A stretch of DNA of 64,000 nucleotides, from assembly GCA_016870355.1 (NCBI GenBank), contig VGBR01000009.1, positions 1-64,000 of the forward strand. The letters run 5' to 3'. This document shows, piece by piece, positions 1 to 64,000 of the stretch (within the stretch, counting starts at the first letter, position 1; every line of letters begins with the position of its first letter). The stretch comes from Actinomycetota bacterium (GTDB taxonomy: Bacteria; Actinomycetota; Acidimicrobiia; IMCC26256; PALSA-555). Under the pieces are notes generated by a model. The model searched no databases, was not told the origin of the DNA, and worked only from the letters and a program-made list of their open reading frames with translations. A program made the position numbers and the translations under genes.

Positions 1-1671
1 CATGAGTAGGCCGCCCGCGCTTCCACCTCGAGCGACGAGTCTGTCCGGCGTAGTGATCCCGATGTCGACGAGGTGCTTCGCGCAGGCGACGAAGTCGTCG
101 AACGTGTTGCGCTTGGACGCGAGCTTCCCGTGGTCGTACCACTGTCGGCCCATCTCACCGCCGCCGCGGATGTGCGCGATGGCGTACGCAGCACCGCGCT
201 CGAGCACGCTCAACCGCTCCACGCTGAAGCCAGGATCGATGGAGTGCTCGTACGATCCGTAGCCGTAGAGCACCAGCGGCCCGCCGCCGGCCGGTGGGAA
301 CCCGCGTCGATGGACCAGCGAGATCGGCACCCGCGTGCCGTCGTCGGCGGTGGCCCACAGTCGGTGTGACTCGTATTCGCTCGCGTCGTAACCCGCGACG
401 GGCTGTTGCTTGACCATCGTCGCGGTTCGTTCGTTGAGGTCGTAGTCGAAGTCGGTAATAGGCGCGACGAGCGACGTGTACTCGTAGCGGATCGTCGTCG
501 TGTCGAACTCGGGGTTGGACGCCACCCACGCGGAGTACACCTCGTCGGGCATCTCCACCACGTGCTCGTCGCCGGTCGCCAGATCGAGCACGCGGAGGCG
601 TCCGACAGCGTCGGCTCGTTCGGTGATGACGAGATGACTCGCGAACGCGTCGACGTCCACGATGCGGGCGTCGTCGCGGTGGGCGATCACTTCTGACCAC
701 TGATCTCGCCCGGTCGCGTCGACCGGCGTCGTCATGAGCGTGAAGTTGGGCGCACCCCCGTCGTTGGTGAGCACGTAGAACCGCTCGTCCTGATCGTCGT
801 AGTGGTGCTCGACGTGGTACTCGACGCCGTGCTCCCGAGGTGCGAGCACGCGCAACGTGCCGCTCGGATCGTCGGCGCAGAGAACTCGGACCTCGGTCGT
901 CAGCTTCGACGCGCTCGTGACCACCAGGAACCGTCCGGTGCGCGTGCGGTCGATGTAGACCTCGAAGCGCTCGTCGTCTTCCTGGTACACGAGCGTGTCG
1001 GCATCGCTGGCTGTGCCAAGCGCATGCCGCCACACCTGGTGCGGCCGCATGGCGGCATCGGGGCGCACATAGAAGACGGTGCGGTTGTCGTTCGCCCAGA
1101 CCAGCCCGTAGTACACGTCGGTCACCTCGTCGGCGAGCGGCGCGGCCGTGTCGAGGTCCCAGAAGCGGAGCGTGGCCCGCTCACCCCCGGTGAAGTCGGC
1201 GCTGTATGCGAGCAAATGGTGATCCGGGGAGATCGCGAGACCGCGCAGCGCGAAGTAGCTCGCCTCTGCGGCGAGTTCGTTCTCGTCGAGCACGATCTCT
1301 TCGTCTTCGAGCGCTCCGGGTTCGGCGTCGGGATCGGGGAGACCGTCAACACCGCGCGGCCGGCGGCAGTGCACCACATACTCACGACCTGCGATCGTGC
1401 GACTGAAGTACTCCCACGGCCCCCAGCGCGTAGGCGCGGACGCGTCGGTCTCCTTCACCCGCGACTTGATCTCCTCGAAGATCCGCTGGCGGAGTGGTTC
1501 GAGCGGCGCGAGCTCGGTCGCGACGTACTCGTTCTCGGCCTTGAGGTACGCGAGCACGTCGGGATCGTCACGGTCCCGCAGCCAGTAGAAGTCGTCGACG
1601 CGCTCACGATCCTCATGCCGCAACACCGTGGGGCGCCGCGGCGCGCGCGGCGGATCCATCGGCGCGGTCAT
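1..1671 (-). CDS. ptrB: Oligopeptidase B-like prolyl oligopeptidase (S9A), 3' end outside window
   Basis: This is a serine peptidase of the prolyl oligopeptidase family, which cleaves short peptides in the cytoplasm, for oligopeptidase B after basic residues. The 557 codons visible cover the N-terminal seven-bladed propeller (it opens with the family-typical DDFYWLRDRDDPDVLAYL) and the start of the alpha/beta-hydrolase domain. The nucleophile motif RGGSAGG puts the catalytic Ser at about residue 551, six residues before the window edge. The Asp and His of the triad must lie outside, and family length is about 690. Start ATG at 1671 (MTAPMDPP). The gene is divergent from hisI, with 71 bp between the two starts. 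Confidence 0.9.
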   Translation of the reverse strand, partial: MTAPMDPPRAPRRPTVLRHEDRERVDDFYWLRDRDDPDVLAYLKAENEYVATELAPLEPLRQRIFEEIKSRVKETDASAPTRWGPWEYFSRTIAGREYVVHCRRPRGVDGLPDPDAEPGALEDEEIVLDENELAAEASYFALRGLAISPDHHLLAYSADFTGGERATLRFWDLDTAAPLADEVTDVYYGLVWANDNRTVFYVRPDAAMRPHQVWRHALGTASDADTLVYQEDDERFEVYIDRTRTGRFLVVTSASKLTTEVRVLCADDPSGTLRVLAPREHGVEYHVEHHYDDQDERFYVLTNDGGAPNFTLMTTPVDATGRDQWSEVIAHRDDARIVDVDAFASHLVITERADAVGRLRVLDLATGDEHVVEMPDEVYSAWVASNPEFDTTTIRYEYTSLVAPITDFDYDLNERTATMVKQQPVAGYDASEYESHRLWATADDGTRVPISLVHRRGFPPAGGGPLVLYGYGSYEHSIDPGFSVERLSVLERGAAYAIAHIRGGGEMGRQWYDHGKLASKRNTFDDFVACAKHLVDIGITTPDRLVARGGSAGGLLM

Positions 1672-1730
1672 GGGTTGCCGAGTCTCGCACGCGACGCGAT
1701 ACCGGGTCGGGACCGTTCGAGACCCGGAGG

Positions 1731-1736
1731 TACGCT
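1731..1736 (+). promoter_or_regulatory. Putative -10 box of a leaderless hisI transcript
   Basis: TACGCT lies 6 nt before the GTG start of hisI, where a -10 hexamer would place the transcript start at the start codon. No clear -35 is visible. The same spacing recurs at trpF, polA, coaE, uvrB, uvrA and uvrC. Confidence 0.5.
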
Positions 1737-1742
1737 CGACTC

Positions 1743-2144
1743 GTGACAACACCGCGCGCGACGCCGATCCAGGCATCCGACGAGCAGCTCGCGGCGATCT
1801 CGTGGGATGCGAAGGGTCTCGTTGCGGCCATCGTGCAAGAAGAGGGGACCGGGCGGGTGCTGATGCTCGGTTGGATGAACGAAGAGGCGCTCCACAAGAC
1901 CCTCGACGAGGGTCGGATGGTGTTCTGGAGCCGGAGCCGTCAGGAGCTCTGGCGCAAGGGCGACACCTCTGGCGATCGTCAGTGGATCCGCGAGGCCTTC
2001 TACGACTGCGACGGCGACGCGCTGCTGTTCGTCGTCGAACAGGAGGGACGAGGGGCGTGCCACACGGGCGAGCGGTCCTGTTTCTTCCGCGCCTTTGGTG
2101 AGGGCACCGGCAACACCGAGCACCACAAGCAGCCAGATCCGTGA
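1743..2144 (+). CDS. hisI: Phosphoribosyl-AMP cyclohydrolase
   Basis: HisI opens the adenine ring of phosphoribosyl-AMP in the third step of histidine synthesis, as a zinc enzyme in the cytoplasm. The 133-residue protein is of normal length for a stand-alone HisI without the HisE domain. The GDTSG signature is at residues 73-77, the acidic metal cluster DCDGDALL starts at 88, and zinc cysteines are at about 89, 106 and 113. The GTG start at 1743 follows a -10-like box by 6 nt and there is no ribosome binding site, suggesting a leaderless mRNA. The stop overlaps the trpE start (GTGA), so the two are translationally coupled. hisI next to trpE is also the mycobacterial arrangement. Confidence 0.96.
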   Translation: MTTPRATPIQASDEQLAAISWDAKGLVAAIVQEEGTGRVLMLGWMNEEALHKTLDEGRMVFWSRSRQELWRKGDTSGDRQWIREAFYDCDGDALLFVVEQEGRGACHTGERSCFFRAFGEGTGNTEHHKQPDP

Positions 2145-3667
2145 GCCCCGCGGGGCCGGTGCGGCCGTCGCGCGACGACTTCCGGTCGATGGCGCGCGAC
2201 CACACGGTCGTGCCGGTGTGGCGCGAGGTGCTCGCCGACCTCGAGACGCCCGTGTCGGCGTTCGTGAAGCTGGTCGGCGCGAGCGCCGATGGTCAGCCGG
2301 GTTTCCTGCTGGAGTCGGTCGAGCACGCGGAGCGATGGGGAAGGTTCTCGTTCCTCGGGCGTGATCCGGCCTGCACGCTGGTCGTGCGCGGCCGACGCGT
2401 CGAAGTCCACGGCACGCTGCCCGACTCCGTGCCGCGCGACGCAGGCGCGCTCGCGGCACTCGAAGCGCTGCTCGCAGTTCATCGCGCCCCCCAGGTGCCC
2501 GATCTTCCACCGTTCCACGGCGGAGTGGTGGGTTATCTCGGCTACGACGTGGTGCGCGAGATCGAGCACTTGCCCGACGTTCCCAACGACGACCTCGGCT
2601 TACCCGACGCGGTGCTGTCACTCACCGGCCATGTCACCGCGTTCGACCATTTCCGGCAACGACTATCGCTCATCGAGAACGTCTTCCTCGCGCAAGAGCC
2701 CGACGTCGACGACGCGTATGACCGCGCGGTGGCGCGCCTCGACACGCTCGTGGATGAGCTGGCGCGGCCGTTGCCCTATGCACCGTGGCCGCCTCCTGGA
2801 GACGAGGACCTGCCAATCCCCGCGGTCCGCTCGACGCTCGGCGGCTCGAGCTACCACGACGCGGTCGAAGCGGCGCGCGAGCACATCCTTGCCGGCGACA
2901 TCTTCCAGGTCGTGCTTGCGCAGCGCTTCGATCTCGAAGAGCCGGTCGAGCCGTTCGACGTCTACCGGATGCTGCGCCAGATGAATCCGTCGCCGTACAT
3001 GTACGTGGTCCGCCACCCCGAGGTCACGCTCGTTGGTTCGTCTCCGGAGCCCATGGTTCAGCTGCGCGACGGCCGCGTGATCATCCGCCCGATCGCGGGT
3101 ACGCGCTTCCGGGGTCGCACCGAGGAGCACGACCGTCGTCTTGCTGGTGAGCTGAGCGAGAACCCGAAGGAGCGCGCCGAGCACGTGATGCTCGTGGATC
3201 TCGCCCGCAACGACATCGGCCGCGTGGTCAACTTCGGTTCTCTGCGCGTCGACGAGCTGATGTCGCTCGAGCGCTACTCGCACGTGATGCATCTCACGAG
3301 CCAGGCATCAGGTGACCTCGCGCCAGGTAAGCACGCCGTCGATGTGCTGCGCGCCACGTTCCCTGCCGGAACCGTGAGCGGCGCGCCGAAGGTGCGTGCC
3401 ATGGAGATCATCGATGCCTTGGAGCCGGTGAAGCGTGGCCCCTACGCGGGCGTGGTCGGCTACGTGGACTTCTCCGGCAACCTCGACACGGCGATCACGA
3501 TCCGGACGATGGTGTGGCGCGGCACGCAGGCCAGCATTCAGGCCGGCGCGGGCATCGTGGCCGACTCCGACGCGTCCGATGAGGAGCTCGAGTGCCAGAA
3601 CAAGGCCAAGGCGCTCCTTGCCGCGGCCGCGGCGGCACGGCGGATGACGTCGCTCGGAGCCGCATGA
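2141..3667 (+). CDS. trpE: Anthranilate synthase component I
   Basis: TrpE converts chorismate to anthranilate, the first committed step of tryptophan synthesis, normally with the TrpG glutaminase. The 508 residues have the full chorismate-binding fold: the N-terminal LLES motif that contacts feedback tryptophan (about residue 53), FQVVLAQRF (about 253), PIAGTRFRG, the LVDLARNDIGRV segment, and FPAGTVSGAPKVRAMEII near 405. The start is a GTG overlapping the hisI stop. No trpG or trpD is present in this window, so the amidotransferase must be encoded elsewhere. It is followed with a 4-nt overlap by the ygfZ-like gene, which places a folate/Fe-S protein in the same transcript. Confidence 0.97.
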   Translation: MSPAGPVRPSRDDFRSMARDHTVVPVWREVLADLETPVSAFVKLVGASADGQPGFLLESVEHAERWGRFSFLGRDPACTLVVRGRRVEVHGTLPDSVPRDAGALAALEALLAVHRAPQVPDLPPFHGGVVGYLGYDVVREIEHLPDVPNDDLGLPDAVLSLTGHVTAFDHFRQRLSLIENVFLAQEPDVDDAYDRAVARLDTLVDELARPLPYAPWPPPGDEDLPIPAVRSTLGGSSYHDAVEAAREHILAGDIFQVVLAQRFDLEEPVEPFDVYRMLRQMNPSPYMYVVRHPEVTLVGSSPEPMVQLRDGRVIIRPIAGTRFRGRTEEHDRRLAGELSENPKERAEHVMLVDLARNDIGRVVNFGSLRVDELMSLERYSHVMHLTSQASGDLAPGKHAVDVLRATFPAGTVSGAPKVRAMEIIDALEPVKRGPYAGVVGYVDFSGNLDTAITIRTMVWRGTQASIQAGAGIVADSDASDEELECQNKAKALLAAAAAARRMTSLGAA

Positions 3668-4530
3668 CGGTCTTCGCGGTCGACCGCTCACCGCATGGGC
3701 TCGTGGTCGTGAGTGGTCCTGACGGCACGTCGTTCCTCCAGAGCCTGATCTCGCAGGACCTCGACGCTGTCCCTGATGGTGCGAGCGCGCCGTCCTTGCT
3801 CCTCACGCCGCAAGGAAAGCTCGACGTGCTGTTCCGAATCTCACACGTCGGCGACGAGTGGTGGCTCGATACCGACGCCGAGTTCGGCCAGCGCTTGGCG
3901 GAGTCGTTGAATCGCTTCAAGATCCGCGTCAAGGCCGATGTCGAAGATCGCACGTCGTCGAGTGGTCTGCTCACGATCGTGGGTACACCGGCCCAACCTG
4001 AGAACGCGATTGCGATACCGACGCGATGGGGCGATCTCCCAGGCATCGACGTGCTCGGTGATGCGGCTGACGTTGCGCATGAGCTTGCGTCGCTGCAGGC
4101 GGAGGTGGCGCGGTGGGACCGCGAGCGGTTCGAGGCGTTCCGCATCGAGCAGGGTGTGCCGAAGCTCGGCATCGACATCGACGACAAGACGATCCCGCAA
4201 GAAGCGTTCCTCGAGGACGCCGTCTCGTTCACCAAAGGCTGCTACCTCGGTCAAGAGCTCGTCGCGCGCATCGACAGCCGCGGACACGTCAACCGCTATC
4301 TCCGTCGCCTCCAGGTCGACGGCGACGCGGTGCCGCCGTACGGCGCAGAGGTGATCGCCGGCGACAAGAGCGTCGGCACCATCACCAGCGCAGCAACCGT
4401 CCCGACGGAATCCCGCGTCATCGCCCTAGGTATGGTCAGAAGAGAGGTCGAGCCCCCGGCAGACGTCACCGTGCGTTGGGCCGGCCACGAGACCCAAGCC
4501 CAAGTTTTGGCGTCGATAACGTTCGAATAG
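3664..4530 (+). CDS. ygfZ: YgfZ/GcvT-like folate-binding protein
   Basis: This 288-residue protein belongs to the GcvT-related YgfZ family, which supports repair or maturation of Fe-S enzymes in a tetrahydrofolate-dependent way. The diagnostic K-G-C-Y-x-G-Q-E motif is intact as KGCYLGQE at residues 191-198, with the conserved Cys at 193. The ATG at 3664 overlaps the trpE stop and was chosen over in-frame codons inside trpE. It is coupled to trpE, and no Fe-S target lies in the same operon. It ends inside a perfect inverted repeat shared with the convergent kinase gene. Confidence 0.88.
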   Translation: MTVFAVDRSPHGLVVVSGPDGTSFLQSLISQDLDAVPDGASAPSLLLTPQGKLDVLFRISHVGDEWWLDTDAEFGQRLAESLNRFKIRVKADVEDRTSSSGLLTIVGTPAQPENAIAIPTRWGDLPGIDVLGDAADVAHELASLQAEVARWDRERFEAFRIEQGVPKLGIDIDDKTIPQEAFLEDAVSFTKGCYLGQELVARIDSRGHVNRYLRRLQVDGDAVPPYGAEVIAGDKSVGTITSAATVPTESRVIALGMVRREVEPPADVTVRWAGHETQAQVLASITFE

Positions 4531-4551
4531 CGACTGCTATCGACGCCAAAA
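4505..4551. terminator. 14-bp perfect inverted repeat between convergent genes
   Basis: TTTTGGCGTCGATA at 4505-4518 pairs exactly with 4538-4551 around a 19-nt loop that holds the ygfZ-like stop codon. It sits between ygfZ (plus) and the kinase gene (minus, stop at 4559). There is no T-tract, so it is either a factor-assisted bidirectional terminator or an mRNA-stabilising hairpin. Confidence 0.6.
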
Positions 4552-4558
4552 CCCGCTC

Positions 4559-6010
4559 TTAGGCTGGCAGGCGGACGACGAACCTCGTGCCGCCGGCTTC
4601 GAGGGGGTCACAGGTGGCTTCGCCGCCCATTGCGACGGCGAGCTCGTGCACGATCGCGAGGCCGATCCCGGTGCCGACCTTCCGACCGGGTGTTGTGCGC
4701 GCGGTGTAGAGCCGCTCGAACACGCGGCCGCGTTCGCTTTCCGCGATGCCCGGGCCGTCGTCATCGACGCGCAGCTCGATTCGGCCATCGTGCTGCACCA
4801 CAGCGACAGTCACCGATGTCGCCGCGTACTTCAACGCGTTCTCCACGAGGTTGGCGACGATCTGCGCCAACCGCTCGGGATCGGCATTCGTCGGAACCGG
4901 AGCGCCTGGCGCAAGGTGTAGCGCCACGCCGAGCTCCTCCGCCGCTGGCGCGAAGCCTTCCACTGCGTCGCCGACGACGCTGCGTGCGTCGATCGGCACC
5001 GGCGCCAGCGAGAAGGCGTGCGTGTCGAGACGTGCCAGGTCGAGCAGATCGGCGACGAGCCGCTCGAGTCGACGCGCTTCAGTGGCGATCACCGTCGCGG
5101 CGCGAGCACGATCGTCGGGCCTCGCGATCACGCCGTCGGCCAACCCTTCGGCGTAGCCCTTGATCGAGGTCAACGGTGTCCGGAGGTCGTGCGACACGCT
5201 GAGCAGGAACGCCCGCTCGTGGCCTCGGGCCGTCTCGAGGTCGTCGGCCATCGCGTCGATGCTGTCGGCGAGGCTGCCAAGCTCATCGTTGGGTCCTACG
5301 CGTCCCTTCCGAGACGAGGTAGCGACGCGAGCCGACAGGTCGCCCGCGGCGATGCGGCCCGCGGTCTCCTGCATCGCGGCGATGGGACGCGTCAAACGAC
5401 GAGCGAGGAATGCCGCGACCGCGGCCGCGACGATGAGCGCGAACATGCCGGTGCCGAACAAGTACGGGCCGGCATCACCGAGGGGACGGGTCTCGACCCG
5501 TTGCGTGAGCACGACCACCGGCGTGAGGCCGTTCACGGTCGTGATGGGCTCGGCGACGAACGCGGTGTCCTCTTTGACGTCCCGCTGGAGGTGTCCGGCG
5601 AGCAGTGTTGCGGTGTCGAGGTCGCCGACCTCGAGGTTGCGAGGCAGCTCGACGAGCTCGGTGCCACTCGTCGAACAGGGGAGGAGGCTGCCGAACTCCT
5701 CTCGCAAGGTTCCTTCTGCGTCGACCGTCACCACGCTTCCGCCCGTCGCGCGCAGCAACCTCGCGATTACCAGGCAGAAGCGGCGCCCCGCTGGGGTGTT
5801 GTCGCGCGCGGCGAGTGCTTCGCGGCCCAGGAAGTCGAGCTGGCGCGACACGGTGGGGGCCTGGCGTTCCAGATCGTCGAGCGCGTCCTGTGCAGACGTG
5901 TCACGCGCCAACCCTGCCGCGCCGAGCGCGGCGACCACCAGAACACCGAACGCGATCGCGACCATTGCCACGAGCAGGCGGGTGCGAAGTCGCCTCGTCG
6001 GCTTGGTCAT
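4559..6010 (-). CDS. Two-component sensor histidine kinase
   Basis: This is a 483-residue membrane sensor kinase. A first membrane segment at about 12-33 and a second at about 181-203 enclose a roughly 145-residue extracytoplasmic sensor region. A HAMP linker follows (about 204-256), then the DHp domain with SVSHDLRTPL (phospho-acceptor His274), and an ATPase domain with the N box (ENALKYA), the G1 box DDDGPGI and the GTGIGLAIV G2 box. The start overlaps the stop of the response regulator gene (ATGA), so the pair is one operon. The ligand cannot be read from the sequence. The architecture resembles the MprB/TcrY class of actinobacterial kinases. Confidence 0.93.
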   Translation of the reverse strand: MTKPTRRLRTRLLVAMVAIAFGVLVVAALGAAGLARDTSAQDALDDLERQAPTVSRQLDFLGREALAARDNTPAGRRFCLVIARLLRATGGSVVTVDAEGTLREEFGSLLPCSTSGTELVELPRNLEVGDLDTATLLAGHLQRDVKEDTAFVAEPITTVNGLTPVVVLTQRVETRPLGDAGPYLFGTGMFALIVAAAVAAFLARRLTRPIAAMQETAGRIAAGDLSARVATSSRKGRVGPNDELGSLADSIDAMADDLETARGHERAFLLSVSHDLRTPLTSIKGYAEGLADGVIARPDDRARAATVIATEARRLERLVADLLDLARLDTHAFSLAPVPIDARSVVGDAVEGFAPAAEELGVALHLAPGAPVPTNADPERLAQIVANLVENALKYAATSVTVAVVQHDGRIELRVDDDGPGIAESERGRVFERLYTARTTPGRKVGTGIGLAIVHELAVAMGGEATCDPLEAGGTRFVVRLPA

Positions 6011-6678
6011 GATTCCAAGCGGTACCCGACGCTCCGCACAGTGGTGATCTCGACCGCGTCACCCAGCTTCTTGCGCACCTGGGCGATGTGCTGGTCGACC
6101 GTTCGCGCGTCGCCGTACCAGTCGTGGCCCCAGGCGCCATCGAGGATCTGTTGGCGCGAGAGAGCGAGTCCTGGACGTTCGGCGAGGAACCGCAGCAGGT
6201 CGAACTCCTTGGTGGTCAGATCGACTGCGGTGTCGTTGATGCGAACCTCGCGCCGGCCCGCGTCGATCGTCACCTGTCCTGCTTGCACCACCTCTGGTGC
6301 GCGTGCGCCGTCGACCCGGCGAAGCACAGCCTTCACGCGCGCGACGAGTTCTGCAGCCGAAAACGGCTTGGTGACGTAGTCGTCGGCACCCAGCTCCAAC
6401 CCGAGCACCCGGTCAACCTCGTCGGCGCGCGCCGTGAGGAAGATCACTGGGATCTGCGACGACTGGCGGATGCGCTTGCACACCTCAAGGCCGTCGACGT
6501 CGGGGAGGCCCACGTCGAGCACGACGAGTCGCGGTCGATGCGTCCGGAAGGCTTGGAGCCCGGCTTCACCAGTCCCGGCCTGGAGGACACGGAAGCCCTC
6601 GCGTTCGAGGTACATGCTCACGAGGTCGGCGATGCTCGGTTCGTCGTCGACGACGACGATCGTGCCGCGCTGGCTCAT
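6007..6678 (-). CDS. OmpR-family response regulator
   Basis: This 223-residue DNA-binding regulator is partner of the downstream kinase. Its receiver domain has the acidic pair DDE at 11-13, the phospho-acceptor Asp55 in LVVLDVGLPD, and the TKPF lysine. The C-terminal winged helix matches Trans_reg_C (DLTTKEFDLLRFLAERPG, then RTVDQHIAQVRKKL). Three in-frame starts exist. The ATG at 6678 is preferred because AAAGGG lies 8 nt upstream; the ATG at 6684 and GTG at 6687 sit too close to it. The 160-bp upstream region is rich in GCGAAGCGG-like short repeats, and I see no clear promoter. Confidence 0.93.
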   Translation of the reverse strand: MSQRGTIVVVDDEPSIADLVSMYLEREGFRVLQAGTGEAGLQAFRTHRPRLVVLDVGLPDVDGLEVCKRIRQSSQIPVIFLTARADEVDRVLGLELGADDYVTKPFSAAELVARVKAVLRRVDGARAPEVVQAGQVTIDAGRREVRINDTAVDLTTKEFDLLRFLAERPGLALSRQQILDGAWGHDWYGDARTVDQHIAQVRKKLGDAVEITTVRSVGYRLES

Positions 6679-6847
6679 GTCCATCACCCTTTGCGCTGCT
6701 CCCGCTTCGCTACCTCCGCTCGCGGGGCTCGCTCCATCCGCTTCGCTCGCAGCACATTGTTCTCCCTCGATCGTTGACCGCCCGCCATGGTGGGCGACAG
6801 CACATCAGGGGAATGTGAAGCCGACATGAACCCCCAAATAGGAGGGG

Positions 6848-8017
6848 TCAGGCGATCCGGTTCGTGTTGACGACCTCGCTCAGCCACCGGGCGCTGGGCT
6901 TGATCGTGCGCACCTGCGTGGTGCGGTCGACGGCGACGATGCCGAACCGCATCCGGTACCCGAACGCCCACTCGAAGTTGTCGAGCAGCGACCAGTGGAA
7001 GAAGCCGCGAACGTCGAGCCCTTCGTCGATGCAGGCTGCGACCTGGGTGAGCGAGTCGCGCAGGAACCGGATGCGCTGCTCGTCGTCGTCGGTGCCGATG
7101 CCGTTCTCGGTGACGTAGACGGGGATGCCGGTCACATCGATCGCGTGCCGGAGCGCACCGGCTGCCGCGTTGGGCCAGTACTCGTAGCCCATCGGCAGAA
7201 CCTCGACGCCGTCCTCATGGCCCATCATGCCCTTCTCGTCGACGCGCCCACGTGTGTAGGCCTGCACGCCGAGAAAGTCGTCGCCGCGGCACGTCTCGAG
7301 GTACACGTCTTCGTGCGCGTGCCGATACTGCTCCAGCTGCTCCTCGGCGCCCGGCATCGCGATCCAGTCGTTCATCGACACCGTCAGCCCGACCGGGAAG
7401 TCGCCAGGGCCAGCTTTGATCGCGGCCGCGGCCTTGGCGTGCGCGTCGATCAGCGTATGGGTCGCCTTCTGGTAGCCGTCGAGATCCTGCTCGATGCCCG
7501 GCGGGAACAATCCCCACAGCCAACCCATCAGCGGGAGGATGTTCGGCTCGTTGATCGTGCACGCCATCCCGATGCGGTCGCCCAGTACGCCGACCGCGTG
7601 CGCGCAGAAGTCGGCGAACCGATCGGCGTTGACGGGGTTCGCCCACCCGCCGTCCGCGGCCATCCACCGAGGGTTGGTGAAGTGGTGGAACGTGACGACC
7701 GGCATCAAGCCGCGCTCGTGACACGCATCGAGCATGCGGGAGTAGTGGTCGAGCTGCGCGGTCGACCACTCGTTCGGCTCGGGTTGGATGCGGGACCACT
7801 CGAGCGAGAACCGGTACGCGCCGAATCCGAGCTCTACGAGGATGTCGAGGTCCTCGGGATAGCGCCAGTACTGATCGCACGCGTCGCCCGACGGCTCTTC
7901 ACACCTCGTGTGGTCCGCGTGCTCCCATGCCCACCAGTCGTTGTTCGAATTGCCGCCCTCGACCTGGTGCGCGGCGGTCGCAGTGCCCCACAGGAACCCG
8001 TCCGGGAATGACATCAT
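6848..8017 (-). CDS. Glycoside hydrolase family 1 (beta-glucosidase-like)
   Basis: This enzyme hydrolyses beta-glycosides by the retaining mechanism in a TIM barrel. Both catalytic glutamates are present: the acid/base Glu157 in TINEPN and the nucleophile Glu304 in YVTENG. The N-terminal FLWGTATAAHQVEG signature and C-terminal FHWSLLDNFEW also match. At 389 residues it is shorter than the usual 440-470, and there is no signal peptide, so it acts in the cytoplasm. Its start overlaps the stop of the upstream MFS gene (ATGA), which suggests uptake of a glycoside followed by hydrolysis. The exact sugar is not determinable. Confidence 0.92.
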   Translation of the reverse strand: MMSFPDGFLWGTATAAHQVEGGNSNNDWWAWEHADHTRCEEPSGDACDQYWRYPEDLDILVELGFGAYRFSLEWSRIQPEPNEWSTAQLDHYSRMLDACHERGLMPVVTFHHFTNPRWMAADGGWANPVNADRFADFCAHAVGVLGDRIGMACTINEPNILPLMGWLWGLFPPGIEQDLDGYQKATHTLIDAHAKAAAAIKAGPGDFPVGLTVSMNDWIAMPGAEEQLEQYRHAHEDVYLETCRGDDFLGVQAYTRGRVDEKGMMGHEDGVEVLPMGYEYWPNAAAGALRHAIDVTGIPVYVTENGIGTDDDEQRIRFLRDSLTQVAACIDEGLDVRGFFHWSLLDNFEWAFGYRMRFGIVAVDRTTQVRTIKPSARWLSEVVNTNRIA

Positions 8018-9387
8018 GAGCCGGATCGTACGGTGGACGCGCGCAGCCCGGCAGGGTCGTTGGGCAGGCGCCGCGCCGCGAGGGTGCCGAAGACCGCGAC
8101 GAACAACATCAGCGCGAAGACGATGGCGAGGGCGTCCTTGCGGGCGCCCTGGCCGGATGCGGCGACGGCAACGATTGCGCCGCCGAGCCCGGTGCCGAGG
8201 GCCTGACCGAGCACGTCACTGAGCTGGAGCGCAGCGGTGGCCGCGCCCTGGCTCGCGGCGTCCACTTCCGACAGCACCGAGATCGACATGGTGCTGTACG
8301 AAAGACCCATGCCGAGCCCCGCGATGCCCCAGACCGCGGCAATCGCCTCGACGGGCACGTCTTCGAGCAGCACCGCGGCCATCAGCACCACGCCGACCGC
8401 AACCAGCGCCAACCCCACCGTCGCCATCGACCGGCGGGTCCACACGCCAGCTCGGTGCGCCTGGATCCACGATCCCGCGGTCCACGTGAGTGTGGCGGGC
8501 GTGAGCACCACGCCGACTCCTACGGGCGACAAGTCGCGCACGCTCGCCAGGGCGAGCGCGAGGAACGCGTCGGCACCGAAGAACGCGAAGGTCTGGAGTC
8601 CGCGCGCAGCAACCGCAGCCGGGAGCCCGCGGCGAGCGCGCAACGTCCCCGGCGGCGTGAGATGCATGAACGCGGGGATGGACACCGCGATGCCGATTGC
8701 GGCCAACGGTGCCGCGACGTACGCCTCATCCGCTCCGAGCCCGGCGACCATCAAGCCCGCGCCGAGTGCGAGCTGCGCGGCCGCGCCGACGGGAAGCACG
8801 CCTTCGGTCATCTGCACTCCCGAGCCGAGACTCCGCAGCGCGGGCAACGTCAGCCACGCGGCGATCAATGGCAGCGGGATGAGGCCGAAGAACACCAAGC
8901 GCCATCCGACCTCGTCGGCGATGATCCCGGCGACCGCGGGCGCGAGCAGGCCGGGCACGACCCATGCGGTGGAGAGCAAAGCGAACTGGCGCGCTCGCTC
9001 GTGCTCGTCGAATGCGCGCCCGATCGCTACAAAGGCGGTCGCGCCGATCGTGCCCGCGCCGAGGCCTTGCACCACACGGCCAACGATCAGCACCGGCATG
9101 GATGGCGCGGCGCCGCACGCGATGAGTCCCGCGACGAACAGCACCAGACCCACGGTGAACGGCGCGGCCGGGCCGTGCCGATCCGATGCATGACCCGCGA
9201 GCACGACGCTCACGAGGTTCGCCAACATGAACGCGGCGAAGGTCCAGCCGTAGAGCTCGATGCCCCCGAGCTCGCGCGCGACCTTCGGCGCGATCGTGGC
9301 GACGGACAGCGCTTCGAAGGCGACGACCGAGATCTCGAGCACCAGCCCGATCGACAGCCGCCTGCGGTCCATGGCGCATCCTCGCAT
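8014..9387 (-). CDS. MFS transporter
   Basis: This 457-residue protein has 12 or more hydrophobic helices and the MFS motif A variant GHASDRHGPAAPF after the second helix. The arrangement resembles the drug/H+ antiporter or sugar-efflux groups. It is translationally coupled to the GH1 gene, so a glycoside or oligosaccharide substrate is plausible, though export of a toxic compound cannot be excluded. The first ATG (9387) gives MRGCAMDRRR; the internal ATG at 9372 is equally possible. It is divergent from trpC with 44 bp between starts. Confidence 0.85.
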   Translation of the reverse strand: MRGCAMDRRRLSIGLVLEISVVAFEALSVATIAPKVARELGGIELYGWTFAAFMLANLVSVVLAGHASDRHGPAAPFTVGLVLFVAGLIACGAAPSMPVLIVGRVVQGLGAGTIGATAFVAIGRAFDEHERARQFALLSTAWVVPGLLAPAVAGIIADEVGWRLVFFGLIPLPLIAAWLTLPALRSLGSGVQMTEGVLPVGAAAQLALGAGLMVAGLGADEAYVAAPLAAIGIAVSIPAFMHLTPPGTLRARRGLPAAVAARGLQTFAFFGADAFLALALASVRDLSPVGVGVVLTPATLTWTAGSWIQAHRAGVWTRRSMATVGLALVAVGVVLMAAVLLEDVPVEAIAAVWGIAGLGMGLSYSTMSISVLSEVDAASQGAATAALQLSDVLGQALGTGLGGAIVAVAASGQGARKDALAIVFALMLFVAVFGTLAARRLPNDPAGLRASTVRSGS

Positions 9388-9431
9388 CGAATTGGGGATT
9401 CGGTGGCGACGATTCCTGCCACACTCGTGTC

Positions 9432-10247
9432 GTGGGCGTGCTCGACGACATCCTGGCGCGCAAGCGCGATGAGGTCACCGTGCTTCACCAGCCTTCGACG
9501 CGGGAGACGATCCAGCGTGGCGCACTCGAGTCGGGCCCGACGCGCGGCTTCGAGGAGCGGTTGCGTGCTCGGTCACGCGGCGACGGCACGCTCGCGGTCA
9601 TTGCCGAGATCAAGCGGCGGTCACCGTCGAAGGGCGATCTCGCGCCCGAGCTCGACGCCGCGACGACCGCGGCGCAGTACGAATTGGGCGGTGCTGCCTG
9701 CCTCTCTGTGCTGACCGACGGGCCCTACTTCGGCGGGTCGGTCGCTGATCTGCGGGACGCGCGTGCTGCCACGTCAGCGACGGCCGTCCTCCGCAAGGAC
9801 TTCACGATCGATCCCGATCAGGTGTATGAGACACGTGGCATCGGGGCCGACGCCATCCTGCTGATCGTCGCGGCGCTCCCAGACGACGCGGTGCTCCGTG
9901 ATCTGCACGCGCTCGCTGGCGAGCTGGGGTTGGATGTGCTGGTCGAAGCCCACGACGAAGCCGAGCTCGATCGCGCCGTCGCGCTCGGGGCGTCGTGCAT
10001 CGGAGTGAACGCTCGCGATCTCGACACCTTCTCTGAGGACCTCGGAGTGGTCGAGCGACTCGTCGCCCGTCTTCCCGCCGACACGATCGCGGTTGCCGAG
10101 AGCGCGATTCGCAGCGTCGAAGACGCCCAGCGCGTGGCCGCGGCGGGCTTCGACGCAGTCCTGGTCGGCGAAGCCCTGGTCCGCGCCAAAGACCCCGAGG
10201 CTCTCGTCCGCGACCTCAGCGCCGTCCCGACCTCGTCACGGAGCTGA
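9432..10247 (+). CDS. trpC: Indole-3-glycerol phosphate synthase
   Basis: TrpC closes the indole ring, converting CdRP to indole-3-glycerol phosphate with loss of CO2. The 271 residues form a single (beta/alpha)8 barrel. AEIKRRSPSKG carries the catalytic Glu59 and Lys61; RKDFTID, the GVNARDL motif and the phosphate-binding AESAI are also present. The start is GTG; CACACT, a weak -10-like box, lies 6 nt upstream, the spacing seen at several leaderless candidates here. The gene is separated from trpE by a two-component system and a transporter, and from trpF by a PAP2 gene, so the pathway is split in this chromosome. Confidence 0.96.
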   Translation: MGVLDDILARKRDEVTVLHQPSTRETIQRGALESGPTRGFEERLRARSRGDGTLAVIAEIKRRSPSKGDLAPELDAATTAAQYELGGAACLSVLTDGPYFGGSVADLRDARAATSATAVLRKDFTIDPDQVYETRGIGADAILLIVAALPDDAVLRDLHALAGELGLDVLVEAHDEAELDRAVALGASCIGVNARDLDTFSEDLGVVERLVARLPADTIAVAESAIRSVEDAQRVAAAGFDAVLVGEALVRAKDPEALVRDLSAVPTSSRS

Positions 10248-10253
10248 GTGCGG

Positions 10254-10302
10254 TTTTTCGGCACGCTGAGAGGCATATGGACACCCTCAACGTGCCGAGA
10301 AA
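10254..10302 (+). terminator. Hairpin after trpC
   Basis: The arm TTTTTCGGCACGCTGAG (10254-10270) pairs with CTCAACGTGCCGAGAAA (10286-10302) with one mismatch and one G-U, starting 6 nt after the trpC stop. It is a likely transcription end for trpC, though its T-rich arm is on the 5' side. Confidence 0.55.
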
Positions 10303-10309
10303 CCTTCGG

Positions 10310-10500
10310 GTGACGTTCGCGGGGTGTGGGGACCAGCTCGAGGTTGGGTGGGCCTTGGAAGTTCGTGAGGGTGTTGCCGGTGGCTTCGATGGTGAGGCTC
10401 CCCATTGACCTCGAGCGTCAGCTCAGAGAGGAACCTGGTGTCACGGTAGACGGCACAACGCCATTGTGACTTGGCGGTGCGCGCGTTCGGTGTCTCTTCG
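10310..10500 (-). pseudogene. Possible frameshifted gene remnant, unknown family
   Basis: On the minus strand one frame reads coding-like text (AKSQWRCAVYRDTRFLSEL...) and, after an apparent frameshift near 10405, another continues with LTIEATGNTLTNFQGPP and NLELVPTPR. Neither half has a normal start or end: the fragment lies directly downstream of the PAP2 gene and runs into the trpC hairpin. The residue composition looks protein-like, unlike the Arg/Ser-rich shadow frames around it. I do not recognise the family. Confidence 0.25.
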
Positions 10501-10502
10501 AG

Positions 10503-11465
10503 TCAGGTCGGCGCGGGTGACACCTGACGCGCGTCTCGTCGGTCGATGAGCTTGTTGATGACGATGAAGCCGACCGTCGCGTAGACCCAGCCGAGGAGGA
10601 TGTCACTCACGTAGTGCTCGGATCCGTACACGAGTATGAAGCTCATCAGCGTGATGTAGCAAAGGGCGACCCACTTGCCGCGCCGAGCCCGATTCCAGAC
10701 GAACAACAAGAGGATGAACGGCCATGCGGCGTGCAGCGATGGCAGCGCGGCAACGGGGTTCGCGAGCTCGGGGTCACCGCTGAACACCTTCTCTGCACCG
10801 GTCGCGCCGAGGTCGTTCCAGACCCAGCGCGTGATGCGCACCGTGGGCTCGAGATCGCCCGTCTCGCTCGCGAACCAAGGCGGCGCCGCGGGGATGATGA
10901 AGTAGGTGAGGATCCCGGCGAGCGAGACCCCGAGCATCACCATCGCGTAGCGGCGGAACCGCGGCCGGTCTCGCAGATAGAGGTACACCGCGAAGAGTGG
11001 GCTCACCACGAAGTGGGAGAGATAGACGAGGAAGACGATGTAGTCGTACCAGTGCGGGTTGCGGTCGGCGTTCAGCCAGTCCTGGAGGACGACCGTCGGC
11101 GTGGTGCCCCCGAACACGATCTCGTCGAAGCGCAGGTGCGGCTCGATGATGACGCGGGGGAGCAGATCCGTCGCGAAGCCGCGGATGAAGTCGTAGCCAC
11201 CCAAGAGGATCAGCACGGGTAGCCAGTCGATGATGACGCGGGCGACGGGCCGCGGGCTGTGCGCGCACGTGAGCGCGGGTGCGACGGTCAGCCAGATCCA
11301 GAGGTATTGCCGTTCCGGCAGGCCGTACGCGATGGCCAGAGCGATCGACACGCCGAGGAACACGCCGACGATCGGGACGCGGTGCCGCACGAGCTGTTGA
11401 GCCCAGCTCGAGGTCGCCGTCGATTGGTCAGGTGCGGCGGGGTCGGGCTTCGTCGCGGTTGCCAT
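10503..11465 (-). CDS. PAP2-superfamily integral membrane protein
   Basis: This 320-residue protein has about six to seven hydrophobic segments, beginning near residue 31. It has the two C-terminal PAP2 phosphatase elements: PSLHAAWPF and, about 45 residues later, SEHYVSDILLGW, which supply the catalytic histidines. The layout resembles the phosphatase/inositol-phosphoryl-transferase type PAP2 proteins of actinobacteria rather than small BcrC-like enzymes. It probably acts on a lipid phosphate or transfers a phospho head group at the outer membrane face; the substrate is unknown. It is divergent from trpF with 57 bp between starts and has no evident link to tryptophan synthesis. Confidence 0.82.
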   Translation of the reverse strand: MATATKPDPAAPDQSTATSSWAQQLVRHRVPIVGVFLGVSIALAIAYGLPERQYLWIWLTVAPALTCAHSPRPVARVIIDWLPVLILLGGYDFIRGFATDLLPRVIIEPHLRFDEIVFGGTTPTVVLQDWLNADRNPHWYDYIVFLVYLSHFVVSPLFAVYLYLRDRPRFRRYAMVMLGVSLAGILTYFIIPAAPPWFASETGDLEPTVRITRWVWNDLGATGAEKVFSGDPELANPVAALPSLHAAWPFILLLFVWNRARRGKWVALCYITLMSFILVYGSEHYVSDILLGWVYATVGFIVINKLIDRRDARQVSPAPT

Positions 11466-11509
11466 GAGCCGGGAGAGCGTAATGCTCGGGCGGTCGCGCG
11501 GTCGTCCGG

Positions 11510-11515
11510 TACCGT
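11510..11515 (+). promoter_or_regulatory. Putative -10 box of a leaderless trpF transcript
   Basis: TACCGT lies 7 nt before the GTG start of trpF, with no ribosome binding site between. It lies in the divergent PAP2/trpF interval. Confidence 0.45.
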
Positions 11516-11522
11516 CGTTTGC

Positions 11523-12212
11523 GTGTTCGTGAAGATCTGTGGCGTCACGAACGAAGAGGACGCGCTGCTCGCGGTGGCACTCGGTGCCGACGCGCTCGGC
11601 TTCAACTTCGTGTCGGGCAGCCCCCGTCAGGTGACGCCATCAGACGTCGAGTTCATCGTGCGGCGCCTGCCGGCGGCCGTGACGACCTTCGGCGTGTTCC
11701 GGGACGAGCGCCCGAAGAAGGTGGTCGAGATCGTCCACTCGATCGGCCTGGGTGGCGCCCAGCTCCACGGTCGGGAGCCGGTGAGCGAGGTGCGCTACGT
11801 GAAGGAGCGCGTGCCGCTCGTGATCCAGGCCTTCGCTGCGGGCGACCCGTCGATCACGACCGTGCGCGAGGGCGGCGCCGACATCGTGATGATGGACGCG
11901 GCCCAGCCGGGCTCGGGCCGTGTCTTTGACTGGGCACTCGCAGAAGGGGTGCCCCCCGGCATGCGCCTGCTGCTCGCTGGTGGCTTGACTCCGGAGAACG
12001 TCGCCGAGGCGATCACCCGTGTTCGGCCGTTCGGCGTCGACGTCGCGACCGGCGTCGAGACCGAGCGCGGCTCGGGGCGCAAGGATCCGGCTCGGCTCCG
12101 GCGGTTCATCGAGACGGTGCGGTCGACCGCCGAAGAGCTCGGGAGCGACGGCTGGGTGCAGGACGACGGGATCGAGGCCTACGACTGGCAGGTGGACGAG
12201 CGTCCGGCGTAA
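11523..12212 (+). CDS. trpF: Phosphoribosylanthranilate isomerase
   Basis: TrpF performs the Amadori rearrangement of phosphoribosyl-anthranilate to CdRP. The protein opens with VKICGVTN, containing the catalytic Cys at residue 6, and carries the catalytic-Asp segment [10 protein letters not shown] and the phosphate site [10 protein letters not shown]. Start GTG 11523 was chosen because the KICG motif must lie at the very N-terminus; the longer frame upstream lies in PAP2 promoter sequence. At 229 residues it has a short C-terminal tail beyond the usual 205-210. It is first gene of the trpF-trpB-trpA unit. Confidence 0.94.
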
Positions 12213-12246
12213 GCAACTGACGATCGGCAGGAAGGGAGACGGGAGC

Positions 12247-13485
12247 GTGGCCAAGACAGCGCGCGGTGCGACCGTGCAGCTCGGCGCGCCCGGAGTCGAG
12301 CCTGAAGGCCTGGGGCGCTTCGGCGAGTTCGGGGGACGGTTCGTCCCCGAGACCCTCGTGCCCGCGCTGATCGAGCTCGAAGACGCGTTCCGCACCGCGT
12401 GGACTTCCGATGACTTCCGTGCCGAGTACGCGCGCTTGCTCACCGACTACGCCGGTCGTCCCACTCCCGTCACCGAGTGTCGTCGGCTGTCCGATCGTCT
12501 TGGTGTGCGCGTGCTGCTCAAACGCGAAGACTTGACGCACACCGGCTCACACAAGATCAACAACGTGCTCGGCCAAGCGCTGCTCACCCAGCGCATGGGC
12601 AAGCACCGCGTGATCGCGGAGACGGGTGCGGGCCAGCACGGCGTCGCGACCGCCACCGCAGCCGCGCTGTTCGGTTTGGACTGCACCGTGTTCATGGGCG
12701 CAGTCGACGTTGAGCGCCAAGCACTCAACGTCTGGCGCATGCGTCTCCTCGGCGCCGAGGTCATTCCCGTGTCGTCGGGGAGCGCGACTCTCAAGGATGC
12801 GATCAACGATGCGTTGCGCGACTGGGTCGCGACCGTGGAAGACACGCACTACTGCATCGGGTCGGTCGTCGGACCGCACCCGTACCCGTGGATGGTGCGC
12901 GAGCTCCAGCGCGTGGTGGGCGACGAGGCGCGCGAGCAATCTCGTGTGCTCCTCGATGGCAACGATCCCGATGTCGTCGTGGCGTGCGTCGGGGGCGGCT
13001 CGAACGCGATGGGCACCTTCGCCGGCTTCCTCGACACGAAGGCTCGGTTGGTCGGAGTCGAAGCCGCCGGGCACGGGTTGGAAAGCGGCAGGCACGGCGC
13101 GTCGATCACACGCGGAGTGCCGGGCGTCTTGCACGGTGCTCGTTCGCTCTACCTCCAGTCTGAAGACGGCCAGATCCTCGAGGCGCACTCGATCAGCGCC
13201 GGACTCGACTACCCAGGTGTCGGGCCCGAGCACGCCGCGCTGGCAGCGGACAAGCGCGCCGAGTACCACTCGGCAACGGACGACGAAGCGCTGGCGGGCT
13301 TCCAGTTGCTTGCAGGGACCGAAGGGATCGTTCCCGCGCTCGAGCCTGCGCACGCGATCGGGTGGTTGGCGCGAGAAGCCGGACACGCGGTGCCGGCCGG
13401 CTCGACGGTGCTGGTGACGCTCTCTGGTCGCGGCGACAAGGACGCGGCCCAGGTCGCGGAACGCCTCGGAGCCGACCTCGGGTGA
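12247..13485 (+). CDS. trpB: Tryptophan synthase beta subunit
   Basis: TrpB is the PLP enzyme that joins indole and serine to give tryptophan, in an alpha2-beta2 complex with TrpA. The 412 residues are normal for the TrpB1 class. HTGSHKINN contains the PLP lysine at about 103, ETGAGQHG follows, GGGSNA binds the cofactor phosphate, and GRGDKD closes the protein. The GTG at 12247 was chosen because AGGAAGGGAG lies just upstream; the longer frame overlaps trpF. It is 34 nt after trpF and overlaps trpA by 4 nt, which fits the equal dosage of the two subunits. Confidence 0.97.
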
Positions 13486-14252
13486 AGCTCGAGTCATCCC
13501 TGCGGGCGCGGCGCGACGACGGAGCGAAGCTGCTCGTCCCGTACGTGACCGGCGGACTGGGTGCCGACTGGCTCGATGTGGTGCGCGCCGTGTGCGACGC
13601 GGGTGCCGATGCCGTGGAGATCGGCATCCCGTTCTCGGATCCGGTCATGGATGGACCGACGATCCAAGAGGCGTCGTCGCGCGCGCTCGCCGATGGCGCG
13701 ACACCCGCGGGGATCGTCGCCGACGCCGCGAAGCTCGACGTCGACGTGCCACTTGCTGTGATGACCTATTACAACCCGGTGCACCACGCGGGCCACGAAC
13801 GCTTCGCGTCGTCGCTGGCTGACGCGGGCATCGACGCCGCGATCGTGCCCGACCTCCCCGTCGACGAGCTCGACGCGTGGGCAGCTGCCGCCGACGCGGT
13901 CGACGTCGAGACCGTGCTGCTCGCGTCGCCACTCACGCCTGACGATCGGCTCGCAGTCATCTGCGAGCGTTCCCGTGGGTTCGTCTACGGCGTGTCGTTG
14001 CTGGGCGTCACCGGAGCGCGCACGGAGGTTGCCGCCGCAGCATTGGAGATGGGTCGCCGATTGAAGGCCGTCACCGATCGTCCGGCGCTCATCGGCCTCG
14101 GCATCTCGACGGGGGAACAAGCCGTCGAAGCCGCCGCGGTGGCCGACGGAGTGATCGTGGGGAGCGCGCTCATCGCCCTCCTGTTGGACGGCGGGGGGCC
14201 CGAGGCCGCAGGATCGTTCGTCTGCCAGCTGCGAGAGGCACTCGACGCATGA
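13482..14252 (+). CDS. trpA: Tryptophan synthase alpha subunit
   Basis: TrpA cleaves indole-3-glycerol phosphate and channels indole to TrpB. The 256-residue barrel has the catalytic Glu46 in [10 protein letters not shown] and Asp57 in MDGPT, equivalents of the Salmonella Glu49/Asp60 pair, and the phosphate-binding GLGIS plus GVIVGSA. The GTG start overlaps the trpB stop (GTGA), so it is coupled to trpB. The stop in turn overlaps the next small gene, extending the operon. Confidence 0.97.
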
Positions 14253-14578
14253 CCGATCACCAGTACCGGCCGTCGGACGACTGCGACCTCTGCGAAGCAT
14301 CGCGCATCACGGAGTGGTTCCACGAAGACGACGTCTGTTGGATCGCAGAGTGTGAGATCTGCGCGGTGCCAATGGTGGTGTGGCGCGTCCATCACGTCGA
14401 GCCCACGCCGGCCGATCTGGAGCACATGCACGCGCGCCTCGCCGATGTGATCGGCACGCACTTCGAGTTCGAGCACTACGTGGACGACAACATGCGCAAC
14501 ATCCCCGACCACTACCACGCCCATGCACGCCCCAAAGGCGGCTTCTTCGGCCACGGCCTCCGCCGCAAGCAGATCTGA
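14249..14578 (+). CDS. Small Cys/His-rich protein, possibly HIT-like
   Basis: This 109-residue protein is coupled to trpA by a 4-nt ATGA overlap. It has CDLC near the N-terminus (residues 12-15), a second cysteine group CWIAECEIC, and a C-terminal DHYHAHAR segment reminiscent of the histidine triad H-x-H-x-H. In between, PTPADLEHMHARLADV resembles the helix that precedes the triad in HIT nucleotide hydrolases. The protein may therefore bind zinc and be a HIT relative. The function is not established, and a link to tryptophan synthesis is suggested only by position. Confidence 0.6.
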   Translation: MTDHQYRPSDDCDLCEASRITEWFHEDDVCWIAECEICAVPMVVWRVHHVEPTPADLEHMHARLADVIGTHFEFEHYVDDNMRNIPDHYHAHARPKGGFFGHGLRRKQI

Positions 14579-14598
14579 AGAGGCGGTTGACGCGACAC

Positions 14599-14626
14599 GG
14601 TGGGCGGCCCGTGTGGACCGCCCACC
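14599..14626. terminator. 9-bp hairpin between convergent genes
   Basis: GGTGGGCGG (14599-14607) pairs perfectly with CCGCCCACC (14618-14626) around a 10-nt loop. It lies 20 nt after the trp operon end and 33 nt before the end of the convergent cupredoxin gene, so it can terminate both. Confidence 0.6.
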
Positions 14627-14659
14627 GCACGCGGGGGTTGGGAACGCGACGGTTGTCAG

Positions 14660-15166
14660 CTAGTAGCCGAAGCTCCCGCCGCCCGAGTCGTCGGAGTCAT
14701 CGGTCGTGTCGTCTGGCTGCTCTTTCGAACGGTCTTCGGAACTGGCCTTGCCGCCGGATTTCGTGAAGAACGCGAACTGCATGCCGGAGCCGCGGTGCAG
14801 GCGGCAGAACCCGGTGACGGGCTTCCCGTTCGCCGCGATCTCGACCTGCACGGTCACGCTGTCGCCGACGGCGAGGTTCTCGTCGATGTCCTGATCCTCG
14901 ATGGTGAACGTGTGCTCCACGTCACCGGTGTTCTCGACGGTCACCGACACCGTTTCGCCGGCTGTGCCCTTGATGAACGTCTTCTTGAAGAAGAAGTCGT
15001 CGGCGTCGATCTCCACGGCGCCGTCGACGACCTTGCCGATGCCCTTGTTGACCACGTCGCCTTCGAGCTTCACCGGCTTCTTCTTGGCGGCGGTCGACGC
15101 CACGGCGGGAACACCGAGCGCGCCGGCAGCGGCGATCGCAGCGATGATCACGAGCGGCTTGCGCAT
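14660..15166 (-). CDS. Secreted cupredoxin-like protein
   Basis: This 168-residue protein has an N-terminal signal peptide (about 1-25, ending AVAS) and a plastocyanin-like beta domain. All four type 1 copper ligands are in place: His85 in EHTFTI, then Cys121, His124 and Met129 in GFCRLHRGSGM. The C-terminal 35 residues are a low-complexity, Asp/Ser/Gly-rich tail. It probably works outside the membrane as an electron carrier or copper protein. No oxidase or nitrite-reductase genes are adjacent to tell which. The ECF sigma gene starts divergently 142 bp away. Confidence 0.8.
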   Translation of the reverse strand: MRKPLVIIAAIAAAGALGVPAVASTAAKKKPVKLEGDVVNKGIGKVVDGAVEIDADDFFFKKTFIKGTAGETVSVTVENTGDVEHTFTIEDQDIDENLAVGDSVTVQVEIAANGKPVTGFCRLHRGSGMQFAFFTKSGGKASSEDRSKEQPDDTTDDSDDSGGGSFGY

Positions 15167-15307
15167 GCGGTGCTCCTTTGGGATGCAGATCCTCGACTAC
15201 GTCGGTCTCCATGTGGACTACGGCGGAGGCTGCCGAACGGATTGTCTCGGGTAGGTTCCCCTGCGGTCAGCGGGCCAATCCGTGTGCACCGCTCGGCCGT
15301 ATGCCTC

Positions 15308-15868
15308 ATGTGGTCAGTCACCGACGACGCGCTGCTCGAAGGGATGGCCGCGGGCGACCCGGATGCCACCGAGGCATTCGTTGCCCGGTTCCAGCGTCGC
15401 GTCTTCGGTCTGGCGATCACGATCGTCGGCGATCCCCGCGCGGCCGAGGATGTCGCCCAGGAGGCCCTGCTCCGGGCATGGCGCCACGGCGCGGCCTACG
15501 ACCCCCGACGAGGAAGCGTGACGACGTGGCTGCTGGCCATCACCCGCAACCTCGCGATCGACGTGATGCGGGTGCGCCGACCACTGGCGATCGCGCCCGA
15601 GGAGCTCGTCGCGATGCCCCTGCGCACGAGCCATGCCGAGCCGGCGACGCTCGCCGTCGCCCACGACGACGCGGCGCGTCTACACGCCGCAGTGGCGGAT
15701 CTGCCGGACGAGCAACGCCGAGCGATCCTCCTCGCCGGCATCGGTGGCTTCAGTGCGCGCGAGGTCGCCGAGGCCGAAGGCATCCCCCTCGGCACCGCCA
15801 AGACGCGCATCCGCACCGCGATGCTGCGGCTCCGTGCTGTGCTCGTGACGCCGGATCCGGCCGAGTGA
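15308..15868 (+). CDS. ECF-type RNA polymerase sigma factor
   Basis: This 186-residue protein is a sigma-70 group IV factor. Region 2 spans the first 80 residues (FQRRVFGLAITIV, then AEDVAQEALLRAW), and region 4 at the C-terminus has a helix-turn-helix (SAREVAEAEGIPLGTAKTRIR). The ATG at 15308 gives the normal family length; the open frame continues far upstream over the antisense of the cupredoxin gene and should be ignored. The adjacent zinc-binding anti-sigma gene, 10 nt downstream, is its likely inhibitor. Such pairs often answer redox or envelope stress, and the divergent secreted cupredoxin is a plausible target gene, by inference. Confidence 0.93.
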   Translation: MWSVTDDALLEGMAAGDPDATEAFVARFQRRVFGLAITIVGDPRAAEDVAQEALLRAWRHGAAYDPRRGSVTTWLLAITRNLAIDVMRVRRPLAIAPEELVAMPLRTSHAEPATLAVAHDDAARLHAAVADLPDEQRRAILLAGIGGFSAREVAEAEGIPLGTAKTRIRTAMLRLRAVLVTPDPAE

Positions 15869-15878
15869 CGGCGCCCCA

Positions 15879-16514
15879 ATGACGCTCGAGTGTGCCGAAG
15901 TCAGGGAGCGAGCCGCCGAGCTCGCGCTCGGCATCCTCGATGGTAAGGACCGCGCCGACGTGCTCACGCACCTCTCGTCGTGCCCGTCGTGTCAGGCGTT
16001 CGTCGAGGAGCACAACGAGGTCGCGGACCTGCTCTTGCATCTCGCGCCTGAAGCCGATCCGCCCCTCGGGTTCCAGCCGCGCACGTTGCGCGCGTTCGGC
16101 TCCCAGCAACACCGGGGACGACGGCGGATGTTCATAGCGGTCGCGGCGGCGGCCGCCGCGGCGATCATCGCGAGCGTCACCGCGGTCCGGATCATCGACG
16201 CCGATCGCACCGAGCAGGCCGCGCCCGCATTGCGCACGGTGCCGATGATCGGCACCGACGGCGTGAAGGTCGGCCGGGTCACCTTCTCGAAGAGCACCCC
16301 CGCGGCCTTGGCGGTCAGCGTCGACTACGCCGTGCCCGACGGCGACTACGACCTCGCGTTGGTGAGCGGCAACGCGGAAGAGTTGATCGGCACCATGACC
16401 ATCGCCGACGGGCAGGGGGAGTGGAACGGGGCCGCGGCGATCAACGATGACGATGCAGTCGCGCTGGTGTCGGCCAGCGGCGCGCGCGTCTGCGAAGCCG
16501 AGCTCCGGTCGTAG
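15879..16514 (+). CDS. Zinc-finger (ZAS) membrane anti-sigma factor
   Basis: The N-terminal anti-sigma domain holds H-x3-C-x2-C as THLSSCPSC (His31, Cys35, Cys38), the zinc motif of ZAS anti-sigma factors. One membrane helix follows at about residues 84-103, an alanine-rich stretch. The extracytoplasmic C-terminal region of about 100 residues resembles the RskA C-terminal domain that senses signals and is cleaved to free the sigma factor. It is 211 residues long and sits 10 nt behind the sigma gene, which supports that pairing. Transcription probably ends at the hairpin overlapping its stop codon. Confidence 0.88.
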   Translation: MTLECAEVRERAAELALGILDGKDRADVLTHLSSCPSCQAFVEEHNEVADLLLHLAPEADPPLGFQPRTLRAFGSQQHRGRRRMFIAVAAAAAAAIIASVTAVRIIDADRTEQAAPALRTVPMIGTDGVKVGRVTFSKSTPAALAVSVDYAVPDGDYDLALVSGNAEELIGTMTIADGQGEWNGAAAINDDDAVALVSASGARVCEAELRS

Positions 16515-16545
16515 GCGTTCGGTGGGGCTTCGCCTCCCGAACGCC
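16514..16545. terminator. Long hairpin between convergent anti-sigma and hydrolase genes
   Basis: GGCGTTCGG (16514-16522) pairs with CCGAACGCC (16537-16545), and the inner GGGGC/GCCTC extends the helix to about 14 bp with a TTC loop. It begins at the last base of the anti-sigma stop codon and lies 43 bp before the end of the convergent gene. Confidence 0.65.
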
Positions 16546-16588
16546 GGCGGAGCCGGAGCTTGCGGAGGCGACCATCGAGGTCGCGCGA

Positions 16589-17383
16589 CTAGTTCTTCAA
16601 ACGCTCGTCGAAGAAGCTCAGCACGCGTTCCATCGCCACGAAGGTCGGGTGCTCGGCTTCGTCCACGAAGTGTTCGGTGACCACCGAGTGGGCCATGCGC
16701 GAGATCCCGTGCGGGTTGCCCTTTGACGAATCGATCTCGATCCCGATGAATGCGTTGCCGAGCTCGCGCCGCAGCGTCTCGAATCGCTCTGGTGCCACCG
16801 CGGGATCGTTCGTGAACCGCATCCCGAGCACGCAGCCGCCCTGGCGAGCGCGTGCCTTCACGCGTTCGAAGTCCTCGTCACTGATGCCGACGGCGGCCTT
16901 GCGCTTCTTGCCGAGCGGGAACGGCACCGACGGCTGGCTGAGCACCGGCGCGAGCATGCGCTCGTCCACCATCATCCCGAGCGCGAATCCGCCGGTGAAG
17001 CACATGCCGATCGCGCCGACGCCAGGACCGCCGCATTCTTCATGGGCCTCGGCCGCGAGGGCGCGGAGCCATCCCGTGATCACGGGGGTGCGGTCGAGCG
17101 CGAGCGCGTTGAACTCGCGCGCCACGCACGCGCCCGTCAGCGACTTGATGACGTAGGGAACCGACATCGCCTTCCCTGGCGTCCCGAACAGTGACGGCAT
17201 GCGCACGGAGTAGCCCTGGTCGATGACACGTCGGGCGAACGCGGCGACGAGTGGAGTGATCCCCGGGACCTCGTGGATCACGATGACGGCCGGTCCAGTG
17301 CCGCCATGGAAGACCTGGCGACGGATGCCGTCGTGCTCGAACTCTTGTGCTTCGAACCCTTCGAGTGGTTGCACCGTTGCCAT
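16589..17383 (-). CDS. Dienelactone hydrolase family protein
   Basis: This 264-residue alpha/beta hydrolase of the DLH family acts on lactones or related esters in the cytoplasm. The nucleophile elbow is GMCFTGG with Cys128, the hallmark of dienelactone hydrolases in place of Ser. A C-terminal His lies in EHPTF, and VIVIHEVPG forms the oxyanion strand. The ATG at 17383 is preferred because GGAGAT lies about 5 nt upstream; the longer ATG at 17410 overlaps the MFS gene. It starts 1 nt after the end of that MFS gene, so the two are cotranscribed. The physiological substrate is unknown. Confidence 0.87.
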   Translation of the reverse strand: MATVQPLEGFEAQEFEHDGIRRQVFHGGTGPAVIVIHEVPGITPLVAAFARRVIDQGYSVRMPSLFGTPGKAMSVPYVIKSLTGACVAREFNALALDRTPVITGWLRALAAEAHEECGGPGVGAIGMCFTGGFALGMMVDERMLAPVLSQPSVPFPLGKKRKAAVGISDEDFERVKARARQGGCVLGMRFTNDPAVAPERFETLRRELGNAFIGIEIDSSKGNPHGISRMAHSVVTEHFVDEAEHPTFVAMERVLSFFDERLKN

Positions 17384-17384
17384 G

Positions 17385-18965
17385 TCAGATCTCCGACGGG
17401 CTGATGTCATCGAGCCTACGAGCGCGCGTCTCCGGCAGCTTCGCAGTGAGCAGGGCCGCGGCGATCAGGGGGGCGACGCCGAGGAGCGCGATCGCCGGCC
17501 CAAGGCCGCCGGCGACATCCTTGAGTCGGGAGGCGAGCAGCAAGCCGATCGCCGCGCCGGCAACGCCCGACACGAGCAGGAAGCCGCTCGAGGTGCCACG
17601 CGCTTCGGTCGGGAACAGCTCGTTGTTCGTGGTGCCGAGCCCGATGCCGGCGCACGATGCCGCGACGATCGACACCGTCGGCATGATCCACAGCAGCGCG
17701 CCAGCACCGACGAAGAAGGTCACCTGGAACGCAGTGGCAACGAGCAAGCCAGTGATGATCACGATGCGCCGGCCACGCGATTCAGCCAACTGACCGGCGA
17801 CCAGCACGCCGACGACACCCGGCACTCCTGCGGTCACCCCGCGCAGCAGTGCGACTTCGGAGTTCGAGAAGTCGTGCGTGTGGGTGAGGTAGCGGTTCGT
17901 GAGCTGCGATGACGGTGCGCTGAAGATGTTCACGAGGAACACGACCGCGCCGAGCACGAGGAACCGACCGCCGTACTGTCGGTCGAACGGTTCGAGCAGT
18001 CGTGCTCGAACCGATTTGCGCGCCACCGCGATTCGCTGGAACCGCTCGGTCTCACGGACGTTGCGAGCGATGCTGGGGAGCAAGGCGATCGTCAGCGCGC
18101 TCATCGCGAAAGCCACGCGCCAGGTGTCCTCGCTCAGGTCGTTGATCGGGAGCAGGAACACTGTGCACCCGAACCCCAGCCCGAGTCCCAAGCCGAAGAT
18201 CGAGAAGGCGAAGGCTCGTCCGCCCTCAGGGGCCTCTTCTACGACGGCGAGCGCCGTGATGGCGAAGGTGGCGTTCGCGAAGGCGCGGGTGAGGATCTGC
18301 GAGACGGTGAAGACCTCGAAGCTGGGTGCGAGCGCGGCGGCGGCGTTGGCGATGCACATCCCGGCGAGGCCGACCAGGATCATCCGGCGGCGTCCGAACC
18401 GATCGGCGCTCGACGCGGTGACGAGCGTGACCAGCACCCCGAGGCGCGCCAGTGCCAGCGCGTCGGTCAGTGCTTGATCTGACCGGTCGAACGCGGTCGT
18501 GACGGCGTCGCCGTTCTGGGTGAACAACGCGCTGCCGAAGCTGGCGATCGTGCCAACGGCAGCCAGCGCCGCGAGTCGCTTGGCCTGATCGGCGGTGAAC
18601 GACGTCGGGACCAGTGTGCGGTGGTGGCGCGGCGGCGGTACCGGCGCTCCCGTTGCTGCCGCTTGCAGGCGCGTCCCGAAGTCGAGCAGTACTCGACGCG
18701 CCACGAACCACACGATGAGCCGCACGACCCACCCGAAGTACGGCACAGAGATGTCCGACCCACCATCGAGCTCGACGGCGCTGCCATCGGGTGCCGCCTC
18801 GACGCGGATGCGGATCTCGGATCCAGGGCTGTCGTGGTCGAACAGCGGTCCGACGAGGGTGCCGTCTGCACTCGCGGAGATGTGGAGTTCGCGGATCGCG
18901 GCCGCGCGGACTTCGTCGGGCGCGGCGTTGACCCGAACGAGCACCCGGCGCCGCACGTGCGGCAT
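17385..18965 (-). CDS. MFS transporter with an extra N-terminal domain
   Basis: The 526-residue protein is a fusion. Residues 1 to about 110 form a soluble domain (RRRVLVRVNAAPDEVRAAAI, then EIRIRVEAAPDGSAVEL) that resembles an SRPBCC-type ligand-binding fold. Residues about 125-510 are a 12-helix major facilitator with the motif SADRFGRRRMI between helices 2 and 3 and its repeat LAESRGRRIVI in the second half. Ordinary MFS proteins are about 400-450 residues. The soluble domain may sense the substrate or a partner. It is cotranscribed with the downstream DLH hydrolase, suggesting uptake and breakdown of one compound. Confidence 0.8.
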   Translation of the reverse strand: MPHVRRRVLVRVNAAPDEVRAAAIRELHISASADGTLVGPLFDHDSPGSEIRIRVEAAPDGSAVELDGGSDISVPYFGWVVRLIVWFVARRVLLDFGTRLQAAATGAPVPPPRHHRTLVPTSFTADQAKRLAALAAVGTIASFGSALFTQNGDAVTTAFDRSDQALTDALALARLGVLVTLVTASSADRFGRRRMILVGLAGMCIANAAAALAPSFEVFTVSQILTRAFANATFAITALAVVEEAPEGGRAFAFSIFGLGLGLGFGCTVFLLPINDLSEDTWRVAFAMSALTIALLPSIARNVRETERFQRIAVARKSVRARLLEPFDRQYGGRFLVLGAVVFLVNIFSAPSSQLTNRYLTHTHDFSNSEVALLRGVTAGVPGVVGVLVAGQLAESRGRRIVIITGLLVATAFQVTFFVGAGALLWIMPTVSIVAASCAGIGLGTTNNELFPTEARGTSSGFLLVSGVAGAAIGLLLASRLKDVAGGLGPAIALLGVAPLIAAALLTAKLPETRARRLDDISPSEI

Positions 18966-19005
18966 GCTACGGGTTCCGTTGCAAGGTGCTCAGGAAGGGG
19001 AGCCA

Positions 19006-19518
19006 GTGCCGAAGCTGAAGGTTGGGACACGCGCGCCGGCGTTCACGCTGACCGATCAGCGCGGCAAGAAGGTGAAGCTCTCCGACTTCAAGGGCAAGAA
19101 CGTCGTCATCTACTTCTACCCGAAGGCCGACACGCCGGGGTGCACGACCCAGTCGTGCTCCTTGAGCGACGCGATGCCCGACCTGAAGAAGCTCAAGGCG
19201 GTCGTGCTCGGCATCAGCCCCGACTCGCCGGACAAGCAGAAGAAGTTCGACGAGAAGTACAAGCTCGGCTTCCCGCTCCTCGCCGACGAGGACCACAAGG
19301 TCGCGTCGGCATGGGGTGCGTGGGGCAAGAAGAGCCTCTACGGCCGGGAGTACATGGGGATCATCCGCTCCGCGTTCCTGATCGATCCAAAGGGCAACGT
19401 CGCGGCAACCTTCTACAAGGTCAGCCCGAAGAACACAGTTAGACACGTCACGGCGGCCCTGTCTCGGGCCGCCCCCAGCGTGGGGACCCGATCATCGCCG
19501 ATTTCGACCCCGCCCTGA
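19006..19518 (+). CDS. bcp: Thiol peroxidase, Bcp/PrxQ type
   Basis: This peroxiredoxin reduces hydroperoxides with thioredoxin. The peroxidatic Cys46 and the resolving Cys51 are in TPGCTTQSCSLSD, typical of Bcp/PrxQ. The GTG at 19006 was chosen because AGGAAGGGG lies 5 nt upstream. The core ends with VSPKNTVRHV near residue 148, where family members usually stop by about 155. The remaining 20 or so residues (AALSRAAPSVG...) look unrelated, contain a strong hairpin, and overlap a coding-like fragment in another frame, so the 3' end of this gene may be rearranged. It is divergent from the MFS gene. Confidence 0.92.
   Translation: MPKLKVGTRAPAFTLTDQRGKKVKLSDFKGKNVVIYFYPKADTPGCTTQSCSLSDAMPDLKKLKAVVLGISPDSPDKQKKFDEKYKLGFPLLADEDHKVASAWGAWGKKSLYGREYMGIIRSAFLIDPKGNVAATFYKVSPKNTVRHVTAALSRAAPSVGTRSSPISTPP
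19452..19473 (+). terminator. 8-bp GC hairpin inside the bcp 3' end
   Basis: GGCGGCCC (19452-19459) and GGGCCGCC (19466-19473) pair around TGTCTC. It looks like a terminator but lies 45 nt before the annotated bcp stop, where a normal-length Bcp would already have ended. Confidence 0.45.
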
Positions 19519-19616
19519 GCAGCGCGTCGCAGGCGGTTCAGATCTGGGTGGAACGAGGCACGCAGAGCGGTGACAGGTCTTTCGAGAGCAACTACGGGCC
19601 GCCATGCGTCTACTGA
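19485..19616 (+). pseudogene. Orphan C-terminal coding fragment after bcp
   Basis: In a frame different from bcp, 43 codons read DPIIADFDPALSSASQAVQI, then WVERGTQSGDRSFE, SNYGPPCVY and a stop at 19614-19616. The residue mix is protein-like, unlike the shadow frames nearby, yet there is no start codon. It looks like the tail of a lost gene joined to the end of bcp. Family unknown. Confidence 0.3.
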
Positions 19617-19848
19617 GGGGGCGGGCTGACGTTAGTGCGTAGGTAGACGAATCCCTCCTGCGGTCGGCCTCTGCGCGCCGAGTGGGACCCGATGCTCCGG
19701 AGTGGCGCGACAGTCGCCGCCTCCGGACCGAAGCACTCGACCCCTTGCTCGGGATCCTTCGTCTCAGCAACGACCCCAACGCCGCACGGAGTTGCATCAC
19801 GACCGGGAGCGGCACATTGTCGCGGCACGAGTAGCGCCGGGAGGGGCC
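19617..19848. other. Intergenic stretch with no recognised gene
   Basis: About 230 bp between the orphan fragment and the fabI terminator. I find no start codon with a convincing reading frame, no RNA gene and no repeat. One plus-strand frame (DSRRLRTEALDPLLGILRLS, ending at 19833) could be a further decayed fragment, but the support is weak. Confidence 0.4.
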
Positions 19849-19874
19849 GGCGGAGAGGGCCTGCCCTCCCCGCC
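19849..19874 (-). terminator. Terminator hairpin after fabI
   Basis: An 11-bp stem with one mismatch (19849-19859 with 19864-19874) and a 4-nt loop starts 3 nt beyond the fabI stop codon. It marks the end of the minus-strand fatty-acid operon. Confidence 0.65.
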
Positions 19875-19877
19875 AGA

Positions 19878-20633
19878 TCACGCTCCCACAGCGTGGAAGC
19901 CGCCGTCGACGTGCAACATCTCACCGGTGGTCGCCGGGAAGAGGTCGGACAGGAGCGCGACGCACGCTTGCGCGACCGGCTCCGGGTCCTTGACGTCCCA
20001 GCCCAGTGGCGAGCGCTGGGCCCAGACCTCTTCGAACGCTTCGAACCCCGGGATGCTCTTCGCCGCGATGGTTCGCACCGGACCCGCCGACACGAGGTTC
20101 ACGCGGATCTTCTTCGGGCCGAGGTCGCGCGCGAGGTAGCGGGCCACAGACTCGAACGCCGACTTGGCAACCCCCATCCAGTCGTAGACGGGCCACGCCT
20201 GCGTGTTGTCGAAGTCGAGGCCAACGATCGAGCCGCCTTCGCTCATGAGCGGCAGCGCCGCGACCGCGAGCGCTTTCAGCGAGTAGGCCGACACCTGGAG
20301 GGCGACCGCGACGTCCTCCCAGGGCGCTTCCAAGAAGCCGCCGCCGAGGCACGACTCCGGCGCGAACGCGATCGCATGCATGACGCCGTCGAGGTGGCCA
20401 CCGACTCGCCCGGCGAGTGCGTCGAGGTCTTCCGGGCTGGAGACGTCGAGCTCGACGATCTCGGGCATGGTGGGCAGGCGCTTGGCGGTGCGCTGCGTGA
20501 GGCTCATCACCCGACCGAACGACGTGAGCACGACCTCGGCGCCCTCTTCCTGCGCACGTCGCGCGACCGAGAACGCGATCGATGCGTCGTTGAGGACGCC
20601 CGTCACGAGGATGCGCTTGCCGTCGAGCAACAT
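19878..20633 (-). CDS. fabI: Enoyl-ACP reductase (InhA/FabI type)
   Basis: FabI reduces trans-2-enoyl-ACP in the last step of each elongation round, using NAD(P)H. The 251-residue short-chain dehydrogenase has the FabI catalytic pair Tyr150 and Lys157 in YDWMGVAK. GGSIVGLDF and the substrate loop are like mycobacterial InhA. The ATG at 20633 (MLLDGKRILVTGV) gives normal length; the open frame upstream overlaps the carboxyltransferase gene. It is last in the fab operon, 11 nt after the carboxyltransferase, and ends at a hairpin. Confidence 0.95.
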   Translation of the reverse strand: MLLDGKRILVTGVLNDASIAFSVARRAQEEGAEVVLTSFGRVMSLTQRTAKRLPTMPEIVELDVSSPEDLDALAGRVGGHLDGVMHAIAFAPESCLGGGFLEAPWEDVAVALQVSAYSLKALAVAALPLMSEGGSIVGLDFDNTQAWPVYDWMGVAKSAFESVARYLARDLGPKKIRVNLVSAGPVRTIAAKSIPGFEAFEEVWAQRSPLGWDVKDPEPVAQACVALLSDLFPATTGEMLHVDGGFHAVGA

Positions 20634-20644
20634 GGCGGAGCAGG

Positions 20645-22042
20645 TTACAGCGGGGTGTTGCCGTGCCGTCGCGTCGGGCGGACCTCGGACTTGTACGACA
20701 GCCGATCGATGGCCGCGGCAAGCGCGCGACGGGTGTCGACGGCGGCGAGCACCTCGTCCACGAAGCCCCGCTCGGCCGCGATGTAGGGATTCGCGAACAT
20801 GTCCTCGTACTCCCGCTCGAGCGTGGCCTGTTCCTGCACGCGCGCCTCCGGGTCCTCGATGGCTCGCACCCGTCGTCCGTGCAGGATCTGCACCGCACCG
20901 GGCGCACCCATCACCGCGATCTCCGCGTTCGGCCATGCGCCGACCCAGTCGTTGCCGAGCCCCTTCGAGTCCATGACGATGTACGCGCCGCCGTAGGCCT
21001 TGCGCAACACGACCGCGACCCTTGGCACCGACGCGGCGGCGTACGCGTAGACGAGCTCGGCGCCGTGGCGGATCATCCCGCGCCACTCGAGGTCTTTGCC
21101 GGGCTCGAAGCCGGGTGTGTCGACGAACGTGACGATCGGTAGGTTGAAGCAGTCGCACCACTGCACGAAGCGCGCCGCCTTCTCCGACGCTTCGATGTCG
21201 ATCGTGCCCGCGCGCTGGTGTGGCTGGTTCGCGACGATGCCAACCGGCCGACCGTCGAGCCGACCGAACCCGGTGACGAGGTTGGGCGCGTGACCGGCAC
21301 GGATCTCGAGGAAGGTGTGCTCGTCGAGCACGTCCTCGATGACGGCGCGCACGTCGTACGACGCGGTCGGTTGCGCGGGAACCACTTCGGAGGCGCGGGT
21401 GCAGTCGCGATCGACGGGATCACCGGTGTCGACACGAGGGGGGTCGTCGAGATGGTTGGCGGGGAGGTAGTCGAGGACCGCGGCGACCACTTCACGCGCA
21501 CCTTCTTCGTCAGGAACGACGAACGACGCCACGCCGCTGCGCGTGCCGTGCATCGGGGCGCCACCCAGCACACGGTTGCTGATGTCGATGCCGGTGAACG
21601 CACGCACGACGTCGGGACCGGTGACGAAGGCGAACGCGTCGTCGGTCATCACCACCACGTCAGCGATGCCGAGGAGCAGCGCGGGACCCGACACCGCGGG
21701 CCCGACGACGGTGAGGATCGTCGGAACGACGCCTGACGCGCTCGCCAGTGCGCTTGCGACGCGACCCCACCCGTGCAGCGACGCGATGCCCTCGACGACG
21801 TCGGCGCCAGACGACGCGACCGTGCCGACCACGGGGATGCCGAGCTCGATCGCGACACGGATCGCGCGTTCGAGCACCTCGCCTTCCGGCGGTCCGATCG
21901 CGCCGACGTGCTTGCCGCCCTCGAGGCGGAACGAGCTGACCGGTCGCCCGTCGATCTCGGTGACACACGCGGTTGCCGTCTCGCTCTGGCGTCCGCCGAG
22001 CGGTGTGGTCCCGCTGGGGTCGGTCAGGGCGATGTCGGTCAA
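20645..22042 (-). CDS. Acyl-CoA (acetyl-CoA) carboxylase carboxyltransferase
   Basis: This 465-residue enzyme has two crotonase-fold halves, as in PccB/AccD-type carboxyltransferases that move CO2 from biotin to acetyl-, propionyl- or similar CoA. The C-terminal half is well conserved (FVDTPGFEPG, RKAYGGAYIVMDSKGLGND, WPNAEIAVMGAPGAVQI). The N-terminal half is short compared with 510-540-residue PccB proteins. The start is TTG at 22042, overlapping the fabF stop (TTGA). Its position between fabF and fabI suggests that it makes malonyl-CoA for fatty-acid synthesis. No biotin carboxylase gene is in the window, and the carrier-like gene in the same operon lacks the biotin lysine. Confidence 0.87.
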   Translation of the reverse strand: MTDIALTDPSGTTPLGGRQSETATACVTEIDGRPVSSFRLEGGKHVGAIGPPEGEVLERAIRVAIELGIPVVGTVASSGADVVEGIASLHGWGRVASALASASGVVPTILTVVGPAVSGPALLLGIADVVVMTDDAFAFVTGPDVVRAFTGIDISNRVLGGAPMHGTRSGVASFVVPDEEGAREVVAAVLDYLPANHLDDPPRVDTGDPVDRDCTRASEVVPAQPTASYDVRAVIEDVLDEHTFLEIRAGHAPNLVTGFGRLDGRPVGIVANQPHQRAGTIDIEASEKAARFVQWCDCFNLPIVTFVDTPGFEPGKDLEWRGMIRHGAELVYAYAAASVPRVAVVLRKAYGGAYIVMDSKGLGNDWVGAWPNAEIAVMGAPGAVQILHGRRVRAIEDPEARVQEQATLEREYEDMFANPYIAAERGFVDEVLAAVDTRRALAAAIDRLSYKSEVRPTRRHGNTPL

Positions 22043-23295
22043 GTGCTCGGGATCAGCACCAGGCTCGCGTTGTGGCCGCCGAAGCCGAACGAGTTCGAGA
22101 CGACCGGCTTCGATCCAACCTCGCGCGGCGAGCCCGCGATCACGTCGAGCCCGATGTCGTCACCGACCCGCTCGAGGTTCGCCGTGGGGGGCGCGACACC
22201 GTCACGGATCGAGAGCATCGACGCCGCCGCTTCCGCAGCACCGGCCCCGGCGATCATGTGCCCGAGTGAGCCCTTGTTGGACGTGACTGGTGGCGGTTCG
22301 TCGCCGAAGACCTTGCGGACGGCTTCGCCCTCGGCCGCGTCGTTCAGCTCGGTGGACGTGCCGTGCGCGTTGACGTGACCGATCGCGCTCGCCTCCAACC
22401 CCGCGTCGTCGAGCGCTTGCTGCATGCACGCCGCCGCACCCGTACCACCCGGCGATGGCGCAGTGATGTGGTACGCGTCGGAGTTGCGGCCGTAGCCCGC
22501 GACCTCGCCGTAGATGCGCGCGCCGCGAGCCTTGGCACGATCGAGCGTCTCCAGCACGAGGAACGCCGCGCCTTCCGCGATGACGAACCCGTCGCGGTCG
22601 GCGTCGAACGGTCGTGACGCGCGTGACGGGTCGTCGTTTTGACTGCTCAGCGCGCCCATGCGGGCGAAGGCGGCGATGGTGATCGGGGTGAGCGGAAACT
22701 CCGCGCCACCGGCAAGCACGACATCGGCCGAACCGTCGCGGATCAGCCGCGCGCCTTCACCGATCGCGTTCGTGCCCGCCGCGCACGCGGTGGCGACACA
22801 CAGCGCTGGTCCCGTCCACCCGAAGTGCATGGAGATCACACCCGCCGTTGCGTTGGGCATCATCATCGGCACGAAGAACGGGCTGACGCGGCCAGGACCG
22901 CGTTCGAAGTAGTTGCGGCAGTTCTCCTCGAGCGTGCTCAGGCCGCCGATACCGGTGGACGCCATGACCGCGCAACGGTCCGGATCGGCGTTCACCTCAC
23001 CCGCATCGGCGAGCGCGTCGGCGGCCGCGGTGAACCCGAGGTGCGTGACGCGGTCGAGGCGCCGCGCCTCCTTCGGCCCGAGATAGGTCTCGGGGTTGAA
23101 GTCTTCGGGCACCTCGCACGCGATGTGCACGTTCTGGTCCGACGAGTCGAAGCAGCGGATCGTGTCCGCGGTCGCGCGACCGGCGAGGAGCGTCTCCCAG
23201 AACGTGTCGACGTCGGTGCCGGCCGGGGTCTTGACCCCCAGGCCGGTGACTGCGACGCGCGGCCGACCGCGATGATCCCTGAGCGAGTCGCTCAT
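22039..23295 (-). CDS. fabF: 3-oxoacyl-ACP synthase II (KAS II)
   Basis: FabF condenses acyl-ACP with malonyl-ACP in chain elongation. The 418 residues have the KAS II Cys-His-His triad: Cys171 in [12 protein letters not shown], His in NAHGTST (about 309) and His in [13 protein letters not shown] (about 345). It overlaps acpP by 4 nt (ATGA) and the following carboxyltransferase by 4 nt, so the three are translationally linked. Confidence 0.96.
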
Positions 23296-23543
23296 CCCTT
23301 GTCTTGCACCTTCCCGAGCACGAGATCGACGGCCGCTCCGACCGTCGTGACGCCCTCGAGGTCTTCCTCGGGCACCGAGATGTCGAAGCGCTCTTCGAGC
23401 CCCATCACGAGCTCCACCAGGTCGAGGCTGTCAGCCTCGAGGTCCTCCTTGAAGCGGGCCTCGAAGGTGACGACGTCGGGCTCGACGCTCAGCACCTCGA
23501 CGGCCACGTCTCGCAGCGCGGCGAGTGCTTCGTCACGATCCAT
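23292..23543 (-). CDS. acpP: Acyl carrier protein
   Basis: This is a small acidic carrier that holds growing acyl chains on phosphopantetheine. The attachment site is Ser39 in EADSLDLVEL. The ATG at 23543 is preferred over the ATG at 23552: the strong site AAAGGAG abuts the upstream ATG directly but stands 9 nt before the downstream one. This gives an 83-residue protein (MDRDEALAAL), a usual size. It lies 63 nt after fabG and overlaps fabF by 4 nt. Confidence 0.95.
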   Translation of the reverse strand: MDRDEALAALRDVAVEVLSVEPDVVTFEARFKEDLEADSLDLVELVMGLEERFDISVPEEDLEGVTTVGAAVDLVLGKVQDKG

Positions 23544-23606
23544 CTCTTGCATCTCCTTTGCAGTTGGGGCGGCCGGGGCCGGTCCCGTGATCGGATGAGT
23601 CTCGGG

Positions 23607-24353
23607 TCAGTGCCCCATGCCAAGGCCGCCATCGACCGGGACGAGCGCTCCGGTGATGTACCCAGCCGGCTCCGAGCACAGATAACCCACCACAGACGCC
23701 ACTTCTTCGGGGTTTCCCAGCCTTCCCAGGGGGACCGTGGCCTCCATGACGGCCCGCCACTCGGCCGGCATGTCTTCGGTCATGGCGGTCACGATAGGCC
23801 CCGGCGCCACGGCATTGCAGGTGATGCCACGGGGTGCGAGCTCCCGAGCGATCGCACGCGTCAGGCCGAGGAGACCCGCCTTGGCCGCGGAGTAGTTGGC
23901 CTGGCCGGCGGCCCCGGCCTGGCCGCTCACCGACGAGACGTTGACGATCCGGCCCCACCGGTTGCGCATCATCTTGGGGGTCGCGCGCCGGATGGCATGG
24001 AAAGCACCGCTCAGGTTCGTGCGCAGCACGTCGCCCCATTGATCGTCGGTCATGCGGGCGACGAGCCCGTCAGCGGTGATGCCCGCGTTGTTCACGAGCA
24101 CCTCGACCGGTCCCCATGCGGCTTCGATCTCGCCGAACGCGGCGTCGACCGCGGCGGGGTTGCCGACGTCGGCTTGCACTGCGAGCGCGGTGCCGCCTTC
24201 GCCTTCGATGTCGGCCTGTGCGTCCTTCGCGCCGTCGCTCGACGAGCAGCACGCAACCCGATGACCGGCGCGCGCCAGCTCGACGGCGATCGCGCGCCCG
24301 ATCCCTCTGGATGCGCCGGTGACGAGCGCCACCCGCGACTGGACTTCGCTCAC
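23607..24353 (-). CDS. fabG: 3-oxoacyl-ACP reductase
   Basis: FabG reduces 3-ketoacyl-ACP with NADPH. The 248-residue short-chain dehydrogenase has the cofactor motif TGASRGIGR at 12-20, NNAG near 88, the catalytic Ser in NVSSVSG (about 140-143), and Tyr154 and Lys158 in YSAAK. The C-terminus (ITGALVPVDGGLGMGH) is typical. The GTG start overlaps the fabH stop (GTGA). Confidence 0.95.
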   Translation of the reverse strand: MSEVQSRVALVTGASRGIGRAIAVELARAGHRVACCSSSDGAKDAQADIEGEGGTALAVQADVGNPAAVDAAFGEIEAAWGPVEVLVNNAGITADGLVARMTDDQWGDVLRTNLSGAFHAIRRATPKMMRNRWGRIVNVSSVSGQAGAAGQANYSAAKAGLLGLTRAIARELAPRGITCNAVAPGPIVTAMTEDMPAEWRAVMEATVPLGRLGNPEEVASVVGYLCSEPAGYITGALVPVDGGLGMGH

Positions 24354-25342
24354 GGGCGACCCCAGCGCACGACTGCGCTGCCCCAGGTCATTCCGGCGCC
24401 GAAGCCGCTCATCAGCACGACCGCGCCGTCTTCGAGTCGACCGGTGTCGGCGGCCTCGGCCATCGCGAGCGGGATCGACGCAGCCGAGGTGTTGCCGAAG
24501 CGATCGATGTTCACGATGGTGCGTTCGGCCGGGATGCCGAGCCGAGCGGCGGCGGCCTCGATGATGCGCGCGTTCGCCTGGTGCGGCACGAACCAGTCGA
24601 CGTCGGCGCCCGTCATGCCCGCGAGGGCAAGTGCGCGCTTCACGGATTCGACGACGGCGCGCACGGCGCGCTTGAACACCTCTTGTCCTTGCATCTTGAT
24701 GTACTGCTCACCGGCCGCGATGGTCTCAGGCGTCGCCGGGCGTCGACTCCCGCCGGACGGGATGCCGAGCAGTCCGGTCGCGGAGCCGTCGCACCCGAGG
24801 TCCCATGCGAGGAGGCCGGGTCCGTCGTCGGTCGACGGCGCGAGCACAACACCGGCCGCGCCATCTCCGAACAAGATGCAGGTGCCGCGGTCGCGTGGGT
24901 CGACGACGCGCGACAGCGTTTCGGCGCCGATCACCAGCACGTGACGCAGGTTGCCGGCGGTGAGCAGTGCGGATCCGGTGACGAGCTCGTACACGAACCC
25001 CGCGCACCCGGCACCGAGGTCGAACGAACCGCAGTGCACGCCGAGGCCGTCGCACACGAACGCGCCGGTGTGGGGGATCGGCTGCTCGGGAGTGGCGGTC
25101 GCGACGATGACGAGGTCGATCTCTTCGGGCGTGATCCCGGCTTGCTTGATGGCAGCGGTGCCGGCCTCGATGGCAAGGCTCGCGGTGGTCTCACCGTCCG
25201 CGGCGTAGCGCCGCTCACGGATGCCGGTGCGCTCGACGATCCACTCGTCTGACGTCTCGACACGCTGCTCGAGGTCGGCGTTGGTCAAGCGCTGCTCGGG
25301 GACTGCCGTTCCCCAACCGACGATCGCCGCCCGGCCAGCCAC
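24350..25342 (-). CDS. fabH: 3-oxoacyl-ACP synthase III (KAS III)
   Basis: FabH starts fatty-acid synthesis by condensing an acyl-CoA primer with malonyl-ACP. The 330 residues have the KAS III triad: Cys113 in GAGCAGF, His in PHQANARI, and Asn in FGNTSAASIP. The start is GTG at 25342, 90 nt after the carrier-like gene. Primer specificity (straight versus branched) cannot be read with certainty. Confidence 0.95.
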   Translation of the reverse strand: MAGRAAIVGWGTAVPEQRLTNADLEQRVETSDEWIVERTGIRERRYAADGETTASLAIEAGTAAIKQAGITPEEIDLVIVATATPEQPIPHTGAFVCDGLGVHCGSFDLGAGCAGFVYELVTGSALLTAGNLRHVLVIGAETLSRVVDPRDRGTCILFGDGAAGVVLAPSTDDGPGLLAWDLGCDGSATGLLGIPSGGSRRPATPETIAAGEQYIKMQGQEVFKRAVRAVVESVKRALALAGMTGADVDWFVPHQANARIIEAAAARLGIPAERTIVNIDRFGNTSAASIPLAMAEAADTGRLEDGAVVLMSGFGAGMTWGSAVVRWGRP

Positions 25343-25431
25343 GTCAGCTCTCCCGCTCTCGGCCCTGCGGGCCGGGTCGCTCGGACCCCGGTTCGCTACG
25401 TCGCACGGTACGTGCGCCGCGACCGCTCACC

Positions 25432-25692
25432 TCAGTGGACCCTGAGCCAGGCGATGGGTTGGCCTTCGCGCAGGCGCTCACCGGGGTGGGCGAGCATCCC
25501 TACGAGTCGGCCGGCGAACGGGCTCGCCACCGGGGTGGACGTGCCGGGGCCGTCGACCATGCCGACAGTCTGGCCGGGGGTGACATGGGCGCCCTCGTCG
25601 AGATCGACCGGGCGGAACACGCCGACCGATGGCGCGACGATCATCCGTTCAGGCACGAGCAGTCCTTCACCCACGTCGATGAGCGCTTCCAT
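25432..25692 (-). CDS. Biotinyl/lipoyl-like domain protein lacking the attachment lysine
   Basis: This 86-residue protein is a single biotinyl/lipoyl fold: GVFRPVDLDEGAHVTPGQTV, then GMVDGPGTSTPVASPFAG, and a final hammerhead-like GERLREGQPIAWLRV. In biotin carriers the turn between these strands is AMKM with the modified lysine. Here the turn reads DGPGTSTP and contains no lysine at all, so it cannot be biotinylated or lipoylated in the normal way. It starts 1 nt after the fabD stop and is followed by fabH, firmly within the operon. It may be a structural or regulatory part of the carboxylase; otherwise its role is unknown. Confidence 0.72.
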   Translation of the reverse strand: MEALIDVGEGLLVPERMIVAPSVGVFRPVDLDEGAHVTPGQTVGMVDGPGTSTPVASPFAGRLVGMLAHPGERLREGQPIAWLRVH

Positions 25693-25693
25693 G

Positions 25694-26608
25694 TCAGCCG
25701 ACCTCCGCCAGCAGCGCGCAGTCTTCGGGGGTGGCGATGCCGCGCACCGCCAGATCGGGGACCGTCCGCTTCGCGAGCCCCGCGAGCATCGCGCCGTGCC
25801 CCACCTCCAAGAAAGAGGTCGCGCCGAGGTCGGCCATCGTCTGCATCGACTCGCGCCACCGCACCGGCACCGCGACGTGCTCGGCCGAGCGCTGATGCCA
25901 ATCATCGCGATCACTGTGCGCCGCGGCGTCGAGGTTTGACACGACCGGTGCCGCGGGCGTCTCGAACGTCACGTTGGCGAGCTCGGCGGGGAGCGCGTCG
26001 GCGGCGTCGCGCATCAAAGGCGTGTGGAACGCGCCACCCACGTTGAGCGGTGTCGCGCGCTTCACGCCGATCTCCTTGGCGCGGGCGCTCGCGGCCTCCA
26101 CTCCATCAGGTGTGCCGGCGACGACCACTTGTCCCGGCGCGTTGTCGTTCGCGATCCATGCGCCGTCGAGCGCGGCCGCGCACGCCTCCGCGGCCTGTTC
26201 GACGGTCGCGCCGAGCAGCGCGGCCATCTTGCCGGGGTGGGCGTCGGCTGCGGCTTGCGTGAGCTCGGCGCGCCGAGCCGCGAACCGCACGCCGTCCTCC
26301 AGGGGGAGCGCACCCGAGGCGATCAGCGCCGTCACCTGCCCGAGCGAGTGCCCGGCGAACGCGACTGGCGCGGCTACGTCGTCCCGGATGGCTTCCCAGG
26401 CGATCAGTGAGGTGAGGAGGACGCAGAGCTGAGCCTCGCGGGTGCGGGCGAGGCGCTCGGCCGGGGCGTCGAGGATGAGGTCGGCGAGCGGCTCACCGAA
26501 CGCGGCTTCGGCCCGCTCGACGATGGACCAGGCCGCGTGGTCGCGCCAGGGCGCGCCCATGCCCGGTACCTGTGTCCCTTGTCCAGGGAAGATGACAGCG
26601 ATTCCCAC
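25694..26608 (-). CDS. fabD: Malonyl-CoA:ACP transacylase
   Basis: FabD loads malonyl groups on ACP. The 304-residue protein opens with the family signature IAVIFPGQGTQ. The nucleophile Ser88 is in GHSLGQ, where most homologues have GHSLGE. The catalytic His is in GGAFHTPLM. The GTG at 26608 was chosen because it is directly before the conserved N-terminal strand and follows GGAGAGGG; the longer frame runs into the fabZ promoter. It is the first gene of the minus-strand fab operon. Confidence 0.94.
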   Translation of the reverse strand: MGIAVIFPGQGTQVPGMGAPWRDHAAWSIVERAEAAFGEPLADLILDAPAERLARTREAQLCVLLTSLIAWEAIRDDVAAPVAFAGHSLGQVTALIASGALPLEDGVRFAARRAELTQAAADAHPGKMAALLGATVEQAAEACAAALDGAWIANDNAPGQVVVAGTPDGVEAASARAKEIGVKRATPLNVGGAFHTPLMRDAADALPAELANVTFETPAAPVVSNLDAAAHSDRDDWHQRSAEHVAVPVRWRESMQTMADLGATSFLEVGHGAMLAGLAKRTVPDLAVRGIATPEDCALLAEVG

Positions 26609-26712
26609 GCGAGAAGGCCCTCTCCGCACTTGCGCCTCAACTAGGACCGCGTCGCTCCGAGGCGGGTTACACGTCAGACGCGCTCTGTAGCGCAGCGGTA
26701 ACTTGCCGGGCG

Positions 26713-27159
26713 ATGCCGTTGCCCGACTCCGCCGAGCTCGTGGCATTGCTGCCACACCGCCCACCGTTCCTCTTCATCGATGCGGTCGATGCGTTCCAGT
26801 CAGGATCGTCCATTACTGCTCGGTATCGAGTAACGGGCGACGAGAATTTCCTCTCCGGCCACTTTCCCGGCAACCCCGTGTTCCCTGGGGTGATCCAGCT
26901 CGAGGCCATGGCTCAGGCCGGTGCCATCGCAGTGCTCGCCGATCAGCGTTACGGCGGCAAGCTCCCGCTCTTCGGTGGCGTGGAGAAGGTGCGGTGGCGG
27001 CGGATCGTGCGCCCGGGCGAAGAGCTCGTGATGACCGTCGAGCTCGAGCGGCTCAGCGCCCGGGGCGGTTGGGGCGGAGGCACCGCCACGGTCGACGGGG
27101 CCGTGGCGTGTCAGGCGCGCCTCTTCTTCGCGCTGGCTGACGCCTCGCCCGACCGCTAG
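26713..27159 (+). CDS. fabZ: 3-hydroxyacyl-ACP dehydratase
   Basis: FabZ removes water from 3-hydroxyacyl-ACP. The 148-residue hot-dog protein has the active-site His50 and Glu64 in GHFPGNPVFPGVIQLEAMAQ and the N-terminal LLPHRPPFLFID. It is the only gene of the pathway here on the plus strand, divergent from fabD with 104 bp between starts, so both arms probably share a regulated promoter region. Confidence 0.94.
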   Translation: MPLPDSAELVALLPHRPPFLFIDAVDAFQSGSSITARYRVTGDENFLSGHFPGNPVFPGVIQLEAMAQAGAIAVLADQRYGGKLPLFGGVEKVRWRRIVRPGEELVMTVELERLSARGGWGGGTATVDGAVACQARLFFALADASPDR

Positions 27160-27175
27160 TGCTAGTCAGCAGCTG

Positions 27176-27409
27176 CTAGTCGTCGGACGGCCGCAGGTCG
27201 GCCACTGGGGCGGTGCCCCGGGCACGCGCCTCGAGGTCGCGTGCGATGTCCTCGGGATCGTCGCCGAGCATCAACCGCGCCTGGACATCGTCGCCGAGCG
27301 CGGCGTCGTGGCGGCGCCACGGGGACGCCACCAGGACGAGGAGGCCGACCACAAGGACGACGCACAGACCGCCAAGAAGCGGGAGGACACCGATCGCGAG
27401 GGGAGTCAC
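27176..27409 (-). CDS. Small single-span membrane protein
   Basis: This 77-residue ORF has one hydrophobic helix at about residues 4-28 (LAIGVLPLLGGLCVVLVVGL...), a short basic stretch (WRRH), then an acidic cytoplasmic tail with RLMLGDDPEDIARDLEARAR. The GTG start is at 27409. It converges on fabZ with 16 bp between stops. I do not recognise a family; it is supported by its clean membrane-plus-tail pattern. Confidence 0.5.
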   Translation of the reverse strand: MTPLAIGVLPLLGGLCVVLVVGLLVLVASPWRRHDAALGDDVQARLMLGDDPEDIARDLEARARGTAPVADLRPSDD

Positions 27410-27563
27410 GAACCGCCGATTCTACGGGCGCCAGAGCCAGGAGCTGGACCATTCCGAGGCGGTCCAACGGGAGGGAAATCATCGGGAAAGAAGTGTCCTG
27501 GGACGGATTTCACCTTGAGTGGTCGAATTCGCGCTCTCCACAGCAAAGAGATTTCGCCCCGTC

Positions 27564-28748
27564 TCACGGGGGATCGGGTCCCGATCCGGCAGAGGGGCGC
27601 GTGGGGACGAGGCGCCAGTCCCGCGCCTCGCCGGTGACCACGAGTGCCCCGATGGTCTTCTGGCGATGGTGGTACCAGCAGAGGCGCCACAGGTTCTCAA
27701 GCTCCGTGCGACCGCCGTCGCTGAGGGCCAGGACGTGGTCGTACTCGAGGCGGAAGTCGTGGTCGCAGTCGGGCTGGCCGCACACCGGGTAGTGCTGGTC
27801 GAGCCAGTCGCGCATCCATTGCGGGAGGTACCGGGTGTCGGAGGAGTGCTCGGGGAGCAGCGACTCGTTGGCCGGCACCACTCGCACCTTGGCGTCGCAC
27901 ATCATCTGCTTGGCCAGCGTGACCGGGATCGGCCCGACCCCGACAATCTCGCAGCGCGCGCCGATCTCGATGGTGCCCAGTTCGCCTGACTCGGCGGCCG
28001 TGCCGTCGATGATCAGGTTGATGCCGGTGGCCTTGCGCGGCCCGCGGGTGATCAGCGCGTAGAGCGCGTCGGCGGCGTAGGCCTCGCGTGATTCACGCAG
28101 CGCGCCGTTCGACAGCGCCTCTTTGAAGATGAGCTCGATCTCGGCGTCGATCGCCGCGTCGACTTCGGCGCCCTTGTCGGGCGACATGCGCCACATGCCG
28201 CACGCGGCGGCGTCGGCATCGATCCAGCGGCGCAGCTGACGGTTGTCGTGCAGCCTCTTCGCCCACGCCTCGTCGTCGGCCTCGGCCGCGGCGCGTACCC
28301 CTCGGCACCGGTCCTTCAGGCCCTTGAGCGAGATGCCTTGCTTGGCGTCGTGCAGCAGGTCGCATTCGGCGCTGGGGTCCTTGCGCGCCGCACCTGCGAT
28401 CTCGTTCGCCTGCTCCTGGGAGATCTTCCCGGACCGAAGCGCGGCATCGGTCGCCGGCAGCTCCGTGAGCAGCGCCGCGGTGTCGAGGGCACGCTCGGCG
28501 GTGGTGACCGAGGTGCCGGCTTTGCGCGCCATCCACTCGGCCGCGTTGCGCGCACCCGACTCGCGGTAGGCACCGGTCTCGCCGGCACGAGTTCCGAAAA
28601 GGGCCGTGCCGGCCTCACCGAGGTGGGCGATCCGCGCGAAGCGTTCGACTCCGCGGACCGCGCCTCGAGCGTCGTAGGTGCGTGGCTCGACGTCGCGAAC
28701 GAACGCCTCGATGGTGGCGATCGCTTGGTCGAGCTCTTCGAACAGCAC
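27564..28748 (-). CDS. DUF222/HNH endonuclease domain protein
   Basis: This 394-residue protein belongs to the DUF222-HNH family, multi-copy in actinobacteria and related to the mycobacterial 13E12 repeat proteins. The N-terminal 270 residues are helical (DUF222). The C-terminus has the HNH nuclease core: CGQPDCDH, YDHVLALSDGG, ELENLWRLCWYHHRQKT. The GTG at 28748 follows GGGGGAGG by about 5 nt and begins MLFEELDQAI; upstream in-frame starts up to 28856 are less likely. Members are often linked to mobile or repetitive DNA. The function in the cell is not known. Confidence 0.82.
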   Translation of the reverse strand: MLFEELDQAIATIEAFVRDVEPRTYDARGAVRGVERFARIAHLGEAGTALFGTRAGETGAYRESGARNAAEWMARKAGTSVTTAERALDTAALLTELPATDAALRSGKISQEQANEIAGAARKDPSAECDLLHDAKQGISLKGLKDRCRGVRAAAEADDEAWAKRLHDNRQLRRWIDADAAACGMWRMSPDKGAEVDAAIDAEIELIFKEALSNGALRESREAYAADALYALITRGPRKATGINLIIDGTAAESGELGTIEIGARCEIVGVGPIPVTLAKQMMCDAKVRVVPANESLLPEHSSDTRYLPQWMRDWLDQHYPVCGQPDCDHDFRLEYDHVLALSDGGRTELENLWRLCWYHHRQKTIGALVVTGEARDWRLVPTRPSAGSGPDPP

Positions 28749-29006
28749 ACACACCTCCCCCGAACCATCGGGGCGTTCCACCCGTGCCTGGGCGGACCTT
28801 CTCTGAGGGGAAGTGGTGGTGCTCGGCGACGCCTCCCCGACGTCGAGCACCACCAATACGAACAGGTGTTCGATCTGTCAAGTCATCCAGGGAGAATCGC
28901 GCGCTCGTTTGGGCTGGTCAGGAGGCTTTCCCAAGAAGACCCGAAGAAATCCGATGAGGTTCTCAACGGTTGGGTCGGACCCGACTCAGGGGAGAAGGGA
29001 CAGCGG

Positions 29007-29089
29007 TGCCCGGGGCGGGATTCGAACCCGCACGCCCTTTCGGACAGATGGTTTTGAGCCATCCGCGTATGCCGTTCCGCCACCCGGGC
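29007..29089 (-). tRNA. tRNA-Leu(CAA)
   Basis: On the minus strand an 83-nt cloverleaf starts with the acceptor GCCCGGG and ends with CCCGGGC plus an A discriminator. The anticodon arm is GATGG-CTCAAAA-CCATC with anticodon CAA, reading UUG leucine codons. A long variable arm (TGTCCGAAAGGGCG) and a T arm with GGTTCGAATCC fit class II tRNA. CCA is not encoded. Confidence 0.95.
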
Positions 29090-29101
29090 GAACCACGAAC
29101 G

Positions 29102-29860
29102 CTACAAGCCGCAGAGGACCTTCAGGGTGGGATAGGGGCTCACCATCTGGCCGCTAGGCGCGCGGATCCCGAAGTGTGTGTGGGGCGGGCCGCCGGCGGC
29201 GTTGCCGGTGTCGCCGGTGAAGCCGATCACGTCACCGCGGGTGACGCGGCGCGGCAGTCCTTCGATCTTGAGGAGGTGCGCGTAGTAGGACACCCCGTCG
29301 TCGCCGTGGACCCACACGCTGATGCCGCCGAGCTCGATCTCCATCTCCATCTCGCCGTCCATCACCGCGAGGTTGGGCGTGCCGTGCGCATTGAAGAGGT
29401 CGTTGCCCTGGTGCGTCCGCCCACCCGAGCGCGGTGCGCCCCAGTCGTTCACGAATGCCACCGCGCCGTAGATCGGGCACACGGACGCGCCGGTCTCGAC
29501 CGCGCCAGCCGGGGCGGCGTCGGTTCCGGTGAACGTGGCCTTGAAGGCCGCGACGGCTTCGACGCGCTCGAGTGCGATGTTCGCGTTGGCGAGGGCCCGG
29601 TCGAGGGCTTCGCGGTCGCGGGCGAGCCGGAGGACGAGCACGTCTTGGAAGGCCTTGAGCTCCCGCAGGCGCGCCTCTTCGCGCTCGAGCTTGGCCGCGG
29701 TGCGGGTGAGCTCAGCCGCGAGGGCGCGGTCGTACTTGGCTGCGCTCGCCGTGAGTGCCTCCGCTCGGGCCACGTCGATGGCGCGATCGGTGCTGATCAT
29801 CTCGGTGATCGGCATCGATTGCCCGCCCTGGCGGTAGAGGTCGAGCGCATCCCGAGCTTC
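29102..29860 (-). pseudogene. M23 (LytM-type) peptidase, 5' part missing
   Basis: The frame encodes the C-terminal part of a coiled-coil M23 metallopeptidase that cuts peptidoglycan peptides outside the cell. A helical region (REARDALDLYRQGG, then about 100 residues rich in Ala, Arg and Glu) is followed by the M23 domain with THQGNDLF and HTHFG zinc motifs. There is no signal peptide or start: the frame enters directly from the acyl-CoA dehydrogenase gene in another frame near 29850. The first internal ATG (29815) would give a cytoplasmic protein. It appears broken by a deletion that also removed the end of the neighbouring gene. Confidence 0.75.
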
Positions 29861-30471
29861 TCGAGCTTGAGCGACACGCTCACCCCAAGAAGGTCGGTGT
29901 CGATGAGGAGCAGTGAGACGCCGCGGTGCCCGTCCTCTTCGCCGGTGCGCACCACGCAGGTGAGGAAGTCGGCGCGCACGCCATTCGTGATGAACATCTT
30001 GGTGCCATTCACACGCCATGTGTCGCCGTCGCGCACGCCCTTGGTCTTGATGGCCGCCGCGTCCGAACCCGCGTCGGGCTCGGTGATCGCGATGGCAGCG
30101 ATCTTGGTGCCGGCGATCGCCGGACGGAGGTAGCGCTCCTTCTGGTCGTCGGTGCCGAACTCCGCGATCGCGGGCGTGGCCATGTCCGTCTGCACGCCCA
30201 GCGCCATCGCGATCGCACCACAACCCGCTTGGCCGAGCTCTTCGATCAGCACGACCTCCGCGGCAAGGTCGCCGCCCGCGCCGCCCCATTCCTCGGGATA
30301 GTGCAGGCCGAGGAACCCGAGCTCGCCGGCGCGGCGGAACACGTCGTCAGGGAAGAACCCCTTGGCCTCCCAGTCGTCGACGTGCGGACGCAGCTCGGTG
30401 TCGACGAAGTGCCGAACCGACGCTCGGAGCTCGTCGTGATCGGCCAAGAAGATCGGATGCCGTGTGCTCAT
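29797..30471 (-). CDS. Acyl-CoA dehydrogenase, truncated at its 3' end
   Basis: This 224-residue ORF is the N-terminal and middle part of an acyl-CoA dehydrogenase (FAD-dependent beta-oxidation enzymes of about 380 residues). It has HYPEEWGGAGGDLAAEVVLI, the FAD-binding IAITEPDAGSDAAAI, and NGTKMFITNG. Homology stops at SLKLEKLGMRS near residue 208, where the C-terminal helical domain with the catalytic Glu should begin; 16 unrelated residues follow before the stop. The protein should be inactive. The break coincides with the entry of the M23 peptidase frame, so both genes were cut at one junction. Confidence 0.8.
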   Translation of the reverse strand: MSTRHPIFLADHDELRASVRHFVDTELRPHVDDWEAKGFFPDDVFRRAGELGFLGLHYPEEWGGAGGDLAAEVVLIEELGQAGCGAIAMALGVQTDMATPAIAEFGTDDQKERYLRPAIAGTKIAAIAITEPDAGSDAAAIKTKGVRDGDTWRVNGTKMFITNGVRADFLTCVVRTGEEDGHRGVSLLLIDTDLLGVSVSLKLEKLGMRSTSTARAGNRCRSPR

Positions 30472-30494
30472 GTCCTCATAGACTTACTCGTCCT

Positions 30495-30794
30495 ATGGCG
30501 CGGTCGATTCTGGAGCGTCGCCTCGTCGACGTGAGCGAGCGGTTGAAGCGCCTGCGCGTCGAGCTGGGTGTCACCGAGGAGCAGCTCGCCTTCCTCCAGG
30601 ACGAGGCCGAGGACGCTCGCCTTCGGGCGCTCATGGCCGAGACCCCCCTGGCCGACGCGGAGGCACGCGACGCCCACCGCCATGCCGAGGCGCTCGGTCG
30701 TCACCGCGACGCCTTGGTGCTCTCGATCGCCGAGCTGGGTCGCGAGCAGGACTCACTGCTCGACCGCATGGCGGCCGAGCTCTCCGCGAACTGA
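30495..30794 (+). CDS. Small coiled-coil protein
   Basis: This 99-residue, highly charged helical protein (RSILERRLVDVSERLKRLRV, then VTEEQLAFLQDEAEDARLRAL) is predicted to form a coiled coil throughout. There is no membrane segment or signal. The ATG at 30495 was chosen; the in-frame codon at 30462 would overlap the divergent acyl-CoA dehydrogenase start. It lies 20 nt upstream of the pdtaR-like gene. The family is not recognised, but such proteins are common ahead of this regulator in actinobacteria. Confidence 0.6.
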   Translation: MARSILERRLVDVSERLKRLRVELGVTEEQLAFLQDEAEDARLRALMAETPLADAEARDAHRHAEALGRHRDALVLSIAELGREQDSLLDRMAAELSAN

Positions 30795-30814
30795 GCCTCG
30801 GTACTGACGGCCCG

Positions 30815-31402
30815 ATGGCCGAGGACCAGCGCCGCCGCGTGGTGATCGCCGAAGACGAGGCGATCATCCGGCTCGACCTCAAAGAGATGTTGGAGGAAGA
30901 GGGGTACGCCGTTGTCGGCGAGACCGGCCGGGGCGATGAAGCCGTCGCGCTCGTGAAAGAGGTCCGGCCGGATCTGGTCATCCTCGACGTGATGATGCCC
31001 GGCATCGACGGTCTCACGGCGGCACGCCAGATCGCGGCCGAGCGGCTGGCGGCGATCTTGGTGCTGACTGCGTTCTCCCAACGGGACCTCGTCGAGGAGG
31101 CCCGAGACGCGGGAGCGTTGGCGTACCTGGTGAAGCCGATCCAGAAGAGCGACCTGATCCCGGCCGTTGAGGTCGCGCTCGCCCGTCATGCTGAGCTCAT
31201 CTCGCTGGAGCAGAGCGTGCATGACCTCGAAGAGCGCCTCGAGACCCGTAAGGTCATCGATCGAGCCAAGGGGCGCCTCATGGATCAGCACGGTCTCGAC
31301 GAGCAGGGTGCATGGCGCTTCATCCAAACCGAGGCTATGAACAGTCGGGTCAAGGTCGGCGACATCGCTCGCCGCATCCTCGAAGGGGAGCTCCAGCCAT
31401 GA
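30815..31402 (+). CDS. pdtaR: ANTAR-domain response regulator (PdtaR-like)
   Basis: This 195-residue regulator has a receiver domain with phospho-acceptor Asp58 (LVILDVMMPGIDG) and the conserved LVKPI lysine. A coiled linker and a C-terminal ANTAR domain follow (KVIDRAKGRLMDQHGLDEQG, AWRFIQTEAMNSR). ANTAR domains bind paired hairpins in mRNA and prevent transcription termination, so this protein is expected to act on RNA. Closest in layout to mycobacterial Rv1626, which also lies just upstream of polA. Its kinase partner is not adjacent. Confidence 0.9.
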   Translation: MAEDQRRRVVIAEDEAIIRLDLKEMLEEEGYAVVGETGRGDEAVALVKEVRPDLVILDVMMPGIDGLTAARQIAAERLAAILVLTAFSQRDLVEEARDAGALAYLVKPIQKSDLIPAVEVALARHAELISLEQSVHDLEERLETRKVIDRAKGRLMDQHGLDEQGAWRFIQTEAMNSRVKVGDIARRILEGELQP

Positions 31403-32127
31403 CGCACCACCGCTCGCGCAAGGGATTGCTCGTGATCATCGGAGCGATCGCGGTCACGGTGGGGCTCGCCGCGCCTGCAGCCGCGCCGCCGCCTGTCGAG
31501 GTCGTGCTCACCGAAGCCCAGCTCGACGCGGCCACGCTCCTGCCGGCGGAGGTGCCTGGTGACCCTGGATGGGAAGACGCGCCGGCTGGAGTGCTCGAGC
31601 CCGAGCCGCACACGCAGGCGAACGACATCGAGTCGGGGTGGTGCGGCGGCGGGACCGACGGCTACGCGGCCGGAGAGCTGCGCGTCTCCGCGGTGGTGAC
31701 GAACACGCTCCAGAGGAGGGTGTCTCCAGACCAGCCGTCCTGGTTCATCTGGCAGACGAACTACACGTTCCAAGAAGCATTCGGGAACTCACCGACCGCG
31801 CAAGCGACCAGCTTCATGACCACGATGCAGACGGCGACCACCGGCGACTGCACGTCGTGGATGGTGCTCGGTGGCGAGATCCCCAACTCCGTGGAGCCGA
31901 CGAGCATCACCATCGCCCCGATCGGCCAGCAGAGCTTCGCCGTGCAGATGACGACCTTCGGTGACGGCGTCTCCGATATCAGCCACGCGGTGTACGCGCG
32001 GGTCGCGAACAACGTCGCGGTGGTGCACACCCGGATCTTCCCGGCCGACACCACCCTGTTGCGCAAGATCGCCAAGAAGGCCACGAAGAAGCTGAAGCAG
32101 GCCGCCGCGGCAGCAGCTGGACCCTGA
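31399..32127 (+). CDS. Secreted protein of unknown function
   Basis: This 242-residue protein has a clear Sec signal peptide (RSRKGLLVIIGAIAVTVGLA, cleavage near APA at about 29) and a roughly 200-residue exported domain with two cysteine-containing segments (SGWCGGGTDG, TTGDCTSWM) that could form a disulfide. The C-terminus is Lys/Ala-rich. The start ATG overlaps the stop of the PdtaR-like gene, so they are coupled. The general layout recalls PknH-sensor-like extracellular domains, but I cannot assign a family. Confidence 0.65.
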   Translation: MTHHRSRKGLLVIIGAIAVTVGLAAPAAAPPPVEVVLTEAQLDAATLLPAEVPGDPGWEDAPAGVLEPEPHTQANDIESGWCGGGTDGYAAGELRVSAVVTNTLQRRVSPDQPSWFIWQTNYTFQEAFGNSPTAQATSFMTTMQTATTGDCTSWMVLGGEIPNSVEPTSITIAPIGQQSFAVQMTTFGDGVSDISHAVYARVANNVAVVHTRIFPADTTLLRKIAKKATKKLKQAAAAAAGP

Positions 32128-32164
32128 GTCGTAGGCAACTGGCCGAGTCGTCACAGGCCGGACG

Positions 32165-32170
32165 TACGAT
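32165..32170 (+). promoter_or_regulatory. Putative -10 box of a leaderless polA transcript
   Basis: TACGAT lies 6 nt before the GTG start of polA, the same arrangement and hexamer as at uvrB. Confidence 0.5.
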
Positions 32171-32176
32171 CGGCGC

Positions 32177-34837
32177 GTGACGGAGAAGCTGCTCCTCCTC
32201 GACGGGCATTCGCTGGCGTACCGCGCCTTCTACGCGCTGCCCGCCGATCTGAGCACCGCGGCCGGCACGTTCACCAACGCGGTCTTTGGATTCACGTCGA
32301 TGCTCACCAAGGTGCTCGCCGACGAGCAGCCGCAGTACATCGGTGTCGCGTTCGACACGCCGGGCGGCAACTTCCGCTACGACCTCGACCCTGAGTACAA
32401 GGCCGGGCGCAAGGAGACGCCCGACATCTTCAGCGCGCAGCTGCCGCTCATCCGCGAGGTGCTCGACGCACTGGAGATGCCGGTCCTCGAAGTGCCCGGG
32501 GTCGAAGCCGACGACGTCATCGCGACGCTCTCCACGCGCGCGGCCGATGCCGGAATGGACGTGGTGGTGGTCACGGGCGACCGCGACACGTTCCAGCTCG
32601 TGCGAGATCCACACCTGAAGGTGCTCTACAACAAGCGCGGCGTCTCCGACTATGCGCTCTACGACGAGGCTGGCATCGTCGAGCGCACGGGTGGAGTGAC
32701 CCCGGCGCAGTACCCGGAGTACGCGGCGCTGCGCGGTGACAACAGCGACAACTTGCCTGGAGTGCCCGGCATCGGTGAGAAGACCGCGGCGAAGCTCATC
32801 ACCACCTACGGAAACCTCGAAGGCATCTACGAGCACCTCGACGATCTCCCGCCGAAGCAACGCCAGAACCTCGGCGAGATGCGCGATCGCGTGTTCCTCA
32901 ACCGGCAGATGTCGATCCTGCGCCTCGATGTCGACTGTGGTGCCGAGCTGAGCGACCTGAAGCAGGGCAACTTCGACCGCGAGAAGGTCCGAGTGCTCTT
33001 CGACCAGCTCGAGTTCCGCACGCTCTTGCCGCGGATGATGGAAGCCGTCGGTGGAGCAGCCGCAGCAGAAGAAGCGATGGCCGACACCCTCGAGGTGTCG
33101 GTCGAGACGATCCGTGACGCCGCGGCCTTTGCGGCGCGACTCGACGAGGTCGGCGCTGCAGCAGAGCGTTACGCGCTCGACGCACGGTGGGACGGTGCCT
33201 CTTTCGCGGGGAAGGTCACGGGGATCGCCGTCGCCACGGGTGATGCGCGTGTCACCTACGCCGACGCGGGGTTGCTCGACGACAAGGACGTCCAGCGCGC
33301 GCTCAACGCGTTGCTGGGGACAGGCGGTCCACCGCTCGTGGCGCACCGCGCCAAGGAGCTCATCCACGGGCTCGACGTCGATATCCGCACGCTCGAGCAC
33401 GACACCGCGGTCATGGCGTACCTCCTCGATCCGGGCGAGGGGAAGTACCTCCTCGAGGATCTCGTGCTCCGGTATCTGTCACTCGAAGTGCGTTCGCCTG
33501 ACGTCGAAGAGGGAACGCTCGACTTCGATGGCGAGGCGGGGCTGGAAGAGACGGGTCGTCGTGCGGCCGCGGTGCTCCAGCTCTCCGATGTGTTGGCTCA
33601 GGCGCTTGAGGCGCGCGAGCTCACCGAGCTCTACGCCCGCATCGAGCAGCCGCTTGTGCGAGTGCTCGCCAAGATGGAAGACGCCGGCATCGCGATCGAC
33701 CGGAAGTTCCTCGATCAGCTGAGCGCCGAGCTCAACAAGGAATGCGACGCGCTCATGCGCCGCATCTGGGGTCACGCGGGGGAGGAGTTCAACGTGAACT
33801 CCACGCCGCAGCTGCGGGTGGTGCTCTTCGAGAAGCTCGGGCTCACGCCGGTCAAGAAGACCAAGACCGGGCCGTCGACCGACGCCGACTCGCTCCAGAA
33901 GATGGCTGACGACCACCCGATCGTTGCGGATCTGCTCCGCTACCGCGAGGTCGAGAAGCTGCGCGGCACGTACGCGGACGCGCTCCCACCGCTCATCCGT
34001 GATGACGGGCGAGTGCACGCGACGCTCAAGCAGACCGACACCACCACTGGTCGCATCTCGAGCGAGAACCCGAACCTCCAGAACGTGCCGGTGCGCACCG
34101 CTGACGGGCGCGAGTTCCGACGCGCATTCGTGGCCCCCGAAGGCGCTGGTCTTCTCACGGCTGACTACTCGCAAATCGAGCTGCGTGTGCTCGCACACCT
34201 CGCCGAGGATCCCGGTCTGATCGACGCGTTCGACCGCGGTGTCGATGTGCACACGGTGACCGCTGCGAAGGTCTTCGATGAGCGCGAGCAAGACGTGACT
34301 TCTGAGCAACGGCGGTTCGCGAAGGTCGTCAACTACGGCCTTGCGTACGGGATGGAGGCGTTCGGTCTGGGGCAGCGGCTCGGTATCGAGACGGGTGAGG
34401 CTCGCGAGATCCTCGACAGCTACTTCGACGGCTTCCCGAACGTGAAGGACTTCATGGAGCGCACCGTCGCTGAGGCCAAGGGTCGCGGTTACACCACGAC
34501 GATCTTCGGTCGCCGTCGCCAGATCGCCGAGCTGTCGTCTGACAACTTCCGCGTGCGCCAGATGGGGGAACGCATGGCGCAGAACGCGCCAGTGCAGGGC
34601 TCGGCCGCTGACATCTTCAAGCTCGCGATGATCGATGTCGACCGCGTGCTCGAGGACGGCGGCTTCCAGTCGCGCATGCTGCTCACGGTGCATGACGAGC
34701 TCGTGTTCGAAGTGCCGCTCGACGAGCACGCTGCGGTCGAACCCGCCATTCGGGAGACCATGGAGTCCGTCACCGAGCTGCGAGTCCCGCTTGCAGTCGA
34801 CGTTGGGTTCGGTCCCAACTGGGCCGAAGCGAAGTAG
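32177..34837 (+). CDS. polA: DNA polymerase I
   Basis: PolA fills gaps and removes RNA primers in replication and excision repair. The 886 residues contain the 5'-3' exonuclease/flap domain (about 1-290: LLLDGHSLAYRAFYA, VTGDRDTFQLV, LRGDNSDNLPGVPGIGEKTA). A degenerate 3'-5' exonuclease-like domain with poorly conserved acidic residues follows (about 310-500). The polymerase domain has motif A DYSQIELRVLAHL, motif B RRFAKVVNYGLAYGM and motif C VHDELVFE. The start is GTG at 32177 without a ribosome binding site. It sits in the actinobacterial pdtaR-polA-rpsA-coaE-uvrB order. Confidence 0.98.
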   Translation: MTEKLLLLDGHSLAYRAFYALPADLSTAAGTFTNAVFGFTSMLTKVLADEQPQYIGVAFDTPGGNFRYDLDPEYKAGRKETPDIFSAQLPLIREVLDALEMPVLEVPGVEADDVIATLSTRAADAGMDVVVVTGDRDTFQLVRDPHLKVLYNKRGVSDYALYDEAGIVERTGGVTPAQYPEYAALRGDNSDNLPGVPGIGEKTAAKLITTYGNLEGIYEHLDDLPPKQRQNLGEMRDRVFLNRQMSILRLDVDCGAELSDLKQGNFDREKVRVLFDQLEFRTLLPRMMEAVGGAAAAEEAMADTLEVSVETIRDAAAFAARLDEVGAAAERYALDARWDGASFAGKVTGIAVATGDARVTYADAGLLDDKDVQRALNALLGTGGPPLVAHRAKELIHGLDVDIRTLEHDTAVMAYLLDPGEGKYLLEDLVLRYLSLEVRSPDVEEGTLDFDGEAGLEETGRRAAAVLQLSDVLAQALEARELTELYARIEQPLVRVLAKMEDAGIAIDRKFLDQLSAELNKECDALMRRIWGHAGEEFNVNSTPQLRVVLFEKLGLTPVKKTKTGPSTDADSLQKMADDHPIVADLLRYREVEKLRGTYADALPPLIRDDGRVHATLKQTDTTTGRISSENPNLQNVPVRTADGREFRRAFVAPEGAGLLTADYSQIELRVLAHLAEDPGLIDAFDRGVDVHTVTAAKVFDEREQDVTSEQRRFAKVVNYGLAYGMEAFGLGQRLGIETGEAREILDSYFDGFPNVKDFMERTVAEAKGRGYTTTIFGRRRQIAELSSDNFRVRQMGERMAQNAPVQGSAADIFKLAMIDVDRVLEDGGFQSRMLLTVHDELVFEVPLDEHAAVEPAIRETMESVTELRVPLAVDVGFGPNWAEAK

Positions 34838-34842
34838 CCGGC

Positions 34843-35310
34843 TTGGCGCCATCCATCTCTCTGGATCCGATCGGACACGTCCGAGGCGGACGCACTGAGC
34901 CGATCGACGATGAGTGGGATTCGGTCGACGCGATGATCGAGCTCGATGAGAAGCGCTTCGGTCCAGAAGTCGTCGCGGGACTCGACGAGTTCTCGCACCT
35001 CGACGTGGTGTTCTTCTTCGATCAAGTCACGGAGTCGGATGTGAACCTCGGCGCACGTCGTCCACGGGGCAACCCGGAGTGGCCGGAGGTCGGGATCTTC
35101 GCTCAGCGCGCGAAGGCGCGTCCCAACCGCATCGGTGTGAGCACATGCACGTTGTTGGGTGTGGACGGGCTGTCGCTGAGCGTCCGAGGTCTCGACGCGA
35201 TCGACGGAACACCGGTGCTCGACATCAAGCCGCACGTGCCCGAGATGGGACCAAGGGGAGAAGTGCGCGAGCCCGCGTGGATGCGCGAGCTCATGCGCGA
35301 CTACTGGTAG
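34843..35310 (+). CDS. TrmO/TsaA-type SAM-binding protein
   Basis: This 155-residue protein matches the UPF0066/TrmO family, whose E. coli member N6-methylates t6A37 of tRNA-Thr(GGU) using SAM. Family features: LDPIGHVRGGR at the start, LDEFSHLDVVFFFDQV, GARRPRGNPEWPEVGIFAQR, RPNRIGVSTCTLL, and LDIKPHVPE. It lacks the C-terminal extension of E. coli TrmO. The start is TTG at 34843, 5 nt after polA, so it is probably read through from polA. The tRNA target here is inferred only from the family. Confidence 0.82.
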   Translation: MAPSISLDPIGHVRGGRTEPIDDEWDSVDAMIELDEKRFGPEVVAGLDEFSHLDVVFFFDQVTESDVNLGARRPRGNPEWPEVGIFAQRAKARPNRIGVSTCTLLGVDGLSLSVRGLDAIDGTPVLDIKPHVPEMGPRGEVREPAWMRELMRDYW

Positions 35311-35337
35311 GTAGAGCCAGAGCTCGGGCGGTGCGCG

Positions 35338-36081
35338 ATGACGGACGAAGCCCCAGTAGTACCCAGTTCTTGTTGGTTTGGACCCCTCGCGCGGTTTCTA
35401 GGCCCTGCCTACCTGCGCAACGCGTTCACCAAAGGGACGGTCCAAGAGGTGGACTTCCTCTGGGACGCGCTCGACCTCGCGTCCGGGCAGAGCGTCCTCG
35501 ACGTCGGCTGCGGCCCCGGCCGCCATTCGCTCGAGCTCGCGCGGCGTGGCATCGGGGTGCTCGGCGTCGACGCGTCCGACGACTTCATCGCGCTGGCACG
35601 CGCGTCAGCCGAGGCCGAGCACCTTCCCGCGCGATTCGAGGTCGCCGACGTGAGGGATCTCGCGTACGACGGGATCTACGACGCCGTGATCTGTCTCTGC
35701 CAAGGTGGATTCGGGTTGCTAGGCGGACGTGATGAGGTGGATGTGTTCCATCGGATCGTGCGGGCGGCCAGATCGGGCGGTGCGGTCGCGGTGTCGGCGT
35801 TCCACGCGCCGTTCGCGCTGCGACATCTCGAAGATGGGGAGACATACGACGCGGCGACTGGCGTGCTGCACGAGCGATCGATGCTCCGCGACGCCGACGG
35901 AAACGAAGAGGAGTTCGATCTGTGGACCACGTGCTTCACGACTCGCGAGCTCGAGCTGCTCGCGGCGCTCGCGGGCCTTGACGTGCAGGTCGTCCACGGC
36001 GTCACGCCCGGTCGCTACCGCGCGGGAGCACCCGATCTCGACGCGCCGGAGCTGCTGCTGGTGGGGCGGCGCAGCACGTGA
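35338..36081 (+). CDS. Class I SAM-dependent methyltransferase
   Basis: This 247-residue Rossmann-fold methyltransferase has motif I VLDVGCGPGRHSLELARRG at about residues 54-72, motif II GVDASDDFI, and an acidic AD motif (VADVRDLAYDG). It belongs to the Methyltransf_11/25 type, which acts on small molecules, lipids or tRNA, so the substrate is open. It lies 27 nt after the TrmO-like gene, in the polA transcription unit, and just before the rpsA promoter. Confidence 0.85.
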   Translation: MTDEAPVVPSSCWFGPLARFLGPAYLRNAFTKGTVQEVDFLWDALDLASGQSVLDVGCGPGRHSLELARRGIGVLGVDASDDFIALARASAEAEHLPARFEVADVRDLAYDGIYDAVICLCQGGFGLLGGRDEVDVFHRIVRAARSGGAVAVSAFHAPFALRHLEDGETYDAATGVLHERSMLRDADGNEEEFDLWTTCFTTRELELLAALAGLDVQVVHGVTPGRYRAGAPDLDAPELLLVGRRST

Positions 36082-36086
36082 CCATG

Positions 36087-36092
36087 TAGCCT
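36087..36092 (+). promoter_or_regulatory. Putative -10 box for rpsA with a 70-nt leader
   Basis: TAGCCT lies 73 nt before the rpsA start. The intervening leader is rich in paired GC blocks (TTCCCG at about 36103 with CGGGAA at about 36135), which could form a hairpin ahead of rpsA and serve in autoregulation. This is inferred from position and pairing only. Confidence 0.3.
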
Positions 36093-36165
36093 GACCCGGC
36101 GGTTTCCCGACCCGGGATCCGCGTCGCTCGTACCGGGAAGGCCCCGGGCAGCGACGACGTCGAAG

Positions 36166-37578
36166 GTGAAGAAGAAGCAGTTGTCGGAGGAAGTCGAGGC
36201 GGGAACCGACGGGCCCGCCCCCGAGGAAGCCACGGCGGCGGGCAGCGCCGAGGCAGGCACCACCACTCTCACCCAAGTCCTGGAGCCGGACGCGCCAGTC
36301 GTGCTCGACGACCTCGGCAGCAAGTCCTTCTCGGATGCGGTCGACGAGACCATCGTCGAGTTCGACGACGGCGACATCGTCAGCGGCAAGGTCGTCAAGA
36401 TCGACAGCGACGAAGTGCTGCTCGACATCGGCTACAAGTCCGAAGGCGTGATCCCGTCGCGTGAGCTGTCGATCCGTAACGACGTCGACCCGCATGAAGT
36501 GGTCACGCTCGACGAAGAGCTCGAGGCCCTCGTCCTTACGAAGGAAGACAAGGACGGCCGCCTCATCCTCTCCAAGAAGCGCGCGCAGTACGAGCGCGCA
36601 TGGGGCACGATCGAGGCGCTCAAGGACAAGGACGAGATCGTGTCCGGTCCGGTCATCGAGGTCGTGAAAGGTGGGCTGATCCTCGACATCGGCCTGCGTG
36701 GGTTCCTCCCCGCGTCGCTCGTCGACCTGCGGCGCGTGCGTGATCTGCACCCGTACGTTGGCCGCACGCTCGAGTGCAAGATCATCGAGCTGGACAAGAA
36801 CCGCAACAACGTCGTGCTCTCACGGCGCGCGTACCTCGAAGAGACGCAGCGCGAGCAGCGCGATGAGTTCCTCGCCAACCTGAAGCTGGGCGAGGTGCGC
36901 CAGGGTGTCGTGTCGTCAGTCGTCAACTTCGGTGCGTTCGTCGACCTCGGCGGCATGGACGGACTCGTGCACGTGTCCGAGCTGTCGTGGAAGCACGTCG
37001 ACCACCCGAGCTCGGTCGTGCAGGTCGGCGACGAGGTCACCGTGCAGGTGCTCGATGTCGACCTCACGCGGGAGCGAATCTCACTGTCGCTGAAGGCGAC
37101 GCAGCAGGACCCGTGGCAAGAGTTCGTCGACGGTCACCAAGTCGGAGAGCTCGTCTACGGCCGCGTCACCAAGCTCGTGCCGTTCGGTGCGTTCGTGGGG
37201 GTGGGCGACGGCATCGAGGGGCTCGTACACATCTCCGAGATGGCCGTGCACCACGTCGAGGCGCCCGAGCAGGTGGTGACGCCCGGCGAGGAGCTCTGGG
37301 TGAAGATCATCAGCATCGATCTCGACCGGCGTCGGATCAGCCTCTCGATCAAGCAAGCCGCCGAAGGTGGCGTCGTTGCTGCCGAGTACCAGGAGCAGTT
37401 CGGCGAGCACGCCTACGACGAGCAAGGCAACTACATCGGCGGCGAGCAGACCGAGGGTGCCGAAGCAGCCGCCGTCGATGCCCCCGCGGCCGAAGCCGAA
37501 GCCCCCGCGGATCCTGTCGCTGAGGACACTCCGGCAGAGCCCGAAACCGCCGGGGAAGAGCCTCCCGCCGCCGAATAG
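36166..37578 (+). CDS. rpsA: 30S ribosomal protein S1
   Basis: S1 helps the 30S subunit bind mRNA. This 470-residue form has four S1 RNA-binding domains (beginning near residues 68, 155, 240 and 325; e.g. GVVSSVVNFGAFVDLGGMDG and GRVTKLVPFGAFVGVGDGIE), as in other actinobacteria. An acidic N-terminal region of about 65 residues comes before them and an Ala/Glu/Pro-rich tail of about 70 residues after. The start is GTG at 36166 (MKKKQLSEEVEAG), with only a weak GAAG upstream. The four-domain form often lacks the strongest RNA-melting domains of the six-domain E. coli protein. Confidence 0.96.
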   Translation: MKKKQLSEEVEAGTDGPAPEEATAAGSAEAGTTTLTQVLEPDAPVVLDDLGSKSFSDAVDETIVEFDDGDIVSGKVVKIDSDEVLLDIGYKSEGVIPSRELSIRNDVDPHEVVTLDEELEALVLTKEDKDGRLILSKKRAQYERAWGTIEALKDKDEIVSGPVIEVVKGGLILDIGLRGFLPASLVDLRRVRDLHPYVGRTLECKIIELDKNRNNVVLSRRAYLEETQREQRDEFLANLKLGEVRQGVVSSVVNFGAFVDLGGMDGLVHVSELSWKHVDHPSSVVQVGDEVTVQVLDVDLTRERISLSLKATQQDPWQEFVDGHQVGELVYGRVTKLVPFGAFVGVGDGIEGLVHISEMAVHHVEAPEQVVTPGEELWVKIISIDLDRRRISLSIKQAAEGGVVAAEYQEQFGEHAYDEQGNYIGGEQTEGAEAAAVDAPAAEAEAPADPVAEDTPAEPETAGEEPPAAE

Positions 37579-37627
37579 GGCGGCGGCAGAGCGAGCGAAG
37601 CGAGCGCCGCCGCTCGCAGCCGCTGGC

Positions 37628-37680
37628 GAGCGTCCCGGAAGGGCGGCGCCGGGTATCCCGGCGCCGAGCGAGTGCGGCCA
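37628..37680. repeat. Palindromic repeat element, copy 1
   Basis: A perfect 10-bp stem with a TAT loop (37644-37666, core GCCGGGTATCCCGGC) is flanked by GAGCGTCCCGG on the left and GCCGAGCGAGTGCGGCCA on the right. Related copies lie at 45668-45725 (opposite strand, same 15-nt core) and 50546-50598 (same flanks, different core). It may also terminate rpsA transcription. Confidence 0.6.
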
Positions 37681-37701
37681 AAGAGAAGGTTAAAGACCGA
37701 G

Positions 37702-37760
37702 GCGCCCTTGTGCCGACGATCAAGTCGGGACGGGTTGGGATCCTCCCAACGAAAGGGCGC
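37702..37760 (+). ncRNA. Candidate structured leader RNA with occluded ribosome binding site
   Basis: GCGCCCTT (37702-37709) pairs with AAGGGCGC (37753-37760). Inside it are two perfect hairpins: CCGAC/GTCGG with loop GATCAA (37713-37728) and GTTGGGA/TCCCAAC with loop TCC (37734-37750), giving a three-way junction. The closing helix contains AAAGGG, the likely Shine-Dalgarno for the GTG at 37766. An outer pairing of GTGCGG (37672) with CCGCAC (37777) is also possible. I cannot match it to a riboswitch class I know. Confidence 0.5.
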
Positions 37761-37765
37761 GACTC

Positions 37766-37828
37766 GTGGGCAACCGCCGCACGCTCATCGCGGCAGCGGC
37801 CATCGGCACTTTCGGTGGCAGCGCTTGA
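37766..37828 (+). CDS. 20-codon ORF resembling a signal peptide
   Basis: GTG at 37766 begins MGNRRTLIAAAAIGTFGGSA and a stop, preceded by AAAGGG 8 nt upstream. Two arginines followed by a hydrophobic Ala-rich run look like the start of an exported protein. It is either a leader or small membrane peptide, or what remains of a secreted-protein gene whose body has been deleted. The next 100 bp up to coaE hold no continuation that I can see. Confidence 0.4.
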   Translation: MGNRRTLIAAAAIGTFGGSA

Positions 37829-37919
37829 ATACCCTCCGTGAACCTTTACCTGGCCGTCTGCTTACCTTCACCCCTCGGTCGCTCCCTCCCTGATCGGGGT
37901 GTCATCGTTGCGTCCCCTT

Positions 37920-37925
37920 TAGCAT
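37920..37925 (+). promoter_or_regulatory. Putative -10 box of a leaderless coaE transcript
   Basis: TAGCAT lies 7 nt before the GTG start of coaE, and no ribosome binding site is present. Confidence 0.45.
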
Positions 37926-37932
37926 CCTCGGC

Positions 37933-38631
37933 GTGCTGCTGGTCGGGCTCACCGGGGGGATCGGGTCGGGGAAGTCGACGGTCGCTCGGCTCCTGGCGGC
38001 CCGAGGCGCCCACATCGTCGATGCCGATGCCGTGGCCCGGGAGGTCGTCGAGCGGGGCACCCCGGCGCTCGCGCAACTCGTGGAGCGGTTCGGGCCCGAG
38101 ATCCTCGCGGCCGACGGGAGCCTCGACCGGCCCGCGCTGGGGCGGCTGGCGTTCGCCGATGAGCAGTCCCGCAAGGACCTCGAAGGCATCACGCACCCAG
38201 CGATCAACCACGAGTTCCTGCGCCGGGTCGGGGAGGCACCGCAGGACGCGATCGTCGTGTGCGACGTGCCGCTCATCTTCGAGTCGCAGCAGGCGCGCAA
38301 CCGCATGTACCGCGAGGTCATCGTCGTGGAAGCACCCAAGGAGGTGCGGCTTGCTCGGCTCGAGGAGCGCGGCGTCCCCCGCGCCGACGCCGAGCAGCGA
38401 ATGAGCATGCAGGCGACCGACGAGGAGCGGCGCTCGATCGCCACGCACGTCCTCGACAACGGCGGTGACCACGCCGCGCTGGAGCGCCAGGTCGACGAGC
38501 TCTGGCCGAAGCTCAAAGCCGCGGCCGAGCGCGCGGCACGTGAGCGTGAGGAGAAGAAGCGTCACAGGGGGTCGGTACGATCTCTCTGTGCCAAAGTTCG
38601 AGCTCGTCTCCGACTTCGCCCCCGCGGGTGA
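37933..38631 (+). CDS. coaE: Dephospho-CoA kinase
   Basis: CoaE phosphorylates dephospho-CoA in the last step of coenzyme A synthesis. The P-loop is [13 protein letters not shown] at residues 5-17, followed by the DAD motif ([11 protein letters not shown]) and the lid with PLIFES. At 232 residues it is longer than the 200-206 of E. coli and lacks the extra GrpB-like domain of mycobacterial CoaE. The last 15 residues (basic, Arg-rich) overlap the uvrB start by 44 nt and are probably dispensable. Confidence 0.95.
38576..38581 (+). promoter_or_regulatory. Putative -10 box of a leaderless uvrB transcript
   Basis: TACGAT lies 6 nt before the GTG of uvrB, inside the coaE coding end. It is identical to the polA hexamer and spacing. 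Confidence 0.5.
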
Positions 38632-40615
38632 CCAGCCTGAAGCGATCGACGGCCTCATCGCCGGCCTCGAAGCAGGGGAGCGCTACCAGACCCTCTTAGG
38701 CATCACCGGGTCGGGGAAGTCGTTCACGATGGCGGGCGTCATCGAGCGCGCGCAGCGTCCGACGCTCGTGCTCGCACCCAACAAGAGCCTCGCCGCGCAG
38801 CTCGCGAGCGAGTTCCGCGAGTTCTTCCCGAAGAACCGGGTCGAGTACTTCGTCTCGTACTACGACTACTACCAACCCGAGGCCTACATGCCGGCCACGG
38901 ACACCTACATCGAGAAGGACTCGTCGATCAACGACGAGATCGACCGGCTGCGGCACTCGGCCACGAGCGCGCTCATGTCACGCCGCGACGTGATCATCGT
39001 GGCGTCGGTCTCGGCGATCTACGGTCTCGGCGCGCCCGACGAGTACGAACGGCAGTGCCTCATCCTCGACAAGGGCGAGGAGCGCGAGCAGCGCAAGATC
39101 CTCGGCCGGATGGTCGAGCTCCAGTACGAGCGCAACGACTTCGCGTTCGCTCGCAACAAGTTCCGGGTCCGGGGCGACACCATCGAGGTGTTCCCGTCCT
39201 ACGAGGAGCGGGCGGTGCGCATCCAGCTGTTCGGCGACGAGGTCGAGCGCATCTCGTCGGTCGACCCGCTCACGGGCGAGGTGGTGGAAGACCTCGACCG
39301 GCTCGTGATGTTCCCGGCGTCGCACTACGTCACGTCGGAGCCGCGGATGCGGGCTGCCATCGAAGGGATCGAGCAGGAGCTCGTCGAGCAGCTCGCGTTC
39401 CTCGAGAAGCACGACAAGCTGCTCGAGGCGCAGCGCCTGCGCATGCGCACGACATACGACCTCGAGATGCTGCGCGAGGTCGGCTCGTGCTCGGGGATCG
39501 AGAACTACTCGCGTCACCTCGACGGACGGGAGCCGGGGGAGATGCCGTTCACGCTCCTCGATTACTTCCCGCGCGACTTCTTGATGGTGCTCGACGAGTC
39601 GCACGTCGCGGTTCCACAGCTCCACGGCCAGTACGAAGGCGACCGCTCGCGCAAGGAGGTGCTCGTCGAGCACGGCTTCCGGCTGCCGTCGGCAATGGAC
39701 AACCGCCCGTTGCGCTTCGAGGAGTTCTCGAACAAGGTCGGGCAGGTCGTGTTCATGTCGGCCACGCCCAGCCCGTACGAGCTCGACGTGTCGAGCCGCG
39801 TGGTCGAGCAGATCGTGCGCCCGACGGGTCTCGTCGACCCCGAGGTGATCGTGAAGCCCACGAAGGGTCAGATCGACGACCTCGTCGCGGAGATCCGCGA
39901 CCGCGAGGAGCGCGGCGACCGCGTGCTCGTGACCACGCTCACCAAGAAGATGGCCGAGGACCTCACCGACTACCTGCTCGAGCTCGACGTGCGCGTGCGC
40001 TACCTGCACAGCGAGGTCGACACGCTCGAGCGCGTCGAGCTGCTGAGATCTCTGCGTCTCGGCGAGTACGACGTGCTCGTCGGCATCAACCTGCTGCGGG
40101 AGGGCCTCGACCTCCCCGAGGTATCGCTCGTTGCCATCCTCGACGCCGACAAGGAGGGCTTCCTGCGGTCCTCCACGTCACTCATCCAGACGATCGGGCG
40201 CGCGGCGCGCAACGTCGAGGGGCAGGTGATCATGTACGCGGATCAGGTCACCGACTCGATGCGGCACGCGATCTCCGAGACGAACCGCCGACGCAAGGCG
40301 CAGATCGAGTACAACGCGGAGCACGGCATCGACCCGCAGACGATCCGCAAGAACGTCACCGACATCCTCGAGATGGTGCGGTTGCGCGACGGTGGCGAAG
40401 ACGCCAAGGGGAGTCGCGGTCGGGGGCGAGGCCGTGGGCCGCGCAAGTCCGCAGTGTTCGAGCTCTCCGGCGTGCCGCCCGAGGAGCTCGGCCGACTCAT
40501 CCAGTCGCTGCAAGAAGAGATGCACGAGGCGGCGAAGGAGCTCCACTTCGAGGAGGCGGCGCGCCTGCGCGACGAGATCACCGAGCTGAAGCGCGAGCTG
40601 AAGGCGGTCGGCTGA
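38588..40615 (+). CDS. uvrB: Excinuclease ABC subunit B
   Basis: UvrB is the damage-verifying helicase-like subunit of nucleotide excision repair. The 675-residue protein has Walker [10 protein letters not shown] at 38-46, the beta-hairpin region ([20 protein letters not shown]), the helicase motifs DESH and GRAARN, and a C-terminal UVR domain that contacts UvrC ([13 protein letters not shown]). The GTG at 38588 gives the conserved N-terminus [16 protein letters not shown]; a longer frame inside coaE is not real. Confidence 0.97.
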
Positions 40616-40632
40616 CCCGCCAGCGATCTCCC

Positions 40633-40646
40633 CGAACATCCGTTCG
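40633..40646 (+). promoter_or_regulatory. LexA-type SOS box upstream of uvrA
   Basis: CGAACATCCGTTCG is an exact CGAAC-N4-GTTCG palindrome, the LexA site of Gram-positive and actinobacterial SOS genes. It lies about 30-44 nt before the uvrA start and would cover the -35 region of the predicted uvrA promoter. Confidence 0.75.
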
Positions 40647-40664
40647 GCCGGGGTTCGACCTGGG

Positions 40665-40670
40665 TACTCT
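40665..40670 (+). promoter_or_regulatory. Putative -10 box of a leaderless uvrA transcript
   Basis: TACTCT lies 6 nt before the ATG at 40677, supporting that ATG over the GTG at 40674. It lies just downstream of the SOS box. Confidence 0.5.
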
Positions 40671-40676
40671 CCGGTG

Positions 40677-43529
<2,853 letters not shown>

Positions 43530-43590
43530 GCATGTCCGACGGCGCGGCGCCCGGGGAGCGAACCCATCGCCGCGACCGGGGCGAAGCGCG

Positions 43591-44394
43591 ATGGGGGATC
43601 CGGTGCGAGTGCGGCGCATCCGCCACTCCGACTGCTTCCAGGTCGTCGATGGGCACCACCGGATCGCGCTGGCGATCGACGCTGGGCTGACCGACCTCGA
43701 CGTCGCGATCGAAGGGGGAACGACGACGACTCCCGTGCAGGATCTGGTGTCGTCGTTGAGGTGGACCGCGGGTCGGCGCGAGTTGTACCAGCCGATCAAC
43801 GCGCCGGAGCTCGAATCGGAGTGGACGCTCGTTCGCCGCTGCAACGACCGGCTGGAGATGATGACGACCTTTCTCGAGGAGCAAGGTCTCAGTTCGCGCG
43901 GTCGGACGTACCTCGATGTCGGTGCGTGCTACGGCTGGTACGTCGCCGAGATGTCGCGGCGGGGGTTCGGCGCACACGGCGTGGAGCTCGACCCGAACGC
44001 GATTCGCCTCGGTCGGCACGCATACGGTTTCGAACCCGACGCCATCACGGCGGCAGAGTGCAGCGAGTTCCTACGAGGCGTCGATCGCCGATTCGACGTC
44101 GTTTCGTGCTTCAGCGTGCTGCACCACTTCGCACTCGGCGCGGGGGCGTGCTCAGCCGAGGAGCTCGGCGGTCTGCTCGATCGTGCGACGGGCGAGGTGC
44201 TGTTCTTCGACACTGGCCAAGCCCACGAAGCCTGGTTCCACGATCTGCTCCCCGCGTGGAACAGCGAGTACATCGTCGAATGGCTGCGCTGCCACACCAC
44301 GTTCAAGCGAGTTGTCGCGCTCGGCACCGACAACGACGCAGTCCCGCCCTACGAGCACAACTACGGCCGGACCTTGTTTGCGTGTACGCGCTGA
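43591..44394 (+). CDS. Methyltransferase-like protein with N-terminal DGHHR motif
   Basis: This 267-residue protein begins with a ParB-like or sulfiredoxin-like segment ([20 protein letters not shown], about 7-26) and continues with a SAM-dependent methyltransferase fold. Motif I is [19 protein letters not shown] at about 110-128, followed by [12 protein letters not shown] and [13 protein letters not shown]. The ATG lies in the arm of an 8-bp inverted repeat (CCCATCGC at 43563 with GCGATGGG at 43588), and no good ribosome binding site precedes it, so the 5' end may be longer in another arrangement. It converges on nadA, 16 bp apart. The substrate is unknown. Confidence 0.72.
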
Positions 44395-44410
44395 ACCCCC
44401 ACACAGGGTC

Positions 44411-45535
44411 TTAGTCGACCTTGCTCGGCGCAGTGGGTGCGCCCTTGATGTCGAGCATCCGTTGGAGCGCGACCTTCGCTGACTCGGCGGTCTTGTCGTC
44501 GACGACGATCTGGTTGACGACCTCGCTGCGAACCAATGACTCGAGACACCACGCGAGGTGTGGGCCGTCGATGCGGAACATCGTTGAGCACGGGCACACG
44601 AGCGGATCGAGTGACACCACGATCTTGTCTGGGTGCTCCGCGGCGAGTCGCTGGATCATGTGGATCTCGGTGCCGATCGCGATCGTCGCGCCCGGCGGTG
44701 CCGCGTCGACCCACTCTATGATCCGTTCCGTCGAGCCGACGCGGTCGGCGAGCTCCGCGACCTCGTGTCGGCACTCGGGGTGGACGATCACCTCACCGTC
44801 GGGGTGCTCAGCCCGGAACCCCGCGACGTGCTCGGGCAGGAAGCGCTGGTGCACGGTGCAGTGGCCCTTCCAGAGCAGGAAGATGGCCTCCTTCACGTCG
44901 CGCTCGTCGAGCCCACCCAGATCGCGGTGCGGGTTCCACACCTGTATGTGCGACTCGTCGTAGCCCATCGTGTAACCGGTGTTGCGACCGAGGTGCTGGT
45001 CGGGGAAGAACAGCACCTTGTCGCCGCGCTCGAACGCCCACTCGAGGATGGCCTGGGCGTTCGACGACGTGCATACAGCGCCACCGTGATCACCCACGAA
45101 CGCCTTCAATGCGGCCGATGAGTTCATGTAGGTGATCGGGACGACCCGCGAGATGTCGGTGACCGCGGCGATCTCGTCCCACGCCTCCTCGACCTGATCG
45201 ATGTCGGCCATGTCGGCCATGGAGCAACCCGCGTTGAGGTCGGGGAGCACGACCCGTTGGTGGTCGCCGGTGAGGATGTCGGCCGCCTCAGCCATGAAGT
45301 GCACGCCGCAGAAGACGATGTCGGTCGCTTGGTGGTTCTCTGCCGCGAACTGCGCGAGCTTGAACGAGTCGCCGCGCAGGTCGGCCCACTTGATCACCTC
45401 GGGGCGTTGGTAGTGGTGACCAAGGATGAGCAGACCGTCACCCAGCGTCTGCTTGGCCGCGGCGATCCACTTGTCGAGCTCTTCGGGCGTCGCGAGGGTG
45501 TAGCGATCCGGCAGGGGGGCCTGAAGTCGAAGCAT
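44411..45535 (-). CDS. nadA: Quinolinate synthase
   Basis: NadA condenses iminoaspartate with dihydroxyacetone phosphate to quinolinate in NAD synthesis, using a [4Fe-4S] cluster. The 374-residue protein has the three triose-binding repeats with GHHYQRPEV and the cluster cysteines in LNAGCSMAD, HPECRHEV and LVCPCSTMF. The ATG at 45535 was chosen because AAAGGGG lies 9 nt upstream; the frame extends further but only through leader RNA. nadB and nadC are not adjacent. Its roughly 120-nt leader looks like an NAD+-sensing riboswitch. Confidence 0.96.
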   Translation of the reverse strand: MLRLQAPLPDRYTLATPEELDKWIAAAKQTLGDGLLILGHHYQRPEVIKWADLRGDSFKLAQFAAENHQATDIVFCGVHFMAEAADILTGDHQRVVLPDLNAGCSMADMADIDQVEEAWDEIAAVTDISRVVPITYMNSSAALKAFVGDHGGAVCTSSNAQAILEWAFERGDKVLFFPDQHLGRNTGYTMGYDESHIQVWNPHRDLGGLDERDVKEAIFLLWKGHCTVHQRFLPEHVAGFRAEHPDGEVIVHPECRHEVAELADRVGSTERIIEWVDAAPPGATIAIGTEIHMIQRLAAEHPDKIVVSLDPLVCPCSTMFRIDGPHLAWCLESLVRSEVVNQIVVDDKTAESAKVALQRMLDIKGAPTAPSKVD

Positions 45536-45655
45536 GTTGTGCTGCCCCTTTGTGGGGCGGCTCCGGTACTGGCCGGCGGGGGACAGCCTGGTCGCCACAC
45601 CGCGGGGTTGTCGGCCCCGGAGCCGATCTTGTGGCCGGTACTACCAGGCCCGGCC
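45536..45655 (-). ncRNA. Candidate NAD+-I-like riboswitch in the nadA leader
   Basis: The minus-strand leader folds as follows. First comes a 6-bp hairpin GGCCGG/CCGGCC (45655-45633). Next a long helix CGGCTCCGG/CCGGAGCCG (45625-45617 with 45566-45558) continues as GGCCG/CGGCC. An 8-nt 5' bulge ACAACCCC follows (45611-45604), then GCGG/CCGC (45603-45600 with 45579-45576) with a 20-nt cap. The upper P1 and P2 3' strands are contiguous, as in the NAD+-I (nadA motif) domain, which I recall with the same ACAACCCCG run. GCCCC-ACAAA-GGGGC (45558-45544) then hides the Shine-Dalgarno. Recognition is from memory of the motif and needs a covariance search. Confidence 0.6.
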
Positions 45656-45661
45656 TACCGC

Positions 45662-45667
45662 ATTGTA
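45662..45667 (-). promoter_or_regulatory. -10 box for nadA
   Basis: TACAAT on the minus strand, a near-consensus -10 hexamer, would start transcription near 45655, just before the first leader hairpin. It gives a 5' UTR of about 120 nt. No strong -35 is visible. Confidence 0.5.
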
Positions 45668-45725
45668 GCGCTCGCTCGGCCGCCTTCATGCGGTCGCTCA
45701 CTGCGGGCCGGGATACCCGGCCCGC
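45668..45725. repeat. Palindromic repeat element, copy 2
   Basis: GCGGGCCGGG-ATA-CCCGGCCCGC (45703-45725) is a perfect 10-bp stem. Read on the minus strand its core is GCCGGGTATCCCGGC, identical to copy 1, and it is followed by GAGCGACCGC and GGCGGCCGAGCGAGCGC. It separates the nadA and uvrC promoters. Confidence 0.6.
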
Positions 45726-45789
45726 GGGCGTTCGCTCCCTGGCGAGCGCACTCCGCTCCTTCGTCGCTCCGTGCGCCGCGGCTGCGCGG

Positions 45790-45795
45790 GACAAT
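45790..45795 (+). promoter_or_regulatory. Putative -10 box of a leaderless uvrC transcript
   Basis: GACAAT lies 6 nt before the GTG of uvrC, with no ribosome binding site. Confidence 0.45.
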
Positions 45796-45801
45796 GGGGC
45801 C

Positions 45802-47661
45802 GTGCATCGCCCCGCGGCTTCCTCGATCCCGGATACGCCCGGGTCGTACCAGTTCAAAGACGCGCACGGGCGGGTGCTCTACGTCGGCAAGGCGAGCAAC
45901 CTGCGTAGCCGGTTGTCGTCGTACTTCGCGGCGCCCGAGACGCTCATGCCTCGCACCCGTCAGATGGTGGCCGCGGCCGACTCGGTTGAGTGGATCGAGG
46001 TTCGCAACGAGGTCGAGGCGCTGTTCCTCGAGTTCAACCTCATCCAGGCGCACAAGCCGCGCTTCAACGTGCGTTACAAGGACGACAAGTCGTACCCATA
46101 CCTCGCGGTCACCCTCGATGAGGAGTGGCCGCGGGCGATGGTGCTGCGCGGCGCCAAGCGCAAGGGCGTTCGCTACTTCGGGCCGTACGCGCACGCGTAT
46201 GCCATCCGCGAGACCCTTGACCTGTTGTTGCGGACGTTTGCGATCCGTACCTGCACAAAGCCGAAGTTCGACCGCCATCACCGACTTGGCCGTCCGTGCC
46301 TGTACGCCCACATCGAGAAGTGCGCGGCGCCATGCGTCGGCGACATCGACCGCGAGGCCTACGACGTGCTCGTGAATGAGCTGCTCGGGTTCCTCGACGG
46401 CGATCACGTACCAGTGCTCGAGCGGCTCGAGAAGGGCATGCACGAAGCCGCGGAAGCACTTGAGTTCGAGCGCGCCGCACGGCTGCGTGACCAGATCACC
46501 TCGGTGCGCAAAGCGATCGAACGTCAGCAGATGGTCGCGCCCAAGGAAGAGGACTTCGACGCGATCGCGCTGGCAGAGGATCCGCTCGAAGCGGCGGTGC
46601 AGATGTTCCTCGTGCGCCGGGGTCGAGTCGTTGGCCGCAAGGGCCTGATCGTCGACAAGGTCGAAGACCTCGATACGCCCGCGCTGGTCGGGCGGCTGCT
46701 GGAGCAGGTGTACGCGGGCGCGCCGCCCGAAGACATCCCCCGCGAAGTGCTTGTGCCGGTGCTTCCCGACGACGCCGCGCTCTACGAAGCGTTCCTCACC
46801 GAGGTCCGCGGGGCGAAGGTGGGTCTGCGGGTGCCGAGGCGGGGTGCCAAGCGAGAGCTGCTGACGACGGTTACGAGGAACGCGGAGGAAGCCTTCACGC
46901 AGCACCGGCTGCGGCGCGCCAGCGATCACAACGCGCGCGCCCGAGCGCTCACCAGTCTGCAAGAGGCGTTGGACCTTCCCGACGCGCCGCTGCGCATCGA
47001 GTGCTTCGACATCTCGAACCTCCAGGGCACCGAGATCGTCGGCTCGATGGTCGTGATGGAAGACGGCCTCGCGAAGCGATCGGACTACCGGCACTTCAAG
47101 GTGCGGTCGCAAGAGGGCCAGGACGACTTCGCGGCGATGGAAGAGGTCTTGACCCGCCGCTTCCAGCGCTACCTCGAGGAGCGAGAGGAGGGCGCGCGCC
47201 GCGGCCGACGCTTCGCGTACCCACCGAACCTGTTGCTCGTCGACGGCGGACGCGGCCAGCTGAACGTGGCGACGCGGGTGCTCGAAGAGCTCGGACTCGA
47301 GGACCTGCCCGCGGCCGCGCTCGCGAAGCGGTTCGAGGAGGTGTACCTCCCCAGCGCCGAGGACCCCGTGCGCATCCCGCGCGACTCCGAGGCGCTCTTC
47401 CTGCTGCAGCAGGTGCGGGACGAGGCCCACCGGTTCGCGGTCACATATCACCGCAAGCTGCGAGCGAAGAAGGCGACACGCTCCGTACTCGACGACGTGC
47501 CTGGGCTAGGCCCGACACGACGTTCGCGCCTTCTGCGAGAGTTCGGCTCTGTGAAGCAGCTGCGCGCCGCCGAGCGCGACACATTGCTCGCCTTACCATG
47601 GTTGCCGGACGCGGTGGGGCGAGCGGTCCACGACAAGCTCCACGGGCGTGAAGGTTCATGA
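45802..47661 (+). CDS. uvrC: Excinuclease ABC subunit C
   Basis: UvrC makes the two incisions of excision repair. The 619 residues include the N-terminal GIY-YIG nuclease (IPDTPGSYQFKDAHGRVLYV, GKASNLRSRL), a zinc-type cysteine cluster (CTKPKFDRHHRLGRPC), a UVR domain (LEFERAARLRDQI), the RNase H-like second nuclease (CFDISNLQG, LLVDGGRGQL) and a helix-hairpin-helix end (LDDVPGLGPTRRSRLLREFG). GTG 45802 was chosen; the upstream frame crosses the repeat element and nadA leader. It overlaps rapZ by 4 nt. Confidence 0.97.
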   Translation: MHRPAASSIPDTPGSYQFKDAHGRVLYVGKASNLRSRLSSYFAAPETLMPRTRQMVAAADSVEWIEVRNEVEALFLEFNLIQAHKPRFNVRYKDDKSYPYLAVTLDEEWPRAMVLRGAKRKGVRYFGPYAHAYAIRETLDLLLRTFAIRTCTKPKFDRHHRLGRPCLYAHIEKCAAPCVGDIDREAYDVLVNELLGFLDGDHVPVLERLEKGMHEAAEALEFERAARLRDQITSVRKAIERQQMVAPKEEDFDAIALAEDPLEAAVQMFLVRRGRVVGRKGLIVDKVEDLDTPALVGRLLEQVYAGAPPEDIPREVLVPVLPDDAALYEAFLTEVRGAKVGLRVPRRGAKRELLTTVTRNAEEAFTQHRLRRASDHNARARALTSLQEALDLPDAPLRIECFDISNLQGTEIVGSMVVMEDGLAKRSDYRHFKVRSQEGQDDFAAMEEVLTRRFQRYLEEREEGARRGRRFAYPPNLLLVDGGRGQLNVATRVLEELGLEDLPAAALAKRFEEVYLPSAEDPVRIPRDSEALFLLQQVRDEAHRFAVTYHRKLRAKKATRSVLDDVPGLGPTRRSRLLREFGSVKQLRAAERDTLLALPWLPDAVGRAVHDKLHGREGS

Positions 47662-48533
47662 GCACGCACGCGCTCGAGCTCACGATCGTCACCGGCATGT
47701 CAGGCGCCGGCCGATCGTCGGTGGCCGACAGCCTCGAAGACGTCGGCTTCTTCGTGATCGACAACGTGCCGCCGGCGCTCATCCCGAAGGTGGCCGAGCT
47801 GGCACGCGAGGGCGACCGCCCGACGCGCTACGCGCTCGTTGTCGACGTGCGGTCTGGTGCATTCATGGACGAGCTCGCGGCCGCGCTCTCCGATCTGCGC
47901 GAAGCGGGTGTGCGCACTCGCGTGCTGTTCCTCGACGCGAACGACGAGACGCTCGTGCGCAGGTTCGAGGCGTCGAGGCGCCCGCATCCGCTGGCCGCGG
48001 GCGATCGCGTGACCGACGGGATCACTCGCGAGCGCGAGCTGCTGGAGGAGCTCAAGGGGCAAGCCGACCTCGTGATCGACACCTCGAACCTCAACGTCCA
48101 CGAGCTTCGGGAGCGGGTGCGCGAGATCTTCACCGAGGACCATCCCGGTGCACCGCTCCAGACGAGCGTGGTGTCGTTCGGGTACAAGCACGGACTGCCA
48201 CTCGATGTCGATCTCGTGTTCGATTGCCGGTTCCTCCCGAACCCGCACTGGGTCGAGCGCCTGCGGCCCCTGCCTGGCACGGACACGAAGGTCCGGCGCT
48301 ACGTGCTCCAGCAACCCGAGGCGAAGGCGTTCCTCGAAGAGCTCTCGCGGATGCTCGAGCTGTTGCTCCCCGCGTACGCACGTGAGGGCAAGGCGTACCT
48401 CTCGATCGGTGTGGGTTGCACCGGTGGCCGTCATCGCGGCGTCGTGATCGCACACGAGTTGGGCAAGGTGCTGGAGAAGCTGGGTTTCCCTGCGCGTATC
48501 CACCACCGTGATCTCGAGCGCGCTGATGGCTGA
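47658..48533 (+). CDS. rapZ: RapZ/YvcJ-type nucleotide-binding protein
   Basis: This 291-residue P-loop protein of the RapZ family links cell-wall precursor sensing and RNA binding in other bacteria. The Walker A is GMSGAGRSS at about 13-21, with Arg in place of Lys as is usual in actinobacteria. The C-terminal domain has the conserved SFGYKHGLP, VFDCRFLPNPHW and GCTGGRHRGVV. The ATG overlaps the uvrC stop, and the end overlaps yvcK. Position in the uvrC-rapZ-yvcK cluster is strongly conserved. Confidence 0.94.
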   Translation: MSTHALELTIVTGMSGAGRSSVADSLEDVGFFVIDNVPPALIPKVAELAREGDRPTRYALVVDVRSGAFMDELAAALSDLREAGVRTRVLFLDANDETLVRRFEASRRPHPLAAGDRVTDGITRERELLEELKGQADLVIDTSNLNVHELRERVREIFTEDHPGAPLQTSVVSFGYKHGLPLDVDLVFDCRFLPNPHWVERLRPLPGTDTKVRRYVLQQPEAKAFLEELSRMLELLLPAYAREGKAYLSIGVGCTGGRHRGVVIAHELGKVLEKLGFPARIHHRDLERADG

Positions 48534-49449
48534 ACAACATCCGAAGGTGGTCGCGCTCGGCGGAGGTCACGGCCTCGCAGTGGCGCTGACCGCCATCCGC
48601 ACCTATGCGCAGAAGATCACGGCGGTGGTGAGCGTCGCCGATGACGGTGGGTCGTCGGGTCGTCTTCGGCGCGATCTCCAGCTCCCGGCGCCGGGTGACG
48701 TGCGCAAGTGCTTGGTGGCATTGGCCGAACCCGGCAACGTGTGGGCCGACGCGTTCGAGCACCGCTTTGAAGGCGGCGAGCTCAGTGGTCACGCGCTCGG
48801 CAACGTGGTGCTGGCCGGTCTCACCGAGACGCTGGGTGACTTCGGTGCAGCCGTCGACGAGGCCGCGCGTGTGCTCGGAGCCGTCGGCCGGGTGGTTCCC
48901 GCGACCACTGAGCCCGTGGTGCTGAAGGCGCATGTCGACACCGAGCTTGCCCAGGGCCGACCGGTCGAAGGCCAGGTCGCGGTGATGAACGTCGCCGGGC
49001 GGATCCGGCGCGTCGAGCTCATCCCGCCCGACGCGCCCGCACACCCCGATGCGCTCACGGCGATCGCGAGTGCCGATCAGGTCGTGCTTGCGCCCGGATC
49101 GCTGTTCACCAGCGCCCTCCCGGTGCTCGCCGTGGCCGCGCTGCGCGACGCGGTCGCCGCCACTCCGGCGCGGGTCGTGCAGGTCTCCAACCTCGGCACC
49201 CAGGTTCCCGAGACGGACGGCCTCGATGCGACCGATCACCTCCGAGCGGTGATCGAGCACGGAGCCCGGGTCGATCAGTTCCTCTACAGCCCCGATGCAT
49301 TGGCCTGCGACGAGGCAGCGATCCGGGACCTTGGTGCCGAGCCGGTGGCCGCGGACGTCTCAGAGCCGCCGCACTTGGCGCACGACCCCGCGAGATTGGC
49401 GACGGCCCTCCGCAGTCTGCTGGAGTCCGGTGGGAGACCCGAAGCCTGA
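48526..49449 (+). CDS. yvcK: YvcK/CofD-like gluconeogenesis factor
   Basis: This 307-residue protein of the CofD-like YvcK family is needed for growth on gluconeogenic carbon and for cell shape in Bacillus and mycobacteria (CuvA), and binds UDP-sugars. It has the N-terminal VVALGGGHGLAVALTAIR, VSVADDGGSSGRLRRDL, and VLAPGSLFTS. The ATG 48526 overlaps the rapZ end and is preferred over the GTG at 48508. The usual next gene, whiA, is absent: gap starts 12 nt after the stop. Confidence 0.93.
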   Translation: MAEQHPKVVALGGGHGLAVALTAIRTYAQKITAVVSVADDGGSSGRLRRDLQLPAPGDVRKCLVALAEPGNVWADAFEHRFEGGELSGHALGNVVLAGLTETLGDFGAAVDEAARVLGAVGRVVPATTEPVVLKAHVDTELAQGRPVEGQVAVMNVAGRIRRVELIPPDAPAHPDALTAIASADQVVLAPGSLFTSALPVLAVAALRDAVAATPARVVQVSNLGTQVPETDGLDATDHLRAVIEHGARVDQFLYSPDALACDEAAIRDLGAEPVAADVSEPPHLAHDPARLATALRSLLESGGRPEA

Positions 49450-49461
49450 GAGGATGCTTCC

Positions 49462-50493
<1,032 letters not shown>

Positions 50494-50505
50494 GCGCGGA
50501 GACGT

Positions 50506-50598
50506 CCTGCGGCCGAGCGAGCGCGACCAGAGTGATGGAACAGTCGAGCGTCCCGCAGGGCGGCCGTAGGTACCCTGCGGCCGAGCGAGCGCGACCAG
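50506..50598 (+). repeat. 25-bp direct repeat and palindrome between gap and pgk (repeat family copy 3)
   Basis: A 25-nt repeat beginning CCTGCGGCCGAGCGAGCGCG occurs at 50506-50530 and again at 50574-50598. Between them CCGCAGGG (50553) pairs with CCCTGCGG (50580). The flanks GAGCGTCCCG and GCCGAGCGAG match copy 1 at 37628. The second repeat ends immediately before the pgk start codon. Confidence 0.7.
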
Positions 50599-50599
50599 C

Positions 50600-51781
50600 A
50601 TGATGCGGCTGCCGCGGCTGGAGGACCTGCCGCTCGAAGAAGGAGCGCGCGTGCTCGTCCGCGCGGACTTCAACGTGCCGTTGCGTGAGGGCCACATCGA
50701 GGACGACCTTCGCATCGTCACGGTTGAGCCCACGCTTGCGTACCTCCTGGAGCGCCGCGCACGAGTGGTGGCGTGCGGGCATCTCGGACGCCCGAAGGGC
50801 GTAGCGGACCCGCAGTACTCGATGGCACCGGTCGCGACGCGCCTCGGTCACGTGCTGGGAGCCGACGTCGCGTTGGCTCCAGGCGTCGTCGGCGCGGAGG
50901 TGGACGCAGCGGTCAAGGCACTTGCCCCCGGACGCGTGCTGCTGCTCGAGAACCTCCGATTCGACGCCGGCGAGACCGCCAACGATCCGGCCTTCGCCGT
51001 CGCGCTGAGCGCGCTGGGGGAGTGCTACGTGAACGAGGCCTTTGGCGTGTCGCATCGTGCCCACGCGTCGATCGTCGGACCGCCGCAGACGTTGCCCTGT
51101 GCGGCGGGTCGCTTGCTGGAACGCGAGGTCGAGGAGCTCGGTCGGCTGCTCGACAACCCGCGGTCACCGTTCGTGGCGATCCTCGGTGGCGCCAAGGTCA
51201 GCGACAAGCTCGGCGTGATCCGCGCACTGCTCCAGCGCTGCGACGCGATCATCGTCGGTGGCGCGATGGCGTTCACGTTCCTCGTGGCGCAGGGCGCTGA
51301 GGTCGGGGCATCGCTCGTCGAGCCCGACATGGTCGACGAGTGCCGCGAGCTCCTCGCGACCGGGCAGGTGCACATCCCAGTCGATGTCGTCGTCGCCGAG
51401 CGCATCGAAGCCGACGCGCCCACGCGCATCGTCGGCGCGAGGTCGATACCGGGCGGGTGGATGGGTCTCGACATCGGGCCCGGAAGCGCGGCGATCTTCG
51501 TCGACCTGCTCGGCGAGGCGCGGACCGTCCTCTGGAACGGGCCGATGGGCGTGTTCGAGGTGGAGCCATTCGCGGCGGGCACGAGGGCCGTGGCCGAGGC
51601 GGTGGCGGAGTGCCGGGGCTTCACCGTCGTTGGTGGCGGCGACAGCGCGGCCGCGGTCAGAGAGATGGGGCTTGCCGACCGCATCGATCACGTGAGCACG
51701 GGGGGCGGCGCATCGCTGGAGCTGATCGAGGCCGGCGATCTGCCTGGCCTCCAGGCGTTGCGCGAAGGTCGCGCCGCATGA
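50600..51781 (+). CDS. pgk: Phosphoglycerate kinase
   Basis: Pgk makes ATP from 1,3-bisphosphoglycerate. The 393 residues have the substrate site VLVRADFNVPL near 18-28, HLGRPKG, LLENLRFDAGE, the hinge and nucleotide site (AILGGAKVSDKLGVI), and GGGDSAAAV near the end. Two ATGs (50600 and 50603) are adjacent. No Shine-Dalgarno is visible because the upstream sequence is the repeat element. Probably cotranscribed with gap. Confidence 0.97.
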   Translation: MMRLPRLEDLPLEEGARVLVRADFNVPLREGHIEDDLRIVTVEPTLAYLLERRARVVACGHLGRPKGVADPQYSMAPVATRLGHVLGADVALAPGVVGAEVDAAVKALAPGRVLLLENLRFDAGETANDPAFAVALSALGECYVNEAFGVSHRAHASIVGPPQTLPCAAGRLLEREVEELGRLLDNPRSPFVAILGGAKVSDKLGVIRALLQRCDAIIVGGAMAFTFLVAQGAEVGASLVEPDMVDECRELLATGQVHIPVDVVVAERIEADAPTRIVGARSIPGGWMGLDIGPGSAAIFVDLLGEARTVLWNGPMGVFEVEPFAAGTRAVAEAVAECRGFTVVGGGDSAAAVREMGLADRIDHVSTGGGASLELIEAGDLPGLQALREGRAA

Positions 51782-51797
51782 GTCGAAAGGTCGAACC

Positions 51798-52571
51798 ATG
51801 AGCGCTGATCGCAAGCCCATCATCGCCGCGAACTGGAAGATGCACCACGATCACCTGGTCGCCATCCAGGTCGTGCAGAAGCTGTCGTACGCGCTGGAGC
51901 CCTCCGACTACGACACCTGCGACATCGTCATCTGCCCTCCGTTCACCGGGATCCGCTCGATCCAGAACTTGCTCGAAGGAGACAAGATCCCGCTGCTCCT
52001 CGGCGCGCAGAGCTGTCACTGGGAAGACGAGGGCGCCTTCACCGGCGAGGTCGCGCCGCCGATGTTGGCGCGGATGAACGTCTCGTACGTGATCGCGGGT
52101 CACTCCGAGCGCCGCCAGCTCTTCGGCGAGACCGACGAGATTGTGAACAAGAAGGCGCGCGCGATCCTCAAGCACGGGATGAACCCGATCGTGTGCGTCG
52201 GCGAGACGCTCGAGGAGCGAGAGGCGGGTGCGACCGATGAGCGCGTGGCGACGCAGACCCGCGCCGCGTTTGCGAGCATCAAGAGCCCCGAGGCTGAGCG
52301 GTGCGTGGTTGCCTACGAGCCGATCTGGGCCATCGGCACCGGTCGCAACGCGACCCCCGACGATGCGAACACGACCATCGGCGTGATCCGCAATGTGCTG
52401 CGAGAGCTCTACCGCGAGGTCGCCGACGCCATGCGCATCCAGTACGGGGGGAGCGTGAAGCCGGGCAACATCGCCGACCTCATGGCGATGCCCGAGATCG
52501 ACGGTGCACTCGTGGGCGGTGCGTCGCTCGATCCCGGCGACTTCTCCCAGATCATCCGGTTTCGGACCTAG
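51798..52571 (+). CDS. tpiA: Triosephosphate isomerase
   Basis: TpiA interconverts dihydroxyacetone phosphate and glyceraldehyde-3-phosphate. The 257-residue barrel has Lys14 in AANWKMH, His102 in IAGHSERR, Glu174 in VAYEPIWAIGTG, and the phosphate sites IQYGGSVKPGN and GALVGGASL. GAAAGG precedes the ATG. It is 16 nt after pgk. Confidence 0.97.
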   Translation: MSADRKPIIAANWKMHHDHLVAIQVVQKLSYALEPSDYDTCDIVICPPFTGIRSIQNLLEGDKIPLLLGAQSCHWEDEGAFTGEVAPPMLARMNVSYVIAGHSERRQLFGETDEIVNKKARAILKHGMNPIVCVGETLEEREAGATDERVATQTRAAFASIKSPEAERCVVAYEPIWAIGTGRNATPDDANTTIGVIRNVLRELYREVADAMRIQYGGSVKPGNIADLMAMPEIDGALVGGASLDPGDFSQIIRFRT

Positions 52572-52588
52572 CACTAGACTGCAGGGCC

Positions 52589-52825
52589 GTGCTCGACACC
52601 ATCCTCATCGTGATCGACGTGCTCACGGCGATCGTGCTCGTGTTCTTGATCCTGCTGCACTCGGGCCGCGGCGGTGGCCTGTCCGACATGTTCGGCGGCG
52701 GTCAGCTGGGCGGCTCCATGGCCGGCTCCACCGTCGTGGAGCGGAACCTCGACCGCCTGACGATCATCACCGCGGTGATCTTCGCGTTCACCACGCTCAT
52801 CCTCGCCCTGCGCCTTCAGCCTTAG
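52589..52825 (+). CDS. secG: Preprotein translocase subunit SecG
   Basis: SecG is a small partner of the SecYEG channel. The 78 residues form two membrane helices (about 4-24 and 55-75) joined by the conserved glycine-rich loop with SGRGGGLSDMFGG. The GTG 52589 was chosen; TAGACT, a -10-like box, lies 8 nt upstream. tpiA-secG is the conserved order in actinobacteria. Confidence 0.94.
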   Translation: MLDTILIVIDVLTAIVLVFLILLHSGRGGGLSDMFGGGQLGGSMAGSTVVERNLDRLTIITAVIFAFTTLILALRLQP

Positions 52826-52942
52826 CTCGAGAGGGCTCCAGGGCGTTCCTGGCACCGCTCGCTGTGCGAATGCCATGGCATCTCGCCGCGCGTGTGGTAA
52901 CAACAGGCCCGACTTCCTACTGGGAGTAACAGGGGGTACACC

Positions 52943-54616
52943 GTGAGGGCACGCCAGATCACGCGCGTCGTCGCGGCTTGTGCAATCGCGACCGTCGTCG
53001 GGGCAATTTCGATCTTCCCGGCGAACGCCGCGGTACGCAGGCAAGGCGGCGGTGGTGGCGACATCGTCATCGGCGCGGAGCAAGAGGGCGACTGTGCGGA
53101 CTGGATCAGCTCTTGCGCCGGTTCGAGCTGGCAGATCTGGATCATGGGCCAGCACACGATGCCGCGCACGTTCGACTTCGTCCCGAAGAGCAAGACCAGC
53201 ATCGTCTACGAGCGCAACGTGCTCCTTGCCAGCGAGCCCACCGTCGAGGAAGAGGGCGGCAAGACCGTCATCACCTACGAGATCAACCCCGACGCGGTGT
53301 GGTCCGACGGTGAGCCGATCACCTCGCACGACTTCTTCTACACGTGGGACCAGATCGTCAACGGCGAGGACATCTACGACCCGACGGGCTACATCGACAT
53401 CGAGTCGGTCGACGACTCCGACCCGGCGGTGGCTGTGGTGACGTTCTCCACGCCGTACTCCGGCTGGCGCTCGCTGTTCGGCGGTCAGTACGGCATCTAC
53501 CCGAGCCACATCCTCGAGGGCCAGGACCGCAACGCGGCGACGGTCAACGGGTACGACTGGTCGGGCGGGCCGTACATCGCCGATTGGCAGAAGGGTGTCA
53601 GCGTCACGTTGACCCCGAACCCCAACTGGTACGGCGACCCGGTGAAGAACGACAGCGTCACGTTCCAGTTCCTGACGGACACGGCCGCGGAGTTCCAGGC
53701 GTTCACGTCGGGTCAGGTGGACGCGATCTACCCGCAGCCACAGCCGGACGTCATCGAGCAGATCGAGGCCGGCATCGAGGGTGCGAACTCGTACTTCACG
53801 CCCTACACACCCAACGCGGAAGCGCTCTGGATCAACAACGCGGCCTTCCCGTTCGACTCGGTCAAGGTGCGCCAGGCGTTCGCGTACTCGATCGACCGTG
53901 ACGTCGTCGTGGAGCGGCTCTTCGGCGGTCTCGGGATCACCGAGGCGCTCAACACGATCAACCCGCCGATCACGGCCGAATTTGCTGACACCGAGGCGTT
54001 CTCGAAGTACACGCTGAACCTCAAGAAGGTGAAGCAGCTCATGACGAGCGACGGCTGGGAGAAGAACGCCGATGGCTTCTGGGAGAAGGACGGCGAGCAG
54101 GCCGACATCGTCATCCAGTCGACCGAGGGCAACGCCCGCCGTGCGCTGACCGAGGAGATCCTCCAGGAGCTGCTCGGCAACGCGGGGTTCAACCTGACCA
54201 TCGAGAACCACTCGGCTGGCGACCTGTTCGGTCAGAACCTGCCGAACGGTGACTTCCAGGTCGGTCTGTACGCGCAGGTGGCGACACAGCTCGAGCCGGG
54301 CAACTGCTCGATCTTCTGCTCGTACAACATCCCGACCGAGGACAACGAGTTCAGCGGCCAGAACTGGACACGTACCGACCTGCCGCAGATCGATCCGCTG
54401 CTGGAGACGGTGGGGTCGAGCTCGGACTCCGACGAGGTCGCGGCGGCCAACAAGAAGGCCGACAAGATCTCGGCGAAGTTCTTGATCTCGCTCCCGCTCG
54501 ACCCGCTACCGAACATCTCCCTGTGGAGCAAGGACATCAAGGGGATCAACAAGAAGGCACCTGACAGCGGCGTGTTCGCTCTGTTCTGGAACCTGGCGGA
54601 GTGGACCAAGTCGTAG
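52943..54616 (+). CDS. ABC transporter substrate-binding protein, peptide type (SBP_bac_5)
   Basis: This 557-residue exported receptor of family 5 binds peptides or similar solutes for the permeases encoded downstream. A signal peptide of about 30 residues ends FPANAA; there is no lipobox cysteine, unusual for a Gram-positive cell, where such receptors are normally lipoproteins. The body has WSDGEPITSHDFFYTWDQIV, GPYIADWQKG, and the VRQAFAYSIDRDVVV segment typical of the family. AGGGGG precedes the GTG. It is followed by a strong hairpin that probably lowers expression of the permease genes relative to this receptor. Confidence 0.92.
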   Translation: MRARQITRVVAACAIATVVGAISIFPANAAVRRQGGGGGDIVIGAEQEGDCADWISSCAGSSWQIWIMGQHTMPRTFDFVPKSKTSIVYERNVLLASEPTVEEEGGKTVITYEINPDAVWSDGEPITSHDFFYTWDQIVNGEDIYDPTGYIDIESVDDSDPAVAVVTFSTPYSGWRSLFGGQYGIYPSHILEGQDRNAATVNGYDWSGGPYIADWQKGVSVTLTPNPNWYGDPVKNDSVTFQFLTDTAAEFQAFTSGQVDAIYPQPQPDVIEQIEAGIEGANSYFTPYTPNAEALWINNAAFPFDSVKVRQAFAYSIDRDVVVERLFGGLGITEALNTINPPITAEFADTEAFSKYTLNLKKVKQLMTSDGWEKNADGFWEKDGEQADIVIQSTEGNARRALTEEILQELLGNAGFNLTIENHSAGDLFGQNLPNGDFQVGLYAQVATQLEPGNCSIFCSYNIPTEDNEFSGQNWTRTDLPQIDPLLETVGSSSDSDEVAAANKKADKISAKFLISLPLDPLPNISLWSKDIKGINKKAPDSGVFALFWNLAEWTKS

Positions 54617-54644
54617 GAAGCGCGTTCCGCAAGTCATCGTGTGA

Positions 54645-54674
54645 GCGGTCCCGGCCTCTCGAGGCCGGGACCGC
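54645..54674 (+). terminator. 13-bp hairpin between receptor and permease genes
   Basis: GCGGTCCCGGCCT (54645-54657) pairs perfectly with AGGCCGGGACCGC (54662-54674) over a CTCG loop. With no T-tract it is more likely a partial terminator or mRNA-protecting hairpin that gives a high receptor-to-permease ratio. Confidence 0.7.
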
Positions 54675-54710
54675 CACGCGCGCGGGGGCACCGACGAGGG
54701 GCCGCTCCGG

Positions 54711-55679
54711 GTGCTGACGTACGTCGCTCGGCGGGTGCTCTATTCGATCCCCGTGCTGCTCGTCGCATCGTTCCTGCTCTTCGTGTTCGTCCGAGCGACC
54801 TTCGACCCGACCGTGAAGCTCCGGGCGAGTCGCGATCCCCAGGCCGTGCAGCGCGAGCGCGAGCGGCTCGGTCTCGACAAGCCGGTGCCCGAGCAGTTCG
54901 TCAAGTGGCTGGGCGACTTCGTCCAGGGCGACTTCGGCCACAGCGAGCGCACGCGCGAATCCGTCTCCACGATGATCGTCCGTGCGCTCGGGTACACCGT
55001 GCAGCTGATCTTCTGGGGCGTCGTCGTCTCCGCCATCATCGCGATCGCGATCGGCGTCTACTCGGCGTCCCGACAATATTCAAAGCTCGACTACACCTTC
55101 ACCGGGCTCGCGTTCCTCGGGTTGGCCATGCCACCGTTCTGGTTCGGCCTCCTCGCGATGCAGCTGCTCTCGAGCGGCCCGAAGCAATGGTTCGGGCTCT
55201 CCGAGCCGATCTTCCCGACGATCGGACTGCACAGCCCGGGCGAGAGTGGGATCAACCTCGACTACCTGCGCCATCTCGTGCTGCCCGTCATGACGTTGAC
55301 GGTCCAGATCATCGCCAGCTGGAGTCGCTACCAACGAGCGTCGATGCTCGACGTGATGTCCTCGGACTACATCCGCACGGCGCGGGCCAAGGGCGTTCCG
55401 CAACGAAGGGTCGTCTTCAAACACGGTCTGCGCAACGCGCTCATCCCGCTCGTCACCGTCATGTCGCTCGACATCGGGGCCGTGTTCGGCGGTCTCATCA
55501 TCACCGAGAAGATCTTCTCGGTGCCGGGCATGGGGCGGCTGTTCTTCGATTCGTTGCTCTACGGCGACATCATCACGCTGGAAGCGTGGTTCGTGGTCTC
55601 GGCGCTGTTCATCATCCTGTTCAACCTGATCGCCGACGTGCTGTACGGCGTACTCGACCCGCGGGTGCGGCTCGCGTGA
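54711..55679 (+). CDS. ABC transporter permease, DppB/OppB type
   Basis: This 322-residue inner-membrane permease has six helices. The first is at residues 8-28, followed by an extracytoplasmic loop with GLDKPVPEQFVKWLGDFVQG. The cytoplasmic EAA coupling loop is YIRTARAKGVPQRRVVFKHG with the RNALIPLV that follows. The start is GTG 54711. It pairs with the next permease, 10 nt downstream. Confidence 0.93.
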   Translation: MLTYVARRVLYSIPVLLVASFLLFVFVRATFDPTVKLRASRDPQAVQRERERLGLDKPVPEQFVKWLGDFVQGDFGHSERTRESVSTMIVRALGYTVQLIFWGVVVSAIIAIAIGVYSASRQYSKLDYTFTGLAFLGLAMPPFWFGLLAMQLLSSGPKQWFGLSEPIFPTIGLHSPGESGINLDYLRHLVLPVMTLTVQIIASWSRYQRASMLDVMSSDYIRTARAKGVPQRRVVFKHGLRNALIPLVTVMSLDIGAVFGGLIITEKIFSVPGMGRLFFDSLLYGDIITLEAWFVVSALFIILFNLIADVLYGVLDPRVRLA

Positions 55680-55689
55680 AGCGGCCACG

Positions 55690-56655
55690 ATGACACCCCT
55701 GGAGCCGAGAGGCCCGGTGATTGCCGAGGGGTCGCCGCTCGGATCACTCGTGACGCTCCCCGGTGCCGGCGGCGAGGTCAGCGAGACCGTCACCGTCCAC
55801 CGTTCGCAGTGGGAGCTCTTCCGTCGACGCTTCATGCGCCACCGGATGGCCTTGATCTCGATCGGCGTGCTCGTGCTGCTGTTCGTGCTGTGCTTCGGTG
55901 CCGACATCTTCGCTCCCTACGAGGCAACCCGTACCGGTGTCCCGCAGGATCTCCTGCTCGGCCCGGTCGGTCCGAGCGGCGCCCACTGGTTCGGCACCGA
56001 CGAGCTCGGACGCGACGTGCTGTCACGGATCCTCTACGCCGGCCAGATCTCACTGAAGATCGGGCTGGCCGTCGCACTCCTGTCGACGCTCGTCGGGACG
56101 GTCGTCGGTGCGGTGGCCGGCTACATGGGGCGCGCGGTCGACCAAGGCCTCATGCGCCTGACCGATCTGTTCCTCATCGTCCCGCAGATCGCGATCCTCG
56201 CAATCGCGCTGCGGGTGTTCGGCTACAAGGACATCACGGTCATCCTCGTGTTGGCGGGTGTGTTCTGGATGTACGAGGCCCGCGTCGTCCGGGGTCAGAT
56301 CCTGTCGCTCAAGGAAAAGGAGTTCATCGAAGCGGCGCGTGCTTCAGGTGCATCCAGCACGCGGATCGTGGTCAAGCATCTGCTCCCGAACGTGATCGGG
56401 CCGATCATGGTCAACGCGACGCTCTCGGTGGCGCTGGCGATCATCACTGAGTCCACGCTGTCGTTCCTCGGCTTCGGCGTACAGCCACCGAAGACGTCGT
56501 GGGGCAACATGCTGTCGAACGCGGCGGGGTACGTCGGGACACCGAGGGCGTATCTGCTCTACTTCCCCGGCCTGGCGATCTTGTTGACCGTGCTCGCGGT
56601 GAACTACCTCGGTGACGGTCTGCGCGACGCCTTCGATCCGCAGAGCAGCCACTGA
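55690..56655 (+). CDS. ABC transporter permease, DppC/OppC type
   Basis: This 321-residue permease has the OppC N-terminal segment (SQWELFRRRFMRHRMALISI) with the first helix at about 51-72, HWFGTDELGRDVLSRILYAG, and the EAA loop FIEAARASGASSTRIVVKHL followed by LPNVIGP. It forms the heterodimeric channel with the preceding gene. The stop shares one base with the next start. Confidence 0.93.
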   Translation: MTPLEPRGPVIAEGSPLGSLVTLPGAGGEVSETVTVHRSQWELFRRRFMRHRMALISIGVLVLLFVLCFGADIFAPYEATRTGVPQDLLLGPVGPSGAHWFGTDELGRDVLSRILYAGQISLKIGLAVALLSTLVGTVVGAVAGYMGRAVDQGLMRLTDLFLIVPQIAILAIALRVFGYKDITVILVLAGVFWMYEARVVRGQILSLKEKEFIEAARASGASSTRIVVKHLLPNVIGPIMVNATLSVALAIITESTLSFLGFGVQPPKTSWGNMLSNAAGYVGTPRAYLLYFPGLAILLTVLAVNYLGDGLRDAFDPQSSH

Positions 56656-57680
56656 TGTCCGACGCGCCCCTGCTCGAGGTCGACGACCTTCGCGTCGAGT
56701 TCACGACTGACGACGGCATCGTGACGGCGGTCGACGGCATCAGCTTCACCGTCGAGGACCATGAGGTGCTGGGGGTGGTCGGAGAGTCGGGCTCGGGGAA
56801 GACCGTGACCGCGCTGGCGATCCTCGGATTGCTGCCGAAGAAGACGACGGTCACCGGCTCTGCCAAGTGGCGAGGTCGCGAGCTCATCGGGCTCGGCGAC
56901 AAGGAGCTTCAGCCGCTCCGTGGCGAGGAGATCGCGATCGTGTTCCAGGACGCGCTCGCGTCATTCAACCCCGTGTTCACCATCGGGTCCCAGATCGGCG
57001 AAGCCATCGAGGTCCATCACGAGATCGCCAGCAAGGACCGCGACGAGCGTGTCGTCGAGCTCCTCGACCTCGTCGGCATCCCGAATCCGCGCCAACGGGC
57101 CGATCAGTACCCGCACGAGTTCTCCGGGGGCATGCGCCAGCGAGCGATGATCGCGATGGCACTGGCGAACGACCCGGCGCTGCTCATCGCCGACGAGCCG
57201 ACGACCGCACTGGACGTCACGCTTCAGGCCCAGGTGCTCGAAGTGCTCGAGCGCATCCAGGCGCGCACGAGGTCCTCGATCATGCTCATCACTCACGACC
57301 TCGGCGTCGTGGCTGGCATCGCCGATCGGATCGCGGTCATGTACGCGGGTCGTCACATCGAGACCGGACCGGTCGACCAGATCTTCTACGAGCCGCGTCA
57401 CCCCTACACCTTGGGATTGCTGGCGTCGTTGCCGCGTCTCGACCGCAAGACGCACGGCCAGAAGCTCTACCGGATCACGGGTCAACCCCCGTCGCTCATC
57501 GAGCGGCCACCCGGATGCACGTTCCATCCGCGGTGTGAGTTCGCGCGGCTTCCAGAGCCGTGTGCGACGGTGGTTCCGGCACTCGAGGAGGTCGACCCGT
57601 CACATCGCGCCGCGTGTCACTTCTCGGAAGGTCTGGTGGGACTCACGCCCGAGCGGCTGCGCGAGGGGCAGCGCGCGTGA
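56655..57680 (+). CDS. ABC transporter ATP-binding protein, DppD/OppD type
   Basis: This 341-residue ATPase has Walker [10 protein letters not shown] near residue 44, the Q loop VFQDALAS, signature SGGMRQR, Walker [13 protein letters not shown], and the switch His in ITHDLGV. The C-terminal oligopeptide domain has cysteines ([20 protein letters not shown]) that ligate an Fe-S cluster or zinc in related proteins. It overlaps the next gene by 4 nt. Confidence 0.94.
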
Positions 57681-58705
57681 CGTCCATCACTTCCGAGAGC
57701 ACCGTGAGCCCTCGTGTCGGCTCGCCAGTGCTCGAAGTCGACCGGTTGGTGAAGGACTACCCGATCCGCGCCGGGCTGCTGCGGCGCGAGGTCGGCCGCG
57801 TCAGCGCCGTCGCCGACATCTCGTTCTCGGTGCACAAGGGCAAGACGCTCTCGCTCGTGGGGGAGTCGGGCTGCGGCAAGACCACGACGGGCCGGTGCAT
57901 CCTTCGCCTGATCGAGCCGACGAGCGGAGAGGTGCGCTTCGCGGGCACGGATGTGATGAAGGCCTCGGGCAAGGAGCTGCGTGCGCTCCGGCGGAGCATG
58001 CAGATCGTCTACCAGGACCCGTACGCGTCGCTGAACCCGCGCCTCACGGTCGGGAGCATCCTCGCCGACCCCTTGAAGGTGCACGGCCGCTGGCACGACG
58101 GAGGTTCCGAACGCATCTGCCGTCTGCTCGAACGCGTGGGGCTCGATCCGAAGCACGTCAACCGGTATCCGCACGAGTTCTCTGGTGGCCAGCGACAGCG
58201 GATCGGGATCGCACGCGCGCTCACGCTGGATCCAGATCTCATCGTGCTCGACGAACCGGTGAGCGCGCTCGACGTCTCGATTCGTGCCGGCGTGGTGAAC
58301 TTGCTCGAGGAGCTCCAAGTGGAGCTCGACCTCGCCTACGTGTTCATCGCGCACGATCTCGGCGTCGTGCGGCACGTGTCTGACGAGGTGGCGGTGATGT
58401 ACCTCGGCAAGATCGTCGAGATCGGTCCGAGCGACGCTGTGTACGACCACGCGTCGCATCCCTACACGCAAGCTCTGCTTTCGGCGGTTCCGGTACCCGA
58501 TCCGAAGGTCGAGCGTGAGCGGCGACGCATCCTGCTCGAGGGCGATGTGCCCAGCCCGGTTGATCCCCCGAGCGGGTGCCGGTTCCGTACGCGCTGTTGG
58601 AAGGCGCAGCAGATCTGTGCCGAGGAAGAGCCGGCGTTGATCGACCGGGGACAGGGGCACCCGGTCGCGTGTCACTTCGCGGACGAGGCGCTCCCGGTCT
58701 CCTAG
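57677..58705 (+). CDS. ABC transporter ATP-binding protein, DppF/OppF type
   Basis: This 342-residue ATPase is the second of the pair. Walker A is [13 protein letters not shown] loop [12 protein letters not shown], signature [15 protein letters not shown], Walker [13 protein letters not shown], and the switch [13 protein letters not shown]. The C-terminal cysteines [15 protein letters not shown] match the OppF extension. The start GTG overlaps the previous stop (GTGA). The stop codon overlaps that of the convergent glycosyltransferase gene in CTAG at 58702-58705. Confidence 0.94.
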
Positions 58706-59454
58706 CCGCGCTCGGCCGCGGGCGGCCGCAGCCGCCGGATCTCCGGTCGGAGCGTCCGCAGCTCGCGCAGGATGCCGCGGATGGTCGCCCATGACCCAAG
58801 GGTCGAGGTGCCGACGACACGGGGGAAGTAGCGCAGCCCGATCTGCTCGACGCGCAGGCCCAGCCGCGTGGCCCGGGCGAGGATCTCCGCGTCGATGAAC
58901 GAGCCTTCGCTCTTCAGCTCGAGCCGGTCGAGCGCGGCGCGAGTGAGGAGCTTGGCGGCAAAGTTGACGTCGTGGAACCGCACGCCGAGCGCGAACCCGA
59001 CGAGACGGTTGTAGATCCCGGAGATGACGCTCCGGCGCAGCCCTTCGCCCCGGTTGAGCCGGTACGCGGCCACGATGTCAGCCCCGGACGCGTCGAGGAC
59101 CTCGATCATCTTCCGGGCATCCTGGAGGTCGATCGGGAGATCGGCGTCGGTGTAGAGCACGATGTCACCCTGCGCGGACGCGAATCCCGTGCGGATGGAG
59201 CCACCGAGTCCGTGGTTGTGGTCGTGCGTGGCGGCCGTGATCCATCCGTCGCGGCGCGCCATCTCTTCGGCGAGCGTGCGGGTGCGGTCGGTGGACGCGT
59301 CGTCGACCAGCACGAGCTCGAAGGCGTTGATGGCCCCGGCGCGTACGAGCGCGCTGCCCGCGTCGCGCACCGCGGCGACAAGGGCAGGGAGTGCTTCCTC
59401 CTCGTTGAGCATCGGCACGACGATGCTCAACAACTCGTACGGGCGCGCGGGCAT
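58702..59454 (-). CDS. Glycosyltransferase family 2 (polyprenyl-phosphate sugar synthase type)
   Basis: This 250-residue GT2 enzyme has [19 protein letters not shown], the nucleotide motif [12 protein letters not shown], the metal DXD as YTDADLPID, and [14 protein letters not shown]. The size and lack of membrane helices are like dolichol/polyprenyl-phosphate mannose or glucose synthases that load a lipid carrier. The ATG 59454 was chosen because AAGGAG lies 4 nt before it; the longer frame reaches into the tRNA region. It is convergent with the ABC importer. Confidence 0.88.
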
Positions 59455-59511
59455 GACGCTCCTTGCTGGGGAGTTCAAGGTACCTGGACCGATACACTGC
59501 AACGCTCACAC

Positions 59512-59595
59512 GTCGGAGTGGCGGAATTGGCAGACGCGCTAGCTTGAGGGGCTAGTGCCCGCAAGGGCGTGGGGGTTCAAGTCCCCCCTCCGACA
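59512..59595 (+). tRNA. tRNA-Leu(GAG)
   Basis: An 84-nt class II tRNA with acceptor GTCGGAG/CTCCGAC and an A discriminator. The anticodon arm CTAGC-TTGAGGG-GCTAG has anticodon GAG, reading CUC and CUU leucine codons. It has a long variable arm (TGCCCGCAAGGGCGT) and a T arm GGGGG-TTCAAGT-CCCCC. CCA is not encoded. A recombinase fragment on the other strand ends inside its 3' part. Confidence 0.95.
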
Positions 59596-60034
59596 CGTTC
59601 GTTTGTACACGCGGACATGGGGCGCGATTCCGCCACTACGACCCGGTCTTCGGGCCGATAGGTGAGCGTGATCCCGAGGTCGGCGTAGACGGCAGCCTTC
59701 AGTGTCGGGTCCGCTTCGGCGAGCATCGCCCGAACGTTCCCGACCTGATCGAGCAGGGCGCGGATCTCGTGTGGGCTGCTCGGCATCGTGGCCTCCGTTT
59801 CCAGGAGCGCCTGTTCGGCGGCGAGGCGTTGGCCCTGCACCTCCTTGATCCAGGTGGCGACGACGGTCGGGTCGGCACCACCTTCGAGCGCGGCGCGGTA
59901 GCGGGCGAGCCTCGTGTCACAGTCCATGAGTGATCGTCTGGCCGCTTCCGCCCGGGCGTCCTCTGCGGCTCGGTCGTGGTCAGCGTTGGATAGCGTCTCG
60001 CACGTTGCCTCAACGTTCTCAGCATCGCGCTTGC
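59577..60034 (-). pseudogene. C-terminal fragment of a large serine recombinase
   Basis: About 150 codons match the C-terminal helical tail of site-specific serine recombinases: DCDTRLARYRAALEGGADPT, VVATWIKEVQGQRLAAEQAL, then ADPTLKAAVYADLGITLTYR and PEDRVVVAE. The catalytic N-terminal domain and the zinc ribbon are gone: the frame is cut near 60034, right before the divergent glycosyltransferase start. Its stop codon lies inside the tRNA-Leu gene (59577-59579). It is a remnant of a mobile element inserted at or near this tRNA, not a working enzyme. Confidence 0.72.
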
Positions 60035-60037
60035 TCC

Positions 60038-61171
60038 ATGAGCATCTTGGTCGTCTGCCCCCGCTTCGCGCCCGACACGGGCGGGATCGAAACGCTCCTC
60101 GCCCAGGTGCTGCCCGAGCTCTCCACGCGTGGGCTCGAGATCGTCGTTGCCGCGGGCACCGGCCGTGAGGACCACGCGCCGGTCGAGGTGCTCGACGGCA
60201 TCCCGGTCTACCGAATCCCCTTCGACTTGCCGATGCACTCGGCAAAGCCAGCAGGGATCCTCGAGGCCGCGCACCGGATTCGCATGATCGAAGCCGACCA
60301 TGAGGTCAGGATCCGTCACGTTCATGGCTTTGGCGACATCGGGCTTTGGTACGCCTTGCGTGCACACCAGCGCCGCCCGTTGCCGCTGGTGGTCAGCGTG
60401 CACGGCACCTTCGAGTCGCTGGGTCGGCTCGCGCCCAGTGCCGAGAAGCTCTTGCGAGCCGCCGATGTGGTCACGGCAGTGTCGGGACCGGTCCGTTCGG
60501 CTGTGTACGAAGCGATACCTGACCTCGCTGCTGAGGTGCGGTTGATCCCCAATGGCTTGCGATTCGTCGACACTGCACCCACCACTCGGCCGGTGGCTGG
60601 TCAGCTCCTCGGTGTCGGACGCCTCCTCGAGCAGAAGGGCTTCGATATCGCGGTCGAGGCGCTCGCACGCCTCCGGGCAACACATCCGAGCTGCCAACTC
60701 ATGATTGCAGGCGATGGCCAATGTGCCGACGCGATCCGTCGGCAAGCCAAGCGATCCGGCGTCGCGTCGCGCGTGCACCTGCTGGGGAACATCTCGCGCG
60801 AGGACATGCGGCGCGCGATGAATGACGCCAGCATCGTCCTCGTGCCGTCGCGCCACACCGAGGGCTTCTCGCTCGCCGCGCTCGAAGCCGCGCACGCCGC
60901 CCGTCCGGTGATCGCATCGGGCATCGGCGGGCTCGTCGAGACCGTCGAGAACGGTGTCACGGGTCTGCTCGTACCGCCTGACGACCCGGGCGCGTTGGCC
61001 CGGGCAATTGCACGCATGCTCGACGACCCTGTCGGTGCCGCGGCGATGGGACAAGTCGCGCATGAGCGCGCCAGGGAGCGTTTCGCGTTCGAGCGGTGCG
61101 TCGACGCGTATCACGGTCTCTACGTCGAGTTGGACTCTCCGGCGCTGTTGTCGACCGCCTCACGGGTGTAG
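60038..61171 (+). CDS. Glycosyltransferase family 4
   Basis: This 377-residue GT-B enzyme has the N-terminal acceptor domain (LVVCPRFAPDTGGIETLLAQ) and the C-terminal donor domain with GVGRLLEQKGFDIAVEAL, VPSRHTEGFSLAALEAAHAA and the E-x7-E catalytic pattern there. It probably transfers a sugar from a nucleotide donor. The ATG 60038 has no ribosome binding site and begins right at the end of the recombinase remnant. It is 4 nt upstream of the PqqD-like gene and the first of the four-gene plus-strand cluster that continues to the window end. Confidence 0.9.
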   Translation: MSILVVCPRFAPDTGGIETLLAQVLPELSTRGLEIVVAAGTGREDHAPVEVLDGIPVYRIPFDLPMHSAKPAGILEAAHRIRMIEADHEVRIRHVHGFGDIGLWYALRAHQRRPLPLVVSVHGTFESLGRLAPSAEKLLRAADVVTAVSGPVRSAVYEAIPDLAAEVRLIPNGLRFVDTAPTTRPVAGQLLGVGRLLEQKGFDIAVEALARLRATHPSCQLMIAGDGQCADAIRRQAKRSGVASRVHLLGNISREDMRRAMNDASIVLVPSRHTEGFSLAALEAAHAARPVIASGIGGLVETVENGVTGLLVPPDDPGALARAIARMLDDPVGAAAMGQVAHERARERFAFERCVDAYHGLYVELDSPALLSTASRV

Positions 61172-61175
61172 TCGC

Positions 61176-61613
61176 GTGTCCGAGCGTGGATTCTCGATTC
61201 GGGTGCCGGCGATCACGCACGAGCGCTTGGACGACGAGGTGATCGCGATCAACCTCGAGACTGGCATCTACTACGCGCTTGTTGGCCCCGGTGCCGACGT
61301 GTGGTCGTGCTTCGATCCGGCCGGGAGCGTGGGCGGGGCTTGCGTCGTGCTCGCAGCGCGCTACAGAACTTCGGCCGACGAGATCCGCGCTGATGTCGAA
61401 GCATTCGCACGCCGGCTCGAGGTCGCCGGACTGTTGGCCGACGTCGAGGCACCTGATCCACCGGCCGGCGCGTTGCCGGTGGCGCCACCCCAGAGCGGCT
61501 GGGCCTCGCCTGAGCTGGAGGAGTACCGCGATATGGCCGACCTCGTGCTCCTCGACCCGATCCACCAAGTAGATGAGGCTGGGTGGCCGCACCTGCCCGA
61601 GTCAGCGGGCTGA
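61176..61613 (+). CDS. PqqD-like peptide chaperone
   Basis: The first 95 residues have the PqqD/RiPP-recognition fold (RVPAITHERLDDEVIAINLE, TGIYYALVGPGADVW, then a winged-helix region ending RRLEVAGLLADV). A tail follows with YRDMADLVLLDPIHQVDEAG and WPHLP, a conserved acidic segment seen in PqqD proteins that accompany HprK-like kinases. The GTG start is 4 nt after the glycosyltransferase. In known systems PqqD proteins bind a leader peptide or present it to a modifying enzyme. No precursor peptide gene is visible nearby, and the tail itself may be the substrate. Confidence 0.78.
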   Translation: MSERGFSIRVPAITHERLDDEVIAINLETGIYYALVGPGADVWSCFDPAGSVGGACVVLAARYRTSADEIRADVEAFARRLEVAGLLADVEAPDPPAGALPVAPPQSGWASPELEEYRDMADLVLLDPIHQVDEAGWPHLPESAG

Positions 61614-62647
61614 GTCCATCGCACTCGACGGCACGGTTCTTCGCGTCGAACCGGGCGCTGTTCGGCGCGGCTGCGGAGGCTACCGGGATGACGAGTCTCC
61701 GGTACCGAATCGCCGAGCAGTCGGTGCTCGTGCGGGCCGTGGGCACCGACCTCGTTGAGCGGACCGACCCCGCGCTCTCCGCGCGACGCGACACCGAGCC
61801 CGATGAAGCCCCGGCACTCACGATCGACATGTGGGACAGCGCGGTGTCGGGCATCGGCATGCCCCGCGCGCCGTGGGTTCCACAAGAGCTCGCGCCGCTT
61901 GGTCTCGTGGGCTCGTATTGCGACAGCCGGTTCATGACCGCGGTCGACGTGCATACGGCGTCGCTGAGCATCTTCGATGCCGCCACGTCGCACGGCGTGT
62001 TCTGGCTCCACGACGCGCGGCGCATGGCGTACTGGCAATCCGCTTCGCCGCTGCGCCTGATCCTGTCGTGGTGGGGCAGCCGGCGCGGCATGCAGCTCAC
62101 CCACGCAGGAGCGGTCGCGACATCCGACGGCGCAGTGCTGCTGGTCGGCGGCGCGGGCGCGGGGAAGTCGACGGCAGCGCTCGCCTGTCTCGCTGCGGGT
62201 CTCCACTACTTGGGCGACGACTACTGCCTCGTCGCGTTGGAACCGCAGCCCTGGGTATACGGCGTGTACGCCACAGCCAAACTCCGACCCGATTCGCCTT
62301 CGCTGCTCCCGGCCCTGCGCCCGTCGGTGCGCAACGCAGCGCGACTCGATCGCGAGAAGGCCATCATCGACTTGGCCGGCACGCACGAGGCCCAATTGGG
62401 TGTCGGCGCGCCCATCCGCGCGATCGCGGTGCCGTCGGTCACTGGGCGTGTCGGTGTGTCGGCGATCAGTCCGAGCGCCGTGCTGCGAGCCATGGCTCCG
62501 AGCACCATCTTCGGTCTCTTCGGCGCGACACCGGGATCGCTGCACCTGCTCGCCGACCTCGCACCACGCGTGCCCGGCTACAGGCTTGAAGTCGGCGAAG
62601 ACCTCGACGCGGTTGTCGATGCCATCAGCTCGTTGGCGGCTTCGTGA
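61583..62647 (+). CDS. HprK-related kinase-like protein
   Basis: This 354-residue protein has an N-terminal domain of about 165 residues (ARFFASNRALFGAAAEATGM, then WDSAVSGIGMPRAPWVP) and a C-terminal P-loop kinase domain related to HPr kinase/phosphorylase: HAGAVATSDGAVLLVGGAGA with GKSTAAL (Lys195), and YLGDDYCLV around residues 208-216. Real HprK acts on Ser46 of HPr; this group is linked instead to PqqD-like proteins. Start GTG at 61583 overlaps the PqqD gene by 31 nt; the ATG at 61688 would remove a conserved segment. The target is unknown. Confidence 0.78.
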   Translation: MAAPARVSGLSPSHSTARFFASNRALFGAAAEATGMTSLRYRIAEQSVLVRAVGTDLVERTDPALSARRDTEPDEAPALTIDMWDSAVSGIGMPRAPWVPQELAPLGLVGSYCDSRFMTAVDVHTASLSIFDAATSHGVFWLHDARRMAYWQSASPLRLILSWWGSRRGMQLTHAGAVATSDGAVLLVGGAGAGKSTAALACLAAGLHYLGDDYCLVALEPQPWVYGVYATAKLRPDSPSLLPALRPSVRNAARLDREKAIIDLAGTHEAQLGVGAPIRAIAVPSVTGRVGVSAISPSAVLRAMAPSTIFGLFGATPGSLHLLADLAPRVPGYRLEVGEDLDAVVDAISSLAAS

Positions 62648-63354
62648 CTTCCGACAGCAGGGGTTCACCGACGATCTCAGCGATCATCCCGGTACGGGAT
62701 GGTGCCGCGTTCATCGAGGACGCGATCGACAGCGTGCTGTCGCAAACCGTGCCACCCAGCGAGGTGATCGTCGTCGACGACGGCTCCCGCGACGGCACCG
62801 CCGACGTCGTCGCGCGGTTCGGCCCGTCAGTCCGCTTGGTGCGCCAGGAAGCACAGAACCAGTCCGTTGCCCTCAACCGCGGGATCGAGGAAGCTGCCGG
62901 CGCGCTGCTGTCGTTCTGTGACGCTGACGACATGTGGACCAAGGACAAGCTCGAGCGTCAGCTCGAGGTGCTCGATCGGGACCGCGAGCCGCTGCTCGTG
63001 AGCGGGCTCGTGCAGCAGTTCGTCGACCCCAGTGCGCGCGACGCGACCCGCAGCCTGCGGGTGAAATCCGCGCCGCAGCGCGGCCCGCTGACTGGAACGC
63101 TATTGGCGCGTCGGGAGGTCTTCGGGCGCGTCGGCTTGTTCAATTCCGACTTGTACACGGCGGCGGGTGTCGAATGGATCGCGCGCGCGCGCGCGCTCGA
63201 GATGCGCGTCGAGACCGTCGAGGTAGTCGTGCTTCTCCGACGGGTCCACGGCCAGAACATCACCGTCGTGCAGCACGAGCAGTGGGATCGCGATCTCCTG
63301 GCTGTCATGCGTGCCCATCGGCGTCGCAACGGCGGGTCGGCCCGCGGGGACTGA
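62644..63354 (+). CDS. Glycosyltransferase family 2
   Basis: This 236-residue GT-A enzyme has ISAIIPVRDGAAFIEDAIDS, the nucleotide motif VIVVDDGSRDGTADVV, the metal site LSFCDADDMWT, and an acceptor region with GVEWIARARALEM. It has no membrane helices. The GTG start overlaps the stop of the HprK-like gene (GTGA). It probably decorates the same product as the GT4 enzyme. A 14-nt run of alternating GC lies at about 63181. Confidence 0.87.
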   Translation: MTSDSRGSPTISAIIPVRDGAAFIEDAIDSVLSQTVPPSEVIVVDDGSRDGTADVVARFGPSVRLVRQEAQNQSVALNRGIEEAAGALLSFCDADDMWTKDKLERQLEVLDRDREPLLVSGLVQQFVDPSARDATRSLRVKSAPQRGPLTGTLLARREVFGRVGLFNSDLYTAAGVEWIARARALEMRVETVEVVVLLRRVHGQNITVVQHEQWDRDLLAVMRAHRRRNGGSARGD

Positions 63355-63362
63355 ACACAGCC

Positions 63363-64000
63363 GTGCCGTTCCTCGAGCTCGAACCCCGCGACCGGCTCCT
63401 CGTTCGAGCGGCGGTTGATGCCGGGCCGTCTGCCGCGACGGCTTGGGACGAGTGGTTCCGCGACACTGATCTCGACGACGCGGCGTACCCCGAGGGTCGC
63501 TTGTTCCCGCAGGTGTTCGCCAACCTCAATGCGTCGGGTCTCGCCGGGTGCCTTCCGCCCCGGATGCGGGGCAAGTACCGCTGGCTGTGGGCATCCAACC
63601 AGATGCGAGCCGACGCAGTCGCGCCCGCGCTGCGCGCACTGGTCTCGGCGGGGGTCAAGACACTGCTGCTCAAGGGCGCCGCCCTGCTCGCTGCCAACCG
63701 GCGCGGCTGGGGAACGCGCGAGATGGGCGACATCGACGTGCTCGTACCCACGACACAGGCCGGTACCGCCGCGGCGGTACTCGTGGACGCTGGCTGGACC
63801 GGCGTGCAGGGCGTCACACCCCGATACCTCGCAGCACGCCTCGTTGCACGTCGTCACGGTTGGAACTTCGATGGCGATGGTCTTTCGGCAGACATCGACC
63901 TGCACTGGCACGTGTTCGAGGGCGTCCGCGGGCTCCATGCGAACGACGAGCTCTGGAGTGCCGCGCGGCCGGTCGCCTTCGCCGGTGTTGACACCGAGCG
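63363..64000 (+). CDS. Nucleotidyltransferase-family protein (NTP_transf_5-like), 3' end outside window
   Basis: The 212 codons visible match the NTP_transf_5 group: LLLKGAALLAANRRGWGTRE, then the metal-binding MGDIDVLVP (Asp123 and Asp125), WTGVQGVTPR, and DIDLHWHVFEG. Related proteins are recurrent partners of PqqD and HprK-like genes. The start is GTG at 63363, 8 nt after the GT2 gene. The reaction is unknown; nucleotidyl transfer is inferred from the DxD core only. Confidence 0.78.
   Translation, partial: MPFLELEPRDRLLVRAAVDAGPSAATAWDEWFRDTDLDDAAYPEGRLFPQVFANLNASGLAGCLPPRMRGKYRWLWASNQMRADAVAPALRALVSAGVKTLLLKGAALLAANRRGWGTREMGDIDVLVPTTQAGTAAAVLVDAGWTGVQGVTPRYLAARLVARRHGWNFDGDGLSADIDLHWHVFEGVRGLHANDELWSAARPVAFAGVDTE

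Follow-up and report, generated by a model that had tools for sequence, protein, structure and literature searches.

In the fab cluster of the window (the whole stretch of 64,000 nucleotides that was analysed), the gene between fabD and fabH, hereafter X, codes for a lysine-free protein of predicted biotinyl/lipoyl fold. Its constant partner is FabD. This partnership, which in sister lineages takes the form of a gene fusion, was unforeseen by the initial annotation of this DNA. A second link, to the short carboxyltransferase of the operon (CTx), is one-sided: CTx almost never occurs without X, while X does occur without CTx. The reading we lean towards, without giving it quite an even chance, is that X is a former biotinyl domain which may now act as a non-catalytic docking or adaptor domain of FabD, and that CTx was added to this arrangement in this class.

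The fab cluster and the predicted fold of X

The cluster lies on the minus strand. It begins with fabD (25694..26764 by the ORF as listed, with the conserved part from near 26602), which codes for malonyl-CoA:ACP transacylase with GHSLG present and scores 249 bits against TIGR00128, just below the cut-off of 260.9. One nucleotide lies between the fabD stop and the start codon of X (TGACATG), and X occupies 25432..25692, stop included. Downstream of it follow fabH (24350..25342; TIGR00747, 380 bits), a fabG-like reductase (23607..24353), the acyl carrier protein (23292..23552), a fabF-like ketosynthase (22039..23295), CTx (20645..22042) and, at the cluster end, a fabI-like enoyl-ACP reductase (19878..20603). 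The fabZ dehydratase gene (26713..27159) is divergent, on the plus strand, and adjoins fabD. The fabG- and fabF-like genes were named from ORF reading alone, and the acyl carrier protein, enoyl-ACP reductase and fabZ from a library scan. At window positions 29102-30471 of the minus strand, an acyl-CoA dehydrogenase-like frame (224 aa) ends early and is followed by an M23-peptidase-like frame, possibly marking a broken dehydrogenase; both were named by eye.

The ORF of X runs from M to a final H without internal stop and gives 86 amino acids, none of them lysine. The hairpin DGPGTSTP (residues 47-54; 25531..25554, minus strand) replaces (E)AMKM, with Gly50 in the lysine column. The Pfam model Biotin_lipoyl (PF00364) matches residues 18-81 with an E value of 2.4e-4 and 21.3 bits, slightly under its cut-off of 22.1; six further proteins scanned against it (fused, f92 and f97 forms) were likewise under the cut-off, and the NCBIfam scan of X gave no model at or above its cut-off. 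The AlphaFold model, built on an input alignment of 7 close sequences, had a mean pLDDT of 70 and a pTM of 0.57. In a Foldseek search with this model, biotin carrier domains were among the best matches (2d5d, E 1.5e-4; 1bdo, E 2.0e-4), and VIA-align superposed it on 2d5d with Z 10.2 (rmsd 1.7 over 69) and on E. coli BCCP 4hr7_G with Z 10.2 (rmsd 1.4 over 70). The model thus has the barrel-sandwich fold of biotinyl/lipoyl carriers. These matches, together with the TIGR00128 and TIGR00747 neighbours, bear out the earlier description of a complete carrier-like fold between fabD and fabH, with DGPGTSTP in the place of AMKM and no lysine in the whole protein. X is a real gene, since Ka/Ks was 0.07-0.23 in six of seven pairs of close relatives, indicating purifying selection; the seventh pair, near-identical with Ks 0.01, is uninformative.

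Biotin carriers depend on the hairpin lysine for the attachment of biotin. The genome retains two ordinary carriers, L146 (EAMKM) and L147 (ESMKM); the cell thus has its carriers elsewhere, and the idea that X is the sole one was rejected.

How widely is the lysine lost? The search profile of X, built from 28 rows, matched 159 of 296 genomes of the class and 60 of 396 of the phylum, the weak matches including ordinary carriers (L074, L075). X is held by 38 of the 58 genomes of the window's own order; a first count of 41 of 61 at E <= 0.01 had included G051, where the match is an unrelated long frame, and G059 and G060, which belong to the class only. The matches in the loci examined gave 98 distinct rows, namely 96 X relatives and the two ordinary carriers. 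Both carriers have lysine in the modification column, while none of the 96 X relatives has the lysine of the MKM or DKA hairpin. The idea of a repurposed fold that cannot act as an ordinary carrier is thereby upheld, and a strain-level loss, with orthologues mostly keeping the MKM lysine, is ruled out. The family has a signature of its own, ER..VAP..G.F.P and P.AWLR. Viral contigs searched for X relatives yielded none.

More divergent lysine-free forms, found in f90/f97, were assigned to the family by their match to the profile (E values of about 1e-8 to 1e-11), by the VAP..G.F.P and AW signatures and by their neighbours; they precede a carboxyltransferase (L123, L124) or fabH (L125, L127). 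No FabD was found in the stretches around them, and in all five of the divergent-X genomes searched the contig that bears X also encodes a carboxyltransferase close to it. The same class has another small protein of biotinyl-like type without lysine (L072:3001-3198 and L073:3001-3213, genomes G062 and G067). It lies beside pyrR/pyrB-like genes, joined in L073 by a nusB-like frame, these neighbours being identified by eye; no fab gene was found in these stretches, and the protein is perhaps another pseudo-carrier. One entry titled Bifidobacterium breve (L034, CAMDCC010000112.1) has the same size and match position as contig C112 of G002, from the window's own genus, and its title is probably a mislabel.

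Adjacency and fusion of X with FabD

The gene order fabD-X-fabH was read in 28 of 30 loci of the window's own order. The exceptions are L025, with X directly before a carboxyltransferase, and L026, with no FabD found upstream. Across 99 FabD rows X is the separate next gene in 55, is fused to the C-terminus of FabD in 31 and is absent in 13; on the FabD tree of these rows its state (separate, fused or none) changes seven times in all. In the sister lineages a single frame of some 400 residues begins with FabD and ends, at its C-terminus, with the X match, and the NCBIfam fabD model is above its cut-off for the fusion frames L063 and L078. Two supposed fusions, in G133 and G135, were rejected because X lies in another frame there, and they were counted as separate. 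Outside the class X follows fabD as a separate gene in f60, f65, f92 and f95 (L110-L118, L121, L122, L126, L128, L129), and in f72 it is fused with a full-length hairpin (L119, L120). Being fused to FabD or lying beside it, X thus has the character of a FabD accessory domain.

Most of the 31 fused rows have the hairpin trimmed to about VGDTEV ahead of RSPF. This bears on the idea that X, having a carrier fold by its model, carries something else through an attachment other than the hairpin lysine. The hairpin holds no conserved nucleophile, even its length is not kept in these fusions, and X of the window is entirely lysine-free, so that we regard such a role as highly improbable.

In the own order X is missing three times over while fabD is retained, and FabD can therefore do without it. 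Own-order loci L132, L133, L134, L234 and L235, which are without X, also have no fabH between fabD and fabG, the latter following fabD directly. In two genomes of the class, FabD-like stretches (G103:C125:19046-19906 and G252:C54:10459-11340; L262, L263) lie within open frames of about 2400 aa, which suggests that part of the class has type I synthases.

The short carboxyltransferase and its co-inheritance with X

The CTx protein (465 aa) matches PF01039 from position 53 only, the first 52 positions of the model being unmatched. Its N-domain motifs are altered: the window protein has SSGAD for SGGAR and GPAVSGPAL for GPCAGGAVY, and most rows have S/TSGAD and GPCVSGPAL at these places. The N-domain is the basis for one more reading, that CTx and X form a pseudo-carboxylase pair that senses malonyl-CoA or acyl-ACP to tune FabD and FabH, or that CTx decarboxylates malonyl-ACP without biotin. 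A comparable arrangement is malonate decarboxylase, where a FabD-like subunit, ACP and carboxyltransferase-like subunits act together, and FabD of the window also matches MdcH. However, the C-domain retains RKAYGGAY and most of it matches active enzymes, and the glycine pair of the N-domain varies also in an ordinary carboxyltransferase of the same genome (GAGAR in L151). We consider this reading improbable.

Operons of the own order fall into two arrangements. Those with X read fabF-carboxyltransferase-fabI (e.g. L035, L036, L038, L039, L227, L228), and those without X read fabF-fabI, the carboxyltransferase being absent (L171, L172, L173, L175, L176, L234); G047 (L221) is the sole operon with X and no carboxyltransferase. 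At the genome level the order has 36 genomes with both genes, 16 with neither, 2 with X only (G047, and G025 on a contig that breaks off in fabF) and 4 with CTx only. These four (G001, G003, G012, G056) were rejected as cases of CTx without X, as the first gene on each contig is fabG, acp or fabF, past the place of X. Among 46 rows with calls for both genes, 39 have both, 6 neither, one X only (G047) and none CTx only.

In the class the same pattern appeared among 273 genomes counted: 120 with both, 135 with neither, 16 with X only and 2 with CTx only, the last being G001 and G012, both with contigs starting downstream of the place of X. The Fisher p value for this table is 1.6e-56, a statistic that ignores relatedness. 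Set aside from it were 23 genomes with weak X matches (E 1e-13 to 1e-6), a mixture of ordinary carriers and divergent X that includes FabD fusions (e.g. G152, G252). The call threshold for CTx, E 1e-128, misses some short-type enzymes, and 14 f32 genomes (13 and G274) with 46-48% identity and long frames were scored as having an ordinary carboxyltransferase. On a tree of 110 rows there are 66 with both, 35 with neither, 9 with X only and none with CTx only; X changes 6 times and CTx 11 times. The co-inheritance thus rests on few independent events, and sign and independent-pair tests fall short of significance for lack of events.

Ten of the 16 X-only genomes of the class were searched again. 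Four have a short-type carboxyltransferase that was just under the cut or a second match (G145, G262, G276, G303), five have the ordinary type alone (G047, G164, G229, G234, G274), and G256 has none. Of the other six, G133 has a carboxyltransferase in its operon, the contig of G025 ends in fabF, and G196, G238, G260 and G278 keep their first call. In f32 the short enzyme was found in X-bearing G204, G252 and G307, not in G274 and not in the X-less f32 genomes examined. It was not found in the X-bearing f21 genomes G060, G065 and G074, nor outside the class in f60, f65, f72, f92 and f95, where none of the 21 genomes with X has it. Co-occurrence of X with a carboxyltransferase, as expected of an acyl-CoA carboxylase subunit, is therefore seen in the class and not outside it.

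Direct neighbourhood gives a further line of evidence. X adjoins a carboxyltransferase gene in L025/L184, and the divergent X does so in L123 and L124. For G048 (L183, L184, L225) a move of X to the carboxyltransferase gene was set aside as a reading, the bin seeming mixed with several fab fragments, and only the adjacency of the two genes on one contig was counted from it.

These data bear on two other roles for X. In the first, X would serve FabD alone, in a structural or regulatory capacity (stability, oligomer state or ACP docking), and the association with CTx would be a by-product of operon history. The FabD link is the broadest association of X and extends to lineages without CTx. But CTx hardly ever occurs in the absence of X, and this holds also for genomes in which X is part of FabD and CTx is encoded at another place; the absences of X and CTx in the order coincide; and X stands directly before the carboxyltransferase in L184, L123 and L124. 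We therefore hold a FabD-only role to be possible but not probable. The second is a dedicated non-catalytic carboxyltransferase subunit, in the manner of BADC or of the epsilon subunit found in actinobacterial acyl-CoA carboxylases, and close to what the initial annotation had proposed. The co-inheritance and the paired genes lend that proposal strong circumstantial support. Its wording, a subunit of the carboxyltransferase, proved too narrow, because FabD is the constant partner, to which X may be fused, and X accompanies FabD outside the class where the short carboxyltransferase is absent. As the whole role of X it appears distinctly unlikely to us.

A proposed docking domain of FabD and its relation to known systems

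A FabD-borne docking domain to which CTx was added in this class is the reading that fits both the one-sided dependence and the broader link with FabD. Docking of CTx could not be the only task of X, since FabD with X and without CTx occurs both in and outside the class. By this reading an ancestral biotinyl domain would have lost its attachment site and become a non-catalytic docking domain of FabD, serving it as a translationally close subunit of its own where the genes are separate and as a C-terminal domain where they are fused. The dedicated CTx of this class would also use the docking surface of X, and the step that makes malonyl-CoA would thereby be brought to FabD, which transfers malonyl to ACP. 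CTx would be an active acetyl-CoA carboxyltransferase, probably supplied by an ordinary biotinylated alpha subunit. What we infer here are the physical contacts of X with FabD and with CTx, the activity of CTx and the channelling. Against the adaptor reading stands the place of CTx in the fused genomes: none of the nine read downstream (L155, L156, L159-L165) has a carboxyltransferase after fabF, and most of them have the short enzyme elsewhere in the genome. A stricter version, which we rate as rather unlikely, is a malonyl-CoA relay in which FabD-borne X mimics the usual carrier of CTx and docks CTx, malonyl-CoA passing straight to FabD and ACP; the hairpin would be trimmed where the fab operon of this class is without a carboxyltransferase.

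To our knowledge, there is no established physical link in bacteria for a direct handover of malonyl-CoA from acetyl-CoA carboxylase to the type II fatty-acid synthase. X, a conserved pseudo-carrier that in some lineages forms one protein with FabD and that is inherited together with CTx, is a concrete candidate for this role. Genes of this type also call for caution against annotation as biotin carriers. In the open PMC literature, a scope that leaves subscription papers and preprints aside, we recognised no account of a biotinyl domain that is free of lysine and is fused to FabD or lies beside it.

Which known systems does X resemble? To biotin carboxyl carrier domains (AccB / BC-BCCP; PF00364) it is close in predicted fold, with Z of about 10, and differs from them in the modifiable lysine, the Pfam score and the family signature. 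We know of no X gene beside accD6. CTx is nearer to PccB-type enzymes (409 bits) than to AccD6 (281 bits). AccD6 is described as a mycobacterial carboxyltransferase under the FAS-II promoter (PMC5311964), and CTx is like AccD6 (473 aa; structures 4fb8 and others) in being a short carboxyltransferase encoded with fatty-acid synthase genes. The same paper presents AccE5, the epsilon subunit of mycobacterial acyl-CoA carboxylases, as non-catalytic and carboxyltransferase-associated (PMC5311964). By this description AccE5 and X are alike in being actinobacterial and tied to a carboxyltransferase, and X differs in its predicted biotinyl fold and its tie to FabD.

The closest parallel in manner of working is with the BADC proteins of plant plastid acetyl-CoA carboxylase. 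They are described as lysine-free biotinyl domains that bind BCCP and biotin carboxylase and form a working, non-catalytic part of the enzyme (PMC11926652). X shares with them a biotinyl-type domain without the AMKL/AMKM lysine and a tie to the malonyl-CoA supply for fatty-acid synthesis. In contrast to BADC, X is bacterial, its gene is linked to FabD and a carboxyltransferase, and it is often fused to FabD, mostly with a trimmed hairpin. The comparison suggests that X may work somewhat like BADC, an analogy in mode of action that does not make X a member of that group; if so, X would be a case of pseudo-carrier evolution parallel to that of plants.

Follow-up and report, generated by a model that had tools for sequence, protein, structure and literature searches.

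The locus studied here raises the question of what is made by a compact gene set in which a PqqD-like protein is encoded beside an HPr kinase-like protein, glycosyltransferases and a putative nucleotidyltransferase, and whether the PqqD-like protein might itself be the substrate of these enzymes. The window, by which we mean the whole stretch of 64,000 nucleotides that was analyzed, comprises positions 1-64000 of a contig in a 2.8 Mb Acidimicrobiia MAG that is 96% complete. All five genes named in the preliminary description are present and lie on the + strand with overlaps or gaps of a few bases between them. The first encodes a GT4 glycosyltransferase (60038..61171, +, ATG at 60038; PF13692 with E 8e-38, PF00534 and PF13439). 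It is followed by genes for a PqqD/RRE-domain protein of 145 aa with a C-terminal tail (61176..61613, +; PF05402; GTG start at 61176, alternative start at 61203), an HprK-like kinase of 354 aa (61583..62647, +; weak HprK-model matches, conserved active-site residues and modeled fold), a GT2 glycosyltransferase (62644..63354, +; PF00535, E 2e-27) and an NTP_transf_5 protein of 535 aa (63351..64958, +, cut by the window end at 64000; PF14907 with E 6e-19 for the in-window part and 4e-29 for the whole protein). An acyltransferase-3/SGNH gene (contig 64955-67021) comes next outside the window, and after it the packed gene run stops. It had been proposed to look beyond position 64000 for an asparagine synthase-like gene or an exporter; the contig was read past this point and neither of them, nor a B2-like gene, is encoded downstream of the cluster. 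Upstream of the cluster, positions 52943-58705 of the window hold an oligopeptide-type ABC transporter operon that is complete, with genes for the binding protein, two permeases and two ATPases.

GTDB genomes were scanned with a PqqD alignment, yielding 204 relatives, 80 of which were kept. The 30-residue tail signature [FYW]xxPxLxKYTDMQDLLLLDPIHEVDExGWP was recovered at 90 distinct loci. These represent at least a dozen phyla, which according to the record titles include Actinomycetota, Chloroflexota, Cyanobacteriota, Pseudomonadota, Acidobacteriota, Verrucomicrobiota, Planctomycetota, Bacteroidota, Bacillota, Nitrospirota, Gemmatimonadota and others. Contigs titled Acidimicrobiia are among the nearest cluster-bearing relatives. 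The order of tailed PqqD and HprK genes recurs in several genomes, where they are accompanied by GT2, NTP_transf_5 and GT4, and the computed gene content bears out the expectation that the neighborhood is conserved in relatives: a kinase gene is found at a distance of at most 9 kb from the tailed PqqD gene in 77/90 loci and directly downstream in 55, a GT2 gene is nearby in 82/90 and an NTP_transf_5 gene in 65/90, while kinase, GT2 and NTP_transf_5 are all present in 60/90. The genomes of 12 loci without a nearby kinase gene were searched, and in 7 of them the kinase is encoded elsewhere. In about nine loci the kinase is fused to GT2. A RefSeq-annotated plasmid from Crinalium features a PqqD - nucleotidyltransferase - HPr kinase - FkbM methyltransferase - GT - ... 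- nucleotidyltransferase - ABC transporter arrangement. An ABC exporter is missing near most loci, including that in the window, and present in some relatives. The distribution of the cluster is patchy, and it is absent from an almost complete genome of the genus to which the MAG belongs. A tRNA-Leu (gag; window 59512-59596) resides immediately upstream of the cluster, and a minus-strand ORF (59577-60029) that is not recognized by Pfam reads like the C-terminal remnant of a serine recombinase. Together with the patchy distribution, these two features suggest that the cluster is an integrated island; a search for an att-type repeat flanking the cluster beside the tRNA-Leu gene found none.

The feature that sets these PqqD proteins apart is the tail. 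In 87 nonredundant proteins its consensus is [F/Y]xxPxLxKY(T/S)DMQDLLLLDPIHEVDExGWP followed by a short variable end, and the mean pairwise identity amounts to 0.77 for the tail vs 0.33 for the PqqD domain, a conservation that is partly selected for, as positions D105-P114 (87-protein alignment numbering) served as the search seed, with IHxVDxxGWP and the upstream (F/Y/W)xxPxL lying outside the seed. Tail conservation is thus far above chance, and the remark in the preliminary description that the tail is conserved understates the case. The near-invariant part in the window, DMADLVLLDPIHQVDEAGWP (residues 119-138; 61530..61589, +), was delimited by conservation in the nonredundant relatives, among which two Asp, one Pro and the His are found in 87/87, Gly in 86/87, Trp in 84/87 and the final Pro in 83/87 proteins. 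By comparison, in 33 ordinary PqqD proteins the chain either stops shortly behind the domain or goes on without the motif. The tail is matched by no entry in Pfam or NCBIfam, and its single match in the PDB was judged to be due to chance. The open-access papers searched for PqqD with HprK, for SynChlorMet and for C-terminal extensions of PqqD contain nothing about it, and, judged from the open-access literature searched and the curated model libraries only, this exact architecture is undescribed.

The domain preceding the tail gives a first hint at its role. Residues 21-87 of the window protein match PF05402 above the cut-off (E ~7e-11 to 9e-11), and by sequence the domain is related to the lasso RRE TbiB1 (E 7e-19). 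A Foldseek comparison of the AF2 model (mean pLDDT 87) with TbiB1 (5v1v) gave an E value of 7e-5, a TM score by target of 0.86 and an rmsd of 1.4 A, such that the domain models as a leader-binding domain of the type known from lasso peptides. RREs of lasso and LPP systems recognize the leader motif (Y/W)xxPx[L/V/I/F/A], which is bound as a beta strand and in lasso precursors has its residues at -17, -14 and -12 (PMC10368454, PMC13381572, PMC6784204). The same spacing is seen in W-A-S-P-E-L at residues 109-114 of the window PqqD protein (61500..61517, +). The pattern [FYW]xxPx[LVIF]xx[YFHC]xD[ML] fits 82/91 tail proteins, and [FYW]xxPx[LVIF] occurs in 0/33 tailless PqqDs. When aligned by eye, the motif WKKPELEVLDV of a paeninodin-family precursor from Priestia corresponds to WASPELEEYRDM in the window tail. 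In the AF2 model, residues 113-117 form a strand within a block of pLDDT 93 that is preceded by a weaker linker. These findings suggest that the RRE may hold the tail of its own protein in the manner of a leader.

The second partner, the P-loop protein, had been proposed to be related to HprK, and this is what the data support. Direct matches of the window protein are weak (Pfam Hpr_kinase_C, E 0.014; TIGR04355, 28 bits against a cut-off of 200). A 64-member profile built from its relatives leads to HPr kinases of solved structure (1jb1, E 4e-8), with which the His, Walker A and Asp-Asp residues align. Relatives share H174, the GxxGxGKS Walker A residues G189/G192/G194/K195/S196, D212 and D213 (H174 to D213, 62102..62221, +), and this spacing equals that of H148-G163-G166-G168-K169-S170-D186-D187 in BsfK (PMC10368454). 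The kinase model (pLDDT 95) adopts a PEPCK/HprK-type fold. The assignment to the HPr-rel systems, which had also been put forward, is not supported. A HprK-like and a PqqD-like protein are common to HPr-rel-A (TIGR04352/TIGR04353) and the cluster studied here, but the window kinase reaches only 24.5 bits with TIGR04352 vs a cut-off of 200, and TIGR04353 gives weak matches in 12/83 PqqD relatives (best E 1e-6) and none to the window PqqD, and membership was therefore rejected. The SynChlorMet cassette likewise combines a HprK-like (ScmC) and a PqqD-like (ScmD) protein, with weak profile matches in relatives. It was rejected because the window proteins lack a match to ScmC/ScmD; a radical SAM protein occurs in only 4/81 other neighbors scanned. 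PADLOC models yielded no credible match to the cluster and an anti-phage defense system was dismissed on this ground.

Closer parallels exist with the phosphorylated lasso peptides (paeninodin, pseudomycoidin, Bsf), which share an RRE B1 protein, a kinase with the His-Lys-Asp-Asp set, a nucleotidyltransferase-like N protein, the leader spacing and, in some cases, an ABC exporter. In pseudomycoidin biosynthesis, a Ser is phosphorylated by the kinase PsmK and the phosphoSer receives a hexose through PsmN, a homologue of NTP transferases (PMC9266682); lasso B1 stimulates the kinase acting on the leader-bound precursor (PMC10368454). The cluster studied here differs in that it is devoid of Asn-synthase cyclase, B2 protease and separate precursor, and the first two absences led us to reject lasso membership. 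A B2 leader peptidase (PF13471) is absent from the window genome, while matches to an Asn-synthase-like cyclase (PF00733) are all located on three other contigs of that genome and none on the contig carrying the cluster. PF13471 scored above cut-off in 5/26 tail genomes, in none of them adjacent to the tailed PqqD gene. Oscillatoria sp. PCC 10802 (4235464-4250301) carries a lasso-type B2/Asn-synthase pair ~10-15 kb from its tailed PqqD gene.

LPP clusters (LppA/K/B/S/D/N) encode an RRE, a kinase (K), an NTP transferase (N) and an MsbA-like exporter and no cyclase, and have been described by their authors as restricted to Bacillota (PMC13381572). They resemble the tailed PqqD clusters in their discrete RRE, HprK-like kinase and NTP transferase, in GT-rich surroundings, in the lack of a cyclase, in the (Y/W)xxPx[L/V/I/F/A] motif and, for some relatives, in an MsbA-type exporter. 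LPP systems have a separate precursor with variable C-terminus, an SpI peptidase and a phosphorylated Ser3, whereas in the clusters studied here the RRE itself carries the leader, the near-invariant tail has no conserved Ser and the carriers belong to many phyla. SpI (TIGR02228) was found above cut-off in 3/26 genomes and never on the contig of the tail, and as a separate precursor is also missing, membership was rejected. As the set lacks the cyclase and B2 protease of lasso systems, an SpI peptidase and a separate precursor, it is neither lasso nor LPP, nor is it HPr-rel-A; it would rather be a tailoring set of the phospho-RiPP type with the leader fused to its own RRE.

Could the precursor be encoded separately? 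All characterized RRE/K/N relatives have one (PMC13381572, PMC10368454), and FusB1-type RREs outside Bacillota bind several leaders (PMC13381572). It is thus conceivable that the strand bound in cis is a placeholder that auto-inhibits the RRE and is displaced, in LPP- or lasso-like fashion, by the leader of a precursor encoded elsewhere. Within 7 kb of the clusters, small ORFs are conserved only as chance or same-genus shadows, and ORFs with the leader motif are not enriched (4.8% on the same vs 4.9% on the opposite strand), so a separate precursor near the cluster was rejected. These searches covered 7 kb around the clusters and a precursor encoded at a greater distance may exist, but the near-invariance of DPIHEVDExGWP is left unexplained by a placeholder, and we consider auto-inhibition improbable. 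Taken together, the leader motif at the start of the tail and the failure to find a separate precursor lend support to the proposal, made in the preliminary description, that the PqqD tail is the substrate. The invariant part speaks against it, as it contains no conserved hydroxyl residue and no conserved Ser. In 14/91 tail proteins Ser, Thr and Tyr are absent all the way from D105 to the C-terminus, making a hydroxyl phosphosite common to all of them unlikely. Phosphorylation of a tail hydroxyl thus cannot be general, and the invariant Asp, His and Trp are the sole chemically obvious fixed side chains of the tail.

A PqqD protein equipped with a leader-like peptide and tail may thus be its own substrate or carrier. 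The reading that we tentatively put forward, giving it not quite an even chance, is a tailoring cluster akin to those for phosphorylated RiPPs, with peptide and recognition domain joined in one protein and the peptide serving as acceptor or as carrier or docking arm. The parts would be the RRE, the HprK-like K, the NTP_transf_5 protein as N and the glycosyltransferases, joined in some relatives by the ABC exporter. The PqqD/RRE domain would clamp its own C-terminal (F/Y/W)xxPxL strand, much as lasso and LPP RREs do with a separate leader, and thereby hold out the invariant segment that follows, (D)MQDLLLLDPIHEVDExGWP, to its partners, which would be kinase, N protein and GT2s. These enzymes would use the segment as an acceptor, or as a permanent carrier or docking arm, while building a phosphorylated glycan or glycopeptide; neither leader cleavage nor macrocyclization would take place. 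Gene content, co-conservation, RRE fold, leader-motif spacing, the conserved kinase active site and the absence of cyclase, B2, SpI and separate precursor come from computation, whereas clamping in cis in solution, the order of the reactions and the nature of the modified group are inferred. Predicted pLDDT values of 60-70 for the invariant segment of the window PqqD are as expected if it is used by partners. Counting against this reading, 25/90 loci have no NTP_transf_5 gene nearby, and most, including the window, have no ABC exporter.

As the chief competing reading, the protein would be no more than a docking adaptor, with an unmodified tail that acts as a short linear motif and tethers the RRE to kinase, N protein or GTs, the true substrate being a sugar, a lipid or an unlinked peptide. 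It would account for the lack of a conserved acceptor hydroxyl and for the low pLDDT of the invariant segment on its own, and the weak NCBIfam matches of the kinase include the FomB family, a distant HprK-like small-molecule kinase. A dock for one such enzyme would, however, be expected to drift along with that enzyme, whereas the tail, at 0.77 identity, is much better conserved than the kinases, which are about 18-38% identical to that of the window. Furthermore, in 26 whole genomes the tail is confined to PqqD ORFs, one or two per genome, and absent from other proteins bar two weak extra matches. We regard this adaptor as a serious but rather doubtful alternative.

Plain polysaccharide synthesis would likewise fit GT-rich neighborhoods. 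PqqD and kinase may then merely regulate the glycosyltransferases of an ordinary exopolysaccharide or capsule operon without peptide product, in line with the GT4 gene, GT2 arrays and adjoining acyltransferase-3/SGNH gene, with sulfotransferases as the commonest extra cassette neighbors (top Pfam family, 11/81 extra neighbor proteins) and with the location of LPP and atypical lasso clusters within capsule loci (PMC13381572). Such an operon leaves a lasso-type leader motif on the RRE and the invariant tail unexplained and appears unlikely to us.

Returning to the peptide fused to its own RRE, the occurrence of a nearly unchanged peptide from cyanobacteria to Acidimicrobiia amid a diverging domain and diverging enzymes suggests an important shared function, one that is modeled by neither Pfam nor NCBIfam. 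Should the RRE indeed bind the tail of the same protein, PqqD proteins of this kind would be self-contained substrates or carriers, which would help to explain the absence of a precursor in the clusters, and they would provide a test system for the cooperation of HprK-like kinase and NTP_transf_5 that pseudomycoidin and LPP have left open. More speculatively, and with clear reservations, a RiPP-like class spanning at least a dozen phyla can be envisaged in which RRE, own leader and invariant acceptor form a reusable carrier for a phosphate-linked glycan that would be built by the HprK-like kinase, the NTP_transf_5 protein and the GT2s.

Some organisms feature deviating arrangements. In six Chloroflexota loci, ABC transporter genes directly follow the tailed PqqD gene and in several of them AMP-binding enzymes are encoded further downstream; in the same six loci the kinase is more than 9 kb away from the tailed PqqD or none was found. 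The C-terminal domain of the window NTP_transf_5 protein (~250 aa, contig 64200-64958) has no Pfam match, is missing from many relatives and looks like a beta-sandwich of a type found with polysaccharide enzymes. The content of a record titled Bifidobacterium breve (MAG MaH-09apr19-113) matches a contig of a genome in the genus of the window MAG, and this title is probably a mislabeling.
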